From an uncultured Latescibacterota bacterium (GTDB lineage Bacteria > Latescibacterota > UBA2968): a stretch of 64,000 bases of DNA. The DNA is taken from positions 3,976,522 to 4,040,521 of the forward strand of contig OX638329.1 of assembly GCA_951812755.1 (NCBI GenBank). The letters run 5' to 3'. Shown here in pieces: positions 1-64,000 of the stretch. The position numbers were made by a program, and so were the translations under genes. The notes below the pieces were generated by a model. The model was not told the DNA's origin and ran no database searches. It saw nothing but the letters and a program-made list of their open reading frames with translations. Numbering within the stretch: the stretch's first letter is position 1; every line of letters begins with the position of its first letter.

Positions 1-461
1 TCCATCTGTGGTAACCACGAAGGCCAGAAGAACAGGCTTTTGTATTCCTTTTCATAGGTATATTCCACCAGATATGGAAACGCGCTGTCCTTCAGTTCAA
101 ATGCCTGATATTTGGTATCCTGATACAGGACGTACTCGGGAAAGTACGGGTTTTTCCGAATCTCGCCTTTGCCCAATTTTCGAATCAACTTGCCGTCTGC
201 ATCCAAAATTTTTCCAGAGATGTGGGTACACTTGATGTATCTATTTTCGCCCACCACCACCTGTCCGTATTTCCTTCCCGCTTCAGTGTTAATTTTCACA
301 ATCCGATGTTTGCGGTATATCGCTTTGTTTTTCCCTTTTATGATAAATTCGTTCTCATCCAGCACAACAACCGCATCAGCGTCCTCCTCAATACAGTCCG
401 CGCCTGCTGGCACATAGGCAGCAATCAGCAAGACCACAAGTATAAAAAACCTGGTGCTCAT
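1..461 (-). CDS. DUF3857-type exported protein, N-terminal part (cut by window edge)
   Basis: The reverse strand is open from an ATG at 461 to the window edge, about 153 codons with no stop. The start is preceded by a GGAG ribosome site. Residues 1-20 form a signal peptide (hydrophobic FFILVVLLIAAYV, then a small-residue cleavage zone). The rest, with 'DADAVVVLDENEF', 'YRKHRIVKI' and a later 'YLVEYTYEKEY', has the pattern of the DUF3857 beta-domain that precedes transglutaminase-like domains. It starts 15 bp after the stop of the homologous gene at 477-2417, so the two are a tandem co-transcribed pair. Function unknown; probably periplasmic. Any transglutaminase half would lie outside the window. 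Confidence 0.75.
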   Translation of the reverse strand, partial: MSTRFFILVVLLIAAYVPAGADCIEEDADAVVVLDENEFIIKGKNKAIYRKHRIVKINTEAGRKYGQVVVGENRYIKCTHISGKILDADGKLIRKLGKGEIRKNPYFPEYVLYQDTKYQAFELKDSAFPYLVEYTYEKEYKSLFFWPSWLPQM

Positions 462-476
462 ATCTCCACCCCCGTC

Positions 477-2417
477 TTATTCTTCCGTTTCCGATGGTTT
501 TCGGCGCAAGACAATCTGCCCCTGATCGGCACTTACAATCTTTGTGTAAGCGTTTCGCAGCCGGGAATATTGCGCCGGTGTGTAATAAACGCGGTTCACA
601 GAAAACGTCCGCTGGAGACGCACGCGATTGCTGTCTGCCTGACATTCAGACTGAAACCGAACCCCGAGGGATGTAACCTTTTGTACTTCGGGTATTTCGA
701 CAACATCGAACCCCTCCGGCAGAGTTAGATCTACTATTTCTTCAGATGCAAAGCCGTAGTTGAACTCGACGGGAAAAAGCCTTTTTTCGTTCTTAAAGGG
801 ATTGGACTGACGCCGATGGATCAAACTCGAAGGACAATAAACCATATCGCCAGCCACCTGGGCGTAATTTTGAACCCGATAGTCGATCTTAACTTCCAAG
901 GGCATATCGACATCTTTGTCCTGAGCGATCTGAAATGTATCGATTGTCACATCTCCAAAACGGTTTTCCAGAATCTCTTTGACGTATTTCCCCGGTTTAT
1001 CTTCGTCCAGATCCTTTCGTTCTGAAATCCCGCGATACCCTTCAAATTGCAGTGTTGTTTGGCACAGGAGATCGCCGTTTTCGGTCAGCTTCGCCTGTGT
1101 ATTTGCTCTACTTGTGCTCGCATCTTTAGGCATGGGAATTTCGACAATTTTACCTTCTTCCTCCCCAATCAAAAACCCTTTTCCAGACAAGAACCTGGGT
1201 GGTAGCAGTACAAACGGACACTGACTGTCATTTGTATCCAAAAAATAAATTTCATCGTCTATGGACAGGTGTGCAATCGTGTAGTTGAATTGCTGCAATT
1301 GAGGCCAGTTTTCTTGCAAACGCCCATTGGTGCGGGTGGAGATACGCAGCGGATTGGCTTCGAAACCAGCGGCTTTCAGCATCGCGATTAACAACATGTT
1401 TTTCTCGGACGAACTGCCCTTTTTTCTTTTTAGTACATCGTTGGGTTTTTTGCGACTTCCACTCGACGCAGATGTTTCAATCGAGTCCCTCACATAGCTG
1501 TAAATAGCCTCTGCCCGGGTGCGACCATCCTGCGTCTCGGGTGCAAGAGCAAGCGTCCGTCTTTCTAAGGTCCTGTTTCTTCTGAAGAGTGGATTGTAAC
1601 TCTTTTGCAAGGTTTCCGCCAGGTCGTCCCAGGTTTTAATGAATATGACAGGATCGGCCATTGTATCTTTGGGATTTCGATAAGACACGATCTGAAAAAA
1701 TAACGTTGCCCAATAATCTTTGAGCGTCGTAATATAAGGTTCCCGTTTAAGAGCTGGCAAATTTTCTGTACGCCATACAAATCTGCCTACAAAAGAAGTG
1801 CCCAACTGAGGATCGGCAATTTGAAAAGATTCTCTCTGTGGATCGGGAACGTAGGCATTGCTGGCAAAGGCCCGATAATCGAAACCTTCTGGAATAATCA
1901 AGATCAACTCACTCAGTCTGGTAAATATTCCATGCTGGAACTGCCAGGGGGCGAGAAATGTCAGTCGTCTACTGGTAATTTCATAGGCGTATTCAATAAC
2001 AGCCCCCACCTCCACACCGGGTATGGCGAATACCTTTTCAGATCCACTTCTACGCTTTTTTGTAAAAATGTCTTTTTTTGAAAGTGTGATCTTTTTGCCA
2101 TTGGGCAAAATAGTCTGTGCCCGCAATTCATCTATCTCGTCATCAGAGCCGAGATAGATGGACACATCGCCGTATTTCAGACCGCGTTCGGTGAGAATTT
2201 TAATTCGGGTGTGTCGCTGAATCACAAGATTGAATCGCAGTGTAATAGCGATAGTGCCTTTATCGAACAGAATAACGGCATCGGCCTCAGAGTCTTCGGG
2301 TATGCCGGTCATGCCCAGAATCTCTTCAGATACATCCCCCCATTCCTGCGCCAGAAGTGGGCCCGCGTAAAATAGCAGCCCAAAAACCAGAAGAATCTGT
2401 GGGATTATAGATCGCAT
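477..2417 (-). CDS. DUF3857 + transglutaminase-like domain exported protein (probably non-catalytic)
   Basis: The 646-residue protein begins with a signal peptide (about 1-23, ending LLAQ) after a strong AGGAGGT ribosome site. Residues about 40-250 fit DUF3857, and 290-420 fit a transglutaminase-like core. In active members the core starts with a G-x-C-x-D-K motif. Here the matching segment is 'KGSSSEKNMLLIAML', so the nucleophilic Cys is Ser, and the downstream His/Asp segment is 'NYTIAHLSIDDEIYFLDTND'. The fold is recognisable but papain-like catalysis is unlikely; Cys-less members are common in this family. The remainder (430-646) is a beta-rich tail. It is upstream of, and 15 bp from, a second DUF3857 gene, so the pair is probably one envelope operon of unknown role. 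Confidence 0.8.
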   Translation of the reverse strand: MRSIIPQILLVFGLLFYAGPLLAQEWGDVSEEILGMTGIPEDSEADAVILFDKGTIAITLRFNLVIQRHTRIKILTERGLKYGDVSIYLGSDDEIDELRAQTILPNGKKITLSKKDIFTKKRRSGSEKVFAIPGVEVGAVIEYAYEITSRRLTFLAPWQFQHGIFTRLSELILIIPEGFDYRAFASNAYVPDPQRESFQIADPQLGTSFVGRFVWRTENLPALKREPYITTLKDYWATLFFQIVSYRNPKDTMADPVIFIKTWDDLAETLQKSYNPLFRRNRTLERRTLALAPETQDGRTRAEAIYSYVRDSIETSASSGSRKKPNDVLKRKKGSSSEKNMLLIAMLKAAGFEANPLRISTRTNGRLQENWPQLQQFNYTIAHLSIDDEIYFLDTNDSQCPFVLLPPRFLSGKGFLIGEEEGKIVEIPMPKDASTSRANTQAKLTENGDLLCQTTLQFEGYRGISERKDLDEDKPGKYVKEILENRFGDVTIDTFQIAQDKDVDMPLEVKIDYRVQNYAQVAGDMVYCPSSLIHRRQSNPFKNEKRLFPVEFNYGFASEEIVDLTLPEGFDVVEIPEVQKVTSLGVRFQSECQADSNRVRLQRTFSVNRVYYTPAQYSRLRNAYTKIVSADQGQIVLRRKPSETEE

Positions 2418-2888
2418 ATCGGCACCTCCTATTTGTAAGGATTTGGAAACAAGCTGACCTGTATCAGACGACCAGATTATCTTTTGGCACTACCTGAAGC
2501 TATTCCTCTTAAATGCAATATGCGTGCCAATGTAAATCAGATTCAGGTCATATACATAAGATATTATTTTTATTCAGGATATAAAAAAACAGAAAAGCCA
2601 GACTGGATTATATCAAGGACCGATATGTAGTCCCCAAAATAATTAGACTGGCTCTTATATAAACATAAGATATTATTTTTATTCAGGATATAAAAAATAG
2701 AAATGCCAGACTGAATTATTTTTAAATGGCCGATATACAGTCTTAATAACCGATGTTACGCGGAAAGGCAAAGTGATTGAGCCGATGTTGATCTGCTATA
2801 CTGACGATTCGCATACGTGTGCATTTTTAAAAATAATAATATAACAATTTCTCTCTGTCAAGCTCGCTACCTATTCTTCAAACGCTAC
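2418..2888. other. AT-rich intergenic region, 471 bp
   Basis: No open frame here looks coding. It lies between the start of the gene at 477-2417 and the 3' end of the gene at 2889-3977, so it must hold the promoter of the DUF3857 operon; I see no convincing -35/-10 pair. The middle contains a direct repeat with 109-bp period (listed separately). At 2747-2761 there is an 'aaccgatgttacgc' sequence resembling one end of the inverted-repeat elements at 37478 and 44884, but without a partner end. Confidence 0.7.
2554..2742. repeat. Two-copy direct repeat, 109-bp period
   Basis: Copy 1 (2554-2632) and copy 2 (2663-2742) both begin acataagatattattttt, continue through an 'attcaggata' block and 'gccagactg', and end 'cgatat(g/a)(t/c)agtc'. 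The first ~37 bases are identical; the second half carries scattered substitutions and a 1-2 base indel. The spacing is a tandem duplication with a ~30-bp non-repeated linker. Function unknown. Confidence 0.75.
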
Positions 2889-3977
2889 CTAATACACCCC
2901 AACGACGACTGATTCCTGCAACTCGGAGAACAGACCCAGGTTTCTCACGCCATCCCAGGGATAGGCTTCAATCGGTTTGGCGCGTTCGGCCTCATCGCGT
3001 TCGAGAAAGCGGGGCATAAAAAATTCTTTTGTGAGTGTCGTGAGCATCACGCGCCCTGTTTCGTCGTAATCGACCACTTCATCGGGATTATTTGGATTCA
3101 CCAATTCGATAAACGCGCGAGGCACGGGTGGATAGTAAGTAATTGCGTAATTGTCTCCGAGTTCGAGCGGTTTGGAATAAGCCAGCCCCATCAGGGTATT
3201 GCCATAGGTGGGAACAAAATCGATGCCGGGGATAAGCTCTTCTCTCGCAAACCGATTAAATTGTGCATTCATCTCTGTACCGCCGCAAAAAATGCCGCTA
3301 ATCCCGGCTTTTTGCAGGGAAATTTTTTCGCACAATTCTTCCAGGAGCTTAGGAGTCGTGAACATGCATTTCACATTATCGTTAGCGCGCAAAATAGTGA
3401 GCGCCTGATCGATAACATGCGCTTTGTAAAGCTCCAATTCCTGGAGTGCGCCGCGCTTGATCAGCTTGTTGACCCATCGCGGATCGAGATCCACGAGAAA
3501 ACAAATTCCACCGCGAATCTGACAAAGATATTCAACAGCCAGGCGCAATCGTCGGGGACCTGTTGGCCCCAGCATCAGCCAGTCTGCACCCTTTGGAAAT
3601 GTTTCTTCAGAGAGATGCTCGCTGAACATTTCGTAGTCGATCTGAAAATCATTTTGGCTGATCCGATATTTGGGAACACCGGTTGAGCCACCCGTCTCAA
3701 ATACATAAGTCCGCTGTTCTTCACTCCCCCTGGGGATCCATCGCCGCACGGGTCCTCCGCGCAGCCATTCATCCTGGAAATGCCCGAGGTATTTCAGATC
3801 ACTGTACCCGCCGATCTCCCGCCGCGGATCAAAATCCAATTCCTCTGCAAATGCCAGCCAGAACGGACATCCCGTATTGGGATCAAAATGCCACGCGACC
3901 ATATCGCGCACATGAACATCAAGGATATCGCGCGCTTCTTTGACCCTATCGACAAAAGGTGTTGCCAACACTTCCAT
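2889..3977 (-). CDS. AMP-binding, adenylate-forming enzyme (LuxE / phenylacetate-CoA ligase-like)
   Basis: The chosen start (ATG at 3977, protein MEVLATPFV, 362 residues) follows a GAGG ribosome site and leaves a 13-bp gap to the upstream gene; a longer frame back to 4076 would overlap that gene. The motif 'TGGSTGVPK' (near residue 100) is the phosphate-binding loop of acyl/aryl-adenylating enzymes. 'IFCGGTEMNAQ' and 'FVPTYGNTLMG' correspond to the later A-motifs. Length and layout are like LuxE-type acyl-protein synthetases and the N-terminal domain of PaaK-type ligases; the ~110-residue C-terminal cap of full ANL ligases seems shortened. Substrate unknown. It sits in a minus-strand run with two exported beta-propeller genes, but a functional link is not evident. 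Confidence 0.6.
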   Translation of the reverse strand: MEVLATPFVDRVKEARDILDVHVRDMVAWHFDPNTGCPFWLAFAEELDFDPRREIGGYSDLKYLGHFQDEWLRGGPVRRWIPRGSEEQRTYVFETGGSTGVPKYRISQNDFQIDYEMFSEHLSEETFPKGADWLMLGPTGPRRLRLAVEYLCQIRGGICFLVDLDPRWVNKLIKRGALQELELYKAHVIDQALTILRANDNVKCMFTTPKLLEELCEKISLQKAGISGIFCGGTEMNAQFNRFAREELIPGIDFVPTYGNTLMGLAYSKPLELGDNYAITYYPPVPRAFIELVNPNNPDEVVDYDETGRVMLTTLTKEFFMPRFLERDEAERAKPIEAYPWDGVRNLGLFSELQESVVVGVY

Positions 3978-3990
3978 ATTGTGACCTCGT

Positions 3991-5418
3991 CTATTCGCCT
4001 TTAATCGCATACAACGTATTGCGCGTGCCAATATAAAGCATGCCATCTTTTGCAATAGGCGTGGTATATACGGCACTGCCCATATTGATTTCGTTGATTA
4101 GTTCAAATTGTGTTCCGGCTTTCAAAATCGCCACATCGCCATCTTCATCTCCAATATACACCTTCCCATCTGCGACAAAAGGTGACCCCCATATCGCGGC
4201 AAATGTGTCGTATTTCCAGTGCTGTGTGCCGGTTTTTACGTCAAGGCAATAGACAAAACCGCTCAGGTCTGCCGCATAGAGCAGACCATCGCTGATGCCC
4301 ACCGTTGAAATGGTACGGTTGTAATTTTCATTGCCAAAGTGCCACACCGCATGGCTTCCCGTCACATCGCCTGTACCTGTCGCGTCAATCGCCCACAAAT
4401 GTCCGATGCCCTCGCCGTGTTCCGGGTCTTGCCCAACACCGATAAAAACCTTGTTATCGTAAATAACGGGTGTGGAAATAATCGCATTGCGCGTGCCGCG
4501 CCCGCCCAACTCCCACACAGCATCTTTTGGATTGCAGTCAAATTTCCAAATCAAGTCGCCCGTTTCGGGCTCCACTGCATAAACCCAGCCATCACCTCCG
4601 GGGCAAATCACTTGTGGCTTCCCATTGATGACGCCATAAGCGGGATTGGACCACTGCCCGTGCAAGATATTTTCGGCGGGATAAGCTTTTTCCCACACCA
4701 ATTCACCCGTATTGAGATCGATCGCAATAAAGCTGGGCGACAGAGGCGACGGAATGGCGACATGGCCTTCGTCAACACCATTTGCAGTGATGATAAACAA
4801 AAGATTCCCCGCCCCCACGGGCGAACAGGTCGCCAGATTGTGAGGGAATACATCCAATTCTTCCATCATGTCGTATTCCCAGATAATATCCACGCCGATG
4901 TCGCTTGTATCTTCTTCCCCGGTGTATGGACCATCATTTTCCCCATCCAAAAAACCCTCTGTATCCGCGCACACCACGCGACATTGATTGGAGATATAAT
5001 ACATCCGATCCCCGCGGATATAAGGCGTGGAGCAAATGCCCTGCTGTGGCCAATCATTGACGCGCCCCGCGGGCAGCTTGGGATGCGCTGCTTGCCAGAG
5101 AAATTTTCCATCAGATTCCTGAAAAGCCATGATCACGCCCTTGTCACCCGTGATTTTGGGGTTGCGCGCGATCTGATTATTTGTACCCATGAATATTTTC
5201 CCGCCTATCCTGATGGGACCGGCGTAGGACTGCGAACCAAGATCTGCTTTCCAGGCGATATTTTCACCTGTTTCTGTATTCCAGTTCGACGGCAAATTTT
5301 TTGCGTCTGATACGAGGTTGCGATCTGGAGTAAATCCCCACATGATCTCTTCAGCTATCCCAGCCGAAGAGATCAGGCCAGCGATAGCACATCCGCTCAA
5401 AAATCGTTTCAATTTCAT
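3991..5418 (-). CDS. Exported PQQ-like beta-propeller repeat protein
   Basis: The 475-residue protein has an N-terminal signal peptide (about 1-22, KRFLSGCAIAGLISSAGIA). The body is made of recurring propeller blades of the type 'W..DTGELVWEKAY', 'EPETGDLIWKFDC' and 'DVKTGTQHWKYDT', the tryptophan-docking signature of the PQQ/BamB-like beta-propeller fold. No quinoprotein dehydrogenase active-site features (vicinal disulfide, heme motif) are seen, so a binding or scaffolding role in the periplasm is more likely than redox catalysis. AAGGAA precedes the start at a normal distance. It lies 32 bp downstream of the related protein at 5451-7607, and both are probably co-transcribed. Confidence 0.8.
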   Translation of the reverse strand: MKLKRFLSGCAIAGLISSAGIAEEIMWGFTPDRNLVSDAKNLPSNWNTETGENIAWKADLGSQSYAGPIRIGGKIFMGTNNQIARNPKITGDKGVIMAFQESDGKFLWQAAHPKLPAGRVNDWPQQGICSTPYIRGDRMYYISNQCRVVCADTEGFLDGENDGPYTGEEDTSDIGVDIIWEYDMMEELDVFPHNLATCSPVGAGNLLFIITANGVDEGHVAIPSPLSPSFIAIDLNTGELVWEKAYPAENILHGQWSNPAYGVINGKPQVICPGGDGWVYAVEPETGDLIWKFDCNPKDAVWELGGRGTRNAIISTPVIYDNKVFIGVGQDPEHGEGIGHLWAIDATGTGDVTGSHAVWHFGNENYNRTISTVGISDGLLYAADLSGFVYCLDVKTGTQHWKYDTFAAIWGSPFVADGKVYIGDEDGDVAILKAGTQFELINEINMGSAVYTTPIAKDGMLYIGTRNTLYAIKGE

Positions 5419-5450
5419 TTTATTCCTTTATATGTAAGGGTTTATGATAA

Positions 5451-7607
5451 TTACCACACTTTCACATTATCGTAGTAAATCGTGGCGGGTGAATAGCCGT
5501 AAAGCGCGGGGCTGCCTTCTTCTATAGGCAAGGGATCCTCTACTTCGATACTCCACGCATCGGGTTCGGGATGACCTTTTTCCCAAACTTTGCCCCGGAC
5601 GATGGCTTTGCCGCCTTCGACATCAACTCGCATTTTCATAGTGTACCACACACCCATGTCCCAGTGGAAATCGATGCGTTTTGCCATGCGCAAATCCGAC
5701 GACCACGACCGCACTTCGAGACGCTGGTGAATGCCCTGAAGATCGAGGATATAGCGATGCGCGATAAGACCCATATCGGGACGCCGTCGCTTGTTTTGCG
5801 TACCCATAAGATCGGCCTGAATCGTATAGCCACTGAGTTTGTACGGTGCGACATAGAGATTTGAGCGATCTAAGCCGCGTGCAGCAGGAGGTTTTGCCAG
5901 TACCTTGTTGCCATCTTTTTCTTCCACCGCAAAACCCCTGCCCCCCCACACCCAGTGCAATGGATTTGTGCCGACTGAGACATTTTCAAAATCCTCTGTC
6001 CAGGGCAAAGTGGGCACCACGCGCACCCATGTTTGTCGGGTTAATTCACCTACCTTGGCCGTAATCCAGCCGCCCTGTCCCGCTCGGGATGGTACAAACT
6101 GATTGTTCTTTATTTCTCCCTCCATGCCATTCAACGACCATTCGGCAGTGACATTGCCGATCAAGCGCCCCTTCTCATCATAAGCCTCTGCCCGCAAGGG
6201 CAACACCTCGCCCTGTTGTATAGTCGCTTCAGCCGGAATAGAGAGAATAGATGCTGGTTTCGCACCAGAGGGCGCGCTTTCGTGCTTTGCATGAGGAGAC
6301 TGCGTAACTTCAAATCGCGCGTTTTTATCGCCCAGGCAAAACAACCCGGCTTCGGTCGCAAAATAGATGCGGCGATACGCAACGGCGACTGACCCGTAGA
6401 TCTCGGCATGCCCGCCCTCGGGCATTGCGATTTTCTTTTTGTCGAGCACTTCCGCACCCATATTGTTCGTTTTGAGAATCTGGAGGCCGCCATTGACTTC
6501 AGTAACATAAAGTTTACCATCGGCCCAGGTCGGCGATCCCCTGCCCACAGTACCGATATTTTGCTCCCAGTATTGCTTTCCCGTCCTGGCGTCCAAACAA
6601 TGCACATTGGCTGAATTGTCGATAACATAGACGCGCCCCTCGTGAACCGCTGGCGAAGCATAGCCCACGGTCATACCGTCTTGCCGCCAGATTTCTTTGC
6701 CCGTGCGCGCATCCAAACAGGTAACGCGACCAAGAGCGGTATTATCGACATTTTCTTCACTATGTGCGACATAAACGCGATTATCAGCCACAACAGGCGA
6801 GGTGTTGATGCCACGCCTACTGAATGAAAAACCCCATACTTTTTCGCCAGTTGCGACTTTGAAGGCAAAAATGCCGCCATTGCCATTGCCGGCAACCAAC
6901 ACGCGCTGCCCGTCAATTGTCGTGACAACAGGCGTCGAGTAAACGGTTAAATCGACCTGTCCACCGCCGCCCGGACGAGCCATCCACGCGGTTTCACCCG
7001 TATGCTTATTAAAAGCAACATACCGATGAGAAGGCGGTTTACCAGCCCACCCGCGATTGCCCATGCTGACGATGACCAGATCGCCATCGACAACGGGTGT
7101 GTGCAATCGCCCGCCATAACCGGAGAATCGGTTAAATTCTTCGGTTAGAGACCGCTGCCATTGGACATAGCCATCGGTATCAAAACAGATCAATAACCCA
7201 TTGACGAGATGGGCATAAATATTACCGGTTTCACCATCGGCTCCCAGGCTTGCCCATCCCAGACGATTGAAAGAAATAGTCGAGTGCCAGACATTGAACT
7301 TTTTTTCCCAAATGAGATCACCCGTTTCCGCATCAAAGCACGCAATGTGCTCCTGCTCGGTTATGTCTTTACCGGTTCGGCCGATAACATAGACCCGACC
7401 ATTTACAATAATCGGTGTAGATCTGCCGATAAACTCGCGGTGCCAGATCAGATTTTCCCCATCAAGGGCCCATGTAGAAATGAGTCCCGTCTCTGGCGAC
7501 GCGCCGTTTTGCATAGGACCACGCCAGTGCGTCCAATCAGACGCCTCAGAAATACTTCCCAGAAGAGCGATACAGAACAAAAAAGCAAAAAGAATGCGTA
7601 TTTTCAT
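5451..7607 (-). CDS. Exported beta-propeller protein with C-terminal jelly-roll domain
   Basis: The 718-residue protein has a signal peptide (1-22) followed directly by 'DWTHWRGPMQNG', the usual beginning of secreted PQQ-like propellers. Blades with 'DAETGDLIWEKKF', 'DARTGKEIWRQDG' and 'DARTGKQYWEQN' fill residues about 25-430. An Ig-like segment follows (about 455-525), then a concanavalin/LamG-type sandwich (about 530-718, 'LPWTEDFENVSVG' to 'ATIYYDNVKVW') of the kind found in carbohydrate-binding or DUF1080-like domains. The protein probably acts in the periplasm or on the cell surface, perhaps on polysaccharide. TAAGGAAAG is the ribosome site. It is the first gene of the minus-strand run that continues to 2889 and diverges from the dioxygenase at 7853. 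Confidence 0.8.
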   Translation of the reverse strand: MKIRILFAFLFCIALLGSISEASDWTHWRGPMQNGASPETGLISTWALDGENLIWHREFIGRSTPIIVNGRVYVIGRTGKDITEQEHIACFDAETGDLIWEKKFNVWHSTISFNRLGWASLGADGETGNIYAHLVNGLLICFDTDGYVQWQRSLTEEFNRFSGYGGRLHTPVVDGDLVIVSMGNRGWAGKPPSHRYVAFNKHTGETAWMARPGGGGQVDLTVYSTPVVTTIDGQRVLVAGNGNGGIFAFKVATGEKVWGFSFSRRGINTSPVVADNRVYVAHSEENVDNTALGRVTCLDARTGKEIWRQDGMTVGYASPAVHEGRVYVIDNSANVHCLDARTGKQYWEQNIGTVGRGSPTWADGKLYVTEVNGGLQILKTNNMGAEVLDKKKIAMPEGGHAEIYGSVAVAYRRIYFATEAGLFCLGDKNARFEVTQSPHAKHESAPSGAKPASILSIPAEATIQQGEVLPLRAEAYDEKGRLIGNVTAEWSLNGMEGEIKNNQFVPSRAGQGGWITAKVGELTRQTWVRVVPTLPWTEDFENVSVGTNPLHWVWGGRGFAVEEKDGNKVLAKPPAARGLDRSNLYVAPYKLSGYTIQADLMGTQNKRRRPDMGLIAHRYILDLQGIHQRLEVRSWSSDLRMAKRIDFHWDMGVWYTMKMRVDVEGGKAIVRGKVWEKGHPEPDAWSIEVEDPLPIEEGSPALYGYSPATIYYDNVKVW

Positions 7608-7626
7608 CGGCTTTCCTTATTTTAGT

Positions 7627-7638
7627 GCCCAATTGGGC
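7627..7638. promoter_or_regulatory. Perfect 12-bp palindrome upstream of the beta-propeller gene (possible operator)
   Basis: gcccaattgggc is a perfect 12-base palindrome centred about 25 bases upstream of the start codon at 7607, inside the divergent intergenic region. This is a position where a dimeric regulator could block initiation. Function is guessed from position only. Confidence 0.25.
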
Positions 7639-7779
7639 GGTGAAAAAGGTCGGACTTTTCTCAAAAATAATCATACTCCAGATCGTGCCTGGAGCAAAAA
7701 CGCATCAATCTTATTGAGACGTTAATCATTCTCTTTCTGTTCCCAATTTCTAATTTCTACCCTATAAATATAATTGATT

Positions 7780-7808
7780 TTGCAAGAGCGCGTCATAATT
7801 TGTAAATT
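7780..7808 (+). promoter_or_regulatory. Candidate sigma-70 promoter for the dioxygenase gene
   Basis: ttgcaa (7780-7785), a 17-bp spacer and taaatt (7803-7808) give a fair -35/-10 pair. Transcription would start near 7815, downstream of the ATG at 7811. This supports the AAGGAG-preceded ATG at 7853 as the translation start. Confidence 0.4.
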
Positions 7809-7852
7809 AGATGTCGGTTGAGATAGATGAAGTCACCAAAAAGGAGTATTCA

Positions 7853-8587
7853 ATGGGACTAACGGATGCAGAACAAAAATTCTACGACCAAAATGGATAT
7901 GTGTTGAAAAAGGGATTGATCACCTCCGGAGAGATTTCCCATATCGAACGCGAAATTGCGGGCTTGCACGAGCGAATGGCAGAAAACGCGCCCGACGGAG
8001 TCGGGATCTCATGGGAAGAATTTGAGGATGAGCACCTGCCCCAGCGCATCCGACAGTTGATGCACAGCGAAGTGATCAGCGAGGGATTAAATCGCGCATT
8101 GCGCTGCGACGATATGTTGGATATTATTGAGACACTGATTGGACCGAATATCTCACTGTATCACAGCAAGCTATTGATGAAAGCCGCGCGCGATGGCACG
8201 GCGATACCCTGGCATCAGGATTACGCGTATTGGAAACGCGAAGACAATCGGCCTTTGATGGTGAATTGCCAACTCGCTATTGACGGGACAGACGATGAAA
8301 ATGGCTGTATTCAATTTATCCCTGGCAGCCAGAAATGGGGCCTACAAGAACACGAACGCGCACAAACGAGTTTTGGCGTATTTTTGCCGGGGCACTATCG
8401 CGAGCGCGAAGACGCGGTACCCGTGGCAATGGAACCGGGCGATGGCGTGTTTTTTAGCGCGCTAACCATTCACGGATCGGGACCAAATACATCGCATCGA
8501 GGCCGTCGTATGAATACCTTTGCCTATAATGTGACGGGCAATAGCGAGGGACAATGCCGCGAGGTTTTGCGCGGACGCGCACTGTAG
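7853..8587 (+). CDS. Phytanoyl-CoA dioxygenase (PhyH) family protein
   Basis: This is a 244-residue Fe(II)/2-oxoglutarate oxygenase. The start at 7853 has AAGGAG seven bases upstream, unlike the in-frame ATG at 7811. The metal triad is visible: H121-x-D123 in 'PWHQDYAYW' and H207 in 'TIHGSGPN', with R217 or R218 placed to hold 2-oxoglutarate. 'GCIQFIPGSQKWG' is the typical PhyH core strand. The substrate is unknown; members of this large family hydroxylate diverse small molecules. A 30-bp gap separates it from a large membrane protein (8618-10606), so the pair may be an uptake/oxidation unit, which is inference only. Confidence 0.85.
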   Translation: MGLTDAEQKFYDQNGYVLKKGLITSGEISHIEREIAGLHERMAENAPDGVGISWEEFEDEHLPQRIRQLMHSEVISEGLNRALRCDDMLDIIETLIGPNISLYHSKLLMKAARDGTAIPWHQDYAYWKREDNRPLMVNCQLAIDGTDDENGCIQFIPGSQKWGLQEHERAQTSFGVFLPGHYREREDAVPVAMEPGDGVFFSALTIHGSGPNTSHRGRRMNTFAYNVTGNSEGQCREVLRGRAL

Positions 8588-8617
8588 GTACATATTTTTC
8601 TTTGAGGAACGCCAAGG

Positions 8618-10606
8618 ATGGCAACACAAATACCAAATATTGAGCGCGATGCAGAACAATCTCCTCGCGGGGGTATTACGCCGCGGGCCATCGGTTTGGG
8701 ACTACTCCTGGTGGTTCTACTGGATGTGATTGCGGTCTATGTGCGGTTTTATTATCACGGCTCGCGCATGGTGCTATCGCACATCCCAATGGCCATGCTC
8801 ATCGTGTTTATTACCATGCTCATCGCTATAGCCGTGATGGGCAGGCTTGCGCGATTCTCACTTCAATCCGGAGAATGGCACACCATTTTATCGATGGGCC
8901 TCGTGGGTGCAACCATGCCGATCTGGAGCAGCACGGGGTATTTGATCGGGTATATTTCTGCGCCGTATTTCTATGCGACTGAAGACAACAACTGGGCTGA
9001 ATTACTGCACCCGCATCTGCCCGATTTTATGATTCCCACCAATGAGGGCAATGGCATCGCATGGTTTTTTGAAGGCCGCCCCGAAGGCGCAGCCATCCCC
9101 TGGGATATATGGGTACTACCGCTGTTCTGGTGGTTTATGGCTTTTACAGCCGCGTTTGTGGTGCTGACCTGTGTGGGGATCATTTTTAGAAAACAGTGGG
9201 TGCAAAACGAACGCCTGGCATATCCCGCGATGGCCCCCCTGATCAATATGATGTCCGAACCGGGGGGCGACAAACGCGCATTGCCGGGCTTTATGTACAA
9301 TCGCCTGTTCTGGATTGGCTTTGTCCTGGCATTTGGCATGATTGCCTGGAATTGTATCAATTATTTTTTGCCCAATTTTCCGCGCTTTCCCATTCACGGG
9401 GGCAGGTGGCATATCATAGATCCACAATTCCCGCGCATTCGAGCATCCGTGGGCTTGTTTTCCATCTTCTTCTCCTATTTTGCCAGCCTCGATGTGTTGC
9501 TCAGTTTGTGGGTATTCGATCTCCTCTTCATTGTCGAAGGCGGCTGGCTCAATAAATTGGGATATAAATCCATGGTCCCCGTTGCTTACCGCGGCGTGTA
9601 CCAATGGCAGACGCGCGGCGCGTTCGTCGTGCTGGTGATTTCGATGTTCTGGGTGGCACGGCTGCATTTGCGGGATGTGATAATGAAAGCCCTTGGCAAA
9701 GACGATAGCGTGGATGACCGCGATGAGCTATTGTCCTATCGCGCCGCTGTGGTCGGTGTGGTAGCAGGCCTCGCATTTTTGTTTATCTGGATGATGCAGA
9801 TGAACATGGATCCCATCATCAGTGCCCTGCTGCTAATGGCGTGTGTGTGTGGATATATTGGAATGGCGAAAATTCTGTCAGACACCGGCATGCCCTACAC
9901 GCAGATACCGGGAATTGCGTGGAATTACGTGGCGCCATTTTTCGGCAATGTCGGGATTCCCTCCACCACACATGTGGCGTTTCGCTTTGCCAATTTGATT
10001 ACGGGGAATGCCAAGGGTTTGTTTTTGCCAGCGACCGCACAGGTCGGCAAGTTGTCCGAGGGCATAACCGACAACCGCCGCAAGCTGATAGCGGCACTTT
10101 ACATGGCTTTCGCAGTGAGTTTTGTAACGAGTATTTTTCTCACTTTGAACCTGGGCTATAATGAAGGTGCGTTTAATTTTAATGTCTCCGAGATTCCCAG
10201 AAGCGCGCGCAATTATTTCAGAAATTCCGCCAACGCGGTCAAGAATGCCGACAATCCGCCCTTTTACGTGGATAACCCCGAAAATCTGGTCTTTTTCGGC
10301 ATAGGCGGTCTGGCGATGATTGGCCTCATTTTTATGCGCCATCGATTTGTGTGGTGGCCCCTGCACCCGGTGGGCCTCGCGCTTTCCGGAACGCCATTGA
10401 TTCGCGCCAGCAGTTTCACATTATTTATCGCCTGGCTGATTAAGCTGGTGATGATCAAAGTGGGCGGCCCCTCTGTATATCACAAATCGCGGCCCTTTTT
10501 CATCGGCTTGCTCGTCGGCTATGTCTTGGGCGTAGCCCTGTCTCTGATGCTGGATGTAATCTGGTTCCCAGAAAGGGGCCACGCAGTGCATTTCCGCGCG
10601 GCATGA
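8618..10606 (+). CDS. Large polytopic membrane protein, DUF6785/DUF6784 type
   Basis: The 662-residue protein has about 13-15 hydrophobic segments, beginning at residues 20-45 and ending near 630-655. Conserved-looking stretches include 'WVLPLFWWFMAFT', 'RKQWVQNERLAYP' and a C-terminal 'WWPLHPVGLALSG' followed by 'WLIKLVMIKVGG'. The same features occur in the paralogue at 40773-42728 ('WWPFHPVAIAFPPG', 'WLVKVVVLRFGG'). I associate this architecture with the uncharacterised DUF6785 (N-terminal) and DUF6784 (C-terminal) families, whose layout suggests a transporter. GAGGA/AAGG sequences precede the start. The cargo is unknown. Its placement behind an oxygenase and ahead of purC does not settle its role. 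Confidence 0.65.
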   Translation: MATQIPNIERDAEQSPRGGITPRAIGLGLLLVVLLDVIAVYVRFYYHGSRMVLSHIPMAMLIVFITMLIAIAVMGRLARFSLQSGEWHTILSMGLVGATMPIWSSTGYLIGYISAPYFYATEDNNWAELLHPHLPDFMIPTNEGNGIAWFFEGRPEGAAIPWDIWVLPLFWWFMAFTAAFVVLTCVGIIFRKQWVQNERLAYPAMAPLINMMSEPGGDKRALPGFMYNRLFWIGFVLAFGMIAWNCINYFLPNFPRFPIHGGRWHIIDPQFPRIRASVGLFSIFFSYFASLDVLLSLWVFDLLFIVEGGWLNKLGYKSMVPVAYRGVYQWQTRGAFVVLVISMFWVARLHLRDVIMKALGKDDSVDDRDELLSYRAAVVGVVAGLAFLFIWMMQMNMDPIISALLLMACVCGYIGMAKILSDTGMPYTQIPGIAWNYVAPFFGNVGIPSTTHVAFRFANLITGNAKGLFLPATAQVGKLSEGITDNRRKLIAALYMAFAVSFVTSIFLTLNLGYNEGAFNFNVSEIPRSARNYFRNSANAVKNADNPPFYVDNPENLVFFGIGGLAMIGLIFMRHRFVWWPLHPVGLALSGTPLIRASSFTLFIAWLIKLVMIKVGGPSVYHKSRPFFIGLLVGYVLGVALSLMLDVIWFPERGHAVHFRAA

Positions 10607-10642
10607 AGCAACCATAAATAATTTTTTAAGGAGTGTATATCC

Positions 10643-11608
10643 ATGATCTCTCAAGAACAAATCCGTTCACAACTGAATAACTGTTTGTTAGAGGCCAAAT
10701 TTGACCGCTGGGCGAATCAATACCAAAAAGGGAAAGTGCGGGACATCTATCTGCTCGAAGACAAGCGTATTCTCATCACCACAGACCGCCAAAGTGCGTT
10801 TGACCATGTACTCGGAGCAATCCCCCTGAAGGGACAGGTATTGAACAAAACGGCAAAATACTGGTTTGATCAGACCGCAGATATCGTACCCAATCAGGTA
10901 CTTGACGTACCAGACCCCAATGTGACAGTTGCGCGCGAACTCGATATGCTACCCGTCGAAATCGTCGTGCGGCGATATCTGACCGGCAGCACAGACACCT
11001 CAGTGTGGACAAATTACAATAACGGTGTACGGAAATTCTGCGGCGTTGATTTGCCCGATGGAATGATAAAAAATCAAAAATTTGACGAAGCGATTATTAC
11101 GCCAACCACAAAAGCAGAAGATCACGACGAATCGATCTCGCCACAGGAAATTGTCGAGCGCGGCTTGGTGGATGCAGACAGGTGGGCAGAAGTCGAGAAA
11201 GTGGCACTGAAATTATTCGCGCGCGGAACAGAACTGGCTGCACAGCGCGGTTTGATTCTCGTAGATACAAAATACGAGATGGGCCTGGATCCAGAGGGCA
11301 ATCTGACCGTTGCCGATGAGATTCACACGCCCGATTCATCGCGCTACTGGATCCTCAATACTTATGAAGACCGCCATGCGCGCGGCGAAGAACCCGAAAG
11401 TCTGGACAAAGAATTTTTGCGCCTCTGGCTCGTGGATAAGGGTATATCCGACGACAATATCCCCGAACTGGATGATGAAATTCGCACACAAGTCTCCGCG
11501 CGATACATCGATTTGTTCGAGCGCGTAACAGGCGAACCATTTGAAACCGAAGTGGATGATACGCCCATACTCGAGCGCATCGAAAAAAATATCGAGCCGT
11601 ATTTTTAA
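10643..11608 (+). CDS. purC: Phosphoribosylaminoimidazole-succinocarboxamide synthase
   Basis: The enzyme joins CAIR and aspartate with ATP to make SAICAR in purine biosynthesis, in the cytoplasm. The 321-residue sequence has the SAICAR synthetase pattern from start to end: 'KGKVRDIYLLED' (ATP loop, ~residue 30), 'DRQSAFDHVL', 'PVEIVVRRYLTGST', 'ILVDTKYEMGLD', 'IADEIHTPDSSRYW'-like (here VADEIHTPDSSRYW) and 'YIDLFERVTGE'. It is of the longer form (about 300+ residues), not the ~240-residue enterobacterial form. AAGGAG lies nine bases upstream of ATG 10643. No other purine gene is adjacent. Confidence 0.95.
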   Translation: MISQEQIRSQLNNCLLEAKFDRWANQYQKGKVRDIYLLEDKRILITTDRQSAFDHVLGAIPLKGQVLNKTAKYWFDQTADIVPNQVLDVPDPNVTVARELDMLPVEIVVRRYLTGSTDTSVWTNYNNGVRKFCGVDLPDGMIKNQKFDEAIITPTTKAEDHDESISPQEIVERGLVDADRWAEVEKVALKLFARGTELAAQRGLILVDTKYEMGLDPEGNLTVADEIHTPDSSRYWILNTYEDRHARGEEPESLDKEFLRLWLVDKGISDDNIPELDDEIRTQVSARYIDLFERVTGEPFETEVDDTPILERIEKNIEPYF

Positions 11609-11623
11609 AAAAAGCGATCAACA

Positions 11624-11842
11624 GTGGAAGATCTGATTAACAGTTTGCTTAAGAGTCTTGAAAGTGCCAGCGGCCGCAGCATTGGAATGGTAATGGCTGT
11701 GATCGGGGCGCTAATCTGGTGGGGTGTTCATCTGATTCGCAAGATTGGTCGCAAGATGCACAACGATGTTAGTGTGCCTGAAAAACCCATTGATGTCCAA
11801 CGACCGCGAAAGCGTTTGTCTTTACGCGAATATCACCGTTGA
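11624..11842 (+). CDS. Small single-pass membrane protein, unknown function
   Basis: A GTG start at 11624, 15 bp after purC, opens a 72-residue frame. Residues about 19-38 (IGMVMAVIGALIWWGVHLI) form one membrane helix, followed by a basic stretch (RKIGRKMH) and a proline/arginine-rich cytoplasmic-looking tail ending in SLREYHR. There is no strong ribosome site. The size, membrane helix and tight spacing to both neighbours argue for a real gene. I do not recognise the family. Confidence 0.5.
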   Translation: MEDLINSLLKSLESASGRSIGMVMAVIGALIWWGVHLIRKIGRKMHNDVSVPEKPIDVQRPRKRLSLREYHR

Positions 11843-11850
11843 GTTTATGC

Positions 11851-13011
11851 ATGAATGATCAAATTATACAACAGTGTGCTGTGATGAGCGATCGGGAACT
11901 TGTGCGTACACTGACGATTGACCGAAAAAATTTCCAGAAGACTTTTCTCGTCATCGCAGAAAGCGAACAAGAAAAACGCGCATTGTCCATAGAAAACTTT
12001 CTCGACAATATCCATCTGGCTCAGAATGATGAGGAAGGTGCGTCGTGTAGCATTAAACAGGCGCTTGCAAAAGTACATTCGGATATTCCGCTCTGGTCAA
12101 TTCTCACAATCACCAATTGCCTGGAGGACGCCTGGGTTATCCAGCGTGAATTCAGTCAATGGCTCGTTCACCACTATGTAGAAGATGGTTACTTAACGTC
12201 GTTTTTTTTTGATAACACAGAACCATTGAAGTCAACACTCAGGCGTTTTTTATCTCTCGAATTTTGGTCTGTTGATGTATCGTATGATCTCAATACCTGG
12301 AAACCCATTTTTCAATCGCGATCCCCTGCGTTTTTGAACAAAATCATTTCGGAATTGGGCGACATTTTGCACACAGTCAAAACGCCCTTGTTTTCACAAG
12401 ACCAAAAGGGCCAACTCGTCTTGCTGGTGCATCCAGAATGTGAGAAGCAGGCGCAAGAGATCGTGGCTGAAAATCAGGCCAAAATTGATCAACTCTACGA
12501 TCGGGCTGAATATTTGGCGAAGACAAAAAATTCTGAACAGGAACTGAGGATTTACAGCATCTTAACTGAACTGGTACCCGATAATCTCGCTGTGCATTAT
12601 AATCGAGGCAATGTTTTAATTGAACTGGATCGGTTAGATGAAGCGGCTGAATCCCTGATTGAAGCCATTATTCTCGGTCTTCCCGAAATTGGGGATAAAA
12701 TTGACCTCAAACCGCGCCGAGGTAGTGGTGTTGCAGGCAGTGTGAATCCATTGTTAAATCTCATGGTATTGTCTCAAGAAAATAAGGAATCGCTGCATTA
12801 TCCCGACTATATTGATGATGTTGAAATACTGCTGCTGCACATCCGAGAACAGAGTTCAGAAAATATCCGCATTCTACACGGATTGGCCATCATTGCCGAA
12901 CAAAAAAACGATATCGCGGTAGCTTGTCAGCACTACCGCGAAATGCTCGCCATTGATCCTCAAAACAAAGCCGCCCAAACCCATCTTGCCTATTTGGAAC
13001 AAATACAGTAA
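11851..13011 (+). CDS. TPR-containing protein of unknown function
   Basis: The 386-residue soluble protein starts at ATG 11851; a TTG at 11839 that overlaps the previous stop by 4 bp is an alternative. The C-terminal part has tetratricopeptide-like helices: 'EYLAKTKNSEQELRIYSIL', 'LAVHYNRGNVLIELDRLDE' and 'HGLAIIAEQKNDIAVACQHY' with 'LAIDPQNKAAQTHLAYLE'. The N-terminal ~200 residues resemble nothing I know. TPR arrays mediate protein-protein contacts. It ends 13 bp from the convergent glpK gene with no obvious terminator in between. Confidence 0.7.
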   Translation: MNDQIIQQCAVMSDRELVRTLTIDRKNFQKTFLVIAESEQEKRALSIENFLDNIHLAQNDEEGASCSIKQALAKVHSDIPLWSILTITNCLEDAWVIQREFSQWLVHHYVEDGYLTSFFFDNTEPLKSTLRRFLSLEFWSVDVSYDLNTWKPIFQSRSPAFLNKIISELGDILHTVKTPLFSQDQKGQLVLLVHPECEKQAQEIVAENQAKIDQLYDRAEYLAKTKNSEQELRIYSILTELVPDNLAVHYNRGNVLIELDRLDEAAESLIEAIILGLPEIGDKIDLKPRRGSGVAGSVNPLLNLMVLSQENKESLHYPDYIDDVEILLLHIREQSSENIRILHGLAIIAEQKNDIAVACQHYREMLAIDPQNKAAQTHLAYLEQIQ

Positions 13012-13024
13012 GAATGCCTACAGA

Positions 13025-14503
13025 TTACGCCAACAGTGTGCGCTCTACTGCTTTGTGCCAGCCAGCCAGCAATGCTTCGCGGCGATCTTGCGACATCGCA
13101 GGCTCAAAGGTGCGTTGTGGTGGGTTAATATCGGCGAGCGCGTCAGCATCATCCCACACACCCGTCGCCAATCCCGCCAGCATCCCCGCCCCCAATGCAG
13201 TTGTTTCCACGCACTTGGGACGAATCACCGGCACATCCAGAATATCCGCTTGAAACTGCATCAAAAAATCATTCACCACAGCCCCACCATCCACGCGCAA
13301 ACTCGCCACAGACTGCCCGGCATCGGCGGCCATCGCATGGACGAGATCGGCGGATTGATAGGCAATGGACTCCAGGGCTGCGCGCACGAGATGTGCACGC
13401 CCGGTGCCGCGCGTAAGTCCGACAATCACTCCCCGTGCATCCGCATCCCAGTGCGGCGCGCCCAAGCCGGTAAATGCGGGGACAAGATACACGCCCCCCG
13501 TATCGTCAATCGCCTGGGACAGAGCCTCAGTCTCAGCGGCGGTTTCAATAATCCCCAATCCATCGCGCAGCCACTGAACCGTTGCCCCCGCGCTAAACAC
13601 CGCGCCCTCAAGCGCGTGGGATACGCGCCCAGAAGGTCCGCACGCAAGCGTCGTCAACAAACCATGCGCGGACGGCACCGCCCGATCACCCGTTTGAAAA
13701 AGTGTAAAACACCCCGTGCCATACGTATTTTTAATATCACCTGCGCGAACGCCGCGTTGCCCAAAAAGCGCGGCTTGCTGATCGCCCGCAATCCCCCCAA
13801 TGGGAATGCCCGCAGGCAAAATGCCCAAATCTGCAGTAGTCCCAAATTCCCCAACCGATGATCGCACTTCGGGGAGTATGCCCACGGGAATATCAAAAAC
13901 TTCCAATAATCCGCTATCCCATGCCCTCCCGTGAATATTGTAAATCATCGTGCGCGATGCATTGGTATAATCAGTCGCATGAACAGCCCCTCCCGTGAGT
14001 TTGTACAATAAAAAACTATCCACGGTGCCAAAACACACCTCGCCCCGCTCCGCACGCGCACGCAGACCATAGACGCGGTCGAGTAACCACACAATCTTAC
14101 TCGCAGAAAAATAAGCGTCAATAACCAACCCCGTCTTTTCACGCACCATGTCTTCGAAGCCATCTGCGCGATATTGGGCACACAAATCCGCCGTGCGCCG
14201 GCACTGCCAGACAATCGCGTCGTGTACGGGTTCACCTGTTCTCCAATCCCACAAAACAGTTGTCTCGCGCTGATTGGCAATACCAATGCCTTTTATTTCT
14301 GAGGCATCTATCCCCGCCTCTGTGATTGCTATACCAATAACTTCCAGTGTCGTATTCCATATCTCTACTGTGTCGTGTGACACCCAGCCGGGACGCGGAA
14401 AAATCTGTCGAAACTCTGAATATCCTCGCCCCAAAATTTCCCCTTGAGAACCCAACACCAACGCGGTTGTCCCCGTTGTGCCCTGATCAATGCTCAAAAT
14501 CAT
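13025..14503 (-). CDS. glpK: Glycerol kinase
   Basis: Phosphorylates glycerol to sn-glycerol-3-phosphate with ATP (FGGY family, cytoplasm). The 492 residues match the family's usual ~495-500. Visible signatures are 'ILSIDQGTTGTTALV' at the N-terminus (ATP phosphate-1 motif), 'GIANQRETTVLWD' and 'IVWQCRRT' (glycerol site), 'GGIAGDQQAALFGQ' and 'KNTYGTGCF', 'LVPAFTGLGAPHWDADARG', and 'LRVDGGAVVNDFLMQFQAD'. The start ATG overlaps the TGA of lpxH (ATGA) and has AGGAG just upstream, so the two are translationally coupled. No glycerol transporter or GlpD is nearby. Confidence 0.95.
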   Translation of the reverse strand: MILSIDQGTTGTTALVLGSQGEILGRGYSEFRQIFPRPGWVSHDTVEIWNTTLEVIGIAITEAGIDASEIKGIGIANQRETTVLWDWRTGEPVHDAIVWQCRRTADLCAQYRADGFEDMVREKTGLVIDAYFSASKIVWLLDRVYGLRARAERGEVCFGTVDSFLLYKLTGGAVHATDYTNASRTMIYNIHGRAWDSGLLEVFDIPVGILPEVRSSVGEFGTTADLGILPAGIPIGGIAGDQQAALFGQRGVRAGDIKNTYGTGCFTLFQTGDRAVPSAHGLLTTLACGPSGRVSHALEGAVFSAGATVQWLRDGLGIIETAAETEALSQAIDDTGGVYLVPAFTGLGAPHWDADARGVIVGLTRGTGRAHLVRAALESIAYQSADLVHAMAADAGQSVASLRVDGGAVVNDFLMQFQADILDVPVIRPKCVETTALGAGMLAGLATGVWDDADALADINPPQRTFEPAMSQDRREALLAGWHKAVERTLLA

Positions 14504-15282
14504 GTATGATCTCCTGTATCAGCAGGTTTTTCCGGTGCCGTATGCCAGTGCTTTAAGGCAATCTCGCCCTGTTCGAGCACAGCATAAGAGTCGTATCTCA
14601 TCCAATCGCCCAACACAACAAGTATTCCGCTATCCAAGGCTTCAACAATCAGCGCGTGATAGTGTCCACAAATCACAAAATCAAATCCCTCGGCAATTTT
14701 CTCGCCCGCGCTTTTGAGAAAATATGAAGGCAAATATATTTTCTTTTTTTTTCGCGTTCCTTTTTTTGTACCGACGTCAGAAGACCGAGACACAAAACGC
14801 GCCAGATAAGCACCGATATCTGGATGTAACCACCGGAAGAGGGCGATACAAAGAGGATGACTCAAAATGCGTCGCCGCAGTTCAAATTTCCAATTTTGCT
14901 GAAAAATATCGCCGTGTGTCACATACAGGCGGCGATTCTGATGCACGACATCGCAAAAAAGTCCGGGAAGTTCTACACCCACTTGCTCGGATAAATAGCC
15001 CCCCAGCCAGCTATCGTGGTTACCCGGCAGATAAATGACGCGCGTTCCACTTTGAACAAGGTGATACAGTTCAAAGATCACACGCGCGCCATGTGCGGGG
15101 ATGACGGACCGATATTCAAACCAAAAATCGAAAAGATCACCCACTATATACAGACACTCGGCATCTTTGCGAATGGCGCGTAGAAAATTGATCAGCGCGT
15201 CTTCCCGAACGCGCGGTAGGCGGATAAATTTACCCCCACCTATATGCGCGTCAGAAATAAAATAAACTTTGTCTTTTTTCAT
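14500..15282 (-). CDS. lpxH: UDP-2,3-diacylglucosamine diphosphatase family metallophosphatase
   Basis: LpxH hydrolyses UDP-2,3-diacylglucosamine to lipid X and UMP at the inner membrane during lipid A synthesis. The 260-residue sequence holds the dinuclear-metal motifs in order: 'SDAHIGG' (~10), 'GDLFDFW' (~47), 'GNHDSWLG' (~86), 'THGD' (~120) and 'GHYH' (~200). A basic patch 'KKGTRKKKK' in the middle could contact membrane lipid. It overlaps glpK by 4 bp. LpxH and its relatives differ mostly in substrate, so the metallophosphatase call is firm and the LpxH assignment likely. Confidence 0.8.
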   Translation of the reverse strand: MKKDKVYFISDAHIGGGKFIRLPRVREDALINFLRAIRKDAECLYIVGDLFDFWFEYRSVIPAHGARVIFELYHLVQSGTRVIYLPGNHDSWLGGYLSEQVGVELPGLFCDVVHQNRRLYVTHGDIFQQNWKFELRRRILSHPLCIALFRWLHPDIGAYLARFVSRSSDVGTKKGTRKKKKIYLPSYFLKSAGEKIAEGFDFVICGHYHALIVEALDSGILVVLGDWMRYDSYAVLEQGEIALKHWHTAPEKPADTGDHT

Positions 15283-15322
15283 AAGCCAATCGGGAAAAGG
15301 ATTTCCCTCTTACAACACAACT

Positions 15323-15382
15323 GTAGGAGCGGCATCCCTGCCGCGACTATCCCCACTCCGTCTATTCGTCTATTCGTCTATG
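15323..15382. repeat. REP-like palindrome followed by 8-bp tandem repeat
   Basis: At 15329-15344 gcggca-tccc-tgccgc forms a 6-bp stem with a 4-base loop, inside a 'gtaggagcggcatccctgcc' context that I know as a dispersed intergenic repeat type. At 15359-15382 cgtctatt is repeated (cgtctatt, cgtctatt, cgtctatg), and the last unit forms the final codons of the helicase gene. Located downstream of the helicase and upstream of lpxH on the minus strand, so it may act in transcription termination or RNA stability. Confidence 0.6.
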
Positions 15383-18300
15383 AACTGGCCTGAGAATCGG
15401 CCAGTTGTACCTCGTTCCGCCCCTTCGCGTTCTAAACCGAGTTCATCCCAGAAGCGAGAGGGCACCATATTTCGGCCCGGACGATGCTGCACACAGGAAA
15501 GCGTGAGGCGATCCATTGCGCGGGTGATCCCCACGTACAACAACCTGCGCTGTTCAGCTAAATCTGCGCTGTTCAAGGCGCGTGCATTGGGCAAAATGCG
15601 ATCTTCGAGGCCGCAAATATAGACTTCTCGAAACTCAAGCCCCTTTGCCGCGTGCAACGTGAGCAAATGCACAGCATCGCGGTCTGGGGTATCCAATTCG
15701 ACTTTATAGAGATCGGCAAAATCGAGCAAATTGCGAATGCCCTCCTGGAGAGATGGCGCGGCGGCACCGTGGCGTTCGCACAGGTCTCGAAAGCGCTGAA
15801 TCTGATCGGGGGCGTGCAATGCGAGTACATCAGGACGTGGATCTTCGCCGAGCAACATCCGCGTCTGCCCCCGCAGTCGGTCGGCATCCAATCGAGGAAA
15901 TTGCTGTACGAGATTGCGAATACACAAATTAGCCGGTCCCAAAAGACGCTGCGCCCCCAGGTTGAAATGTACGTGTTCTTCGCGGGTAAACTCCGCGTTC
16001 CTTGCGCCATCACGCGCGCGAAAAAGCAAACCCAGAGCAACTTGATCCAAAAGGCGCTCATGCGTCATGCACCGATAGCGAGAAGCGCGTTCTTTTTTCA
16101 TAGCTTCAAACACGCGATACAAAGCCAATGCTCGCGCAAGTGCCGGTGGGTCGTTTGGGTCTGACGCAATATCATACCGCTCGCAAAGAGGACGCAAATC
16201 GCGTGTAGCGGTCGCGCCATAGCTTCGCGCCATAGGCAATATATCAACCGTCGGATTGGGCATACGGGACCTGCCATTGCGACGGGCTTCGCGGTGCAAA
16301 ACTTGAAAATCGAATGCATAACCATTATGAGCGACCAGAATGTCAATACCGACAAACGCCTGAAACGCGAGATAAATCTCCTGAAATGTCGGAGCCGTAC
16401 CTTTATTTTCCCGCAAACGCACAGGAGAATAAAACGTATCGACAACACGCCCATCTCGCACACGCACAGCACCCAGACCCGTAATTTGTGCATGATCGGG
16501 ATCATCACTCGCGGTTTCCAGTGCAAATGCAGTGTATTCCGGCATATACACTGGCAAATCGACACAGCGGATCGCCTGACACAATTTGAGAGCAGCGAGC
16601 ATCGCACCGCACGCCAGGCCGCCCAGATGTAGAAAGTGCTCGGGCGTTTTCGGTGGATCTTCGTCGAATGATAAAATCAGAGTATCGGATAAAACATCCA
16701 ATCGGCTGCCGGGCACAGCCTCTCGTATGATGAGACCCGGCCGCGCCAGCGCATCCCTGATCAGAGTTGTGAGCATGTGCCGCAGCACCTCATCTCGACA
16801 CGCCACATACAAGGTGCCGCCCCTGCGCCAGAGCGGCAACAGGCGATTCAGAGCGGTATCGAGACCCGAAAAATCGAGCGGATCTACAATATCCTCGAGA
16901 TGATTCTTCAGGGATGGCAACTCCGATGTATTCAATTGGTCCAGAATATCATCCACCAGATGGGACAAAGATGCCACCGCGCCTCTTTGCACGGCATTGT
17001 GTACCACGCCTGCCAGCCCCAGTGCGCGTTCCACATCAACACCCTCTTCTTCCGAAACCGTTCGCGGATATAGAAAAGCCGCTTGTTTGAAACTGCCAAT
17101 ATTTTTTTGTTGCTGAAATCCCCGCACCGCCGGATATAATTTTGGATCCACAGCTTCGAGTTCGCGCCGCAAAAACAACTCGAGGCTCGCATCATTTGCG
17201 CCATCGAGAGCGTATCGCAATACAGACAGAGCGCGGCGGATCACGGGCTGGTCGAACAAGCCCCTGCGATGTGCCATCAGGCAGGGTACGTTGGCGCGCA
17301 TAAAAATGCGTTCGAGTTCGCTACCTATTGCGTGTTGGGGATAAAGCACCGCAATATCCCGATGAATTAGATCCGGTGTTTCCCTGATGCGATCCCATAT
17401 ATCGCCCGCAATAAACTGGCCTTCTTCCTCAAACGTGTCAAAAGCCATCCCCCGCACGCGGCGTCCAGACCTCTGGGTATGGATACTGCGTTCAAACAAC
17501 ACGTCATTCTTGGCGATAAACACGCGCGCCAGATGCAAAATTTCTGCGGATGATCGGTAGTTCTCCTCCAAAAAAACAGGTAGGTGCCCTTTGAGAAAAT
17601 CATCTTGAAATTGTTCGATATGTTCTGGCCTTGCATGACGCCACCCGTAAATAGATTGCTCGTCATCTGCAACTACAAAAACACTGCGGTGGGCCGCGCT
17701 CAAAAGATGAACGAGGGCGTATTGAACCGGATCGGTATCTTGAAACTCATCGACGAGGATGTGTTGAAATTGCGCGCGGTAATCCGCCAGAATCTGGCGA
17801 TGCGAATGAAGCAAGTCATGCGCGAGAAAGATGAGATCGTCAAAATCGATCAATCGATTTTTCTTTAGCTCGACTTCGTACTGATCGAGCAATGCCGCAT
17901 CCCCTTTTTTCATCGGAACATGCGGTTTGTATCGCCGCTGCCATTTCAGACGATTCACATTTTGCATCACATTATTCAAATTGCTTTCATTGGGATTCAG
18001 GCGTGGAAAAGCGCGATAGATCAGCGTGCGCTGAAGGTCTTCATCGGCGATGCCAAAATGAGGTGGCAATCCAACCGTTTCTCGATGCTGGCGCAGCACT
18101 GAGATACAAAACCTGTGAAATGTACCTGCGGTAACAGCCTCCGCAGCGTCTTTGCTCAATGTGCGCGACAAGCGGATTTGCAGTTCTGCCGCGGCTTTAT
18201 TTGTAAATGTAAGCGCGAGTATATTTTCTGGATGGACGCCGCACCGCGAGACCAGATACGCAATGCGTTCGGTCAGCACCCGCGTCTTCCCCGTGCCCGG

Positions 18301-18387
18301 TCCGGCCAGTACGAGGACGGGACCTATCGGCGCGGTGACGGCTTCGCGCTGGCGTGCATTTAATGTGATGGGATCGAGTTCTGGCAT
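15370..18387 (-). CDS. UvrD/PcrA-type superfamily 1 helicase with inserted degenerate DnaQ-like exonuclease domain
   Basis: About 1005 residues from ATG 18387 (one base past the upstream stop; ATG 18399 is an alternative), against ~720 for PcrA. SF1 motifs: 'AGPGTGKT' (28-35), 'LVDEFQDTDP' (~210), 'ADDEQSIYGWRHA' (~245), 'LEENYRSS' (~275), 'TLHAAKGLEF' (~910) and 'EQRRLLYVGITRA' (~945). Between the IV and V motifs, at about 610-760, lies a DnaQ/DEDD-like domain: 'FALETAS' where active enzymes have FDLETTG, 'AHNGYAFDFQVL' with its Asp kept, and a last motif lacking the catalytic His and Asp. The exonuclease part is therefore probably structural. Likely an ATP-dependent 3'-5' DNA translocase for repair. 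Confidence 0.85.
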   Translation of the reverse strand: MPELDPITLNARQREAVTAPIGPVLVLAGPGTGKTRVLTERIAYLVSRCGVHPENILALTFTNKAAAELQIRLSRTLSKDAAEAVTAGTFHRFCISVLRQHRETVGLPPHFGIADEDLQRTLIYRAFPRLNPNESNLNNVMQNVNRLKWQRRYKPHVPMKKGDAALLDQYEVELKKNRLIDFDDLIFLAHDLLHSHRQILADYRAQFQHILVDEFQDTDPVQYALVHLLSAAHRSVFVVADDEQSIYGWRHARPEHIEQFQDDFLKGHLPVFLEENYRSSAEILHLARVFIAKNDVLFERSIHTQRSGRRVRGMAFDTFEEEGQFIAGDIWDRIRETPDLIHRDIAVLYPQHAIGSELERIFMRANVPCLMAHRRGLFDQPVIRRALSVLRYALDGANDASLELFLRRELEAVDPKLYPAVRGFQQQKNIGSFKQAAFLYPRTVSEEEGVDVERALGLAGVVHNAVQRGAVASLSHLVDDILDQLNTSELPSLKNHLEDIVDPLDFSGLDTALNRLLPLWRRGGTLYVACRDEVLRHMLTTLIRDALARPGLIIREAVPGSRLDVLSDTLILSFDEDPPKTPEHFLHLGGLACGAMLAALKLCQAIRCVDLPVYMPEYTAFALETASDDPDHAQITGLGAVRVRDGRVVDTFYSPVRLRENKGTAPTFQEIYLAFQAFVGIDILVAHNGYAFDFQVLHREARRNGRSRMPNPTVDILPMARSYGATATRDLRPLCERYDIASDPNDPPALARALALYRVFEAMKKERASRYRCMTHERLLDQVALGLLFRARDGARNAEFTREEHVHFNLGAQRLLGPANLCIRNLVQQFPRLDADRLRGQTRMLLGEDPRPDVLALHAPDQIQRFRDLCERHGAAAPSLQEGIRNLLDFADLYKVELDTPDRDAVHLLTLHAAKGLEFREVYICGLEDRILPNARALNSADLAEQRRLLYVGITRAMDRLTLSCVQHRPGRNMVPSRFWDELGLEREGAERGTTGRFSGQFIDE

Positions 18388-18388
18388 A

Positions 18389-19762
18389 TTAGCGTTCATA
18401 GATGTTAGGAGACCAGTCAACGACATCGAGTTGCTGCTTGACAAGCACGGCTTTATACGGCGGCACATTTTTCATCAGCACCACGCCCGCGCCCACCATC
18501 GCACATGGCCCCACAATGCGACCGGGCATAATCATCGCACCGATACCCGTACGCGAGTAATCCCCAAACAACACACCGGTAAAACCGGGTGCTTTTCGGC
18601 GAATACCCTGAACTTCGACCTCAATCTCCGCATCGTCAAAGCGCAGCGTGCCCACCTGTGTCCCCGCGCCTATTTCTGCGCGCTCGCCAAAAATGCCCGA
18701 AAGCTGAATCTGATGGGTCACGCGACCTTCTTCGAGCATAATACCGCTAAACTCGCCCAAATAGGTGATATGACAGTTGGTATCTACCGTACCCGATACT
18801 TTGGCAAAAGGGCCAATTTTGCAGCGGTCGCCGATCACAGTACGGGATGCGATGTGAGAGCCTTCCAATATCTGCGTATTTTTCCCTATCCAGACCGGTC
18901 CCTCAATATAGGCATCTCGGGCAATCGTGGTATTTTCATCGACAAAGATAGGACCGCGAATGCGGGCGTCAGGATCGACCGTAGCCGTTGGCGCAACAAC
19001 GGACTCTGTGAGTCCATCAGCCATTTCAGCAAGTGCCATAAACGCGACATTTTTTGGATGCCAGGGCAGGTCCATATCGAACCAGGGCCCGGGCAATTCG
19101 GCCGCGATAAGCGCGTGTCCTTCGCCATAGAGCAATGGGATAACATCGCAAATTTCCTGCCCCTCAGGCGGAAAAATACCATATTGGGTTCTCGGTACAA
19201 AATCGGAGGTATTGCCCAGATCGGACAAAATTTCATTTTTGAAAACATAGAGACCAGACAGTGCCTGTCCCGATCCGCCTCGGGGTTTATAGGTATAGGA
19301 AGATAAGCTCTGGTCCTTTTCAACGTGTGCGCGTATATGAGATGAGAGATCGTCAACCTGGACAATGCCAGCAACACCAGAACAGTTTCTCTCTCTAAAC
19401 GCATCTAACAGATGTGGGATTGCACCGCCACTAAAAAAAATATCTCCGAAAATGACCAGAACATCATCAGTGCCAATAAAATCGGACGCCAACCCCACCG
19501 CATGCGCCGTGCCTTTTGGCTGCGGTTGCTCAATATAAGTAATTTGACAGCCAAAGCGTTGCCCATTGCCAAAATAATTGCGCGCTCGCCCCCCTCGATG
19601 CCCCACCACAATGCCGATATCCGTAATATTTGCATCAATCAGGCGCGAAACCGTCCACTCCAAAAGCGGGCGATTGCATATTGGAAACATCGGCTTGGGA
19701 CGAAAGACATTAAATGGAAAAAAACGTTCGCCTTTTCCCGCCGCGAGAATAAGTGCTTTCAT
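18389..19762 (-). CDS. Sugar-1-phosphate nucleotidyltransferase with left-handed beta-helix domain (GlmU/Glc-1-P type)
   Basis: The 457-residue protein has an N-terminal nucleotidyltransferase domain (1-~235) with 'LAAGKGERFFP' and 'RPKPMFPICNRPLLEW', the NTP-binding signature, and 'VIFGDIFF' at the metal site. The C-terminal half (about 250-440) is a hexapeptide-repeat beta-helix ('ATVDPDARIRGPIFVDENT', 'IGKNTQILEGSHI', 'GPCAMVGAGVVLMKNVPP'). This layout fits enzymes making NDP-sugars for envelope polysaccharides; the acyltransferase half of true GlmU may be replaced by a regulatory helix. The start has CCGGAG upstream. Its stop is 1-2 bp from the helicase start, giving one minus-strand unit down to glpK. 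Confidence 0.75.
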   Translation of the reverse strand: MKALILAAGKGERFFPFNVFRPKPMFPICNRPLLEWTVSRLIDANITDIGIVVGHRGGRARNYFGNGQRFGCQITYIEQPQPKGTAHAVGLASDFIGTDDVLVIFGDIFFSGGAIPHLLDAFRERNCSGVAGIVQVDDLSSHIRAHVEKDQSLSSYTYKPRGGSGQALSGLYVFKNEILSDLGNTSDFVPRTQYGIFPPEGQEICDVIPLLYGEGHALIAAELPGPWFDMDLPWHPKNVAFMALAEMADGLTESVVAPTATVDPDARIRGPIFVDENTTIARDAYIEGPVWIGKNTQILEGSHIASRTVIGDRCKIGPFAKVSGTVDTNCHITYLGEFSGIMLEEGRVTHQIQLSGIFGERAEIGAGTQVGTLRFDDAEIEVEVQGIRRKAPGFTGVLFGDYSRTGIGAMIMPGRIVGPCAMVGAGVVLMKNVPPYKAVLVKQQLDVVDWSPNIYER

Positions 19763-19795
19763 AAAAACTCCGGGATGAAGTATAAAGTATAAAGT

Positions 19796-19934
19796 GTGAA
19801 GTGCCCCAGGTCCCCAGCCCCAAGCAATCGGCTATCAGCAGTCAGTTCATCCAGCCTCAGTCCCCACCCCGCCTGTCACTTTATTTTTATCTGCGTTCAT
19901 CTGCGTCATCTGCGTCATCTGCGTCATCTGCGGA
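19796..19934. repeat. Composite dispersed intergenic repeat (tcatctgcg array)
   Basis: A segment of 'cagcagtcagttcatccagcc' type is followed by 'ccccaccccgcctgtcac' and a tandem array of a 9-bp unit tcatctgcg (four full units plus a ttcatctgcg start, 19886-19933). The same order of blocks, with a shorter array, recurs upstream of dxs at 30650-30740. These are not coding and occupy the gap between divergent genes. Confidence 0.65.
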
Positions 19935-19946
19935 TGCTTTTGCATC

Positions 19947-19975
19947 TTGACATTGCATGCATAATGGACTACAAT
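19947..19975 (+). promoter_or_regulatory. Near-consensus sigma-70 promoter of the lytic transglycosylase gene
   Basis: ttgaca (19947-19952), a 17-bp spacer and tacaat (19970-19975) match the -35/-10 consensus at 11 of 12 positions with ideal spacing. Transcription would begin near 19982. The in-frame ATG at 19957 lies inside the spacer and cannot be the start, so ATG 20008 is used. Confidence 0.75.
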
Positions 19976-20007
19976 TTTTTCAGGACCACATCGCAAAGGC
20001 TTTCACA

Positions 20008-22194
20008 ATGTCATTTTTAAAAAATAAATTTAATCTCCTATTGAGCCGTATCGCGCTATTTGCTCTCCCCTTTATCGCCGTATTTGTAATAGTCGGATAT
20101 TTGGGAATAGGAGAACAACGCGATCCCATTTTTCGGGTTGCAGAACTAATCGCACAGAAAAAATTTACCGAAGCATTATCTGCACTCGACAATATGGATG
20201 CCGACACACGCGATACCTGGGATTCTCACACCGCCGCGTTGCAACGCGCGATTTGTCTGATACACCTGGGCAAATACTCAGACGCATTGACAATTCTTCA
20301 GTCTTCAGGCACCACGCACAAAGAAATTGCCGATTACGTGACCTTTTGGATAGGACAATGCGCCGAGGCTTTGGGGCAAGCCAAAGACGCTGAAAATCAT
20401 TATGCAAAAATTCTGCACCTGAAACCAGTGAGTTTGCTCGGCGACCAGGCGACACTCAATGCCGCGCGGGTCGCGCTTGCACAGGGCAATGCGGAAGACG
20501 CTATCGCATATTATCAAACACTTGTTGGCAAGCGTCCGCACGAAAGCGATGCACTGGCCGGGCTGGTCGTGGCATGGACTGCTCTGGACGATTCTGTTGC
20601 TGCGCGCGAGATGTGGTTGCAATTGATAAAAAATTATCCCAAACATCCGGGCATTCTCGAAATGCTCCCCGCGCTGAGTGATATGCGCGGTGTTGAAGAA
20701 CTGTTTTACGCGGGTGTAGCCTGTATGCATGCCGGAAAATATCAACAGGCTACCGATTTATTACGCCGCGTGATCGATGAATCCCAAGATGTCACATGGC
20801 GGGGGAAAGCGCAATACGAACTGGGCCATGTATATTATCGCAGTCGAAAATATCTCAAGGCCGAAAGCGCGTTTGACCGCGCCTTCAAAGTGTATCATGT
20901 GTCCGAAGCACTTTTTTATCTGGGCCGATGTGCCATCAAGCGCGGGCAGGACTTGACGGGAACAACGCGGTTTCGAGAATTTGTGCGTCGCTATCCCAAT
21001 GCAAAGACCGCACCCGAAGCCCTCTGGCAGGCGGCCATGGCCTATGAGCGGCGAGGACGTCATAGCGATGCGCGCAAACTGTTTATAGCACTGGCAAAAG
21101 CCTACCCCAAAAGTACTTATGCCGACCAGGCGGCGTGGCGTGCGGGATTCGCGCTTTATCAAACGCGGCAATACACGGCTGCTTCCAAAGCCTTTTTGCG
21201 CCTGACGCGCCAGACCGCTGAGAGCTATATGCGTGACCAGGGATATTACTGGGCGGGCAAAAGTTATCAGAAACTGGGACAAAAAGCAGAAGCGCGATTC
21301 TGGATTGAACGCGCTTCTGAGGGGTTTCCCACCTCTTATTACTCAACGCGCGCGCATGCTGTCTTGGGCAAAACAGAAAATGCTTATATCGAAGTGCCCC
21401 AACCGGGCGAACACCTATCAGTTGGTCAATCCTATAAGCCTTCGACGCATATCCCAAAAGGAGATGTATTGGCGTCTATCGGATTGTATCGAGATGCGGA
21501 GCGGGAATACGACCGCGCGCGGCAAATTCTCGGGCGCAATTTGTTTGCCCTGGATGATTTGAAGCCGCGCTATGAGCGCGTCCTCGCCATGCACAAGGCA
21601 CTTCAAATTTCCGCACAGATTGTAATGTTGGAACGAACACATGGGATATCCATGACGCGGGCTTCATTCCGGCGGTTGTATCCAACGTATTATTGGGGCG
21701 AGATCAACCAGGTCGCACAAAAAATGAATCTGGATCCCAATCTCATGATCGCCATCATGCGACAGGAAAGCGCGTTTAATACAACTGCTGTATCTCGCGC
21801 GGGCGCACGCGGGCTGATGCAGGTGATGCCGCAAACAGGACGGGACATGGCTCGACTTGTCAAGCTCAAAAATTTTTCAACAGCAGACCTGCACGACCCC
21901 CACACGTCGATTTTATTGGGCGGGAAACATCTCTCCGACCACATGAGGGCATTTCAAAAAGATAAACACAGGCAACTCAGTTTGGCACTATCGGCTTATA
22001 ATGCGGGTCTGGATGCTGCAAAGCGATGGGCTAAACGCCTCACAAAACAAGACGTCGATGAATTTATAGAGCGCATTCCCTATAAAGAAACCCGCAATTA
22101 TGTAAAACTCGTGTATCGCAATTATCGTGTTTATTCTTACCTCAACGATGCACAGTCAGAAGTGAAAATATCATTGGGATATAAAAATGAATGA
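20008..22194 (+). CDS. Soluble-type lytic murein transglycosylase with TPR-like N-terminal region (Slt70-like)
   Basis: 728 residues. The N-terminus (about 10-30, LLSRIALFALPFIAVFVIVGY) is a membrane anchor or uncleaved signal, so the protein faces the periplasm. Residues ~40-480 are TPR helices ('ALSALDNMDADT', 'AELYYRSRKYLKAESAFDRA'-like, 'ARKLFIALAKAYPKST'). The C-terminal SLT domain has the catalytic glutamate E587 in 'MRQESAFNTTAVS', then 'GARGLMQVMPQTG' and 'LALSAYNAGLDAAKRW', the family's ES, GLMQ and AYNAG motifs. It cleaves peptidoglycan to 1,6-anhydro-muropeptides. Its own strong promoter lies 30-60 bp upstream. It overlaps the next small gene by 8 bp. Confidence 0.9.
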   Translation: MSFLKNKFNLLLSRIALFALPFIAVFVIVGYLGIGEQRDPIFRVAELIAQKKFTEALSALDNMDADTRDTWDSHTAALQRAICLIHLGKYSDALTILQSSGTTHKEIADYVTFWIGQCAEALGQAKDAENHYAKILHLKPVSLLGDQATLNAARVALAQGNAEDAIAYYQTLVGKRPHESDALAGLVVAWTALDDSVAAREMWLQLIKNYPKHPGILEMLPALSDMRGVEELFYAGVACMHAGKYQQATDLLRRVIDESQDVTWRGKAQYELGHVYYRSRKYLKAESAFDRAFKVYHVSEALFYLGRCAIKRGQDLTGTTRFREFVRRYPNAKTAPEALWQAAMAYERRGRHSDARKLFIALAKAYPKSTYADQAAWRAGFALYQTRQYTAASKAFLRLTRQTAESYMRDQGYYWAGKSYQKLGQKAEARFWIERASEGFPTSYYSTRAHAVLGKTENAYIEVPQPGEHLSVGQSYKPSTHIPKGDVLASIGLYRDAEREYDRARQILGRNLFALDDLKPRYERVLAMHKALQISAQIVMLERTHGISMTRASFRRLYPTYYWGEINQVAQKMNLDPNLMIAIMRQESAFNTTAVSRAGARGLMQVMPQTGRDMARLVKLKNFSTADLHDPHTSILLGGKHLSDHMRAFQKDKHRQLSLALSAYNAGLDAAKRWAKRLTKQDVDEFIERIPYKETRNYVKLVYRNYRVYSYLNDAQSEVKISLGYKNE

Positions 22195-22387
22195 GCGACC
22201 ACTGTGGTTGATTTTGGAAGATGCATTTATCATCCTGTGCATTGGGGCACTCTGGCCGGGCATCCTGGGCTGGCAGGGCTGGATATGGGATATGGTACAA
22301 TATATCGCACTCATTGGACTCGTGTGGATTTTAATCCGGCGAATTGGTCGCTATCGGATGAGACGGGACGAGGGTGACGACGATTAA
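22187..22387 (+). CDS. Small two-helix membrane protein, unknown function
   Basis: The 66-residue frame starts in the last codons of the transglycosylase gene (ATGAATGA overlap, 8 bp), which argues for translational coupling. Two hydrophobic segments (about 7-28 and 35-50, the second QYIALIGLVWILI) are followed by a positively charged RRIGRYRMRR turn and an acidic DEGDDD tail. No known family recognised. Coupling suggests an accessory role to the murein hydrolase, as an inference. Confidence 0.55.
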   Translation: MNERPLWLILEDAFIILCIGALWPGILGWQGWIWDMVQYIALIGLVWILIRRIGRYRMRRDEGDDD

Positions 22388-22423
22388 CTGACCTCCTCCC
22401 CAAACTAAATAGGGATCTCGAAC

Positions 22424-23230
22424 ATGGACGAACACGAAAAATTCTTCTTCGACCTCAACGGCTACCTCCTCATCGAAAACGCTTTGACACCCGAAGAAAT
22501 TGCCGCGTGCAACAAAGCCATTGACAACAACCCAGACAAAATGCGCATTCGCCCGGCAGAGCAATCTCTCTCCGGCGAGTCAAAAGCACTCAAGGGCAAA
22601 CACGGGCGCACCGATCTGGGCGGCATGCTCACCTGGCCCAAACCCTGGTGTCAGCCCTTCCGCGATTTACTCGCCCACCCAAATATCGTGCCCTACCTCG
22701 CGGAATTGCTGCGCGAAGACTGCCGTCTCGACCACCTCTACGGCATTATCATGGAAAAAGGGGCCGAAGGCCATGTCATACACGGCGGGGGCACGGCTGA
22801 CGACCTGACGCACTTCTATCAATTTCACAATGGACGCATGCGCTGTGGCCTCACCGTAGTCTCGTGGGTACTCACCGATTGCAACCCCGGCGAGGGCGGA
22901 TTTGCCTGCATTCCCGGCAGCCACAAATCCAACTACAGAACCCCTCGCGATGTCGCACGTGTAGATCGAGATATGGGTGTCGTAAAGCAGGTCCCGGCAA
23001 AAGCGGGATCGGCCATCATCTTCACAGAAGCACTGGCACATGGCACGCTCCCCTGGACAGCCGACCATCAACGCAGATCCATTCTCTACAAATACTCCCC
23101 CGGCACGCTGACCTATTCAGCTCGATATCTGCCGCCAGATGTGGAAAAAGCTCTCGACGAATTTACACCCACACAACGCGCCCTTCTCGAACCGCCCTAC
23201 CGAACAAACCGCCCGCGCATCACCCAATAA
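22424..23230 (+). CDS. Phytanoyl-CoA dioxygenase-like protein, H-x-G variant
   Basis: 268 residues with the double-stranded beta-helix of the PhyH family: 'DLNGYLLIENALTPEEI' at the N-terminus, 'VVSWVLTDCNPGEGGFACI' and 'PGSHKSNY' in the core, and a distal H206 followed by 'RRSILYKYSPG'. At the position of the usual H-x-D/E metal motif this protein reads H120-G-G122, so the carboxylate ligand is missing unless D126 or D127 replaces it. Similar HGG-type PhyH sequences are, to my memory, common in this kind of genome. Substrate unknown. Only 4 bp separate it from the epimerase at 23235, so they form one transcription unit. Confidence 0.75.
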   Translation: MDEHEKFFFDLNGYLLIENALTPEEIAACNKAIDNNPDKMRIRPAEQSLSGESKALKGKHGRTDLGGMLTWPKPWCQPFRDLLAHPNIVPYLAELLREDCRLDHLYGIIMEKGAEGHVIHGGGTADDLTHFYQFHNGRMRCGLTVVSWVLTDCNPGEGGFACIPGSHKSNYRTPRDVARVDRDMGVVKQVPAKAGSAIIFTEALAHGTLPWTADHQRRSILYKYSPGTLTYSARYLPPDVEKALDEFTPTQRALLEPPYRTNRPRITQ

Positions 23231-23234
23231 TCCC

Positions 23235-23960
23235 ATGAACATCCTCATTCTCGGTGGCAATGGTTTTCTCGGTCCTTATGTCGTCAGCGCGCTCGAAGAC
23301 CACCATCAACTTCGCATCACCGACCTCATGCCCATCGATACACCACACGACACGCGGCAGGTCGATGTATCCGATTTTGCTCAAGTCATGTCCGTTGCCG
23401 AGGGCATGGACGTCATCGTCAACTGCTCTGTTCAGCGCACCCATCGCAAAATTGCTTTTGATGTGAACACAATGGGAACGCACAACGCACTCCGCGCCGC
23501 AGCTGCCTGTGACATGAAACGCTTTATAAACACAGGACCGCGCTTCTCACTCGTCGGCCCTTCCTATCTCGATTACGACCATACCATTTCTGAAAAAATT
23601 CCCCCACAACCCGGCACGGAACTCTATGCGATGAGCAAAGGACTCGGCCTCGAAATCTGCCGACTCTTCAGCGAACACCATCCGCTACACATCCTGTCGC
23701 TCATTTTTTCGCGCTTTCGAGAACCCACCGCCGATCCACACAACACCGATGACAGCACCCTCAGCATATCAGCCAGAGATGCCGCACAAGCCGTTAAGTG
23801 CGCCATAGACGTAGATCTTCAAACACTCCCATCGCGCTTTGAAGTCTTCTTCATCACCACAGACCTGCCGCACAATCGCTTCCCAAACGAGCGTGCACGC
23901 ACATTACTCGGCTTTGACCCTCGAGACAAACTCGAAGCCTACTGGACAGAGCAAGCCTGA
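23235..23960 (+). CDS. NAD-dependent epimerase/dehydratase (extended SDR)
   Basis: 241 residues from ATG 23235, a start that fits because it follows the upstream stop by 4 bp and begins right at the Rossmann strand 'MNILILGGNGFLGPYVV' (GxxGxxG). The active site has 'LYAMSKGLGLEICRLF', giving Y-x-x-x-K. It is shorter than typical sugar epimerases (~310), with a reduced C-terminal substrate lobe. Probably acts on a sugar or polyol derivative; substrate unknown. Its last 22 bp overlap convergently with the 3' end of the oxidoreductase at 23939-24961. Confidence 0.75.
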   Translation: MNILILGGNGFLGPYVVSALEDHHQLRITDLMPIDTPHDTRQVDVSDFAQVMSVAEGMDVIVNCSVQRTHRKIAFDVNTMGTHNALRAAAACDMKRFINTGPRFSLVGPSYLDYDHTISEKIPPQPGTELYAMSKGLGLEICRLFSEHHPLHILSLIFSRFREPTADPHNTDDSTLSISARDAAQAVKCAIDVDLQTLPSRFEVFFITTDLPHNRFPNERARTLLGFDPRDKLEAYWTEQA

Positions 23961-24961
23961 ATCGCCACCTGCTGTCCCGTCTTCGCCGATTCAAAAATCG
24001 CGTCAATCAATCCCATTGAGGCGCGCAACTGATCGGGCGTTACATTGGGCTTTGCCTCCCCCCGGCACGCAGCGATCAAATTTTCATAGAGTTGATTGCG
24101 TTCGTGAATCGCCTCCAACGTCTCGGCAGCATCCATATCTTCCGTCTGCACAGTGATTGAGCTATTGACCCCCTGTGCGGTAATACATCCCTTCGTACCC
24201 ACCACATACCAGTGAGGCGCAGGGAGAATCGTCATATTACTCGCCTCCAAATACGCTGTCGCACCCCCTTCAAATCGCATCAGACATGAAAAATGGTCAT
24301 CCACTTCATCGCTGAACACAATGCCGCGTGCATCTGCCGACACAGCCGTTAATGGACGATCGACGAGCCGAAGCACTTGATCACCACAGTGCGGCGCGTA
24401 ATCGTACACCATCCCACCGCCGTAATCCCGCTGAATGCGCCACGTCGGATTAAAACCCTCAATCCCCCACTTAGTCCATCCTTCGCCGTATTGCGACCAC
24501 ACCCGACGCACATGCTGTACCTCCCCGATGCGACCACTTTCCACACACTTTATTATCGCCCGATACTCCCCGTCATATCGCCGCGACTGATGGCAATGAA
24601 TCACCACACCGGCCCGCTCAGCAGCATCAATCATTTGTTCGGCTTCGGCGCGCGTCATCGCAAACGGCTTATCCACAAACACATGCTTACCCGCCTCAGC
24701 AGCCTGCACTGCCAGTTCGCAATGCGTATTCGGCGGTGTGGTCACAACAATCAACTGAACGCCATCATCCGATAGCAAGTCGCCAAAATGCTCGTAAATC
24801 GCCGCATCGGGATTATCTTTTGCAGCCGCCTGACGGCGCACCTCGGTCATATCGCACACAGCTGCCAGCCGCGTATCCGCTCGCCTGTTAATCCAGTTCC
24901 TGTGTGCTCCCGTAGCAACTTTTCCATACCCGACAATACCAACACCCATTTCTCGACTCAT
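23939..24961 (-). CDS. Gfo/Idh/MocA family oxidoreductase
   Basis: 340 residues. N-terminal Rossmann fold 'VGIVGYGKVATGAHRN' (6-21), then 'VVTTPPNTHCELAVQAAEAGKHVFVDKPF', in which DKP replaces the usual EKP. The C-terminal sheet domain contains 'GGMVYDYAPHCGDQVLRLV' with the D-x-x-x-H catalytic pattern. It is predicted to oxidise or reduce a sugar or cyclitol using NAD(P). GGAG precedes the start. Last gene of a minus-strand operon (28509 to 23939) with an epimerase, an alcohol dehydrogenase and a glycoside-hydrolase-like protein, with gaps of 16-18 bp. Confidence 0.85.
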   Translation of the reverse strand: MSREMGVGIVGYGKVATGAHRNWINRRADTRLAAVCDMTEVRRQAAAKDNPDAAIYEHFGDLLSDDGVQLIVVTTPPNTHCELAVQAAEAGKHVFVDKPFAMTRAEAEQMIDAAERAGVVIHCHQSRRYDGEYRAIIKCVESGRIGEVQHVRRVWSQYGEGWTKWGIEGFNPTWRIQRDYGGGMVYDYAPHCGDQVLRLVDRPLTAVSADARGIVFSDEVDDHFSCLMRFEGGATAYLEASNMTILPAPHWYVVGTKGCITAQGVNSSITVQTEDMDAAETLEAIHERNQLYENLIAACRGEAKPNVTPDQLRASMGLIDAIFESAKTGQQVAIQACSVQ

Positions 24962-24979
24962 CTTTTTCTCCTATATTTA

Positions 24980-26611
24980 TTACCCAGGCAAATCCCGGCC
25001 CTTTGTACAACCGGGTCCACCGGCCGATAGATAGCCAGAACTCGCGCCATTGGGATCATCTGTAACCCAAAACGAAAATAATCGCCCCGACTGCAGATAA
25101 AACTTGAACACCACAGGGCGCCCAGAAATCGAAGATAAATTTTTTCCAGAAGTCCATAAGACCTCGCAGCAGGTGCGATCCACACAAAGCGGCACACACT
25201 GTTCCGCGGTTAAACCTTCGACCGGTCGCCCGTTTTCTTCCAGCACTTCCACTCGCAATTCACCGCCAGCCGTCTCCACATTCACAAATAAGCGGTGCCC
25301 CTTAAAAACCACAGAGCGCGTAGTCAGCACACCGCCACTGTTATCTGCATCCATAGATGCAAAACCATCCCGTCTAATGGTTGCCAATCCCGTACTCGCA
25401 CCCGCATACATCACGCGCCGACTTCGCCCAGCCGCCCCCACATCTGTTTTACCGAGCTTTGGCGACTGCCCGGAGAAACCCGTGAAATAAATCCACACTT
25501 CATCTCCCACCACCATACAAACACCGCCCACCGCGTGCAAATACGCCCGGTTCCAATCGCCTATACGGCGCGACGACGCGAGAAAAGGCATGCGATTTGG
25601 GCGGCTAAAATGAAACCCATCGCGGCTATATCCCAGTTCTATATCCATTGTTTTGGGCACGCCCTTCTCCGCACAAATATCATTTTCAGGCCCGCGAAAA
25701 ATTGCGAATAGCCCCAGCATCAAACTCTCATAAGGCGTTGCATTCACATCGTAAAGTGCAACCCGGTGATCGGGCAGTGCGGGATCGGGCAAAGCGAGAT
25801 TGTCAATGCGCTGCCAAAAAACCTCATCGCGCTCTTGATCCCACTTGGCCCCTTGCAAAAAATCATCGCACTCCCGATAAAATCGCGCGCGCAAATTGGC
25901 ACTTTGCCGCCGAATGCTCATACACCATTTTTTGCGAAATGGATTGTAAAAAAATGACGTATTATCGCCAACAGGGGTTGTCACAACAGGATCAGACCAG
26001 TGAATCCCATCGGGCGATGTGTGCAACCAGCCCTCTGAAGCAGTCGCATTACCCTCTGTGTCATACCGATAATACTGAAACATCTTAAAGCGTTCTTCAG
26101 ATCTTTCCGCATCGTAATCCAGCCACACCAGACACCCATCTCTATCGTATCCATCCCGATTGGGCCATACGAGATTTGTACCGCGCACAACACCGAAATC
26201 TGGACGCTCCCAGTGGATACCATCACGGCTTATTGCCAACGCCGTGCTGTGAAACCAGCCCGGCATGTACCACAGCTTAAACAACCCATCTTCGGGATCG
26301 TACCACGCGCCGTCATTAAACGGTGCAGCCATTGGACAATAGCCATTGTCCATCTCGTCATCCGTCTCAGGACTCAAAACGGGACTGGCCTCATGGATTT
26401 TTGCCTCGCCAAAAACCCTTGTTAGAGAAGTAGAGGCAATCAAAAAATCATCTACAAACAACTGCCTGCCCAGATCGATACAAATCACCTCTGGCGGATC
26501 GTCCAAATAGGGAACGGGAAGAGGTGCCGTGCCCTCTTCATCCACATCGCGAGGCGGCCAGACCTCTGGCAAGACAATCCCATTGTATAGCATTTCATCC
26601 GATGCATTCAT
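24980..26611 (-). CDS. Glycoside hydrolase-like five-bladed propeller protein (GH32/GH43-like)
   Basis: 543 residues, no signal peptide. Repeated blade motifs 'AWYDPEDGLFKLWYMPGW', 'ISRDGIHWERPDFG', 'TSPDGIHWSDPVV' and 'YSRDGFHFSRPN' are typical of the GH32/GH43/GH130-like beta-propeller superfamily, in which such S.DG..W motifs close each blade. 'RQLFVDDFLIA' near the N-terminus starts the first blade. I cannot assign the catalytic acids with confidence, so hydrolase or phosphorylase activity is inferred. In the operon with sugar-oxidising enzymes, it probably processes an oligosaccharide in the cytoplasm. Confidence 0.65.
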   Translation of the reverse strand: MNASDEMLYNGIVLPEVWPPRDVDEEGTAPLPVPYLDDPPEVICIDLGRQLFVDDFLIASTSLTRVFGEAKIHEASPVLSPETDDEMDNGYCPMAAPFNDGAWYDPEDGLFKLWYMPGWFHSTALAISRDGIHWERPDFGVVRGTNLVWPNRDGYDRDGCLVWLDYDAERSEERFKMFQYYRYDTEGNATASEGWLHTSPDGIHWSDPVVTTPVGDNTSFFYNPFRKKWCMSIRRQSANLRARFYRECDDFLQGAKWDQERDEVFWQRIDNLALPDPALPDHRVALYDVNATPYESLMLGLFAIFRGPENDICAEKGVPKTMDIELGYSRDGFHFSRPNRMPFLASSRRIGDWNRAYLHAVGGVCMVVGDEVWIYFTGFSGQSPKLGKTDVGAAGRSRRVMYAGASTGLATIRRDGFASMDADNSGGVLTTRSVVFKGHRLFVNVETAGGELRVEVLEENGRPVEGLTAEQCVPLCVDRTCCEVLWTSGKNLSSISGRPVVFKFYLQSGRLFSFWVTDDPNGASSGYLSAGGPGCTKGRDLPG

Positions 26612-26627
26612 AATCTCTTCCCATATT

Positions 26628-27566
26628 CTATTTAAGCGTCACAACCCCTTTGATATAGCTCTCATCGCCCGCTACAATTTGCGCCATCAAAGAAGGATAA
26701 TCTTGGAGTGTTGCCGTATGCGTCACCAATGGTTTGAGATCTATAATACCTTTGTGAATGAGGCGAATCGCAGGGTCAAAAGTATCTCGCAATTTTGAAG
26801 CCGGCGCGGAATTGACAACGGTAAATCCCCCCAAATGCCACTTTGTAGGGTCAAAAGAAGCCCTCTGACCTTTGAGCCATCCAAAGAGATTGATGCGCCC
26901 GCCGCGTTTCACAATATCGGTAGATAGATCCAGACCTGCCTGGCTGCCAGTGGTATCGACAACCACATCAATCTCTCTGCTCTTGAGCTCGCGCGATAGA
27001 TCGGAGAGATCAACCTGAGCCGTGTTATACACCTCACCAACGCCGAGTTGTTGCGCGAGATCCAGACGACTTTGCACTATATCCAGAACGATCAAATCGT
27101 CGAGGGGATAACGCAGAAGCCCTTGCAGGATCAACAAGCCCATAAATCCACAGCCGACGACCACAATGCGATTACCCGGCTGAATCTGGCAATGGTCAAT
27201 ACCCGTAACGGCGCAGGACACGGGTTCAACAATCCAGTATTCATCGGGCAAATCGGATTCCGGGATTTTGAAAACGCGTTGTGCGGACAAGTTGCGAATA
27301 TTGGCAAAACCGCCGCCGACAACCCGGTCGCCCTCTTTGAAATCCGTAACACCAGCACCTATTTTGGCGACATAACCAACGCCTTCGTGCCCCGGCGGTG
27401 CCATGGGGTGCATCTGATTGCCGAGTTTGGCCGTAACCACATCCCATGAACATATCCCACACGCGCCACCCTCAACTTGCACTTCGTTCTCGCCGGGGTC
27501 GGACACCACCTGTTCAAACAGTTCAATACTGCCATCGTCTAAGTAGCGAAGGGTTTTATTTGACAT
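26628..27566 (-). CDS. Zinc-dependent medium-chain alcohol dehydrogenase
   Basis: 312 residues. Catalytic-zinc ligands are visible as C36-G-I-C39, H60-E61 in 'PPGHEGVGYV' and a Glu in 'WIVEPVSCAV'. The nucleotide fold starts 'RIVVVGCGFMGLLILQGL' (GxGxxG). The four-cysteine structural-zinc lobe is absent: the segment after 'GDRVVGGGF' is short, and the protein is about 30-40 residues shorter than typical MDR enzymes. Likely oxidises a sugar alcohol (sorbitol- or threonine-dehydrogenase-like). GGAG ribosome site; 16-bp gaps to both operon neighbours. Confidence 0.8.
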   Translation of the reverse strand: MSNKTLRYLDDGSIELFEQVVSDPGENEVQVEGGACGICSWDVVTAKLGNQMHPMAPPGHEGVGYVAKIGAGVTDFKEGDRVVGGGFANIRNLSAQRVFKIPESDLPDEYWIVEPVSCAVTGIDHCQIQPGNRIVVVGCGFMGLLILQGLLRYPLDDLIVLDIVQSRLDLAQQLGVGEVYNTAQVDLSDLSRELKSREIDVVVDTTGSQAGLDLSTDIVKRGGRINLFGWLKGQRASFDPTKWHLGGFTVVNSAPASKLRDTFDPAIRLIHKGIIDLKPLVTHTATLQDYPSLMAQIVAGDESYIKGVVTLK

Positions 27567-27582
27567 TGTCTTCTCCAGTTAT

Positions 27583-28509
27583 TTACACACCCTGTTGATC
27601 AAACCAGGCGCGGTAAGCCCGCACGCCGGACTCGAGATCGTATTTGGGTTCGTAACCGAGTTGGTCTCTGGCAAGAGTAATATCGAGTGGCGCGCCGCGC
27701 TCGAGGTTGACGCCTGGACCAACCTCATATCGGGGATTGCCCGGCGAATACCGCCTCACGACTTCGATAATTTCGTCTATGGGATTGTACGTGCCCGTGG
27801 CAATATTAAAAGATCGACTGGCGACATTTGTCGCCCTGAGCATGAGCAAAACACCCCGCACGGCATCTTCGATATAAGTCCAATCGGCCTTTTGTTCGCG
27901 ACCTTTTGGCAGGTTCACATCCTGCCCGCTCAGCCCGGCAAAAATGCGCGTATTAAAGCCCGCATCCGGGCCGGGTGCATTGGGAGGACCATATAAAAAA
28001 AAGATGCGGGCGCACAGGACATCGACGCCATAAGTCGCATAATACTGGTGGCAAAGATGTTCCGACATGGCCTTGGTCGCGCCATAGGGATCGCTGGGAA
28101 TCATGGGGATGTCTTCCGTCAGTGGTCCGTCTTGCTTGCCATAAACCGCACCGCTGGATACATAGACGACCTTCAGACCGCCAACCTGTCGCGCAACTTC
28201 GAGGATATTGTGCGTTCCCCCCACATTGACCTGTGTTGCAAAATGGGGATTGTCGCGCACGTCCCCTCCCAATAGCGCGGCAGTGTGAACAATACCCGTG
28301 AGATCGGGGTTATTGCGCACAATCTCATTAATATGTGCAAGGCCCAGGATATTGCCTTCAACAAACGTGATGCGATCCGACACATGGGACAAAAAATCGT
28401 CGCGCCGTTCAAACATGTCAAAAGCGATGACGTCTTCGCCCTCTTCGGCGAGGAGTTTAGAGACCCAGGAACCGACAAAGCCAGAGCCTCCAGTGACGAG
28501 AATGGACAT
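27583..28509 (-). CDS. NAD-dependent epimerase/dehydratase (nucleotide-sugar epimerase family)
   Basis: 308 residues. 'MSILVTGGSGFVGSWV' is the GxxGxxG dinucleotide fold, 'VVYVSSGAVYG' carries the catalytic Ser, and 'SDPYGATKAMSEH' holds the Y-x-x-x-K pair. The C-terminus has 'WTYIEDAVRGVLLML' and 'FNIATGTYNPIDEII', as in UDP-glucose 4-epimerases. Sugar substrate unknown. First gene of the minus-strand carbohydrate operon, with CTGGAG before its start; the divergent gap to 28670 (160 bp) should contain both promoters. Confidence 0.85.
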   Translation of the reverse strand: MSILVTGGSGFVGSWVSKLLAEEGEDVIAFDMFERRDDFLSHVSDRITFVEGNILGLAHINEIVRNNPDLTGIVHTAALLGGDVRDNPHFATQVNVGGTHNILEVARQVGGLKVVYVSSGAVYGKQDGPLTEDIPMIPSDPYGATKAMSEHLCHQYYATYGVDVLCARIFFLYGPPNAPGPDAGFNTRIFAGLSGQDVNLPKGREQKADWTYIEDAVRGVLLMLRATNVASRSFNIATGTYNPIDEIIEVVRRYSPGNPRYEVGPGVNLERGAPLDITLARDQLGYEPKYDLESGVRAYRAWFDQQGV

Positions 28510-28669
28510 ATTAATCTCCAGATGAGTTAAAAATGACGGTTTTCGGCTCTATGATAATTGCCCCCATGGGGTATGTCAACGGCTTTGTGCGAAAGGCTTG
28601 ACTTTGGCAATGGATTTCGTAACCTCATACACGACATGTGTTCTAATATCAATTTTTTGGAGGATAACA

Positions 28670-29839
28670 ATGGCAACAGTAAAACTAACCGTTCACGCAG
28701 GCCCTCACAATCGGATCAACTGCCCGGTTTCGGCGGTGGTAGAAACACCAGAAAGCACCACAACAGCGACCTTGAGCACAGGAGACGCAGAAGTTCCCTG
28801 TCAGATAACGCCCGTGAGCGATGGTTTGCAGGTCAATTTCATTGTCGATAATCTCGAAGCGGGAAAGACCGCTGAATACGAACTCGCAACAGGACAAGGA
28901 CCTGAGGCTTCCGGGAGCGGTGTGGAAGTCACACAAGGTGAAAATGAAGTGTCTATATCGATTGGAGGCCAACATTTTACGACCTATTGTCATGGCACAG
29001 AACTCGCACGTCCACTTTTGTATCCCGTCATCGGACCTTATGGCGATCCGGTAACGCGACGGTTGGCTACGCCAGCGGATGGACGGGAAATGGATCACCA
29101 TCACCATCGCTCCATCTGGATTGCACACGGCGAAGTAAATGGCGCAGACAACTGGTCAGAAGGCGAATCTCACGGGCGGATTTTGCATCGGGACTTTGAA
29201 TTGCTCGAAAGCGGACCTGTATTGGGGCGGATTGTATCGAATAGCGACTGGGTGGGCATGGATGGCTGGACAGGGCCTCCGGGTAGGAATCGCGAGATTT
29301 TGGATCAGCGCGCAGAGTGGATTGTGTACAACACGCCCTCCTCCGTGCGAATCATGGATTTGCACCTGACGCTCACTGCCCGAAATATGGATGTGTTATT
29401 CGGCGACACAAAAGAAGGCGGTCTCGCGTCTATACGGGTGGAAGAGACAATGGAAGTCAAACGCGATCTGGGCGGTAAAATCGAGAACGGCATTGGCGGC
29501 ATTGATGAGGATGAGACTTGGGGAAAACGCGCGCCGTGGTGCCATTACTCAGGTCCGGTAAACGGCAATACTACAGGCGTTGCGATCATGGATCACCCCG
29601 ACAGCTTTCGACACCCCACGCACTGGCACGTACGCAATTACGGGTTGATGACCGCCAACCCTTTTGGACACTCGTATTTTTACGGCGATGAAAGCCGGCG
29701 CGGGCATCACACACTCTCGCAGGGCGAGTCGCTCGTGGGCATTTATCGCTATTATTTCCACAAAGGCGACGCCACCGACGGCAATATCCGCGAGCGGTAT
29801 CACGACTTCGCCCACCCACCTGTGATTGATCAGGATTGA
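28670..29839 (+). CDS. DUF6807 (PmoA-type) family protein
   Basis: 389 residues from ATG 28670, which has GGAGG nine bases upstream; in-frame codons before it lack a ribosome site. 'MDHHHHRSIWIAHGEVNG' (near 143-160) is the family's His-rich motif, and 'HPTHWHVRNYGLMTANPFG' follows near the C-terminus. The family is annotated 'methane oxygenase PmoA' in databases but has no demonstrated methane-oxidising activity and is unrelated to the particulate enzyme's membrane subunits; it is usual in carbohydrate gene sets. Next gene 2 bp downstream. Biochemical role unknown. Confidence 0.7.
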   Translation: MATVKLTVHAGPHNRINCPVSAVVETPESTTTATLSTGDAEVPCQITPVSDGLQVNFIVDNLEAGKTAEYELATGQGPEASGSGVEVTQGENEVSISIGGQHFTTYCHGTELARPLLYPVIGPYGDPVTRRLATPADGREMDHHHHRSIWIAHGEVNGADNWSEGESHGRILHRDFELLESGPVLGRIVSNSDWVGMDGWTGPPGRNREILDQRAEWIVYNTPSSVRIMDLHLTLTARNMDVLFGDTKEGGLASIRVEETMEVKRDLGGKIENGIGGIDEDETWGKRAPWCHYSGPVNGNTTGVAIMDHPDSFRHPTHWHVRNYGLMTANPFGHSYFYGDESRRGHHTLSQGESLVGIYRYYFHKGDATDGNIRERYHDFAHPPVIDQD

Positions 29840-29841
29840 CC

Positions 29842-30621
29842 ATGGACCTCAATCTCACCAATAAAGTCGCCCTCATCACCGGGGGCAGTCGCGGCATTGG
29901 TCGCGCAACCGCATTGCGATTTGCCGCAGAAGGTTGCAACATCGCCTTGTGCGCGCGCGGGCAAGCGGGCATTGACAAAACACTCGAAGAAATTCGCGCA
30001 CACGCCGTCGAGGCATTCGGACTCGCGCTCGATGTGGCCGAACCCGGCGAAACCGAGCGATTTGTCAATGCAGCCGCAGATGCACTCGGCGGCGTTGATA
30101 TCCTCGTCAACAATGTGGGCGGCACAGCGGGATCGCGCGAACTGCTCACTTCCACAGACGCCGATTGGCAGCAAACCTTTGACCTCAACCTTTTTCACGC
30201 GGTTCGCGCCAGCCGCGCGGCTGTTCCCCACATGACAAAAAGAGATGGTGGCAGTATTGTCACCATCTCTTCCATCTCCGGTTGGAAACCAGCAAACAGA
30301 GGCGCGCAATACGGCGCAACCAAAGCCGCTGAAATATTTCTCGCTGGCGCACTCGCGTGGGAATTGGCAGCCCACAACATCCGCGTCAACACCGTCTGCC
30401 CGGGTTCGCTCCTTTTTCCCGGCGGCGGTTGGGAACGCTTCCAAAACGAGACGCCGGAAGAATACGAAATATTCCGCACGCGCGAATTTCCCGCACAGCG
30501 ACTCGGCACGGACTTCGAAGTCGCCGATGTCGTCGTATTTCTCTCATCCGACCGCGCGAGTTGGATCAACGGCGCATCCATTCCCGTTGACGGCGCACAG
30601 GGAAGACCCACGGCTTTTTGA
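29842..30621 (+). CDS. Short-chain dehydrogenase/reductase (classical SDR)
   Basis: 259 residues. 'ALITGGSRGIGRATALRF' is the cofactor motif, 'ILVNNVGG' matches the NNAG strand (Val for Ala), and the catalytic triad is in 'ISSISGWKP' (Ser) and 'QYGATKAAEI' (Y-x-x-x-K). 'INGASIPVDGAQGR' is the usual C-terminal substrate loop. Probably a 3-oxoacyl or sugar/polyol reductase. The ATG at 29842 is two bases after the stop of the DUF6807 gene, so the two are co-transcribed. Confidence 0.85.
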   Translation: MDLNLTNKVALITGGSRGIGRATALRFAAEGCNIALCARGQAGIDKTLEEIRAHAVEAFGLALDVAEPGETERFVNAAADALGGVDILVNNVGGTAGSRELLTSTDADWQQTFDLNLFHAVRASRAAVPHMTKRDGGSIVTISSISGWKPANRGAQYGATKAAEIFLAGALAWELAAHNIRVNTVCPGSLLFPGGGWERFQNETPEEYEIFRTREFPAQRLGTDFEVADVVVFLSSDRASWINGASIPVDGAQGRPTAF

Positions 30622-30639
30622 AATCCCTGCCCGGCCACC

Positions 30640-30740
30640 CAGACCCAAGTTGTCAGTAGCCAGTTGTCAGTTGTCAGCCCCCTGTCCCCGACCCGCATAC
30701 CCCTTTTTTATCCGCGTTCATCTGCGTCATCTGCGGATTG
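30640..30740. repeat. Dispersed intergenic repeat block upstream of dxs
   Basis: Contains 'gtcagtagccagttgtcag' tandem-like units, then 'ccccctgtccccgacccgc', then 'tccgcgttcatctgcgtc' ending 'atctgcggat'. The same three parts in the same order occur at 19796-19934; 'caactgacaactgatag' at 47208-47224 is the first part alone. Not coding. Confidence 0.6.
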
Positions 30741-30767
30741 TCCTTCACCCTTCATTTTTTTAGAACT

Positions 30768-30795
30768 TTGTGATTTTTCAGGTGTTGGTTATATT
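30768..30795 (+). promoter_or_regulatory. Candidate sigma-70 promoter of dxs
   Basis: ttgtga (30768-30773), 16-bp spacer, tatatt (30790-30795). Start of transcription near 30802, leaving a ~44-base leader with AAGGAA in front of ATG 30846. Confidence 0.45.
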
Positions 30796-30845
30796 GCATA
30801 TACGTTGCGAATAGCATTTCTGACCCTGTCACAAGGAAAGACATC

Positions 30846-32771
30846 ATGTCTCTTCTCGAAACAATCAATTCACCTGACGACTTAAAGTCCCTGTCAATAG
30901 AAGAATTGCATCAGGTCTGTACGGAATTGCGGCAATATATCATCGATGTGGTGACTGAGATAGGTGGACATTTTGGATCCAGCCTGGGGGCGACAGAACT
31001 GACGGTGGCTTTGCATCATCTATACAACACGCCTCAAGACAAAATTGTGTGGGATGTAGGGCATCAGGCTTATGGGCACAAAGTGCTTACCGGGCGGCGC
31101 GAAGCACTCAAAACCATTCGTCAGCCGGGTGGCATCAGTGGGTTCCCGATGCGGTCAGAGAGTCCGTACGACACATTTGCCGTAGGACATGCGGGCACGT
31201 CGATCTCCGCAGCATTGGGATTTGCGACACAGCGCGATTTGATGGGCGAAAAACACAAAGTGGTCGCCGTTATTGGCGATGGTGCCATGACCAGTGGTAT
31301 TTCGCTTGAGGGGCTGAACAATGCCGGTGCATCCAATCGCGATCTGCTGGTCATTCTCAATGACAATCGCATGTCAATCTCGCCCAATGTCGGTGCTATT
31401 TCGCATTATTTGACGCGCATTATCACCGATCCGATTTACAATCGCGTTCGAGATCGCATTACAAACGATCCGCTTTACAAAAAAATTAAAAGAGAAATCT
31501 GGAATTTGGCCGGACGCATTCCCGTTGTCGGCACAAATTTGCGCCATGCACTGAGTGGATTCGAAGAGGGGTTAAAGGGCCTGTTAGTTCCGGGTATTCT
31601 TTTTGAGGAACTGGGATTTCTGTACCTGGGACCTCTGGATGGCAATAATTTGGAAGAGATGGTAAAAACCTTGAAAAATGTGCAGGATTTGAAGGGACCG
31701 GTGCTATTGCACATCCACACCATTAAGGGCAAGGGCGCGATTCAAGAAGAAGAGGAAGACCCGTATGGTATCGATTCGATAAAATATCATTCGATCAGCC
31801 CGCCATCGCCCAAAACCCCGCTGCCCAAATATCAGACGGTTTTTGGCGAGGCAATGATCGAGCTTGCCAATAATGACAGCCGCATTGTGGGCGTGACAGC
31901 CGCGATGTCCGAAGGCACGAGTCTGGATATTTTTTCCGAAGCGCATCCCGACCGCTTTTTTGATGTGGGTATTGCCGAACAGCACGCCGTGACGTTTTCA
32001 ACCGGGATGGCACTCGAGGGCATGCGCCCCGTCGCAGCGATTTATTCCACATTCTTACAACGGGCTTACGACCAGATCATTCACGATGTTGCCCTGCAAT
32101 CCGCACCGGTAATTTTCTGTATGGACCGCGCCGGACTGGTGGGTGCAGATGGCCCCACACATCACGGCGATTTTGATCTGTCCTACTTAACCTGCGTGCC
32201 CAATATGATCGTAACCGCACCAAAAGACGGCGACGAATTGCGCGATTTGCTATACACAGCAGTTCAGCAAGTCGATAACCCCTTTGCCATTCGGTATCCG
32301 CGCGGCAACGTGCATACCCCGCTTACAGGACGCGACTCCGAAGTCTTGAAGATCGGTTCGTGGGAGGCATTGGCCGATGGTGAGGATCTGGCATTCCTCG
32401 CAGTGGGCACAATGGTAGATCACGCCTGTCAGGCGCGAGAAAAACTCATAGAAGCTGGCATCTCTGCCGCAGTGATCAATTGCCGATTTGTCAAACCTAT
32501 GGACCTGGAAATGCTCGACGATCTCGCCGACCGCTATCAGGTGCTGATCACCGTTGAAGAGAATACCATCGAAGGCGGGTTTGGATCGGGCGTTGCGCGT
32601 TATTTGAGTGACCAGATGCGAGAGGGCCAGCGCGTACACACCCTGGGCATTCCCGATCGCTTTTTCCAACACGGTTCACAGGGCGCGCTGCGCGACGAAG
32701 CGGGCATCTCACCCGAAGCAATTGCAGCAACCGCCCAGCGCGTTGTCGCGCGAGAACCCGTTGGATATTGA
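30846..32771 (+). CDS. dxs: 1-Deoxy-D-xylulose-5-phosphate synthase
   Basis: Thiamine-diphosphate enzyme that condenses pyruvate and glyceraldehyde-3-phosphate in the MEP isoprenoid pathway. Normal length for the family (641). Signatures: 'GHFGSSLGATELTVALHH' (~40), 'WDVGHQAYGHKVLTGRR', 'GHAGTSISAALGFA', 'IGDGAMTSGISLEGLNNAG' (thiamine-binding GDG...NN), 'HIHTIKGKG', 'AMSEGTSLDIF', 'DVGIAEQHAVTFSTGMA' and 'MDRAGLVGADGPTHHGDFD'. The C-terminal 19 codons are duplicated 1.1 kb downstream (see repeats). The next gene starts 19 bp after its stop. Confidence 0.97.
   Translation: MSLLETINSPDDLKSLSIEELHQVCTELRQYIIDVVTEIGGHFGSSLGATELTVALHHLYNTPQDKIVWDVGHQAYGHKVLTGRREALKTIRQPGGISGFPMRSESPYDTFAVGHAGTSISAALGFATQRDLMGEKHKVVAVIGDGAMTSGISLEGLNNAGASNRDLLVILNDNRMSISPNVGAISHYLTRIITDPIYNRVRDRITNDPLYKKIKREIWNLAGRIPVVGTNLRHALSGFEEGLKGLLVPGILFEELGFLYLGPLDGNNLEEMVKTLKNVQDLKGPVLLHIHTIKGKGAIQEEEEDPYGIDSIKYHSISPPSPKTPLPKYQTVFGEAMIELANNDSRIVGVTAAMSEGTSLDIFSEAHPDRFFDVGIAEQHAVTFSTGMALEGMRPVAAIYSTFLQRAYDQIIHDVALQSAPVIFCMDRAGLVGADGPTHHGDFDLSYLTCVPNMIVTAPKDGDELRDLLYTAVQQVDNPFAIRYPRGNVHTPLTGRDSEVLKIGSWEALADGEDLAFLAVGTMVDHACQAREKLIEAGISAAVINCRFVKPMDLEMLDDLADRYQVLITVEENTIEGGFGSGVARYLSDQMREGQRVHTLGIPDRFFQHGSQGALRDEAGISPEAIAATAQRVVAREPVGY
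32715..32771 (+). repeat. Left copy of a 57-bp direct repeat: dxs 3' end
   Basis: The final 57 bases of dxs (encoding E-A-I-A-A-T-A-Q-R-V-V-A-R-E-P-V-G-Y, stop) recur at 33835-33891 with 52 of 57 identities. Three of the five differences are synonymous in the dxs frame. The two copies enclose 1063 bp. This is the geometry of attL/attR around an integrated element targeting a gene's 3' end, but no integrase is present. Confidence 0.85.
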
Positions 32772-32790
32772 ACAATAGAAGGTGATTGAA

Positions 32791-33651
32791 ATGTTAAATA
32801 CAAGCGACCTGAAACGCAAACTGGAAGGCGCGTTCCCAGAAGATCAAGTTGCCACTCTCACTGAGGTATTGCTTGAATACCAAGCAGGTTTGGCTACTTC
32901 TGTTGATATGCAAGATCTCAAGGATGCAGTCAAGGCACTCACAGGTGCTCAGGCCAGAACCGAAACGCGAATGGAAGAACTCACAGAGGCTCAGGTCAGA
33001 ACCGAAAAACGAATGGAAGAACTCACAGAGGCTCAGGCCAGAACCGAAAAACGAATGGAAGAACTCACAGAGGCTCAGGCCAGAACCGAAAAACAGGTGA
33101 AAGAACTCACAGAGGCTCAGGTCAGAACCGAAAAACGAATGGAAGAACTCGCAGTCGTACAAACCCGTACTGAAGAACGTCTGGGATACCTGACTGAAGC
33201 CCAAACCCGTACTGAAAAAACGCTCAATAAATTGGTCCTCGATCACGATGATACCCGCAAACAGTTCGGTGGCCTCTCAAACACAGTGGGTTACACGCTC
33301 GAAAATGCGGCCTACCGCACTTTGCCTGCACTCCTTGAAACCGATTATGACATCACAGTACAGGGCACACTCAAGCGCACCTATCTCAGAGATAACAGAG
33401 GGCGTTCGGTTGAGGTCAACATCTTTGGACGGGGGAACAAAAATGGGCGCGATGTGATCATACTCGGCGAAAGCAAGAGTCAGTTGTCTGCCAATCATAT
33501 TGACCATTTTATCAGCAACCGACTCGCGCACCTCAAGCCCCTCTTCGAGAATGTTTTTCCGCTTCTCGTCACGCATATGACCTCATCAGAAGATGTTGAA
33601 GCGTATGCGAAAGAGCGCGGCATCGCGCTGTATTATTCTTATCAACTATAA
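32791..33651 (+). CDS. Coiled-coil protein with C-terminal PD-(D/E)XK nuclease-like domain (DUF3782-like)
   Basis: 286 residues from ATG 32791 (AGAAGG upstream; a GTG at 32782 is an alternative). Residues 47-144 are seven 14-residue repeats (consensus TEAQARTEKRMEEL), two heptads each, predicting a long parallel coiled coil. The C-terminal part has 'TLENAAYRTLPALL', 'SVEVNIFGRG' (E208) and 'VIILGESKSQLS' (E227-x-K229), the spacing of a PD-(D/E)XK nuclease core, then 'FENVFPLLVTHM' and 'ERGIALYYSYQL'. I know such proteins as DUF3782-type, of unknown role. It lies between the two dxs-tail repeats. Confidence 0.65.
   Translation: MLNTSDLKRKLEGAFPEDQVATLTEVLLEYQAGLATSVDMQDLKDAVKALTGAQARTETRMEELTEAQVRTEKRMEELTEAQARTEKRMEELTEAQARTEKQVKELTEAQVRTEKRMEELAVVQTRTEERLGYLTEAQTRTEKTLNKLVLDHDDTRKQFGGLSNTVGYTLENAAYRTLPALLETDYDITVQGTLKRTYLRDNRGRSVEVNIFGRGNKNGRDVIILGESKSQLSANHIDHFISNRLAHLKPLFENVFPLLVTHMTSSEDVEAYAKERGIALYYSYQL
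32929..33222 (+). repeat. In-frame tandem repeat, 7 x 42 bp
   Basis: Seven consecutive 42-bp units inside the coiled-coil gene. Units 2-5 (32971-33138) are nearly identical (gaactcacagaggctcag core); the first and the last two are diverged, as expected when the array expands from its centre. Each unit encodes 14 residues, so copy-number change would keep both frame and coiled-coil register. Confidence 0.9.
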
Positions 33652-33688
33652 CGTCTATTCCATATTGTGCAGCAACAGAATCGTTCCG

Positions 33689-33834
33689 GCTGATTTTCCA
33701 GATCTGACCCAGCAGCACATCCGAGCGGCACAAAATTTTTCCGATTTCCATAAACTCCAACTTGAATCCAGTGCCACAACGTGAAACTTCTCCTTGATGA
33801 GAATCTGAGCCATCGGCTCGTGGCGCGGCTTGAG
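33689..33834 (+). pseudogene. Remnant of a DUF433 antitoxin / DUF5615 toxin module
   Basis: 33689-33784 encodes 'ADFPDLTQQHIRAAQNF' and runs on to a stop; the first part is the C-terminal signature I associate with DUF433 antitoxins (DFPDLT..DIRAAL). Overlapping it, a GTG at 33781 starts 'KLLLDENLSHRLVARLEE', the N-terminal signature of DUF5615 PIN-like toxins, which are usually encoded just downstream of DUF433. After 18 codons the toxin sequence stops and the frame continues into the copied dxs tail (33835-33891), ending at a TGA. The antitoxin N-terminus and about 85% of the toxin are missing, so the module is dead. Confidence 0.6.
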
Positions 33835-33891
33835 GAAGCCATTGCCGCAACCACCCAGCGCGTTGTCGCCCGAGAACCCGTTGAATATTGA
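33835..33891 (+). repeat. Right copy of the 57-bp direct repeat (diverged dxs tail)
   Basis: Copy of dxs codons 623-641, 52 of 57 bases identical, read in the same frame by the truncated toxin remnant to give a hybrid 36-codon open frame with the C-terminus RVVAREPVEY. It lies 27 bp upstream of the AAA-ATPase start. See the left copy at 32715-32771. Confidence 0.85.
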
Positions 33892-33918
33892 GCGTTATGC
33901 ACACCAAAAGGCTACCCC

Positions 33919-35196
33919 ATGCACAACTTCGTTGACTTCAAAGGCTTTAAAGATGTCAGTATTAACTTGTTCCGACCATTCACACTTCTGATCGGACCAA
34001 ATGGCTCGGGCAAGACGAACGTCATTGAAGCAATCGAGTTGCTTTCCTTTATCGCACGAGGTCAACCCCTCTATGAAATTGCTGACGTCGGTCGCACCGA
34101 GACCGGTCTCCAGATTCGCGGTGGCCTTCAGGCTTGCGGTCATATGGGAGTAGATGTCTTTGCATTAGGATTTACTTTCACAAGGTCCGATGGCGCATCT
34201 AAGCCTGTAATCTATTCACTACACATTTGCAGTAAACCGCATCCTCAAATAATAAAAGAAGAGTTACAAGTTGATAAACGCACCATCTACGAAACGCTGT
34301 TCAAGAACCCCTGGACAGCATCGCGCGACTTAGTGGTGAAATATGACAACTTTGCCCGCGGCGGCAGAAAACCTCGAACAGTGGCCTCGTCAGAGCGTTC
34401 TGTCCTATCTCAGTATCGAGAAATCGCACAGAAGAATCGCAATATCAAAGAGTGCAGTCTATGGGTACAAATAATCATGCGCTACTTGCAAGCCTCGTTT
34501 GTCTTCGATCCAAATCCAAAATTAATGCACGGCTATGAGCGAGTTGGTAATAATGTTCTGTCTAAAGATGGCGCGAATCTATCTGCGGTGCTTTACTCGC
34601 TTTTTACTGGAGACGAGAATCAGAAAGCGGCGTTAGAGCGATTATTATCTCAAATAAGCCAACTCCCAGATGAGCCGTATGAAGAATTCAGCTTTACGAC
34701 AACGGATCTTGGCGACGTTATTTTCGGCCTGCGCGAAAAAACGGGTTATACAGTCGATGCTCGTTCACTATCAGACGGCACATTGCGAACGCTTGCCATC
34801 CTGACAGCTCTGGAGACTGCCCAGGAAGGTTCGCATGTTATTGTGGAAGAGTTTGATAATGGCCTTCATCCGAGTCGGGTAGGCGTTCTGACCTCTGCAA
34901 TAGCGGAAGCGACTGAACGGCGGAACCTGCGCGTACTCGTCACGACACATAATCCTGCTACCATGAATAATTTGACTCCCGAGCAGATGAAAGGGGTCGT
35001 TCTTTGTACCTGGAGCGAGGAAAAGCAAGCCGCCGATCTTGTCGAATTGGATAGCCTGCCGAGATCTGATGAATTGCTCGAGCGCGGACAGTTAGGAGAC
35101 CTCGTATCACGCCGTGTAATTGAGCAATATCTCGCGCCCGAGTTTGAGGAACAGCACCGTCAAAAGATGCTGGAGTGGGTTGAGGCTCTCGCATGA
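33919..35196 (+). CDS. AAA-family (AAA_21/RecF-like) ATPase
   Basis: 425 residues. Opening 'FVDFKGFKDVSINLFRPFT' is the RecF/SMC-like first strand. Walker A is 'GPNGSGKTN' (26-34). The ABC-type signature is 'SLSDGTLRTLAIL' (~283), Walker B 'HVIVEEFDNGLHPSR' (~306-320) and the switch motif 'VLVTTHNPATMNN' (~340). There is no TOPRIM or other nuclease domain after it, so a partner must supply the effector. The middle (100-260) is specific to the protein. It overlaps the PIN gene by 4 bp (ATGA), so the two are coupled. Such ATPases act as sensors in several phage-defence systems (Septu, Gabija and PARIS have related ATPases). Confidence 0.85.
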   Translation: MHNFVDFKGFKDVSINLFRPFTLLIGPNGSGKTNVIEAIELLSFIARGQPLYEIADVGRTETGLQIRGGLQACGHMGVDVFALGFTFTRSDGASKPVIYSLHICSKPHPQIIKEELQVDKRTIYETLFKNPWTASRDLVVKYDNFARGGRKPRTVASSERSVLSQYREIAQKNRNIKECSLWVQIIMRYLQASFVFDPNPKLMHGYERVGNNVLSKDGANLSAVLYSLFTGDENQKAALERLLSQISQLPDEPYEEFSFTTTDLGDVIFGLREKTGYTVDARSLSDGTLRTLAILTALETAQEGSHVIVEEFDNGLHPSRVGVLTSAIAEATERRNLRVLVTTHNPATMNNLTPEQMKGVVLCTWSEEKQAADLVELDSLPRSDELLERGQLGDLVSRRVIEQYLAPEFEEQHRQKMLEWVEALA

Positions 35197-35693
35197 ATTT
35201 GTCGCGAGTATATGTGATTGATACGAGTTATTTGCTGGAGCTATTCGCCGTTCCCGGTCACTCTACAAAAGAGGCAAGAGATAAAATAAAAATTCGCATC
35301 GCCGCCGCTGCTCAAAGCGGCGCACGTCTGTACGTCACTGTGCCATCCATATACGAATTGGCTAATCACATCTCTCATGTCTCTGACGGCAAAGTACGGC
35401 GGTCATTGGCTAAGAAGGTGAAAAAAGATGTTCTATCGAGCCTCGACGAGGGAGCGCCGTGGACGATTATTCCCGCTCAACAACTCGATACCTTCAGAAA
35501 TCTGATTGTGAGCTTTGTCGATAATCACGTCATCCAGGGCATTGATTTAAGCGACAGCACCTTAATCGACGAAGCCCGCAGACTCAAGGACACCACATAT
35601 CGAGGACCAGGCTGGCGCGTACATATCTGGACTAAAGACAAAAACCTTAAAGCGCTGGAACCGGACAACGAACCTCGGGCTTACCTAGGATAA
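35193..35693 (+). CDS. PIN-domain nuclease
   Basis: 166 residues. The acidic residues of a PIN metal site are visible: D10 in 'YVIDTSYLLELF', E55 in 'PSIYELANHIS', D118/D121 in 'GIDLSDSTLIDEARRL' and D149 in 'IWTKDKNLKAL'. PIN domains cleave RNA, and most small bacterial ones are toxins, but this one has no antitoxin beside it. Instead it overlaps the ATPase gene by 4 bp and is followed after 4 bp by a second PIN-like gene. I infer that it is the ribonuclease effector of the ATPase. Confidence 0.75.
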   Translation: MNLSRVYVIDTSYLLELFAVPGHSTKEARDKIKIRIAAAAQSGARLYVTVPSIYELANHISHVSDGKVRRSLAKKVKKDVLSSLDEGAPWTIIPAQQLDTFRNLIVSFVDNHVIQGIDLSDSTLIDEARRLKDTTYRGPGWRVHIWTKDKNLKALEPDNEPRAYLG

Positions 35694-35697
35694 TATG

Positions 35698-36741
35698 ATG
35701 GATAAATCATTTCCAATATCATTTCCTATACAAGAATTCAAAGCAGAATTCGACAAGGATATAGCTGAATACGAAGCCTCATCTCAAGAAGCAATTCAAG
35801 ATTTGTTAGCAAAACTCAGAGATCAAAATCCACAACTTATGGACTTGAAAGTTGAGGCAATTCACGAAATCAAAATCTCCATAGTTTTAGAAAGATCACC
35901 TGTCAAAGGGATTCTACAGGAATATCTTAAGCAAGCACAATCGCATGTTGAGAAAGAGATTTGTTCCCAAATAGAAGATCAGATAGGTCGGCCAGTCACA
36001 CTTGACGAAGTAGATGGCCTTCTTACTGTACCTTCGTCTGAGACCACGAGACTGGATTTAATGCTTGATAAGACTAAAATTGTGAAGGAAATGCAACGCG
36101 TCTTGCTAAAAAATATAAATAAAACTGTCCCTAAGTCCCAAAAGGTCCGCCCAGATATCCGGATCGATATCTACATCCCTGACCCTCAGGGAGCAAAGAT
36201 ATCTATTTATGCTGAGGCAAAAGGTAAGGTGTTGGTAGATAGGATTATTGAACTACCAACGGTGACACTTGATACTAATGTGGTAATGGAATGGTGGAAG
36301 GAGCAACGCAATGCTGAACATGTGAAGAAATTATGGGATCTCAGTGAAAATTTACAGATTGATCTGGCAGTGACAGGCAGAATCCGGGATGATATTCCTC
36401 GCCCTCCTTTGGCCGAAAAAATTAATGAGCTTCCGAATCTAAACATTCAAGACCTCGGTTCAGTTATTCGGTTCGGTCACTGGAAGGCGGGTATTGACGT
36501 GGCAGGAAACAATGAATTTAGGGAGTTTGTAAAATCTCTCACTGACGCCAAGAAATTCAATCAAATGAACAAAGAGGAGCGACCAGATTGGCGAGATTGG
36601 GACCATGTCCACACACACTATAGATATGGCAGAAATTTCTTTCTAACATGGGATAAAAAAATTCTGCATTTTGACTCTGAACTTCAAGATAGGTTGGGCA
36701 TTATTGTCATGACACCTGAAAAGTTTCTTGCCTGCATCTAA
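35698..36741 (+). CDS. Protein with unknown N-terminal domain and C-terminal PIN-like nuclease domain
   Basis: 347 residues. The start at 35698 is placed 7 bases after AGGA; ATG 35695 is the alternative. Residues 1-~185 are a charged, helical region of no known family ('LLAKLRDQNPQLMDLKV', 'EKEICSQIEDQIGRP'). From about 190 a PIN-like domain follows: 'VTLDTNVVMEWW' (first Asp), 'LAVTGRIRDDI', 'DWRDWDHVHTHYRYG' and 'FFLTWDKKIL' (last Asp), then 'IIVMTPEKFL'. The base composition is clearly more AT-rich than flanking genes and codons ending in A/T dominate, which suggests recent transfer. Third gene of the ATPase-PIN set. Confidence 0.65.
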   Translation: MDKSFPISFPIQEFKAEFDKDIAEYEASSQEAIQDLLAKLRDQNPQLMDLKVEAIHEIKISIVLERSPVKGILQEYLKQAQSHVEKEICSQIEDQIGRPVTLDEVDGLLTVPSSETTRLDLMLDKTKIVKEMQRVLLKNINKTVPKSQKVRPDIRIDIYIPDPQGAKISIYAEAKGKVLVDRIIELPTVTLDTNVVMEWWKEQRNAEHVKKLWDLSENLQIDLAVTGRIRDDIPRPPLAEKINELPNLNIQDLGSVIRFGHWKAGIDVAGNNEFREFVKSLTDAKKFNQMNKEERPDWRDWDHVHTHYRYGRNFFLTWDKKILHFDSELQDRLGIIVMTPEKFLACI

Positions 36742-36771
36742 AATAGGCCTTGCACGAAAAAGGATAAAATC

Positions 36772-37446
36772 ATGCCTAAACCATACCAGGCCGTCATATT
36801 TGATATGGACGGCCTGATAGTTGATACAGAAAATATTTACTACAACACCTATAACGAGACCCTCAACGAACTGGGGATTGACATACCGCGCGAGGGTTAT
36901 GTGCGCTGTGTGGGACATCCCGTGGAAAACAACAGCGCAGACGCCGTCGAACGCTACGACTTGCCGATCCGCCCCGAAGACTTCCACGAATCGTGGATGA
37001 CCCGGTTTGAAACCGCGATATCAGACCCCGATCAAATAGACCTCATGCCCGGCTTTCTCGACCTGCTATCACATCTACAAAACAAACACTACAAACTCGG
37101 CATCGCATCATCCACGCCGCGCCAGCGCATGCACATTACCCTTCAAAATGGCGTCTTGCCCCACATAAATGCCAACGCACTCCACGACATTTTTGGGGCT
37201 ATTTTTTCGGGCAGCGACGTCACCCGCACCAAACCCGATCCGGAAATCTACCTCAAAACCGCTGCAAAACTCAATGTCCCGCCCGAAACCTGTGTCGTAT
37301 TTGAAGACAGTTCTGCCGGCGTACAATCTGGAAAAGCCGCTGGCATGGCAGTCTTCGCCATCCCCAATTTCTTTACCGCACAGCAAAATCACGACACAGC
37401 CGACCGCATACTCACCCGCCTCGACGCGGCAATTGAGATATTGTGA
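36772..37446 (+). CDS. HAD superfamily phosphatase (beta-phosphoglucomutase-like, subfamily IA)
   Basis: 224 residues with all four HAD motifs: 'IFDMDGLIVDT' (nucleophile and acid Asp), 'GIASSTPRQRM' (Ser/Thr), 'TKPDPEIYLKTA' (Lys) and 'VFEDSSAGVQSGKAAGM' (acidic). The helical cap between motifs I and II fits phosphosugar phosphatases or mutases. Cytoplasmic; substrate unknown. Ends close to a mobile inverted-repeat element. A weak hairpin (gaagcag at 37445, ctgcttc at 37463) overlaps its stop and could be a terminator, although no T-tract follows. Confidence 0.85.
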   Translation: MPKPYQAVIFDMDGLIVDTENIYYNTYNETLNELGIDIPREGYVRCVGHPVENNSADAVERYDLPIRPEDFHESWMTRFETAISDPDQIDLMPGFLDLLSHLQNKHYKLGIASSTPRQRMHITLQNGVLPHINANALHDIFGAIFSGSDVTRTKPDPEIYLKTAAKLNVPPETCVVFEDSSAGVQSGKAAGMAVFAIPNFFTAQQNHDTADRILTRLDAAIEIL

Positions 37447-37477
37447 AGCAGCGATTAGCCTCCTGCTTCTAATTCTT

Positions 37478-37635
37478 AACTGATGTTACGCATGTCAGGC
37501 GTTTTGTCATGCTGAGCGAAGTGGAACGGAGCCGAAGCATCTGTTCCACCAGCGTTGGTAGAAGATTCTTCGACTCCGCTGCGCTCCGCTCAGAATGACA
37601 GGTGCATTATATTTTGCCTATGCGTAACGTCAGTT
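37478..37635. mobile_element. MITE-like inverted-repeat element, copy 1 (158 bp)
   Basis: The ends are aactgatgttacgcat (37478-37493) and atgcgtaacgtcagtt (37620-37635), inverted repeats differing at one position. Inside, two arms (tgtcatgctgagcgaagtgg at 37505 and the inverted tcagaatgaca at 37590) make the whole element self-complementary. No coding capacity. It sits in a 7-bp-periodic AT array; if the ends are taken as ctgaygttacgca, the flanks ttcttaa and tttttaa look like a 7-bp target duplication with one mismatch, but the array periodicity would give the same appearance. Confidence 0.75.
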
Positions 37636-37657
37636 TTTAATTTTTAATTTTTAATTC
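37634..37657. repeat. 7-bp-periodic AT repeat (tttttaa)
   Basis: Three units of tttttaa (37634-37654) follow the MITE-like element directly and end at the stop of the isomerase gene. Same family as the arrays at 40700-40772 and on both sides of the second element copy. Confidence 0.6.
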
Positions 37658-38452
37658 TCACGTTCTTTCCCAAGTCTCATACCACTTCCGGTACCCCGTC
37701 TCCACGGGTTCGATATCGCCCACCTCAAACTCCAGTGCATAATCCCGATCATAGCCCAGTGCTTCCACCTGATCCCACACCCAGTGATAATCGATAATGC
37801 CATCGCCGAGCATGCAACGCTCCCACTTGCCCTCTGAGTTGTAATCGCCATCCTTGATATGCACATGTACGATATAATCCTTAAACACATCAAAAGCAGA
37901 CTTGTAATCTGCTCCTGCAGCCATCAAATTGCACGGCTCGTACAAAATCCCAAAATACTTTGAATCGACCTTCTCACAAATCTCCTGACAAGCCTCTGGA
38001 TTGCCAGAAATTTCAGTACCGTGGTTCTCAATCCCCATATAAATACCCAATTTCTCGGCGTATTCCGCTGATTCGCGAAAATGGGGCACCATCGTATCAA
38101 TCGAAGCGCGTTTGCCATCACCCGGCATAATGCGAATGGACTTTGAACCAAACGCCTTACCTACATCCAGTGTCTTTTTCATATCCTCCATTGCCGCCTG
38201 CCTGTCATCCTCCAAAGCAGCGACAAAATCTCGCCCACAATACGACCCGATATTTGCCAACACCACGCCGTACCTGTCACAAACCCGGCGCAATTCATCC
38301 ATATCGTAATCCGGATCACTCACCGAAAAATGCGGCATGCGTCCCACCAGATCAATTTTGTCAAACCCCGCTTCGGAAATCACCTTAAACGTGTAATCCA
38401 GATCCTTTTCCCGAAGCGGAAAACTACACGCAGAAATGCGCGTCACATCCAT
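37658..38452 (-). CDS. Sugar phosphate isomerase/epimerase (xylose isomerase-like TIM barrel)
   Basis: 264 residues. 'ISACSFPLREKDLDYTFKVI' starts the barrel. Metal-ligand positions are seen in 'MGIENHGTEISG' (Glu), 'GILYEPCNLMAAG' (Asp replaced by Glu-Pro), 'VHVHIKDGD' (His, Asp) and 'YALEFEVGD' (Glu). AP-endonuclease-2/IolE-like fold, typical in sugar and inositol catabolism. AAGGAGG precedes the start; 11-bp gap to the upstream DUF3604 gene, so they are co-transcribed. Confidence 0.8.
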   Translation of the reverse strand: MDVTRISACSFPLREKDLDYTFKVISEAGFDKIDLVGRMPHFSVSDPDYDMDELRRVCDRYGVVLANIGSYCGRDFVAALEDDRQAAMEDMKKTLDVGKAFGSKSIRIMPGDGKRASIDTMVPHFRESAEYAEKLGIYMGIENHGTEISGNPEACQEICEKVDSKYFGILYEPCNLMAAGADYKSAFDVFKDYIVHVHIKDGDYNSEGKWERCMLGDGIIDYHWVWDQVEALGYDRDYALEFEVGDIEPVETGYRKWYETWERT

Positions 38453-38463
38453 ATTAATCCTCC

Positions 38464-40680
38464 TTAATCTACAGCGTAATCCACAAAAATTGGACTGCTC
38501 CAGGCCATCTCCATATCGGTTTGCACCACGCGAACATAATAAGGATTGATACCCGGCTTTGCGTTTTCATCGGTAAAATCGAACGATACCTCACCCGCGG
38601 CCTGTGCCTCAGGCGCGAAATCAATAGTCACGCGCCGATTCAATGGCCCGAGTTCCATTGTCACCGCGCCATTTTCCAGATCACTTGACCCAACGTGAAA
38701 TCCAACCTTTTCAGCCGGTGCATGCGACATACGTCTGGGCGGTTTGATCCCCTGATCGCCAAATAAAGGACCGGTAATAACCGAAGTATTCACCACGCAT
38801 TCAATATCCACATCGCCATCGCCCGGCAAGTCCAGAATAATACCACTGCGATACCCACACGCCACAGAATACCAGCGCAGCCCCTCATCGGTCACATCAA
38901 AAACGCGAGAGCGCGGGCTGTCAAACCGAATTTTTTCAACGCCATTAATCGCACGCCCTGAAACCCTCAGTGTCCCCTCCCAGATCACACCGGAATAACT
39001 GCTCTTGCGACTCGCGCCCTCCCACAAAATACGCACGCGATTGCGGTCTTTTTTTCCTTCAATCGGATGACTGTAAATCCGTTCCAACCCACGGTACAAT
39101 TCCACAGATTCATACGGCGCAGTACCCGCTACAAAAGCCGAGATATGCGGTGTATTTCTCGTCGTGAACTCCTCCCCCATCAAATGGTCTTCACACGAGG
39201 TATGCAGCAAAATCCGCGCACCTGTCGTCGCGTAAATGCGCCTCGCTTTGTACGCGTCCAAAACACTTTCAATCGTCAACTCCGGCGCGTACACCGCGGC
39301 CAATCCCGCCTTGGCATAACGCCGATGCTGAAACCCCGGCGTATCCCCGCCCGGTCGCCCGTTGTGGCTATCGCTTCCACCGAAAAATCCCATGCGATAA
39401 TCGCGCTCAAGTGTCTCCTGCAAAATCCACTCAAATGTCCCGTGATCCGATGTCACTTCCACAGCGGGTTCCAGATAGGGATCGTGGTATTGCAAATCGG
39501 AATGTTCGCCGCCCACATGAGCCGTAATCACCGTATCCGTCCCGCGATACGCTTCATAGACCTCTGTAATATGCCTCAAATCCGTATCTTCGTCCGATTT
39601 ATCAGCCAATCCCTCATGTCCAGATCGACGAATCGGTTGATCGTGCCGCCGAAAATACACGTTGTGATGCCCGCCCCTCGTGGTTTGTGCCGACCACTCA
39701 AAGCCCGGCAAAGCGACAAATTGCCCCGGCTGATTATACGCGCGTTCCGTCTCTTGCTGCAACACCCAATCGCTTTTGCTCAAAACGTGATCGTTGCGCT
39801 GATACCCCGCAAAGTGGATAGCTGCAACATCTCGCGCGTACCGGAAAAAATCGGGAATCTTCTCCGCCATAGCCACCTGACCGCCGTGTGAGTCTCCCCA
39901 ATACAGCGCGAATTGCGGTGCTGCATTGCGGCACGCAATCGGATTGCTCTGTGCGACCAGTGTGCCATCGTCGGCATCGATACGATGCACTCCTCCGCGC
40001 TCTACCACACACTCATCCACCCACCGCACGCCCTCGTCTGCATCGCCAAAGCTCACGGTTTGTGGCACCTGCACATCATTGCCGTTGAGAGTCACCTCCC
40101 CGCGATAAGAAACCGCTGGATTACCCCATGCATCTTCGGCCTTGACTTGAATGCGAAATGGTTTGCCAGACTCGACAATGGACGGCGCATTGATCGTCAG
40201 TTTTACGGCCTCGCCCCCCACAATGCACAAAGACGGCGGATTGGGCAATATCGCAGCCTCGCCATCACCCGCATCGACAGCCACCCAGAAAAAGTGCTGC
40301 GCCTCGGCAAAAGTCTGCGACCGAAACCCCGGCCCGCCACCTGTCGTATCGCCATAAGTCACCGAGACCTGCTCACCTTCTGCCAAAGCGCGCCCATTCA
40401 CAGTCAGCGAAAGCGACATCATACTCTGCACCAATGCTCCCACACGCGCTTCCCTCGGCGCATCAACCGTCAAATAATCCGCCCCTGCGGGATCATCCAT
40501 CTGAGGGGTTGCGCGGTCTGAATCCGCATCCGTATAAATCCGAATCGTCCCACCTCTTGCAATCCCTTTTTCCCCTGCCGTATAAGTCAGCGTCCATGTG
40601 CCATAGGACCCCGCTACCACATCTTCCGAAGGACTCACTGTCGCACTCCCATATAACTTTTTCACTTCTGCATCAGACAT
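38464..40680 (-). CDS. DUF3604 family protein (PHP-like metal-dependent hydrolase fold)
   Basis: 738 residues, no signal peptide. After an N-terminal beta-rich region (1-~260), 'YWGDSHGGQV' (~270) opens the DUF3604 core. Histidine-rich metal-binding stretches follow ('RGGHHNVYFRRHDQP', 'ITAHVGGEHSDLQ') and 'GFFGGSDSHNGRPG' (~450), a PHP-type signature with D-S-H. A C-terminal beta domain ends the protein. The family is uncharacterised but related to PHP phosphoesterases. Its neighbours are a sugar isomerase and a DUF6785/6784-type membrane protein. GGGAG precedes the start. Confidence 0.75.
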   Translation of the reverse strand: MSDAEVKKLYGSATVSPSEDVVAGSYGTWTLTYTAGEKGIARGGTIRIYTDADSDRATPQMDDPAGADYLTVDAPREARVGALVQSMMSLSLTVNGRALAEGEQVSVTYGDTTGGGPGFRSQTFAEAQHFFWVAVDAGDGEAAILPNPPSLCIVGGEAVKLTINAPSIVESGKPFRIQVKAEDAWGNPAVSYRGEVTLNGNDVQVPQTVSFGDADEGVRWVDECVVERGGVHRIDADDGTLVAQSNPIACRNAAPQFALYWGDSHGGQVAMAEKIPDFFRYARDVAAIHFAGYQRNDHVLSKSDWVLQQETERAYNQPGQFVALPGFEWSAQTTRGGHHNVYFRRHDQPIRRSGHEGLADKSDEDTDLRHITEVYEAYRGTDTVITAHVGGEHSDLQYHDPYLEPAVEVTSDHGTFEWILQETLERDYRMGFFGGSDSHNGRPGGDTPGFQHRRYAKAGLAAVYAPELTIESVLDAYKARRIYATTGARILLHTSCEDHLMGEEFTTRNTPHISAFVAGTAPYESVELYRGLERIYSHPIEGKKDRNRVRILWEGASRKSSYSGVIWEGTLRVSGRAINGVEKIRFDSPRSRVFDVTDEGLRWYSVACGYRSGIILDLPGDGDVDIECVVNTSVITGPLFGDQGIKPPRRMSHAPAEKVGFHVGSSDLENGAVTMELGPLNRRVTIDFAPEAQAAGEVSFDFTDENAKPGINPYYVRVVQTDMEMAWSSPIFVDYAVD

Positions 40681-40699
40681 AATCGCACTCCCAAAAGAG

Positions 40700-40772
40700 A
40701 ATTAAAAATTAAAAATTGAGAATTAAAAATTGGGTTCATTCTTAATTTTTAATTCCTAATTCCTAATTCCTA
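40700..40772. repeat. 7-bp-periodic AT array with central inversion
   Basis: Units aattaaa, aattaaa, aattgag, aattaaa, aattggg, then after a ttcattc hinge ttaattt, ttaattc, ctaattc, ctaattc. All units are exactly 7 bp and the second half is the reverse complement type of the first, so the transcript could fold into a long AU-rich hairpin. It fills the gap between the DUF3604 gene and the membrane protein gene, and ends at the latter's stop. Confidence 0.7.
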
Positions 40773-42728
40773 TTACCAACCGTGAACAAAATGCCCGCCA
40801 TCTGGAAACCAGATCGCATCCACAACACTCGACAGCGCAATGCCAAACAAATACCCGACAATCACGCCATACCAGAACGGCAGCGACCGCCTGTAAAGCT
40901 GCACGCCACCAAATCGCAACACAACCACCTTCACCAGCCACACGAGCAACAAACAAAACGCATATCGCCCGGGTGGAAACGCAATGGCGACCGGATGAAA
41001 AGGCCACCACGCAAACTGCGAACGCAAATAAGTCAAAACACCTGCTTCGGCAAATCCAAACAACCACACACCGAGCTTTTGCGTATCAAAAACCGATATT
41101 TTACTGCCCTCAATATAAGGCACCCGCGAAATGAGTGAGTCCATAGGCCACGACACCAGTAGCCCATTCAACCCGCCTTCGTCATAACAGCGAAACAAAT
41201 AAAAACCACCCGCACTCATATACCCGACCAAATACGCCAGCGGAACCATCCCCCAGATCCACGGATGCCGGCGCAGCGAATTGCCAAACATGCGAAAAAT
41301 ATGCGGAATAGCAGCCAGACAGGTCGTTCGGATTGAAGCCCCTAAAAACACATTGCGATTGAACAAGATCAGCATCGACTGCGACGTGGGCGAAAGTCTC
41401 GACGTACCAATCACAGAGTGAATCAGCGCCACGCCCTTACCGCCAGCGGGATTGAGAAAGGTAAAACCAGTCGCTGCCGCGTATTTTGCAATACCAAAAT
41501 AACACATAAACATCAGGACGAGTTGCCCCACCACCGCCCAGAACCCCACCCCCGAAGACATCATCCAGCCGCCGATACCAACCGTTGCCAAACACAAGCC
41601 AACCCAGGCAGTACGATATGTAACTGGCACGCCATCGTCAACAGCACGAGATCGGTGCAACGCTTTTTGAACCGTCTCTTTTAAGTGCTTCCGCGCAACC
41701 CACACCGACCACAGCACCAGACACGCCAGCGCACCGTGCATCTCGAGCATCGCAATCTCGCCAGCCTTGGCGGGTTGTCCTTCTAACCCTACCGTAAAGC
41801 CCGTTCGATTCAGCAGCCCCACCTTAAAAATATTGATCACATTGTAAAACCACACACTGAACAACATATCCACCGGACAAAGATAGGCCAGGCCCATAAT
41901 CAGTGGTTGCACACGCAAATAATACGCCGGGAAATACGGTCCCAAATCCACCGCTTTGGTGAGATAGTGATCAAAAACCGTAATCCTCGGCATATTCAGT
42001 TGAAAATAACCCACAATATTCCAGCAAATCACACCGGCCACGCACCAGAACCCGATCCAGAAAATTTTGTCTTGTAACACAGCGGGCACGCGACCTTCAT
42101 CTGCGCCCTCGATCAAAGCCACGGGGAATTCGGACATGGGAAAGACCAGGCGCTCTTTTTCCTGCCACTGCTTAAAAAAAAGCACGCTGCCGAAAAATCC
42201 CGCCATCACCGCGCTGATACAGCCGACAAACCACCAGAAAAAAGGCCGCACCCACAGCAACCACGGCACGGGATCGCCGCTATGACGCCCGGTGTACACC
42301 GCCCGCACATCGGGTATATTGGCGTCTAAAAAAAACCACCTGGGCAAAAAGGGAATGACCGCATCTCGCAGACGATTTTCCGGCGATGCGAAAAACTCGG
42401 GCGACGGAATCAGACTCACCGCATAAAACCCCCACCCCACCGCTGGCAAACTCCCGACAATCCACATCATCGAAAAAATCGTGAGCAATTCAATGCGAGA
42501 CAACGCGAACCGAGGCGCAAAATAAATCATTCCCGCATTGATCCCCACCCACATCACAAAGGGAATCAAAGCAGCCACGGGCAAATAGCTCTTGACCAGA
42601 TTCCCCGCAAAATAACTCATATACCACGTCGCAACCGCAATGGTCACCAGCCCCAATAAAATAGATCGAAAAGTTATTGTATCCGGCGCAGGAGCGGTCT
42701 CGGATTGTATTTGGGATGAAAGGGCCAT
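40773..42728 (-). CDS. Large polytopic membrane protein, DUF6785/DUF6784 type (paralogue)
   Basis: 651 residues with about 13-15 hydrophobic segments, co-linear with the protein at 8618-10606. Shared points: 'WVRPFFWWFVGCISAVMAGF', 'FFKQWQEKERLVFPM', 'FDHYLTKAVDLGPYFPAYY' at the matching place, 'AWWPFHPVAIAFPPG', 'WLVKVVVLRFGG' and 'LPFWYGVIVGYLFG'. Probably a transporter; substrate unknown. No Shine-Dalgarno sequence is visible at ATG 42728. Placed upstream of DUF3604 and the sugar isomerase on the minus strand, which suggests uptake for their pathway. Confidence 0.65.
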   Translation of the reverse strand: MALSSQIQSETAPAPDTITFRSILLGLVTIAVATWYMSYFAGNLVKSYLPVAALIPFVMWVGINAGMIYFAPRFALSRIELLTIFSMMWIVGSLPAVGWGFYAVSLIPSPEFFASPENRLRDAVIPFLPRWFFLDANIPDVRAVYTGRHSGDPVPWLLWVRPFFWWFVGCISAVMAGFFGSVLFFKQWQEKERLVFPMSEFPVALIEGADEGRVPAVLQDKIFWIGFWCVAGVICWNIVGYFQLNMPRITVFDHYLTKAVDLGPYFPAYYLRVQPLIMGLAYLCPVDMLFSVWFYNVINIFKVGLLNRTGFTVGLEGQPAKAGEIAMLEMHGALACLVLWSVWVARKHLKETVQKALHRSRAVDDGVPVTYRTAWVGLCLATVGIGGWMMSSGVGFWAVVGQLVLMFMCYFGIAKYAAATGFTFLNPAGGKGVALIHSVIGTSRLSPTSQSMLILFNRNVFLGASIRTTCLAAIPHIFRMFGNSLRRHPWIWGMVPLAYLVGYMSAGGFYLFRCYDEGGLNGLLVSWPMDSLISRVPYIEGSKISVFDTQKLGVWLFGFAEAGVLTYLRSQFAWWPFHPVAIAFPPGRYAFCLLLVWLVKVVVLRFGGVQLYRRSLPFWYGVIVGYLFGIALSSVVDAIWFPDGGHFVHGW

Positions 42729-42734
42729 GAAAAC

Positions 42735-42775
42735 TGTCAGAATCAGGATACGCGGGATGAAAGGATGATCAGGAT
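42735..42775 (+). repeat. 41-bp dispersed repeat (aatcaggata / caggat type), copy A
   Basis: tgtcagaatcaggata, then three further (c)aggat/gggat units. The reverse complement of 45968-46008 reads tgtctgaatcaggata and has the same spaced aggat units. Two oppositely oriented copies, each just upstream of a gene start (42728 minus, 46019 plus). Confidence 0.55.
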
Positions 42776-42945
42776 AAAACCCCGTGGTTCAGAGTGATGA
42801 GCGGATAAAAGACTAAAAAGCCACAAAAGACGCGAATAATTTGAGCGTCTGCACAGAAGGCACAAAAAAACGACCGCCCAATATAACACGGAATACAAGG
42901 GGATTCAAGGATTGAGATGGGATAAACTGCGCCTGCATTTTATTT

Positions 42946-43011
42946 AAAAATCCTCTAAAAATGATCCGCACAGTACGAGGCGTGGGATACTGTTTTAAGC
43001 CGATAGGGTAA
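42946..43011 (+). pseudogene. C-terminal remnant of an OmpR/PhoB-type response regulator
   Basis: In frame, 42961-43011 encodes M-I-R-T-V-R-G-V-G-Y-C-F-K-P-I-G then TAA. 'IRTVRGVGY' followed by an aromatic residue is the nearly invariant end of the winged-helix DNA-binding domain of OmpR-family regulators. Upstream the frame holds only about 15 unrelated codons before a TGA at 42913, so the receiver and most of the effector domain are gone. A hairpin terminator begins 21 bp after its stop, where the intact gene's terminator would be. Confidence 0.5.
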
Positions 43012-43031
43012 ACGACCACTCTTTCTCCCCC

Positions 43032-43072
43032 AACGGGACGTATGTTCTTTTGAGCACACGTCCCGTTTTTTT
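43032..43072 (+). terminator. Rho-independent terminator
   Basis: Perfect 10-bp stem aacgggacgt (43032-43041) / acgtcccgtt (43058-43067), 16-base loop, seven T residues (43066-43072). It faces the plus strand and would stop transcripts coming through the response-regulator remnant. The loop contains the -35 of the next promoter. Confidence 0.75.
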
Positions 43073-43079
43073 GTATAAT
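43050..43079 (+). promoter_or_regulatory. Sigma-70 promoter of ogt, interleaved with the terminator
   Basis: ttgagc (43050-43055), 18-bp spacer, tataat (43074-43079). The -35 lies in the terminator loop and the -10 directly behind its T-tract. Transcription should start near 43086, 27 bp before the GTG start, with GGAGG in between. Confidence 0.6.
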
Positions 43080-43112
43080 TATATAAAGCAAGACATAGTC
43101 ACGGAGGTCGCT

Positions 43113-43643
43113 GTGTTAGATTTACAGATATTAAAGCAATTGCCGCGAGAGACCGTATGGGAAGATGTGGTAAGTCCTCTGGGACTGTTGACCGTGTTGG
43201 CCTCAGATGATGGCGTACATGCGATTGCATTTGAGGATGATCAAACGGAACAGGCGAAGACAAATTTGCCTCGCGCGGTGAATCATCCAATCATAAATGC
43301 TGCGGCCGAACAACTCGCGATGTATTTTGAAGGGACGCTGGAAATTTTCGATTTGCCACTGGACTTGCGTGGAACGGATTTTCAGAAGCAAGTATGGAAA
43401 TTATTGCTGGAAATACCCTTCGGAGAGACGCGAACATATCGCGACATCGCCCGTGAATTGGGCAATGCAGGTGCGTCGCAAGCCGTGGGTGCGGCCAATG
43501 GCAAAAATCCCGTGGCAATAGTGGTACCCTGTCACCGCGTGATCGGCGCGTCCGGTCATCTAACGGGATATGCTGGAGGGATGGACAAGAAAAAATTTCT
43601 CTTAACACATGAAGGCGTGATTCAACCGATGCTATTTGGGTAA
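43113..43643 (+). CDS. ogt: Methylated-DNA--protein-cysteine S-methyltransferase
   Basis: Suicide repair protein that moves the methyl group from O6-methylguanine to its own cysteine. 176 residues from GTG 43113, chosen for GGAGG six bases upstream and because earlier codons lie before the predicted transcription start. The C-terminal domain has 'FQKQVWKLLLEIPFGETRTY' (DNA-binding helix and RAL-like region), 'ASQAVGAANGKNPVAIVV' and the active-site PCHRVIG with C140. Single-domain type, without the Ada regulatory half. Confidence 0.93.
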   Translation: MLDLQILKQLPRETVWEDVVSPLGLLTVLASDDGVHAIAFEDDQTEQAKTNLPRAVNHPIINAAAEQLAMYFEGTLEIFDLPLDLRGTDFQKQVWKLLLEIPFGETRTYRDIARELGNAGASQAVGAANGKNPVAIVVPCHRVIGASGHLTGYAGGMDKKKFLLTHEGVIQPMLFG

Positions 43644-43673
43644 CCGCTAATAGCTTTTTTTAAGGAGTTTAAA

Positions 43674-44882
43674 ATGGCTGAAGGACACAAATTGACCATG
43701 TTGGGAACTGGGCTGATCGGGATGTTTTACACCATGGCCTTACACAGACATCGGGGAATTGATCGCGTACAGGTCGTGTATTCGCGGACCGAAGAACGAG
43801 CCAGGACATTTGCGGAAGAATGGGACATACCCAGGTGGACAACGGATCTCAAAACCGCAATTGAAGACGAAGAAACCGACGGCGTGGTAATCGGCTTACC
43901 CAACGACCTACATCTCGAAGCCGCAACACTCGCGGCTCAAGCCGGCAAAGCCGTATTGTGTACCAAACCTCTCGGACGCACCGCTGATGAAGCCCAGCAA
44001 ATTCTGAATGCAGTAGAAAAAGCAGGCGTATTTGGCGGGTATCTCGAAGACCTGGTATATCCCCCAAAAACCTTAAAAGCCCTCGAATCCGTGAAAAACG
44101 GCGCATTGGGACGCGTCTTGTGGGTGCGATCGCGCGAAACACATCCCGGCCCCCACAGCGATTGGTTCTGGGACATAGACAAAGCAGGTGGCGGCGCGAT
44201 TGTCGATATGGGATGTCACTGCATCGAAATTATTCGCAACTTCATCGGCAAAGGCATTCGCCCGGTCGAAGCGATGTGCTGGTCCGACACACTCGTACAT
44301 CCAGTCGAAGCAGAGGATCACGGAATTGGACTGATCAAATTTGAAAATGGATCCATGGGCCAATTTGAAGTCGGATGGGCATTTCGCGGCGGCATGGACC
44401 TGCGGGACGAGGTCGCAGGTACAGAAGGAACCATCTGGCTCAACCACTGGTTGCGAACGGGATTTGACATGTTCACGGCTGTGGGACAAGGGGGTTATGT
44501 GGCGGAAAAAGCCGAAGGCGATACCGGATGGCTCTTCCCCGTGGGCGACGAAGTCGCCGAATTGGGCTATTCAGACATGTTCGTAGATATGTTCAATGCC
44601 TGGGATGAAGGACGCGAACCAATGGAAACACTGTATGACGGCTATGTTGTCAATGCAATTATAGATGCGTGTTACAGATCCGCAAAAACAAAACAATGGG
44701 AGCCGATAGAAATGGAATGGCGCGGCGGTGAAGTAGATCGGGAAACCGCATCGACCGAAACAGATGCACCATTTGTCACCCTGAAAACCGAGCGCATGCC
44801 CGATGGACGCCTGAAACGAATTGTAAAAGACAAAGAAACGGGTGAGATCAGCGAGCGGATTGAGAATGCAATTAAGAATTAG
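43674..44882 (+). CDS. Gfo/Idh/MocA family oxidoreductase
   Basis: 402 residues. '[19 protein letters not shown]' is the Rossmann motif, then '[30 protein letters not shown]' (C-T-K-P for E-K-P). '[25 protein letters not shown]' holds the catalytic D...H pattern. A C-terminal extension of ~40 charged residues ('[20 protein letters not shown]') is unusual for the family. AAGGAG precedes the ATG. The last codons (A-I-K-N-stop) lie in a 7-bp-periodic AT repeat and the next base pair begins the second MITE-like element. Confidence 0.85.
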
Positions 44883-44883
44883 G

Positions 44884-45042
44884 AACTGATGTTACGCACC
44901 TGCATAATATCATGGGCCTGTCATTTTGAGCGGAGCGCAGCGGAGTCGAAAAATCTACTACCAACGCAGGTGGAAGGGATGCTTCGGCTCCGTTCCACTC
45001 CGCTCAGCATGACACAAACACCAGACCTGCGTAACGTCAGTT
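44884..45042. mobile_element. MITE-like inverted-repeat element, copy 2 (159 bp, opposite orientation)
   Basis: The ends are aactgatgttacgca (44884-44898) and tgcgtaacgtcagtt (45028-45042). Its reverse complement matches copy 1 along the whole length, including the tgtcatgctgagcg arm, the cggagccgaagcatc block and 'cgttggtag', with an estimated 80-85% identity by eye. Flanked on both sides by ttaggaa (44879-44885 and 45041-45047), which is either a 7-bp target duplication or part of the host aattagg/aattaag array (44870-44883, 45041-45063). Directly follows the stop of the gene at 43674. Confidence 0.78.
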
Positions 45043-45115
45043 AGGAATTAAGAATTAGGAATTGTCCTCACCCCACCACCCAACTGCTATCGTCTATTCG
45101 CACTCAAGGTCATCA

Positions 45116-45934
45116 ATGGACCATGTACTAATTGCTGATCAGGACACCCTCCAGGACAAAATCGCGCAATTGAACAGCCATACGGGAATTGAGCAACTAT
45201 GTGTGGTCAGCGACTGGGATCGCACATTGACAAAAGCGCGAACAGAAGATGGGCAAGATGCGACATCCTATTCGGTCATTGCACACGGAGCCTATTTGGG
45301 AGAGGCATATCGCGTCGAAATGGATCGCCTGTACGCGCGGTATCGCCCCATTGAAATATCGCAGACTATCTCGCACCGCGAAAAACAACAAGCCATGCAC
45401 GACTGGTGGACGGCAGCACTTGCGATGATGCAGAAATACGGACTTACCGAGGAGATAATAGAAGACATTGCCGTTCGAGATTTCATGCGCTTGCGCGATG
45501 GTGCCATCGATTTCTTTAACATATTGTCAGACAGAGACATACCCCTGTTAATTTTATCCGCAGGCATAGGCAACGCAATTTCAAAATTCTTAAAAATTAG
45601 AACATTGCTCACCTCAAATGTGACAGTAACAGCAAACAAATTGATATTCGATACACATGGCATAGTAGCGGGGTTTTGCGAGCCGGTAATCCACAGCTTT
45701 AACAAAGCGCGTCATGCAAGTAATCCACAAGGCTGCGTCCTCCTCCTGGGAGACACCATAGAAGATGCACAGATGGTGACCGACGCCGATGCAGCCTGCG
45801 TCATTCGCATGGGATTTTTGAACGAAGCAGTCGAAGAAAATCGCGCTGCATATCTGCGCGCTTACGATATTGTAATCTGCAACGACGCATCTATAGCACC
45901 CGTGATAGAATTGTTGGAAACGTTATGTCTTTGA
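45116..45934 (+). CDS. HAD-family 5'-nucleotidase-like phosphatase (UMPH-1 type)
   Basis: 272 residues from ATG 45116, preceded by AAGG. A TTG at 45062 would start inside the AT repeat. 'CVVSDWDRTLTKAR' is HAD motif I, with a substituted D-x-D (DWD). 'LLILSAGIGNAI' is motif II, 'VIHSFNKARHA' the Lys motif and 'LLLGDTIEDAQMVTDAD' motif III. The order and the large cap resemble eukaryotic-type pyrimidine 5'-nucleotidases (UMPH-1). Cytoplasmic; exact nucleotide unknown. Confidence 0.7.
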   Translation: MDHVLIADQDTLQDKIAQLNSHTGIEQLCVVSDWDRTLTKARTEDGQDATSYSVIAHGAYLGEAYRVEMDRLYARYRPIEISQTISHREKQQAMHDWWTAALAMMQKYGLTEEIIEDIAVRDFMRLRDGAIDFFNILSDRDIPLLILSAGIGNAISKFLKIRTLLTSNVTVTANKLIFDTHGIVAGFCEPVIHSFNKARHASNPQGCVLLLGDTIEDAQMVTDADAACVIRMGFLNEAVEENRAAYLRAYDIVICNDASIAPVIELLETLCL

Positions 45935-45967
45935 CCTACTCCGCCTGCTCTTTTTGCTTTGCCTGTA

Positions 45968-46008
45968 ATCCTGAAAATCCTAAAATCCTGTATATCCTGA
46001 TTCAGACA
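45968..46008 (-). repeat. 41-bp dispersed repeat, copy B
   Basis: atcctgaaaatcctaaaatc then ctgtatatcctgattcagaca: spaced atcct units. It is the reverse-complement counterpart of 42735-42775, ending 10 bp before the uppP start. May carry promoter or mRNA-structure function, but this is not shown. Confidence 0.55.
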
Positions 46009-46018
46009 GGGGTTACTC

Positions 46019-46798
46019 TTGACACCTTATGAAGCCATGCTCCTGGGATTATTGCAAGGGCTGACCGAATTTTTGCCCGTGAGCAGTTCGGGGCATCTCG
46101 CTTTGGGACAAGCGGCCTGGGGTATTCAAACCGGTAATGTGACCTTTGAAGTGATCGTACACTTTGGAACATTGCTGGCCGTAGTGACCGCATTGCGAGT
46201 GCGAATCATCCATCTGATCGCCGGATGTTTGCGACGCGATAGCGCATCCTGGCACACAATCTACCTGTTAGTAGTCGGCTCCATTCCCGCTGGCATCGTG
46301 GGAATCTTGTTCAAAGACATGCTCAAAGAGGCTTTTGCCAGTCCAATCGCCGTGTGTGGATTCTTGATCGCGACCGGCTGTATTTTGTGGAGCACACGGT
46401 TTGCGCGGAGCGACCGCATAAAAATTACATTTTTAGACGCCATATTAATCGGCTTTGCACAGGCACTCGCCGTATTGCCAGGGATTTCCAGATCGGGTTC
46501 AACCATTGGCATGGGCCTGTGGCGCGGGTTAGATGGCCGCGAAGCCGCAACATTTTCTTTTTTATTATCCATCCCCATCATTTTGGGCGCAACCGCATTA
46601 GAAGTTGGCGACCTGCTCGCCCATCCCCCGCAAATGAACGCGCTATGGCCCCTGCTGATTGGTGCTATTGTGGCCTATGCATCCGGGGTATTTGCAATTC
46701 GATGGCTCCTGAGCTTGCTCAGTGGCGGATATTTTGCACAATTTGCCTATTATTGCTGGCTCATCGGCCTGGTGGGCATAGCGTATTTTGGAAAGTAA
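46019..46798 (+). CDS. uppP: Undecaprenyl-diphosphatase
   Basis: Integral inner-membrane enzyme that dephosphorylates undecaprenyl pyrophosphate to recycle the cell-wall lipid carrier; also called BacA. 259 residues with a TTG start (AGGGG upstream), because family members begin about seven residues before 'LLGLLQGLTEFLPVSSSGHL', the first catalytic motif. 'LAVLPGISRSGSTIGMGLWRG' is the second motif, with the catalytic Arg and Ser residues. About eight membrane helices. ATG 46037 is an alternative start. A lipoprotein gene follows after 7 bp. Confidence 0.93.
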   Translation: MTPYEAMLLGLLQGLTEFLPVSSSGHLALGQAAWGIQTGNVTFEVIVHFGTLLAVVTALRVRIIHLIAGCLRRDSASWHTIYLLVVGSIPAGIVGILFKDMLKEAFASPIAVCGFLIATGCILWSTRFARSDRIKITFLDAILIGFAQALAVLPGISRSGSTIGMGLWRGLDGREAATFSFLLSIPIILGATALEVGDLLAHPPQMNALWPLLIGAIVAYASGVFAIRWLLSLLSGGYFAQFAYYCWLIGLVGIAYFGK

Positions 46799-46805
46799 AT
46801 AATCC

Positions 46806-47222
46806 ATGAGATGGCTAATCGTGTGCCTTTTGCTCGGCTGTGGCGGCGTTCCCATATCGCCCGAGAACGAGATACTCTCGGATTTTATGTCCATTGCCAA
46901 CGTACACCGCGAGCCGATCCACAATGCGGCGGGTGATATTGTGGGAGTCAATATCCTGGCCGAAGTCGTCAATACGGGACCAGTGCCGATTATCAGTCCG
47001 TTTATTATGACCTGGAAATTGCGGACCGCTGACAGCGAAGAAATAGCTCGCGCAACCCATCGATTTTCCAGATTCGAGGCGGGACAGGTGCAGGAAATTA
47101 CATTGAACCTGGCATTTGCCCCGCGTTCGAATCTATCGGACGTGCAAAATGTGGTGACATTTGATTTTGAGGAAAGTAGAGGCGGGTTTCAAACCCGCCC
47201 GTACCAGCCAACTGACAACTGA
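46806..47222 (+). CDS. Small lipoprotein, beta-sandwich, C-terminus formed by a repeat element
   Basis: 138 residues. 'WLIVCLLLGCGG' is a short lipoprotein signal with lipobox L-L-G-C12. The body ('GDIVGVNILAEVVNTGPVPI', 'VQEITLNLAFAPRS') looks like a small immunoglobulin-like or FxLYD-type domain. The last 13 residues (G-G-F-Q-T-R-P-Y-Q-P-T-D-N) are encoded by a REP palindrome and a dispersed tgacaactg repeat, so the original stop was probably lost. Outer- or inner-membrane anchored; role unknown. In a unit with uppP and a similar lipoprotein. Confidence 0.6.
   Translation: MRWLIVCLLLGCGGVPISPENEILSDFMSIANVHREPIHNAAGDIVGVNILAEVVNTGPVPIISPFIMTWKLRTADSEEIARATHRFSRFEAGQVQEITLNLAFAPRSNLSDVQNVVTFDFEESRGGFQTRPYQPTDN
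47181..47199. repeat. REP-type perfect palindrome inside a coding end
   Basis: ggcgggttt-c-aaacccgcc, a 9-bp perfect stem, followed by the dispersed 'caactgacaactgatag' repeat (47208-47224). This is the well-known 'gcgggtttcaaacccgc' type of intergenic repeat. Here it lies in the open frame of the lipoprotein. Confidence 0.75.
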
Positions 47223-47302
47223 TAGCCCCCCTTGCCCGATACGGTTCTGGCGTGTATATTGTTGCGTCAAACGCGCCGTATCACACCATAGAGGACACTG
47301 CG

Positions 47303-47743
47303 ATGAAATACATCATTGGGTTTTTGTCTGTCTTTTTTTTATTTGGGTGTTCTAAAGACGACTCTGCCGGGTCGCGTACTTTTATACCCGACGATTTAAC
47401 CGTTTTGGGCAACCCATCCATTGTAGGCGAGTCTGCGGGTACACCTGATAATCCATCGAGCTTTATCCGCATTAGTGGTAATGTTGACAGTGAATCGGGT
47501 TTGGAACTCACAGGTCTTAAAGTGCGCGTGCGGGTGTTGGGTGAAAACGACACCGTATTGGGGATGAGCGAAGATGTATGTACGCCCGCTGAAATAGCCC
47601 CCGGAGGATCGTGTACTTTTTTATCAGCCATTGTATTGGCCAACGTGGATTTCAGGGAGAGTCAATCAATTGAGATTACGCCAGGTTGCGATCAGGGTGA
47701 TGGCACACTGAGACTTATTCCAGTGACCTGGCCTGATCCATAG
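47303..47743 (+). CDS. Small lipoprotein with beta-sandwich domain
   Basis: 146 residues from ATG 47303, with GAGGAC upstream. 'YIIGFLSVFFLFGCSKDDS' is a lipoprotein signal with lipobox L-F-G-C. The mature part has 'FIRISGNVDSESGLELTGLKVRV', 'APGGSCTFLSAIVL' and 'ESQSIEITPGCD', an alternating-strand pattern like the preceding lipoprotein, suggesting a FxLYD/CARDB-like fold, and two further cysteines that could pair. An alternative longer frame from 47252 has no ribosome site. Function unknown. Confidence 0.65.
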   Translation: MKYIIGFLSVFFLFGCSKDDSAGSRTFIPDDLTVLGNPSIVGESAGTPDNPSSFIRISGNVDSESGLELTGLKVRVRVLGENDTVLGMSEDVCTPAEIAPGGSCTFLSAIVLANVDFRESQSIEITPGCDQGDGTLRLIPVTWPDP

Positions 47744-47757
47744 AAAGGAGTATTATT

Positions 47758-48753
47758 GTGGCAGAAGTGATTTTATCGGGTTTTGCCGACGAGGGACCGG
47801 TTAGCAAGCGCGCCGAAGAGCAATTTACCATGATGCGTGCGCTCGGCTTGTCTTATTACACAATTCGGTTTATCGACATGGGCAATGGAGTAAAGAACGC
47901 AATGGAATTGACCGCGCAGGAGATTGTACAACTCCAGAAATTGCACGGTGAATTTGGCATTTCGGTATCGAGCATTGGCTCACCGCTTGGAAAAGTGAAA
48001 TTGCTGGACATAGATGACGGTACAGACAATCGCTATGTACCGTTTAAGGAATATCTGGAGACAGATGTCAAACGCGCCATCGAACTCGCCCATGCATTTG
48101 ACACAAAACTCATCCGCGGCTTTAGCTATTACCATCCGCATGGGACCGATCCCTGGGCTCATCTGAATCAAGCGGCAGATCAGCTCTCAGAAATTGTCGC
48201 CCTGTGTGCGAGCGAAGGTCTCATCTACGGCTCTGAAGTGGAATCGCATTTAATCGGTGGAGATGGCGAAACACTGATCGCATTACACGAAAAGATCGAC
48301 AGTCCCAATACCTGCATCATCATGGATGTGGGCAACATGGAAAGCATGGGGCACAGCCCGGACAGCGTCTTTGCCGAATACGAAAAAACAAAGCCCGGAT
48401 TGGGATGGATCCACATCAAAGGATTTAACGCACCAGCCAATCAGCCGATGCTGGACCGCGCAACAAAGCGAGGGTTGACGCGGTTTATCCCCGTCGATCA
48501 AGGCGATGCCGGACATGAAATGGTCCTGCGAGATTTTAAGACACTCGTGCCACGCCTGCAACGCCAGTTTCAAGAACTGGGCGTACCGGGTGTATTTATC
48601 GATTTGGAACCGCACGTAAAAGGCGGTGGACAATTTGGCGGATTTAGCGGCGTTGATGGTTTTGGCGTGGCATTCCGCGCACTGTGCAATTTGCTGGATT
48701 ATCTGGGGTATGAATATCACCTGACGGGTTATGACGATTTGACCATGCCGTGA
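47758..48753 (+). CDS. Sugar phosphate isomerase/epimerase (TIM barrel, AP-endonuclease-2 family)
   Basis: 331 residues with a GTG start (AAAGGAG eight bases upstream). 'VILSGFADEGPVSKRAEEQF' starts the barrel. Metal-ligand candidates are in 'YGSEVESHLIGG', 'CIIMDVGNMESMG', 'GWIHIKGFN' and 'VFIDLEPHVKGGG'. Related to IolE/xylose isomerase-like enzymes; longer than the barrel at 37658. Probably works with the Gfo/Idh/MocA oxidoreductase downstream (48920) in cyclitol or sugar breakdown. Confidence 0.8.
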   Translation: MAEVILSGFADEGPVSKRAEEQFTMMRALGLSYYTIRFIDMGNGVKNAMELTAQEIVQLQKLHGEFGISVSSIGSPLGKVKLLDIDDGTDNRYVPFKEYLETDVKRAIELAHAFDTKLIRGFSYYHPHGTDPWAHLNQAADQLSEIVALCASEGLIYGSEVESHLIGGDGETLIALHEKIDSPNTCIIMDVGNMESMGHSPDSVFAEYEKTKPGLGWIHIKGFNAPANQPMLDRATKRGLTRFIPVDQGDAGHEMVLRDFKTLVPRLQRQFQELGVPGVFIDLEPHVKGGGQFGGFSGVDGFGVAFRALCNLLDYLGYEYHLTGYDDLTMP

Positions 48754-48919
48754 AAGGCGAAGAGCAACCACAGATAGACACAGATAAAGGCGAGAGGCTG
48801 GAGCGGTGTGCAGGTTATGCCTGGCCTGTGCTTACCTCTTGCGTCTTACGTCTCACCTTTCGGTGGTTGGGCAGGTGACTACGGACCGCTGATAGCTGAT
48901 TTTCTAAATGAGGTAAAAA
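48754..48919. other. Intergenic region with dispersed repeats
   Basis: Holds accacagatagacacagata at 48767 (a common intergenic repeat, seen here once), 'cctcttgcgtcttacgtctcac' at 48835 (also near 57861 as cctctcacgtcttac), and 'ctacggaccgctgatagctg' at 48880. No gene seen. Contains the leader of the oxidoreductase, with GAGG before the ATG. Confidence 0.5.
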
Positions 48920-49969
48920 ATGGCAGATAAAATTCGCATTGGTATTATTGGTGCGGGCGGTATTTTTCGCACCCGCCACTTTCCGGGCCTCGCTCAAATA
49001 GACGATGCCGAGGTCGTGGCAATTTGCAACCGCAGTGTAGAGAGTGGCGGCAAAATTGCGGCTGAATTTGGATTGAATCCCGACCTGATGACCGATCCCT
49101 ACGCGCTCATTGCGCGAGATGACATCGATGCAGTGATGATTGGCACCTGGCCTTATAAACACTGCGAGTTTGTGCTCGAATCGCTCAATGCAGGCAAGCA
49201 TGCATTTGTGCAGGCGCGCATGGCAATGAATTTGCGCGAAGCAAAAATCATGTATGCCGCGGCAATGGAATCAGAACTCGCGCACCAGATATGCCAACCA
49301 CCGCACGCATTAAAAGGTGACTGGTTTATGCAGCGGTTGATCGCCGAAGGATATGTTGGCGATATTCGCAATATCGTCATCCGCTCAATGACGCCCGGTG
49401 GGATTGATCCCAATACGCCACTACACTGGCGACAGATGGGTCATTTTTCCGGCTTAAATACCATGAGTGTCGGCATGCTGGTGGAATTTGTACACCGCTG
49501 GTGTGGCTATACAAAATCCGTATCCGCACACGCAGAAACTTATGTCACCGAGCGCTCCACAGAGGACGGCATGGGACCCGTTGACCGCCCAGACACCGTA
49601 AATATCCTGGCGCAAATGGAGAGCGGTGCGACTGCGGTCCATCTCTTCTCCAGCACCGCGCATCACGCACCGGGTGAAAGCATTGAAATTTACGGCACGG
49701 ACGGTACACTCATATACGAAACCTCACCCGTTTTGGACGAGCAACGGATATTGGGCGCAAAATCCAGCGATGGCGCATTGCAGGAATTGGATGTCCCTGC
49801 ATCTGACAGACGCGAATGGACGGTTGAGGCGGATTTCATCGACATGATCAAAACCGGAAAACCCGCAGAATCAACGTTTTATCAGGGCGTGAAATACATG
49901 GAATTTACCGAAGCGGTGTTCCGCTCCGTCGAACGCGGCGCAACAGTTCACTTGCCCATTGTTGATTGA
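48920..49969 (+). CDS. Gfo/Idh/MocA family oxidoreductase (paralogue A)
   Basis: 349 residues. 'IRIGIIGAGGIFRTRHFPGL' Rossmann motif; 'GTWPYKHCEFVLESLNAGKHAFVQARMAMNL' in the place of the usual E-K-P loop (V-Q-A-R). The usual D..H catalytic motif is replaced by a region starting 'TPLHWRQMGHFSGLNTMSVG'. The paralogue at 55281 shares the identical ribosome site, first 45 bases and the V-Q-A-R-M-A-M-N-L-R-E-A loop. These substitutions suggest a subfamily with a different substrate or a non-redox use of NAD. Followed after 8 bp by a beta-lactamase-fold gene. Confidence 0.82.
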   Translation: MADKIRIGIIGAGGIFRTRHFPGLAQIDDAEVVAICNRSVESGGKIAAEFGLNPDLMTDPYALIARDDIDAVMIGTWPYKHCEFVLESLNAGKHAFVQARMAMNLREAKIMYAAAMESELAHQICQPPHALKGDWFMQRLIAEGYVGDIRNIVIRSMTPGGIDPNTPLHWRQMGHFSGLNTMSVGMLVEFVHRWCGYTKSVSAHAETYVTERSTEDGMGPVDRPDTVNILAQMESGATAVHLFSSTAHHAPGESIEIYGTDGTLIYETSPVLDEQRILGAKSSDGALQELDVPASDRREWTVEADFIDMIKTGKPAESTFYQGVKYMEFTEAVFRSVERGATVHLPIVD

Positions 49970-49977
49970 GAGGCCGC

Positions 49978-50769
49978 ATGACCACAGACTGGAGCAGGCT
50001 GGAACAAGCGGTTAAAGAGTACGAATCGCCCGGCACGATCGGCGTCAGTGTGATTTCGCCTCGGGAAGAGCGTTGGGCCTCGCGGGGTGATCATCAGTTT
50101 CCGGCGGCCAGCACAGTTAAAATCCCGATCATGATCGAGATCTACAGAGCTATTGATCGCGGGACACTCGCGCTCGACGACACATATATCGTCCGCTCTG
50201 TGGATAAATCTCCCGGCAGTGGTGTGCTGAGACACATGCATACCGGGCTGCAACTGTCGTTTGGAGATCTCCTCTACCTGATGATGTCCATCAGCGACAA
50301 CACCGCCACCAACATATTGATTGAAGTGGCCGGAATGGATCGCGTCAACGCGACAATGCGAGAACTCGGTATGACCGCTTCCTCTCTCGGACGTCCCATG
50401 CGCGGGCGCCTCGCGATTGAAGGGGAACAGGAAAATTGGGCTACACCCAATGACTACACTACCGTCGTCAAGACCATTCTCGACGACCAGGCCGCATCCC
50501 CCGCAGCCTGTCAGGCCATGCTCACCACCTTGACCCAGCAACAGAATGGTCGCCGCATCGGCCGATATGTGCCGACCTCCTGGACCTATCGCTGGGGTTC
50601 CAAAACCGGCTCGAATCGGGGTGTAATCAATGATGTCGGCTTCATCGAATCCCCAGCGGGGACGATGGTGATTGCGCTCTACAGCCTGAAACTCGGCGAC
50701 CGCGTCACCGGCGAATGCGCTCTCTCCGAGATTGCCAGGGCTGCGATGCAAGTGACGGGCATGATCTGA
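49978..50769 (+). CDS. Class A beta-lactamase-fold serine hydrolase, no signal peptide
   Basis: 263 residues from ATG 49978 (GAGAGG upstream). All class A motifs are present: S45-T-V-K48 (SxxK), S106-D-N108 (SDN), a Glu/Asn pair in 'EGEQENWATPND' (about 150-153) and K209-T-G211. There is no signal peptide: the protein begins 'TTDWSRLEQAVKEYESPG'. A cytoplasmic location argues against a role in antibiotic resistance and for a peptidase, amidase or esterase in metabolism. 14-bp gap to a second, class C-like hydrolase. Confidence 0.8.
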   Translation: MTTDWSRLEQAVKEYESPGTIGVSVISPREERWASRGDHQFPAASTVKIPIMIEIYRAIDRGTLALDDTYIVRSVDKSPGSGVLRHMHTGLQLSFGDLLYLMMSISDNTATNILIEVAGMDRVNATMRELGMTASSLGRPMRGRLAIEGEQENWATPNDYTTVVKTILDDQAASPAACQAMLTTLTQQQNGRRIGRYVPTSWTYRWGSKTGSNRGVINDVGFIESPAGTMVIALYSLKLGDRVTGECALSEIARAAMQVTGMI

Positions 50770-50783
50770 GGAAGAGGTGACCA

Positions 50784-52145
50784 ATGCCAAATCACGAGTC
50801 ACTTGAGGCAAAAGTCGATCAAGTATTCGCGGAATGGGACAAGCCAGACTCCCCCGGTGCGGCCCTATCGGTTATCAGAGACGGTGAAATTATCTACAAA
50901 CGCGGATACGGCATGGCGAATCTGGAATACGACATTCCGATTGCGCCGACAACCATCTTCGACATTGCTTCGGTCTCCAAGCAATTTGCGGGCTTTGCTA
51001 TCGCCACGTTGTTGCATGAGGGAAAACTCTCGCTGGATGACGATATTCAGATGCACTTGCCCGATGTCCCGAATTTTGGAACAAAAATAACGATTCGACA
51101 TCTGGTGCATCACACGAGTGGATTGCGGGATTGGGTACAGGCACTTGTCATCGCGGGTGGACAGATGGATGACGTGATTTCGTTCAAGCATATCTTGAAA
51201 ATGGTAAGGCGTCAAAAAGAACTCAATTTCGAGCCTGGAACAGCGTTTTTATACTCAAATACGGGGTACAATCTGCTGGCAGAAATCGTTCAAAAAATAA
51301 CGGGAGATTCATTTCGCGAATGGACGGACGCCAACATCTTCAAGCCTCTCGCCATGACCAACACCCACTTTCACGATGACCACGAGATGATCGTGAAGAA
51401 CCGGGCGTATTCCTATTTGTCCGTGAAAGATGATGGGTTCAAGAATGCCGTGAACAATTTAACCGCTCTCGGTTCGAGTTCTCTCTATTCGACAGTAGAA
51501 GACCTGACAAAGTGGATTCTGAACTTTGACGATGCACAGATAGGCGGACAGGCAGTGGTTGATCAGATGCATCAGCGAGGGGTTCTCAATAACGGAGAAC
51601 ATATCAGCTACGCCTTCGGATTGGACATCGGCGAGTACAGAGCACTGAAAACGGTCGGACACGGCGGATCATGGAGGGGATTTCGCAGCCATCTCATACG
51701 TTTTCCGGCTCAGAAATTTGGTATTGTCATATTGTGCAATCTGGACACCTTTAATCCGCTCAATCTGGCGAGAAAGATCGCTGATATCTATCTTGCTGAT
51801 GTTCTTACCCCCAAAGCACCCGAGTCGGATAAGCAACCCTCTGAACGCACCGAGACAGAACCCCTGACACCAGAACAGTTGTCAGAGTTCGAGGGCGCTT
51901 ATTACACCGAAGAACTCGATACCACCTATACCATTGGTGTGCGAGGGGATCGGCTTGTGGCGCAACACAGACGCCATGACGACATATCGCTAACCTGTGC
52001 CGATGGTCATTTCGTCGGGGATGCGTGGTTTTTCCCAGAAGTTCATTTTACGCGAGACGATACAGGACAGGTTACAGGATTCAGGCTGACGGGAAACCGG
52101 GTCAAAAATTTGCGTTTTAAAAAAAGACGCTTTAGCCGAAATTAA
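50784..52145 (+). CDS. Class C beta-lactamase-like serine hydrolase
   Basis: 453 residues, with GAAGAGG before the start. The active site has S63-V-S-K66 in 'FDIASVSKQFAGF', Y-S-N in 'FLYSNTGYNLL' and H-G-G in 'VGHGGSWRGF', the class C / D-alanyl-carboxypeptidase set. The last ~100 residues ('LSEFEGAYYTEELDTTY', 'FRLTGNRVKNLRFKK') form a lipocalin-like DUF3471-type domain. No signal peptide. Probably an esterase or D-amino-peptidase paired with the preceding class A-type protein. Confidence 0.82.
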   Translation: MPNHESLEAKVDQVFAEWDKPDSPGAALSVIRDGEIIYKRGYGMANLEYDIPIAPTTIFDIASVSKQFAGFAIATLLHEGKLSLDDDIQMHLPDVPNFGTKITIRHLVHHTSGLRDWVQALVIAGGQMDDVISFKHILKMVRRQKELNFEPGTAFLYSNTGYNLLAEIVQKITGDSFREWTDANIFKPLAMTNTHFHDDHEMIVKNRAYSYLSVKDDGFKNAVNNLTALGSSSLYSTVEDLTKWILNFDDAQIGGQAVVDQMHQRGVLNNGEHISYAFGLDIGEYRALKTVGHGGSWRGFRSHLIRFPAQKFGIVILCNLDTFNPLNLARKIADIYLADVLTPKAPESDKQPSERTETEPLTPEQLSEFEGAYYTEELDTTYTIGVRGDRLVAQHRRHDDISLTCADGHFVGDAWFFPEVHFTRDDTGQVTGFRLTGNRVKNLRFKKRRFSRN

Positions 52146-52278
52146 AAAAAGTGTTCGAACTATTATATCTTGAGAAATTGATGAATCAAGGGAAGACTAC
52201 TTGTATCCCAAATCTTATTTTATCCCCGTCGAACTGCCTCGCAAAGCCAAAGACGCACTGGTATAAGAGACCACAAAT

Positions 52279-52799
52279 ATGCGGCAAAATCAAATACATC
52301 CATGCGTTCAAGCCGTGATAGATGAATGTGTGCAGCCGTTGAAAGCACTGGCGAAGGGGCGTTGCGCATTGAGCATCGGAGGTTCACACGGCAAGGATAT
52401 ATTTGACAACCGGTCAGATATCGATTGCGGTTAACCCCATACCCTCTGGCTCTGCGGCAGGCGATCATTGAGAAGCACATGGAATCGCTTAATTACTGGC
52501 GATCTGACTATCATTACCGGAACAAATTGGCGCGGGGCGATGTGGTCTTCCTCGCCGGCATTTCCGCACGACTGGTGCATGATATGATGCAAGTGCTCTT
52601 CGCAATCAACGAGACCTACTATGTGGGAGATGGGAACAATCTACACTATGTCGAACAGTTTGCCATTCAGCCCATAGATTTTGCTGAACGGATCAGGGCT
52701 ATCCTGTATCCCCCCCAAGTGGAAAATGTCCTGACTGTGCAGTATGAAGAAATCGTGAGACTTATCGATGAACTGGCTGCACAGGTTCACAGCCTGTGA
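52279..52799 (+). pseudogene. Nucleotidyltransferase (DUF4037-like), internally deleted and frameshifted
   Basis: 52279-52434 encodes a 51-residue start ending 'IGGSHGKDIFDNRSDIDCG' and a TAA; GGS...D-x-D is the catalytic loop of a minimal nucleotidyltransferase. In another frame, 52435-52799 encodes 'PYPLALRQAIIEKHMES' and 'VHDMMQVLFAINETYYVGDG', the C-terminal helical part of such proteins. In intact relatives more than 100 residues separate the two, so a deletion plus frameshift destroyed the gene. The 133 bp upstream (52146-52278) contain another short open stretch ('YFIPVELPRKAKDAL') that may be debris. Confidence 0.7.
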
Positions 52800-52813
52800 A
52801 AAGGATAGAAGCA

Positions 52814-53818
52814 ATGGCAGAACCAGCAAATGTAAGGCTCCATCACTATCAGGACTACGGCTGGCTCCGCGGATTTAACATTGTCCCCTCCTGGGGCGCT
52901 CGCATCGAGCAGGCCTGGTGGGACTATAGCCCGGACCGATTCCGCGAAGAGGCCGCGCTTGCAAACCAGACGCACGCCAATTGCATCCGTCTGTGGATCG
53001 AGTTCACAGCATGGATGGCAGACCCGGACGCTGTCCACGCGTCGTTCATGGATGCTGTGGCGGCCATCGATGAACTTGGCATGCGGACCATGCCATGCCT
53101 GTTCAACCGGTGGCACAGCCGCGACTACGACTACGGCGGGACTTATATCGAGGATCTGCATCGGAATTGGAACCTGAAGCTGGACTATGTTCGCGATCTG
53201 GTCGCGCCCCTTGCCGATGACGAGCGCATCCTCGTCTGGGATCTCTGCAATGAACCCCAATACCCGCGTCTGGATGCCGATTCCAACGCCAAAGAAATCG
53301 AGTGGCTGGAACGGGTAGCCGGGACAGTACGCGCGTGCGGAGCGCAGCAGCCAATCACCATTGGCGTACTGCAAATCGAGGAACAGATGGACCGACTCGC
53401 GCCACTCTGCGACGTGCTGTGCTGTCACCCTTACGGACGCACGCCCGAGCAACAGCGCGAAATGTTGGCAGTATGTGCAGCCGTACAGCAGCGCCATGGC
53501 AAGCCAATGCTCTCCAACGAGACCATTCCCGGCTGCCTTGACGATACAAAGCGCGCAGATTGTGCCCGCTGGACCATCCAGATGATGGAAGAATCGGGCT
53601 ACGGCTGGATGGGCTGGGGCATGCGGGAAGGCAGGGCAATTTCTACCCGCCGCGACCGCTACGACGGCAACGGCATCGATGGGCAGGGTTTCCACGCGTG
53701 GTTCAACGCGGATAGCTCGCTGCGCGCGGGACTGGAATTCCTGACCGAGAGGCCGACATTGCGTGCGCCATGGGTAAGGGAACCGAACCATGCGGACACA
53801 GGCGACTCGCAGCAATAG
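52814..53818 (+). CDS. GH5-like glycoside hydrolase (cellulase/mannanase-type TIM barrel)
   Basis: 334 residues from ATG 52814 (AAAAGGA ten bases upstream; GTG 52796 is possible). 'GFNIVPSWGARIEQAWWD' starts the barrel, 'VWDLCNEPQY' gives the N-E147 acid/base pair and 'PMLSNETIPG' gives the nucleophile E236, as in clan GH-A enzymes. No signal peptide, so it may act on an imported oligosaccharide. The gene is visibly more GC-rich than its neighbours. It begins just after the nucleotidyltransferase pseudogene. Confidence 0.75.
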   Translation: MAEPANVRLHHYQDYGWLRGFNIVPSWGARIEQAWWDYSPDRFREEAALANQTHANCIRLWIEFTAWMADPDAVHASFMDAVAAIDELGMRTMPCLFNRWHSRDYDYGGTYIEDLHRNWNLKLDYVRDLVAPLADDERILVWDLCNEPQYPRLDADSNAKEIEWLERVAGTVRACGAQQPITIGVLQIEEQMDRLAPLCDVLCCHPYGRTPEQQREMLAVCAAVQQRHGKPMLSNETIPGCLDDTKRADCARWTIQMMEESGYGWMGWGMREGRAISTRRDRYDGNGIDGQGFHAWFNADSSLRAGLEFLTERPTLRAPWVREPNHADTGDSQQ

Positions 53819-53858
53819 CGCGCGTCAGATCCGGATACAACCAAGGACATGATTAACC

Positions 53859-55172
53859 ATGAACCGAATCCTATTGAAACTAATGCTACTCGCTGTGCTT
53901 GTCCCCATCTCTTCGGTTTTCGCCGATGAATGGCCGCAGTGGCGGGGACCGCACCGGGACGGTGTTTGGAGCGAAACCGGGATATTGGAGGCATTTGACG
54001 GACCGGAGATCCCGATTCGTTGGCGAGTGCCAATCGGCAGCGGCTATAGCGGCCCGAGCGTCGCTGACGGGCGCGTTTACATTACTGACCGTCTCACAAA
54101 ACCGAAACAGGTCGAACGGGTTCACTGTTTCGACTGGGAAACAGGTGAATTGATTTGGTCCTTCACCTACGAGTGTGAATACCGAATTGACTATACCGCT
54201 GGCCCTCGAGCCAATGTTATCATTCATGACGGACTCGCTTACGCCTTAGGGGCGATGGGACATCTCCACTGCTTCGATGCCGCAACCGGCACGTTGAAGT
54301 GGAAAAAAGACCTCAACACCGAATACAATATTAAGATGCCAACCTGGGGAATTGCGAGCGCGCCGATTGTCGAGGGTTCACACCTCATCGTCCAAATCGG
54401 CGGCACGCCCGGAGCGTGCATCGTCGCTTTTGATCGCGAAACCGGAGCCGAAAAATGGAAAGCCCTTGAAGACAACGCATCTTACTCAGCTCCAATTGTG
54501 ATTACACAGGGTGACGAGCGGGTGCTCGTCTATTGGACAGGCGGACATATCGCTGGACTCAACCCGCAGACAGGCAGCACTCATTGGCTCCATCCGTTTC
54601 CACCGACTCGCATGGAGATCGGGATCGCAAGTCCCGTTTTTTATCAAAATGAGTTGTTTATCACTGATTTCTTTGAAGGCTCGCTGCTGCTGAAACTGAA
54701 TCCAGATAAGCCGATGATGCAATTCGGTTGGCACCGTAAGGGAAGAAATGAACGGAACACAGACGCGCTCCATTCCACGATGTCAACCCCGATCCGACTC
54801 GGCGATTACATTTACGGTGTGGATAGCTATGGCGAACTCCGCTGTCTCGATGCCCGCAACGGCGATCGGATTTGGGAAGACCTCACCGCGGTTCCGAAAG
54901 CGCGCTGGAGCAACATCCATTTTATCAAAAATGGCGATAAGGTCTGGATGTTCAATGAGCGCGGCGAACTCCTGATTACAACGCTTTCGCCGGACGGGCT
55001 GAATATCATCAGTCGCGCGAAACTGATCGAACCGACGCGCGACCAGTTGAACCGCAGAGGTGGTGTCACATGGGCGCATCCTGCGTTTGCTTATAAACAT
55101 GTGTTTGCCCGAAATGATAAAGAACTGGTTTGTGCCAGTTTGGCGAAAAGCGAAAACAGGAATGATGAATAG
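53859..55172 (+). CDS. Exported PQQ-like beta-propeller repeat protein
   Basis: 437 residues with signal peptide 1-22 (LLKLMLLAVLVPISSVFA) and then 'EWPQWRGPHRDGVWSETG', the same opening as the protein at 5451-7607. Blades include 'DWETGELIWSFTY', 'DAATGTLKWKKDL', 'DRETGAEKWKALE' and 'DARNGDRIWEDLT'. Single-domain; no quinoprotein catalytic features. Periplasmic, probably binding or assembly role. Intergenic 55173-55280 carries the leader of the next gene. Confidence 0.82.
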   Translation: MNRILLKLMLLAVLVPISSVFADEWPQWRGPHRDGVWSETGILEAFDGPEIPIRWRVPIGSGYSGPSVADGRVYITDRLTKPKQVERVHCFDWETGELIWSFTYECEYRIDYTAGPRANVIIHDGLAYALGAMGHLHCFDAATGTLKWKKDLNTEYNIKMPTWGIASAPIVEGSHLIVQIGGTPGACIVAFDRETGAEKWKALEDNASYSAPIVITQGDERVLVYWTGGHIAGLNPQTGSTHWLHPFPPTRMEIGIASPVFYQNELFITDFFEGSLLLKLNPDKPMMQFGWHRKGRNERNTDALHSTMSTPIRLGDYIYGVDSYGELRCLDARNGDRIWEDLTAVPKARWSNIHFIKNGDKVWMFNERGELLITTLSPDGLNIISRAKLIEPTRDQLNRRGGVTWAHPAFAYKHVFARNDKELVCASLAKSENRNDE

Positions 55173-55280
55173 CAGCACAGCCGTAACCGATTTGTTTGCT
55201 AATTGACAAAAACTGTGATACATTCGCACTGTAGTTTCTGCATCCCCTGAACATTAAACGACAACATAGCGAGGTAAAAA

Positions 55281-56318
55281 ATGGCAGATAAAATTCGCAT
55301 TGGTATTATTGGTGCGGGAGGTATTTTCCGGAGTCGGCATTTTCCGGGATTGGCAAAAATTGACGATGCCGAAGTCGTGGCAATATGCAACCGCAGTATA
55401 GAAAGCGGTGAAAAAGTAATAGCCGAGCAGGGCTTATCAGCCGAAGCCATGACAGACCCACAGGCATTGTTGAATCGAGACGATATCGACGCGGTAATGA
55501 TCGGCACCTGGCCGTACAAACACTGTGAATTTGTCCTCGCATCCTTAGACGCGGGCAAACACACATTTGTACAGGCGCGCATGGCGATGAACTTGCGAGA
55601 AGCCCGATTGATGTATGCCAGAAGCCGAGAAACCAATCTCGTGACCCAAATTTGTCCGGCACCCCCATGGAAAGGTGGACGTTTTTTGAGGCGGCTCATA
55701 GATGAAGGATATTTGGGCGATATCTTCCACGTCTATGTCCGCGACCTCGGCGGGCGCTATTGGGATACTGACGAACCGTTACACTGGCGACAGATCAGAC
55801 GATATTCGGGTCTGAATATCCTGGGAATGGGCATTACCGTCGAGCGCGTGGCGCGCGTATTTGGCTATATGTCAACCATAACGGCTGAAACTGAGATCTT
55901 TACCAGAGAGCGACCACTACCCGACGGGTCTGGCGATGGACCAGTTGAAACACCTGATATGGCGCATGTCATAGGCAAAATGGAAAATGGCGCGCGTGCG
56001 GCATTTCTGTTTTCGGGCGTCGCGCAATTTGGCGGAAAATCCGTCGTTGAAGCTTATGGCAGCAAAGGCACATTGATCTACGACATGGGAACGCAAATCC
56101 TCGGCGCAAAAACGGGCGATCGGCGTCCGCAACAAATTCCCATCCCCGAAGATGAAGCCGCCGAATGGACAGTGGAAGCCGATTTTATCAATGCCATCAA
56201 GGGTGGGCCTCAGGGCGACACCAGTTTTTACGAAGGCATGAAATATATGGAATTTACCGAAGCGGTTCACCGATCAACAGAGCGAGGCGGAACCGTTCGG
56301 TTGCCTTTGATTGATTAA
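55281..56318 (+). CDS. Gfo/Idh/MocA family oxidoreductase (paralogue B)
   Basis: 345 residues, paralogue of 48920-49969: same start 'MADKIRIGIIGAGGIFR', same 'HTFVQARMAMNLREA' loop replacing E-K-P, and 'PLHWRQIRRYSGLNILGMG' and 'KYMEFTEAVHRSTERGGTV' in matching places. The ribosome site gaggtaaaaa and the first 45 coding bases are identical to paralogue A, pointing to a recent shared origin or gene conversion at the 5' end. Substrate unknown. Next gene follows after 25 bp. Confidence 0.82.
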   Translation: MADKIRIGIIGAGGIFRSRHFPGLAKIDDAEVVAICNRSIESGEKVIAEQGLSAEAMTDPQALLNRDDIDAVMIGTWPYKHCEFVLASLDAGKHTFVQARMAMNLREARLMYARSRETNLVTQICPAPPWKGGRFLRRLIDEGYLGDIFHVYVRDLGGRYWDTDEPLHWRQIRRYSGLNILGMGITVERVARVFGYMSTITAETEIFTRERPLPDGSGDGPVETPDMAHVIGKMENGARAAFLFSGVAQFGGKSVVEAYGSKGTLIYDMGTQILGAKTGDRRPQQIPIPEDEAAEWTVEADFINAIKGGPQGDTSFYEGMKYMEFTEAVHRSTERGGTVRLPLID

Positions 56319-56343
56319 ATTCACCCCAATGAGGAGAACCCGC

Positions 56344-57207
56344 GTGGTCAAACTCGTAGCCTTTGACCTGGATGGAACGATCTTAAATCACAACAACACC
56401 CCATCGGATGCTTCGATGGCGGCGATTTGCGAATTGTTGGATCGCGGCGTAGCTGTAGCATCGATGAGTGGGCGCAATTTTGAGCGCAATCAAATCCCGT
56501 TTCTGAGCACCCCCAGCGTGGCCGACGCACTCTACGCCGGATGTTATAATGGCGCAATGGTTTTCGCACCCAAAACGAATGGCACACGCCAACTCATGCA
56601 CGAACAGCGTTTGCCCGATGATATATTCTTATCACTGATCCAATATGCCGATGAACGGCTCATGAATTTTGTATATTGCCGCTGTGACATAAATCGCGAG
56701 GGCCTCTGCGAAGTTTATATTACCGACCGCATGACAAAAATGAGTCGCGCAGTAGCCACAATGACCAATATGGTCTATGAAGTCGATGCCGATCTCGCAC
56801 AGCGAATACGTGCAAAAGAATTGGCAGCGTCTCCAAAAATAATGCTCTTGCCCAAACCCGGACATGCCGATGAGACAGTTGACGAATTAAAAAGTATATT
56901 CGGCGATCAAATTTACATGGCATGGGCTGTGGCGGGTCGCATCGAAATCATGCACCCAAATGTGAACAAGGGCGCAGCACTCACAGCGATTGCCAACCAT
57001 ATTGGCAGCAGACTCGATGAAGTGATGGCCGTGGGCGACGGCAATAATGATCTGCCCATGTTGCGTGCAGCCGGAACCGGTGTGTTGATGCACAACGCAG
57101 ACGCAGCAACCCATCGCGCAGTAGCAGGGAAAAATATTTTACAAACCGATCATATTGAAAACGATGGATTTGCCAAAGCCGTTCGTCGCTATGTGCTTGA
57201 AAAGTAA
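56344..57207 (+). CDS. HAD superfamily hydrolase, Cof-type (subfamily IIB)
   Basis: 287 residues from a GTG at 56344 with GAGGAG eight bases upstream; a longer frame from 56311 overlaps the preceding gene. 'LVAFDLDGTILNHNN' is motif I, 'VASMSGRNFERN' motif II, and 'VNKGAALTAIANHIG' with 'AVGDGNNDLPMLRAAG' are the Lys and acidic motifs of the Cof/sugar-phosphatase group. Cytoplasmic phosphatase, probably for a sugar phosphate or flavin-type substrate. First of a run of genes with gaps of 45 bp or less to the window end. Confidence 0.87.
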   Translation: MVKLVAFDLDGTILNHNNTPSDASMAAICELLDRGVAVASMSGRNFERNQIPFLSTPSVADALYAGCYNGAMVFAPKTNGTRQLMHEQRLPDDIFLSLIQYADERLMNFVYCRCDINREGLCEVYITDRMTKMSRAVATMTNMVYEVDADLAQRIRAKELAASPKIMLLPKPGHADETVDELKSIFGDQIYMAWAVAGRIEIMHPNVNKGAALTAIANHIGSRLDEVMAVGDGNNDLPMLRAAGTGVLMHNADAATHRAVAGKNILQTDHIENDGFAKAVRRYVLEK

Positions 57208-57221
57208 GAGGAAGGATTCTC

Positions 57222-57851
57222 ATGGGACAGACTTTAGATCTTGGTCGGCGAATAGAATTGGTGCCGATGGATACCCATTTTCACGACATCACAATTGGGC
57301 TATACCGGCAAGAAAACGCGCAGGGCACGACTTTTTGCGTTCACACATATAGCCAGATAGACGGGGCGCAAGCGCGTATTGACTCGATAAACCATGCGAT
57401 GCGAGTTTTAGGAGGAATGGAAAACACAGGCGAGGGATTGCTGCGCTTTCCGTGTGGAAGCCCACATCTGCTATCTGTGAAACGCCTATTTTTGGAATCG
57501 TGCAAACTCGGTCTGGATGACGATGTATCTATGCGTCCATTGACCATTTTGGACAAAAAATCGGGATTGCACATTTCGGCAACAGCGCAATCCAATGCCG
57601 TGTACAAAATTACGGCTGACAGCGACGAAAAAGGCGCAGACCGGCGCATTCGATTGGTAGCCGGAGGACTTGCAAAACTGGGCGAATTAGAGCAAGTGGA
57701 AGAAGATCAGGTATGCTTTGATTGCGGTATGACACACGATCCCCTCATAGGCGTTCTCATCGTACGCGCCCCCAATGTGCGATCCGTTTTAAGAGAATTG
57801 GAACAGGCTGCGAGTCGAGGCGTGCTCGCTGCCCCGAGCGCGCAAAATTAA
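57222..57851 (+). CDS. Conserved-looking protein of unknown function
   Basis: 209 residues with AGAGGAAGG before the ATG. Mixed alpha/beta composition. Notable segments: 'ELVPMDTHFHDITIGLYR' (H-F-H near the N-terminus), 'FCVHTYSQIDGAQARIDSI', 'GLLRFPCGSPHLLSVKRLFLE' and 'QVCFDCGMTHDP' (C-x-x-C near 167-170). No signal peptide or membrane helix. I do not recognise the family. Its position, 14 bp after the HAD phosphatase and 43 bp before the methyltransferase cluster, suggests it belongs to that operon. Confidence 0.6.
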   Translation: MGQTLDLGRRIELVPMDTHFHDITIGLYRQENAQGTTFCVHTYSQIDGAQARIDSINHAMRVLGGMENTGEGLLRFPCGSPHLLSVKRLFLESCKLGLDDDVSMRPLTILDKKSGLHISATAQSNAVYKITADSDEKGADRRIRLVAGGLAKLGELEQVEEDQVCFDCGMTHDPLIGVLIVRAPNVRSVLRELEQAASRGVLAAPSAQN

Positions 57852-57894
57852 ACGCCTTCAGCCTCTCACGTCTTACCTTTTTTGGAGTCCTAAT

Positions 57895-58947
57895 ATGCAC
57901 GACCAGACAATAAAATCAATGAAACCGCGCGACCGCGTATTGGCGGCACTCAATCGGGCACCTGTAGATCGCACCCCAACGTGTAACCCGACCTCGGTTG
58001 CAACCGTGGAGTTAATGGACCTGGTAGATGCGCCATTTCCAAACGCCAATCGCGAGCCAGAACTCATGGCGCGGCTGGCGGCAACGGGTTATACCGAATT
58101 GGGATTTGACACGATAATGCCGGTATTTACGATTATTCAAGAATCGTCGGCACTGGGATGCAAAATCCAGTGGGAGCAAAAAGACAACTGGCCCACGGTA
58201 AAAATGAAAGAGCCAATATGGCACAAGGCAGATGATATTGAAATCCCGTCAAACTTATTGACCCATCCCGATACAAAATGCGTGCTGGACGCGATTGGCA
58301 TATTGCGAAAAGAATACGGCGACGAAGTGGCGATTATCGGCAAAACAATGGGCCCCTGGTCCCTGGCCTATCACTGTTTTGGCGTAGAGGATTTTTTGCT
58401 CCTATCATTGGACGACCCGGATCACACGCGGCAAATTCTGGACAAATTAAAAGAAGTAACCGTCGAATTTGGCGTGGCGCAAATTGAAGCAGGCGCCGAC
58501 GCCCTGACCCTGCCAGATCACGCAACGGGTGATCTGGTCAGCGGCGATTATTACGACCGGTATTTGCGCGAATTGCACATCGAATTTGCCGATCGTATCC
58601 CTATTCCACTGATTTTGCATATATGCGGACGCACAGTTGATCGGATGGAATACATCGCGCAAACGGGCATGGCGGCATTCCACTACGATTCCAAAAACGA
58701 TCCGGATGAGTCAATTGACATCACAAAGGAACGAATCGCACTGGTCGGCAACATCAACAATCCGGAAACGCTATTTTCAAAAGAGCCGGAAACCGTAAGA
58801 GAAGAGGTATATAAAAACCTGGACGCCGGTGTGAATCTAATCGGGCCTGAATGCGCGATTCCGTTGCAGACATCCATCGAAAATTTGAAAGAAATCCCCA
58901 AAGCGATCGTGGACTGGCATGCGGAGGAAAAGAGAGTTCATGGCTGA
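57895..58947 (+). CDS. Uroporphyrinogen decarboxylase (URO-D) family methyltransferase, MtaA/CmuA-like
   Basis: 350 residues. 'MKPRDRVLAALNRAPVDRTP' is the typical N-terminus of URO-D-fold methyltransferases. 'LILHICGRTVDRMEYIA' has the zinc ligands H242-x-C244, which true UROD lacks, and 'LVGNINNPETLF' with a final Cys (in 'GPECAIPL') completes the site. The enzyme should move a methyl group between a small substrate and a corrinoid protein. It overlaps the corrinoid-protein gene by 8 bp, confirming the pairing. In this family some members use coenzyme M, others methylated substrates; which applies here is not visible. Confidence 0.82.
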   Translation: MHDQTIKSMKPRDRVLAALNRAPVDRTPTCNPTSVATVELMDLVDAPFPNANREPELMARLAATGYTELGFDTIMPVFTIIQESSALGCKIQWEQKDNWPTVKMKEPIWHKADDIEIPSNLLTHPDTKCVLDAIGILRKEYGDEVAIIGKTMGPWSLAYHCFGVEDFLLLSLDDPDHTRQILDKLKEVTVEFGVAQIEAGADALTLPDHATGDLVSGDYYDRYLRELHIEFADRIPIPLILHICGRTVDRMEYIAQTGMAAFHYDSKNDPDESIDITKERIALVGNINNPETLFSKEPETVREEVYKNLDAGVNLIGPECAIPLQTSIENLKEIPKAIVDWHAEEKRVHG

Positions 58948-59701
58948 ATTATCCGATATCCAAAATGAGTTTATCAAAGAAGAAATAGAAGAATTTTTAG
59001 AACGCCCCGATGAGATCCAGCGCAATATCGATCTGTTCGCAAACGCGAGTCCCGATATGCAGGATATTGCCGCCTCATTAATCGATGGCGCGCATCACGA
59101 TGTCGATCAATTGACACAAGATGCCCTGAACGCAGGCGTGGGCGCGCTGGAAATTATGGATGATGGCTTGATTGCCGGCATGGGCATTGTGGGAATTAAG
59201 TTTAGAGAAAATTTTATTTTTGTACCCGAAGTCCTCGCATGTGCCCGCGCGATGAAAGCGGGGATGGCACATATTGAACCCATTTTGTCAGCCTCGGGCG
59301 TCGAACCGGCAGGTACGGTCATTATGGGCACGGTGAAAGGCGATTTGCACGATATTGGCAAAAATTTGTGTATCATGATGTTGCGCGGCGCTGGATTTAT
59401 CGTCCACGACCTCGGCGTGGATACATCCGAAGACGAGTTTATGGATGCCGTCGAAGAACACGAAGCCAATTTACTGGGCATGTCGGCGCTGTTGACCACG
59501 ACAATGCCGAATATGGGCAAGACAATTGAGGCATTTATTGACGAAGATTTGCGAGACGATGTAAAAATTATGGTAGGCGGCGCCCCTGTGACACAGGAAT
59601 TTGCCGATGACATGGGTGCGGATGGATACGGCGAAAACGCCCTGGACTGCGTGGAACTGGCTGTACAATTGTTGAAGGAGTGGGAGAAGGAGAATGAGTG
59701 A
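58940..59701 (+). CDS. Corrinoid (B12-binding) methyltransferase protein, MtaC/MtbC-like
   Basis: 253 residues from ATG 58940. A helical cap domain (1-~110: 'ALNAGVGALEIMDDGLIAGMGIVG', 'FVPEVLACARAMKAGMAHI') precedes the Rossmann-like B12 domain with D135-x-H137-x-x-G140 in 'KGDLHDIGKN' (His coordinates cobalt), 'MSALLTTTMPNMGKTI' and 'IMVGGAPVTQEFADDMGAD'. It carries the methyl group as methylcobalamin between two methyltransferases. Overlaps 8 bp with genes on both sides. The extra N-terminal ~40 residues ('EEEIEEFLERPDEIQRN') are longer than usual. Confidence 0.92.
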   Translation: MAELSDIQNEFIKEEIEEFLERPDEIQRNIDLFANASPDMQDIAASLIDGAHHDVDQLTQDALNAGVGALEIMDDGLIAGMGIVGIKFRENFIFVPEVLACARAMKAGMAHIEPILSASGVEPAGTVIMGTVKGDLHDIGKNLCIMMLRGAGFIVHDLGVDTSEDEFMDAVEEHEANLLGMSALLTTTMPNMGKTIEAFIDEDLRDDVKIMVGGAPVTQEFADDMGADGYGENALDCVELAVQLLKEWEKENE

Positions 59702-61622
59702 GCAAAAAAAAATAGATCGAGAAGCCTATCAAAAGCGGTTGGATCGCATGTCTGAAATTTTTTCAGATATTGTCCAACATGCCGACAAACAGGCACAGAT
59801 GCGTTGTCCCTACAAAAATAAAGACAACGCATGCACCGCCAAATTTGGATGTAAATTTCAGCGAAAGCCAGCGCCCGGTCGGGCGCTTTTTCAATGTGCC
59901 AGCAATGATAACCTCGACTATCGCACGGCCTGGGAAACGGAGCCAAATGCCTATCGTGAGATGAAGACCACGCTCAAAACACAAAAAAAACGTCGCAGAA
60001 AAAAGGGAACGGGCACAATTACGCACATGGGGCAAGTGCAACAACTCGAAGGGCGAAAGACCATCTTTGATTATGCCGACGACCTATCTGTTCGGGTTCC
60101 AACATCGTGTTTTCGGTCGGGGATATGCCATGAATGCGTGGTAGAAATTGCGAAAGGTGAAGAAGCTCTATGCCCCAAAACAGAGGCTGAAGCCTTCTTA
60201 AAAGACAATTACCGATTGGCCTGTCAGGCTGAAGTCGTAGATTTAGATGCGGAAGTTGAATTTATGCCCCTGCGCCGCGCACCTCAAATTCTGACCTTGA
60301 GCCAGCAAAAAGAAATTGGCCTTGATCCTCTGGTAACGCGCAAAGGTGACCGGGTATTCTACGACGGAGAAGACATCGATCGGTTTCGGGGACACATCTA
60401 TGGGCTGGCAATTGATGTGGGCACCACCACAATTGTGATGGATCTCATAGATCTGGAATCTGGCGAGAGTATTGCGATGGCATCTTATGAAAATCCCCAG
60501 CGCTTTGGCGGCAGCGATATCATGTATCGCATTTCTTATGACGGCGAATATCCAAATGAGCTGTGGAAGGCACTGGTAAATGCAATGAACCACGAAATTC
60601 TCGTGCTATGTGAAAAATTGGATTTTGAGCGACAAGAAATTTACGAAATTGTCGTCGCTGGCAATGCCACCATGCGGGATATGTTTTTCAGGCTCGATGT
60701 GCAGAGTATTGGGCAAAAGCCCTATAAATCTCAAATAGAACACGAATATCTGGCCGGAGAGCGAAAAACAACCGCCCTTTATGAAAGCAGCAGGCGGTTG
60801 GGCATTCGCGCAAATCCCAAAGCGCGGGTATATGGCATGCCCCTTATCGCAAGCCATGTGGGCGGCGATGTCGCAGCAGATATGCTGGCCGTAGAAATGG
60901 GTGAGCAAAACGAAGTGTTTATGCTTGTCGATGTGGGCACCAATACCGAGGTCGTAGTGGGCAATCGAGATCGGTTAGTGGCAGCATCTTGTCCGGCGGG
61001 ACCGGCATTTGAAGGCGGTGGCATCGCCTGTGGCATGCCCGGGCAAGATGGGGCAATTGAATCTATGGCGTGGGAGAATGGGCAGTTCAATTACCGCGTA
61101 ATTGGCGGCGGCGCGCCCCAGGGATTGTGCGGCTCGGGTCTGATCGATTTGTTGGCCGCGCTCCGGCGACATGATATGATGACGGAAAAGGGCGTATTTG
61201 CCAACCGCAAGCAATTTGAAATGATGGTGGTGCCCGAACACGGCATTGCACTATCGCGCGAAGATGCGAGCAATCTGGCTCAAGCCAAAGCCGCAAATTA
61301 TTGTGGACAAATGATTGTCATGCGCGAATTTGGCATTGCCCCCGACCAGATCCATCGGCTCTATCTATCCGGTGGTTTCGCCAATTACGTAAATGTGCAA
61401 AATGCGATTGATATCGGTTTTCTCGCACCCGTGCCACAAGAGCGCATCGAAAAGGTGGGAAATGCCGCGATATTGGGCGCGAGAGAAGTATTGCTCTCGC
61501 GAAAACGACGCGATGAGTTAGAGCGCCTTGTGAAACGGATCGAACATGTAGAACTGGAGACAAAGCCAGATTTTTTTGATGCATTTGTCGAAGGGTGTCA
61601 GTTTAAGAGGATGACAGTATGA
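59694..61622 (+). CDS. Corrinoid-activating protein, 2Fe-2S ferredoxin + ASKHA (DUF4445, RamA/RACE-like)
   Basis: 642 residues. Residues 30-70 contain four cysteines (C38, C47, C53, C68), possibly an extra metal or cluster site. A plant-type ferredoxin domain follows (~105-190) with C139, C145, C148 and C177. From ~235 the ATPase fold of reductive corrinoid activators begins: 'LAIDVGTTTIVMDL', 'VVAGNATMRDMF', 'VDVGTNTEVVVG', 'CPAGPAFEGGGI', 'GGGAPQGLCGSGLIDLL' and 'LYLSGGFANYVN'. It reduces inactive Co(II) corrinoid to Co(I) using ATP. The cysteine-rich N-terminus is not part of the usual layout. Confidence 0.9.
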   Translation: MSEQKKIDREAYQKRLDRMSEIFSDIVQHADKQAQMRCPYKNKDNACTAKFGCKFQRKPAPGRALFQCASNDNLDYRTAWETEPNAYREMKTTLKTQKKRRRKKGTGTITHMGQVQQLEGRKTIFDYADDLSVRVPTSCFRSGICHECVVEIAKGEEALCPKTEAEAFLKDNYRLACQAEVVDLDAEVEFMPLRRAPQILTLSQQKEIGLDPLVTRKGDRVFYDGEDIDRFRGHIYGLAIDVGTTTIVMDLIDLESGESIAMASYENPQRFGGSDIMYRISYDGEYPNELWKALVNAMNHEILVLCEKLDFERQEIYEIVVAGNATMRDMFFRLDVQSIGQKPYKSQIEHEYLAGERKTTALYESSRRLGIRANPKARVYGMPLIASHVGGDVAADMLAVEMGEQNEVFMLVDVGTNTEVVVGNRDRLVAASCPAGPAFEGGGIACGMPGQDGAIESMAWENGQFNYRVIGGGAPQGLCGSGLIDLLAALRRHDMMTEKGVFANRKQFEMMVVPEHGIALSREDASNLAQAKAANYCGQMIVMREFGIAPDQIHRLYLSGGFANYVNVQNAIDIGFLAPVPQERIEKVGNAAILGAREVLLSRKRRDELERLVKRIEHVELETKPDFFDAFVEGCQFKRMTV

Positions 61623-62617
61623 AGTCTTTTGCAGAACGCCTCACAGATGACCAACCTATGGTGTACGACGGCGGCTTTGGGTCTCAATTATTTGAACAGG
61701 GGGTGAATCTGGCAAACAGTTCCATCGCCAATCTATCGCATCCCGACGAGGTGGTGGCTGTGCATCGCGCGTATATCGATGCGGGTGCAAACGCCATTGG
61801 CACAAACACATTTGTGGTATCCCCCCTGCATCTTGAGATGGCCGACGCAGATGAGGATGACGCCGAACACCTGACAAAATTAGCTGTCCAACACGCGCGG
61901 CGAGCCGTTGCAGAAAGTGGGAAGGATGTTTATGTGGGCGGTTCCATCGGCCCATCCCCCGGTGCTATCGAAGCCGATGCCGGCGATACGGATTTTGGCA
62001 TTCCCAATGTAGATGTGCGATCAGCCCACGAGCGCGTGATCTCTGCCATGGTCAAAAGCGGCGTCGATTTTTTTGTCATAGAGACGCAGTTTTCCGCCAA
62101 AGAAGCGGCAATCGCCGTTGATATTGCGCGGCATACGGGCTTGCCTATCGCCGTGAATATGACGTATAAATTTACAAAAGATCGCAAAACAGGTGAATTG
62201 ATTTATCGAACGGACTGGGGCTTTTCGCCTGGCGATGTACTGGACATTTTGGCAAGTGGCGAATATTCAAACGGCGATAATCTGATCGATGACGTACAAC
62301 TTTTGGGCTTGAACTGCGGCGCAGAAACGCGCAATACAGACCACACGGGCATGCCCTATGCAATTGAGGGCACAGTGCAGATGCTACAAGCGCTTGTGGA
62401 TCGCGGCATTGAAAACAAGCGTTTGATGGCCTATCCCAATGCGGGCTTACCCACCCTGGATAAAGTCACCAAACAGGCGTCGTATTCACAAGGCCCAGAA
62501 GACATGGCGCAATATGTCGAAGACTTGTTGGACGCCGGTGGGTTTTTGATAGGCGGATGTTGCGGAACAACGCCCGATCACATTCGGGCATTTCGCAATA
62601 TCGTAGAAGCGCGATAG
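61619..62617 (+). CDS. Homocysteine S-methyltransferase family protein (MetH-N/BHMT-type)
   Basis: 332 residues. 'YDGGFGSQLFEQGV' is the family's N-terminal loop, 'AGANAIGTNTF' the homocysteine site, and the zinc-binding cysteines are C233 in 'LNCGAE' and C314-C315 in 'IGGCCGTTPDHI'. It should transfer a methyl group to homocysteine to give methionine, or, within this operon, move it to or from the corrinoid protein. Overlaps the activator gene by 4 bp (ATGA). It lacks the B12 and activation domains of full MetH, which the neighbouring genes could supply. Confidence 0.87.
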   Translation: MKSFAERLTDDQPMVYDGGFGSQLFEQGVNLANSSIANLSHPDEVVAVHRAYIDAGANAIGTNTFVVSPLHLEMADADEDDAEHLTKLAVQHARRAVAESGKDVYVGGSIGPSPGAIEADAGDTDFGIPNVDVRSAHERVISAMVKSGVDFFVIETQFSAKEAAIAVDIARHTGLPIAVNMTYKFTKDRKTGELIYRTDWGFSPGDVLDILASGEYSNGDNLIDDVQLLGLNCGAETRNTDHTGMPYAIEGTVQMLQALVDRGIENKRLMAYPNAGLPTLDKVTKQASYSQGPEDMAQYVEDLLDAGGFLIGGCCGTTPDHIRAFRNIVEAR

Positions 62618-62660
62618 AGCCCGATATTTTTATACCGATTAAACTTGGGGGATTTGTGTT

Positions 62661-63668
62661 ATGGCTGATTATTGGGAAGACGATATAGAAGATATCGAGG
62701 TCGAAGATATGTTTGTAGGCGCGCTACTGGGCGGGGCGATAGGCGATACTCTGGGCTGTTTTTGTGAGGGATGGCCCAGGGAACGAATTTTAGCAATAGA
62801 GGGACTGACAGACCACTATCGAGGCCGGGTCAATCGGGAAGGTGTGTTGACCCGACCTGCTGGAGAATATACAGACGACACCCAGCAGACCCTCGTCCTG
62901 GTTGAGTCAATTATAGCGTGTGAAAAGATCGACCCCGAAGACCTGAGCAACCGATTTTTGGCAATGTGGCGCGAGGGACTCCTACAAATGTATGGCAGGG
63001 CTTTTCGGGAAACCCTGGAGCGCCTTGATCAGGGTCTGGCGTGGTCAGAAGCCGCATCGAAAGACCACCCCTCCAACGGGGCGATCATGAAAATCGCGCC
63101 AGTGGGCTTGTGGAACTGGGCAACCGGTGAAAATATCCTGGAAGATGCAATTGCAGCGAGCCATGTGACACACCAGGACCCCCGCGCAGTTGCTCCTGCG
63201 GTCGCAATGGCCCATGTAGTGGGGCATCTGGTAACACATCGCCCCCTGGATGGAAATGAAGTCCTGGACGTAGCCGAGTGGTCGGCCAGACCGATTTGCG
63301 AATCTACAGGAGAGTTGATTGCACAGGTGCGAACATTGCTGACAATGAACGAGGAAGATGCGTGGGCGGCCATGGTAAAAATGCCCGAAGCAGCGCGAGA
63401 AAATGCCATCCCAAGCGAAGCCCAGGCCACAATTGTCGTAGCTCTGGAGGCATTTTTGCGCGCAGAAGGAAAATTTATCCCCACGGTTGAACGCGCGCTG
63501 CTCACGGGTGGAGATGTTGATACATTTGCAGCTATTGCCGGTACATTGAGCGGTTTGTATCACGGAACAGCGGGTTTGCCGCAACATCTCGTAGAGACAC
63601 TGGTTGAACGCACAGAAATCGAAGCATTAGCCCGCACACTTTACGAAAAAACAGGAGGCGCCCTGTGA
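62661..63668 (+). CDS. ADP-ribosylglycohydrolase family protein (DraG-like)
   Basis: 335 residues. The di-magnesium site motifs are all visible: 'GGAIGDTLG' (D29), 'EYTDDTQQ' (T71-D72-D73) and 'GGDVDTFAAIAGTLSG' (D285, D287, T288); 'NGAIMKIAPVG' is the substrate loop. These enzymes remove ADP-ribose from proteins or cleave ADP-ribosyl or ribosyl-type compounds. There is no ADP-ribosyltransferase or nitrogenase gene nearby, so a small-molecule N-glycoside is as likely a substrate as a protein. The following gene overlaps its stop (GTGA). Confidence 0.88.
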   Translation: MADYWEDDIEDIEVEDMFVGALLGGAIGDTLGCFCEGWPRERILAIEGLTDHYRGRVNREGVLTRPAGEYTDDTQQTLVLVESIIACEKIDPEDLSNRFLAMWREGLLQMYGRAFRETLERLDQGLAWSEAASKDHPSNGAIMKIAPVGLWNWATGENILEDAIAASHVTHQDPRAVAPAVAMAHVVGHLVTHRPLDGNEVLDVAEWSARPICESTGELIAQVRTLLTMNEEDAWAAMVKMPEAARENAIPSEAQATIVVALEAFLRAEGKFIPTVERALLTGGDVDTFAAIAGTLSGLYHGTAGLPQHLVETLVERTEIEALARTLYEKTGGAL

Positions 63669-64000
63669 TACTCGACGGTTTTAAGGGCATGTATCCCGCA
63701 CTCGTCAGCCCAAGAGATGGGGCGGGTGCATTTAGCGTCTCGGCGTACGAAAAACTCATGGCGCGTATTTACGAACAGGGATCACACGGCGTATATGTGG
63801 CCGGCAACACGGGCGAAGGCTATTTGATGACAATGGCCGAACGCAAGCTGGCCACAGAGGTTGCCGTCAAAGCATCAAAAGGTCAAGGGCGGGTGGTAGT
63901 ACACGTAGGCGCGCCCTCTGAGCGCGATGCCGTTGAACTCGCCAAACACGCCGCAGATGCGGGAGCCGATGGTGTTTCGAGTTTGCCGCCTTATGTCCAG
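63665..64000 (+). CDS. Dihydrodipicolinate synthase/N-acetylneuraminate lyase (DapA) family aldolase, 5' part
   Basis: A GTG start at 63665 overlaps the previous TGA (GTGA) and has AGGAGG eight bases upstream. The frame is open for 112 codons to the window edge. 'LDGFKGMYPALVSPRDGAG' and 'GVYVAGNTGEGYLMTMAER' (the G-x-T-G-E-x-x-x-x pyruvate-site motif) identify the family, with 'VVVHVGAPSERDAVELAKHAADAGADGV' continuing the barrel. The Schiff-base Lys lies beyond the edge. Likely a class I aldolase acting on a 2-keto-3-deoxy sugar acid or similar compound, in one operon with the ADP-ribosylglycohydrolase. Confidence 0.85.
   Translation, partial: MILDGFKGMYPALVSPRDGAGAFSVSAYEKLMARIYEQGSHGVYVAGNTGEGYLMTMAERKLATEVAVKASKGQGRVVVHVGAPSERDAVELAKHAADAGADGVSSLPPYVQ

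Follow-up and report, generated by a model that had tools for sequence, protein, structure and literature searches.

A UvrD-type helicase of Latescibacterota with a predicted, catalytically degenerate DnaQ domain inside its 2B region

UvrD, PcrA, Rep, and UvrD1 are SF1A helicases that share one motor and a plan of four subdomains. Nuclease domains are also attached to SF1A motors in RecB, AddA, AddB, and AdnA-AdnB, the nuclease being in these enzymes a C-terminal RecB/PD-(D/E)XK domain. In the available text of PMC13238157, the 2B subdomain of UvrD-type helicases is described as a regulatory, autoinhibitory, and dimerising arm, which swings by 130-160 degrees, which is contacted in activating dimers and by partners, and which holds the monomer autoinhibited on a junction. 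ExoDinG and S. aureus DinG (8zef) are SF2 helicases of 5'-3' polarity carrying an N-terminal exonuclease domain that is active (PMC12345164, in the available text). The closest known parallel to the protein described below is pExoDinG, an SF2 helicase of the DinG/XPD type with an N-terminal DEDD exonuclease domain, nearest to DEDDy-type folds, in which two catalytic acids are left; the available text proposes a structural or regulatory role for this dead domain and suggests that it binds ssDNA (PMC11981726). The PHP domain of E. coli Pol III alpha is likewise a nuclease-type domain that has lost its metal ligands and, according to the available text, matters for the stability and activity of the enzyme (PMC3666897). 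In the titles and abstract openings that we searched, drawn mostly from outside subscription journals, no UvrD was described whose 2B subdomain contains a DnaQ domain.

The locus analyzed here lies in a window of 64,000 nucleotides from an uncultured Latescibacterota bacterium. The encoded protein, P0001, has the motor and the four-subdomain plan of UvrD, PcrA, Rep, and UvrD1, but its 2B region is approximately 357 residues longer and contains an inserted DnaQ domain, in contrast to the C-terminal nuclease of RecB and its relatives. It differs from the DinG proteins, including pExoDinG, in that its motor is an SF1A UvrD motor and in that its exonuclease-type domain, located inside 2B, is derived from the DEDDh type. 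It differs from the PHP domain in both fold and enzyme. The gene and its main parts are as follows.

15370..18387, minus strand: helicase gene with an internal pseudo-exonuclease, 1005 amino acids, UvrD/Rep/PcrA-like SF1A (Pfam, phmmer, and AF2)
17257..18387, minus strand: motor part 1, comprising 1A, 1B, and the first half of 2A (residues 1-377; sequence and Pfam UvrD-helicase)
15679..17256, minus strand: enlarged 2B region (residues 378-903; phmmer gap, AF2 pLDDT 88.2 and pTM 0.87)
15433..15678, minus strand: motor part 2, comprising the second half of 2A with motifs V and VI (residues 904-985; LLTLHAAKGLEF and EQRRLLYVGITRAMD, Pfam and phmmer)

The open frame extends from 18468 to 15370 on the minus strand, with ATG codons at 18468 and 18387 and a stop at 15370. 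The start is likely to be at 18387 (MPELDP) because the frames of three same-genus orthologues (L011, L012, and L016) open two residues upstream of that methionine. Residue numbers refer to the resulting protein of 1005 residues; those of the longer frame of 1032 residues are 27 higher. Analysis of the longer frame with Pfam returned three domains above the curated cut-offs, UvrD-helicase (36-291, E 4e-78), UvrD_C (E 3e-40), and, between them, RNase_T (651-770, E 2.2e-8). The first part of the motor contains GPGTGKT, VDEFQDTD, DDEQSIYGWR, and LEENYRSS; LTLHAAKGLEF and RRLLYVGITRAMD were also read in the helicase sequence. The names of the motifs and the exact borders of the subdomains in the motor are those that we take to apply. 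The two Pfam domains of the motor, together with a Walker A, a DExQ box, and motif VI, place the protein in the UvrD/Rep SF1A superfamily. The full-length AF2 model (pLDDT 85.0, pTM 0.80) displays the 1A-1B-2A-2B fold, its best structural match being D. radiodurans UvrD (4c2u, Z 42.5, 609 of 658 residues, rmsd 4.3, range 6-992). The protein scored far below the NCBIfam equivalog cut-offs for pcrA (382.7 versus 911.2 bits), rep (359.7 versus 951.45), and uvrD (347.9 versus 1144.45), and the PADLOC models for GajB, the helicase of Gabija that is encoded next to GajA, scored up to 307.4 bits, a level expected of any UvrD. P0001 is classed with the UvrD/Rep/PcrA-type SF1A helicases, and its motor motifs are intact and look complete. 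The helicase type had been proposed in a sequence-only reading of this DNA.

The same reading had located a DnaQ domain inside the 2B region, between motifs IV and V, and this location was confirmed by phmmer, Pfam, and AF2. Comparison with E. coli UvrD (2is1) matched residues 8-429 to UvrD 9-434 and residues 903-984 to UvrD 551-637. The stretch between the two matches contains 473 residues in P0001 versus 116 in E. coli UvrD and therefore approximately 357 extra residues within 2B. The 2B stretch TRGIGDR of E. coli UvrD corresponds to LEAVDPK in P0001 (residues 410-416), from which the GIG duplex contact is missing. Two segments were delineated in the enlarged 2B region.

16552..16827, minus strand: small alpha/beta segment of 2B directly before the DnaQ domain (residues 521-612; alignment, AF2 strands and helices)
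16072..16551, minus strand: degenerate DnaQ/RNase_T (DEDDh) domain (residues 613-772; Pfam RNase_T and fold matches)

Structure prediction was performed on the 2B stretch alone (residues 378-903). The model matched the PolC exonuclease (Z 20.1, 2.3 Å over 164 residues), in agreement with Foldseek, as well as Pol III epsilon (2ido, Z 19.6, 149 residues, 2.1 Å) and the exonuclease domain of S. aureus DinG (8zef, Z 18.9), and the matches of this fold search were all taken up by the DnaQ domain. A profile of the family insert matched the PolC exonuclease (2p1j, E 2.8e-43) and epsilon (1j53, E 9.7e-32). The AF2 alignments lean towards a DnaQ fold since intact relatives account for 52 of their 62 rows; the Pfam match of the 2B stretch to RNase_T (E 4.5e-9) was obtained with the single sequence. 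The bit score of RNase_T was 37.5 in P0001 versus 100.0 to 127.2 in the four intact relatives that were scanned. Residues 613-772 are thus predicted to form an RNase H-like DnaQ (RNase_T, DEDDh) fold inside 2B.

Alignment assigned the five DEDDh positions to residues 622, 624, 693, 747, and 752, which are A, E, D, P, and R in P0001, so that the complete catalytic D-E-D-H-D set is not present. The positions concerned are listed below.

16516..16524, minus strand: Exo I remnant A622-L623-E624 (D-x-E in relatives), with the Asp lost and the Glu kept
16396..16419, minus strand: site of a 15-residue loss (residues 657-664; alignment)
16309..16311, minus strand: D693, the Exo II Asp, replaced by Ala in L018 and present in the nine other same-genus copies
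16132..16149, minus strand: Exo III remnant P747-P-A-L-A-R752 (H-R-A-L-D-D in L019), with the His and the Asp lost

The losses of the first Asp and of the His and Asp of Exo III had been named exactly by the sequence-only reading. It spoke of one remaining Asp but mentioned neither the Glu of Exo I, which is also kept, nor the deletion of 15 residues. As aligned, the deletion removes eight residues before and seven after the segment A-R-K-T-H-G-I of L019, which is L-R-E-N-K-G-T in P0001, the exact placement of the gap depending on the alignment. This short form is common to all ten copies in the genus.

The same-genus set comprises the genome of the window and nine of the ten genomes searched, no match being found in G010 (95% complete, 470 contigs). 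All ten copies are degenerate, with the letters AEDPR in nine and AEAPQ in L018, a copy with 82% identity in the insert region and 84% overall. The glutamate at 624 is fixed in the ten copies. An error of sequencing or assembly is ruled out as the origin of the degeneracy, which is common to ten genomes of the genus. Outside the genus, DEDHD is found in all 54 sequences that were read, which carry the domain at the same internal place. These consist of three Latescibacterota orthologues (L019, L020, and L021; 69%, 60%, and 44% identical), ten loci from a pattern scan (L035-L044), and 41 sequences from searches in two other phyla. The catalytic count is based on 64 of the 66 family rows collected, after removal of L110, which has no DnaQ part, and of L109, whose frame is split and whose retained piece lacks the DnaQ domain; the alignments and tree of 62 rows were made without L120 and L138 as well.

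The named close relatives of the helicase are Candidatus Latescibacterota MAGs, and further ones, detected by a pattern scan of contigs, belong to Calditrichota and Gemmatimonadota. Profile searches for the insert region were performed genome by genome in the three phyla at E <= 1e-40. Among Latescibacterota, the region was detected in 14 of 64 genomes, over its full length in 13 and as the exonuclease part only, in a frame of 245 amino acids, in the remaining one (G012). Of 40 Calditrichota genomes (the phylum of G065), 22 gave a match, partial in two cases; of 200 Gemmatimonadota genomes (the phylum of G069), drawn evenly from a larger group, 49 did so. These two phylum names follow from the centre loci L036 and L043. 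Because the beginning of 2B is too dissimilar, many of the 49 Gemmatimonadota matches open only near profile positions 160-185, and that of G108 comprises the exonuclease part only, in a frame of 371 amino acids; 30 of the 49 were read as loci. Thirteen intact and two degenerate rows made up the profile (A3). Beyond the three phyla, a single contig pattern scan combined the exonuclease motif [VIM]AHNGY[AG]F, which includes no catalytic residue, with one 2B motif. Strongly decayed or exonuclease-less members in other phyla could have escaped both the profile and the scan. The family of UvrD proteins with an internal DEDDh domain may be wider than three phyla.

Alignments and tree indicate that P0001 has its DnaQ domain at the same place as the rest of the family, between motifs IV and V, with flanking 2B segments in common. 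The position, which the sequence-only reading had considered unusual, is indeed internal but is not peculiar to the window gene: it is a family architecture, seen in each of the 54 sequences read from outside the genus. Its occurrence at the same place in all three phyla rules out an accident of this gene. When the DnaQ columns were omitted from the tree, a single branch (SH-aLRT 100) separated the ten degenerate rows from all others, the nearest of which are the intact L019, then L020, then L021. Many rows of this tree differ in composition and the tree is rooted at its midpoint, so that we make no claim on the deep order. The tree requires one event of catalytic loss, in one genus. Since the set is intact in all sequences read outside the genus, this loss is a late one and affected a predicted-active exonuclease. 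Placement of the exonuclease inside 2B is thus ancestral and an old trait of the family, whereas its degeneracy is recent, the loss of catalysis being a local novelty.

The gene order around the helicase leads to the same comparison at the level of the locus. Two genes follow in the window.

14500..15282, minus strand: downstream neighbor, which we take from its sequence to encode an LpxH-like phosphoesterase
13025..14503, minus strand: next gene, presumably glycerol kinase-like, from its sequence

A further neighbor appears, on our assumption, to be nucleotidyltransferase-like. The order helicase, LpxH-like, glycerol kinase-like is the same in the intact loci L026 and L034, with the LpxH-like gene directly after the helicase; in the intact locus L027 it is found approximately 1.7 kb after the helicase. 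The same order around intact copies indicates that the genes are orthologues and that the exonuclease was lost in place.

An origin from a phage or plasmid helicase found no support in searches of phage, viral-contig, and plasmid sequences. None of 124 phage records covered 80% of the protein, the best reaching 61% among the matches listed. On viral contigs, the 2B profile (519 residues) gave 18 matches, each confined to its residues 195-425, which correspond to the exonuclease and its edges. None of 341 plasmid records covered 80% of the 2B region of L042, used as the query, and for one Nocardia plasmid match (H11, 25% identity) translation of L159 in its three forward frames gave no open frame of at least 250 codons with a Walker A pattern. 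Compensation by gain of another RNase_T-type exonuclease was also rejected, as the number of PF00929 matches is no higher in degenerate than in intact genomes: two each in G000, G002, G004, G006, and G007 and one in G008, the six of the ten degenerate genomes that were scanned, versus two each in the intact relatives G011, G013, and G019.

Selection on the dead domain (residues 613-770) was assessed by NG86 counting on nine close copies. The dN/dS ratio of the domain was 0.096 (bootstrap 0.056-0.147), compared with 0.083 in the remainder of 2B and 0.063 in the motor, with overlapping bootstrap ranges; against L018, the ratios were 0.124, 0.088, and 0.071, respectively. The ten same-genus frames are all open and no indel was found inside the domain in these copies, in agreement with the earlier proposal that it is retained as a folded domain. 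The amino-acid distance of the DnaQ domain relative to that of the rest of 2B had a median of 0.74 (0.51-1.05) for 23 disjoint pairs of intact sequences versus 1.25 (0.54-1.86) for 45 degenerate pairs, which overlap and are not independent. The dead domain is under purifying selection, but when scaled to the rest of 2B this selection is weaker than in relatives whose domain is catalytic. We read these rates as a catalytic constraint that is gone and a fold constraint that remains.

The dead domain is most likely a pseudo-exonuclease that has been retained for a structural or regulatory role in the 2B arm. It is probable, in our view, that trimming by an ancestral arm-borne nuclease was given up in the genus and that the domain was kept for the shape and stability of 2B, thereby setting the balance between open and closed forms. 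The ancestral protein would have coupled 3'-5' translocation to trimming of the 3' end by a nuclease located on the swinging arm, the nuclease activity of the intact relatives being itself predicted. In the genus of the window, trimming would have ceased and the dead domain would have stayed as an integral part of the enlarged arm, maintaining its shape and stability and hence the equilibrium between the autoinhibited (closed) and active (open) helicase. A large domain built into a swinging arm should affect the motion of that arm. Contact of the domain with single-stranded DNA or with a partner may also occur, and this is the least certain step.

Such contact might alternatively be the reason for which the domain persists, as the sequence-only reading had suggested, a nucleic-acid- or partner-binding face having acquired the positive task of targeting or gating the motor. 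Purifying selection and the conservation of E624 in ten and D693 in nine of the ten copies are consistent with this possibility, as is the ssDNA binding suggested for the dead domain of pExoDinG in the available text of PMC11981726. However, the former catalytic neighborhood varies among the ten copies (positions 621, 693, and several of 742-752). In DEDDh structures, the region around the H-G-I segment helps to hold the 3' end, and it is this region that the deletion and the change of H-G-I have hit. A new binding task therefore appears rather unlikely.

Passive decay is improbable. An unneeded exonuclease might be disappearing slowly, since a domain in the middle of 2B is difficult to excise cleanly, and the relative rate of evolution, faster than in intact relatives, and the fourth catalytic loss in L018 could be accounted for in this manner. 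Decay is opposed by the dN/dS ratio of about 0.1, the lack of indels within the domain, and the frames open throughout. In addition, the loss is older than the split of L018 from the other same-genus copies, which would have left much time for decay. Slow erosion may nonetheless be under way, given the faster relative rate and the additional loss in L018. Finally, a domain still acting as a nuclease through relocated residues or one-metal chemistry is hardly conceivable even though Glu and the Exo II Asp remain in nine of ten copies and position 743, four residues before the lost His and the nearest newly fixed acid (others being at 700 and 761), is D or E in ten of ten copies versus acidic in 3 of 54 intact sequences, as L018 lacks the Exo II Asp as well and the ten copies have no newly fixed acidic residue at 620-626 or 747-753 and no His at 738-760, which upholds the earlier description of the site as degenerate.

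With a domain kept for the architecture of the 2B arm as the preferred reading, the gene illustrates how part of an enzyme can be converted to a non-cutting component of a larger assembly. A doubtful extension to the whole family, in three phyla of the FCB group, would be that rotation of the 2B arm switches between unwinding and trimming of the 3' end, the dead form acting as a non-catalytic gate or end sensor that controls the motor. The 2B arm, described in the available text of PMC13238157 as the regulatory element of UvrD helicases, has here a nuclease built into it. The ten dead copies and the complete orthologues L019, L020, and L021 form a close natural set with which the effects of cutting could be separated from those of the presence of the domain.

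Within the enlarged 2B subdomain of the 1005-residue UvrD-type helicase, two stretches were located N-terminal to the degenerate DnaQ domain.

16552-16827, minus strand: residues 521-612, a small alpha/beta segment of 2B that directly precedes the exonuclease within the family.
17140-17160, minus strand: residues 410-416, the site of the GIG stretch of E. coli UvrD, read as LEAVDPK in the window protein.

The alpha/beta segment contains TLYVACRDEV in the window protein and an IWVYH-like sequence in most of the Calditrichota copies inspected. Among the Calditrichota copies, the tree placed L038, a locus of genome G066, which is recorded as a Caldisericaceae bacterium and was additionally drawn in the phylum search centred on a Calditrichota genome. 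For this genome, NCBI and GTDB seem to disagree on its classification.

The sole further RNase_T match in the window's own genome (E ≤ 0.001) was locus L069 (G000:C1:1543322-1543801), located near the beginning of a frame of about 955 residues that is probably ExoDinG. In this protein, the Asp of Exo II is replaced by Glu (HQGRFETRFL-like). This replacement was found in 13 of the 17 loci L058 to L074 (12 plus L058 by eye; 13 read), and L074, from the Latescibacterota genome G012, additionally lacks the His of Exo III. Searching with the family profile did not detect the full insert region in G012, a same-family genome. A 245-residue frame of G012 (L088, G012:C35:1731-2216) contains a DnaQ domain matching this profile (E = 3.5e-44) and may represent a relative of the inserted domain that occurs on its own.

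In the phmmer alignment, LEAVDPK occupies the position of the E. coli UvrD 2B sequence TRGIGDR, whose GIG stretch contacts the duplex. Inspection by eye of 10 distant family copies revealed no GIG at the corresponding place. Since the motif is missing at this place in all these sequences, the 2B arm of the family may meet the duplex differently than in E. coli UvrD.
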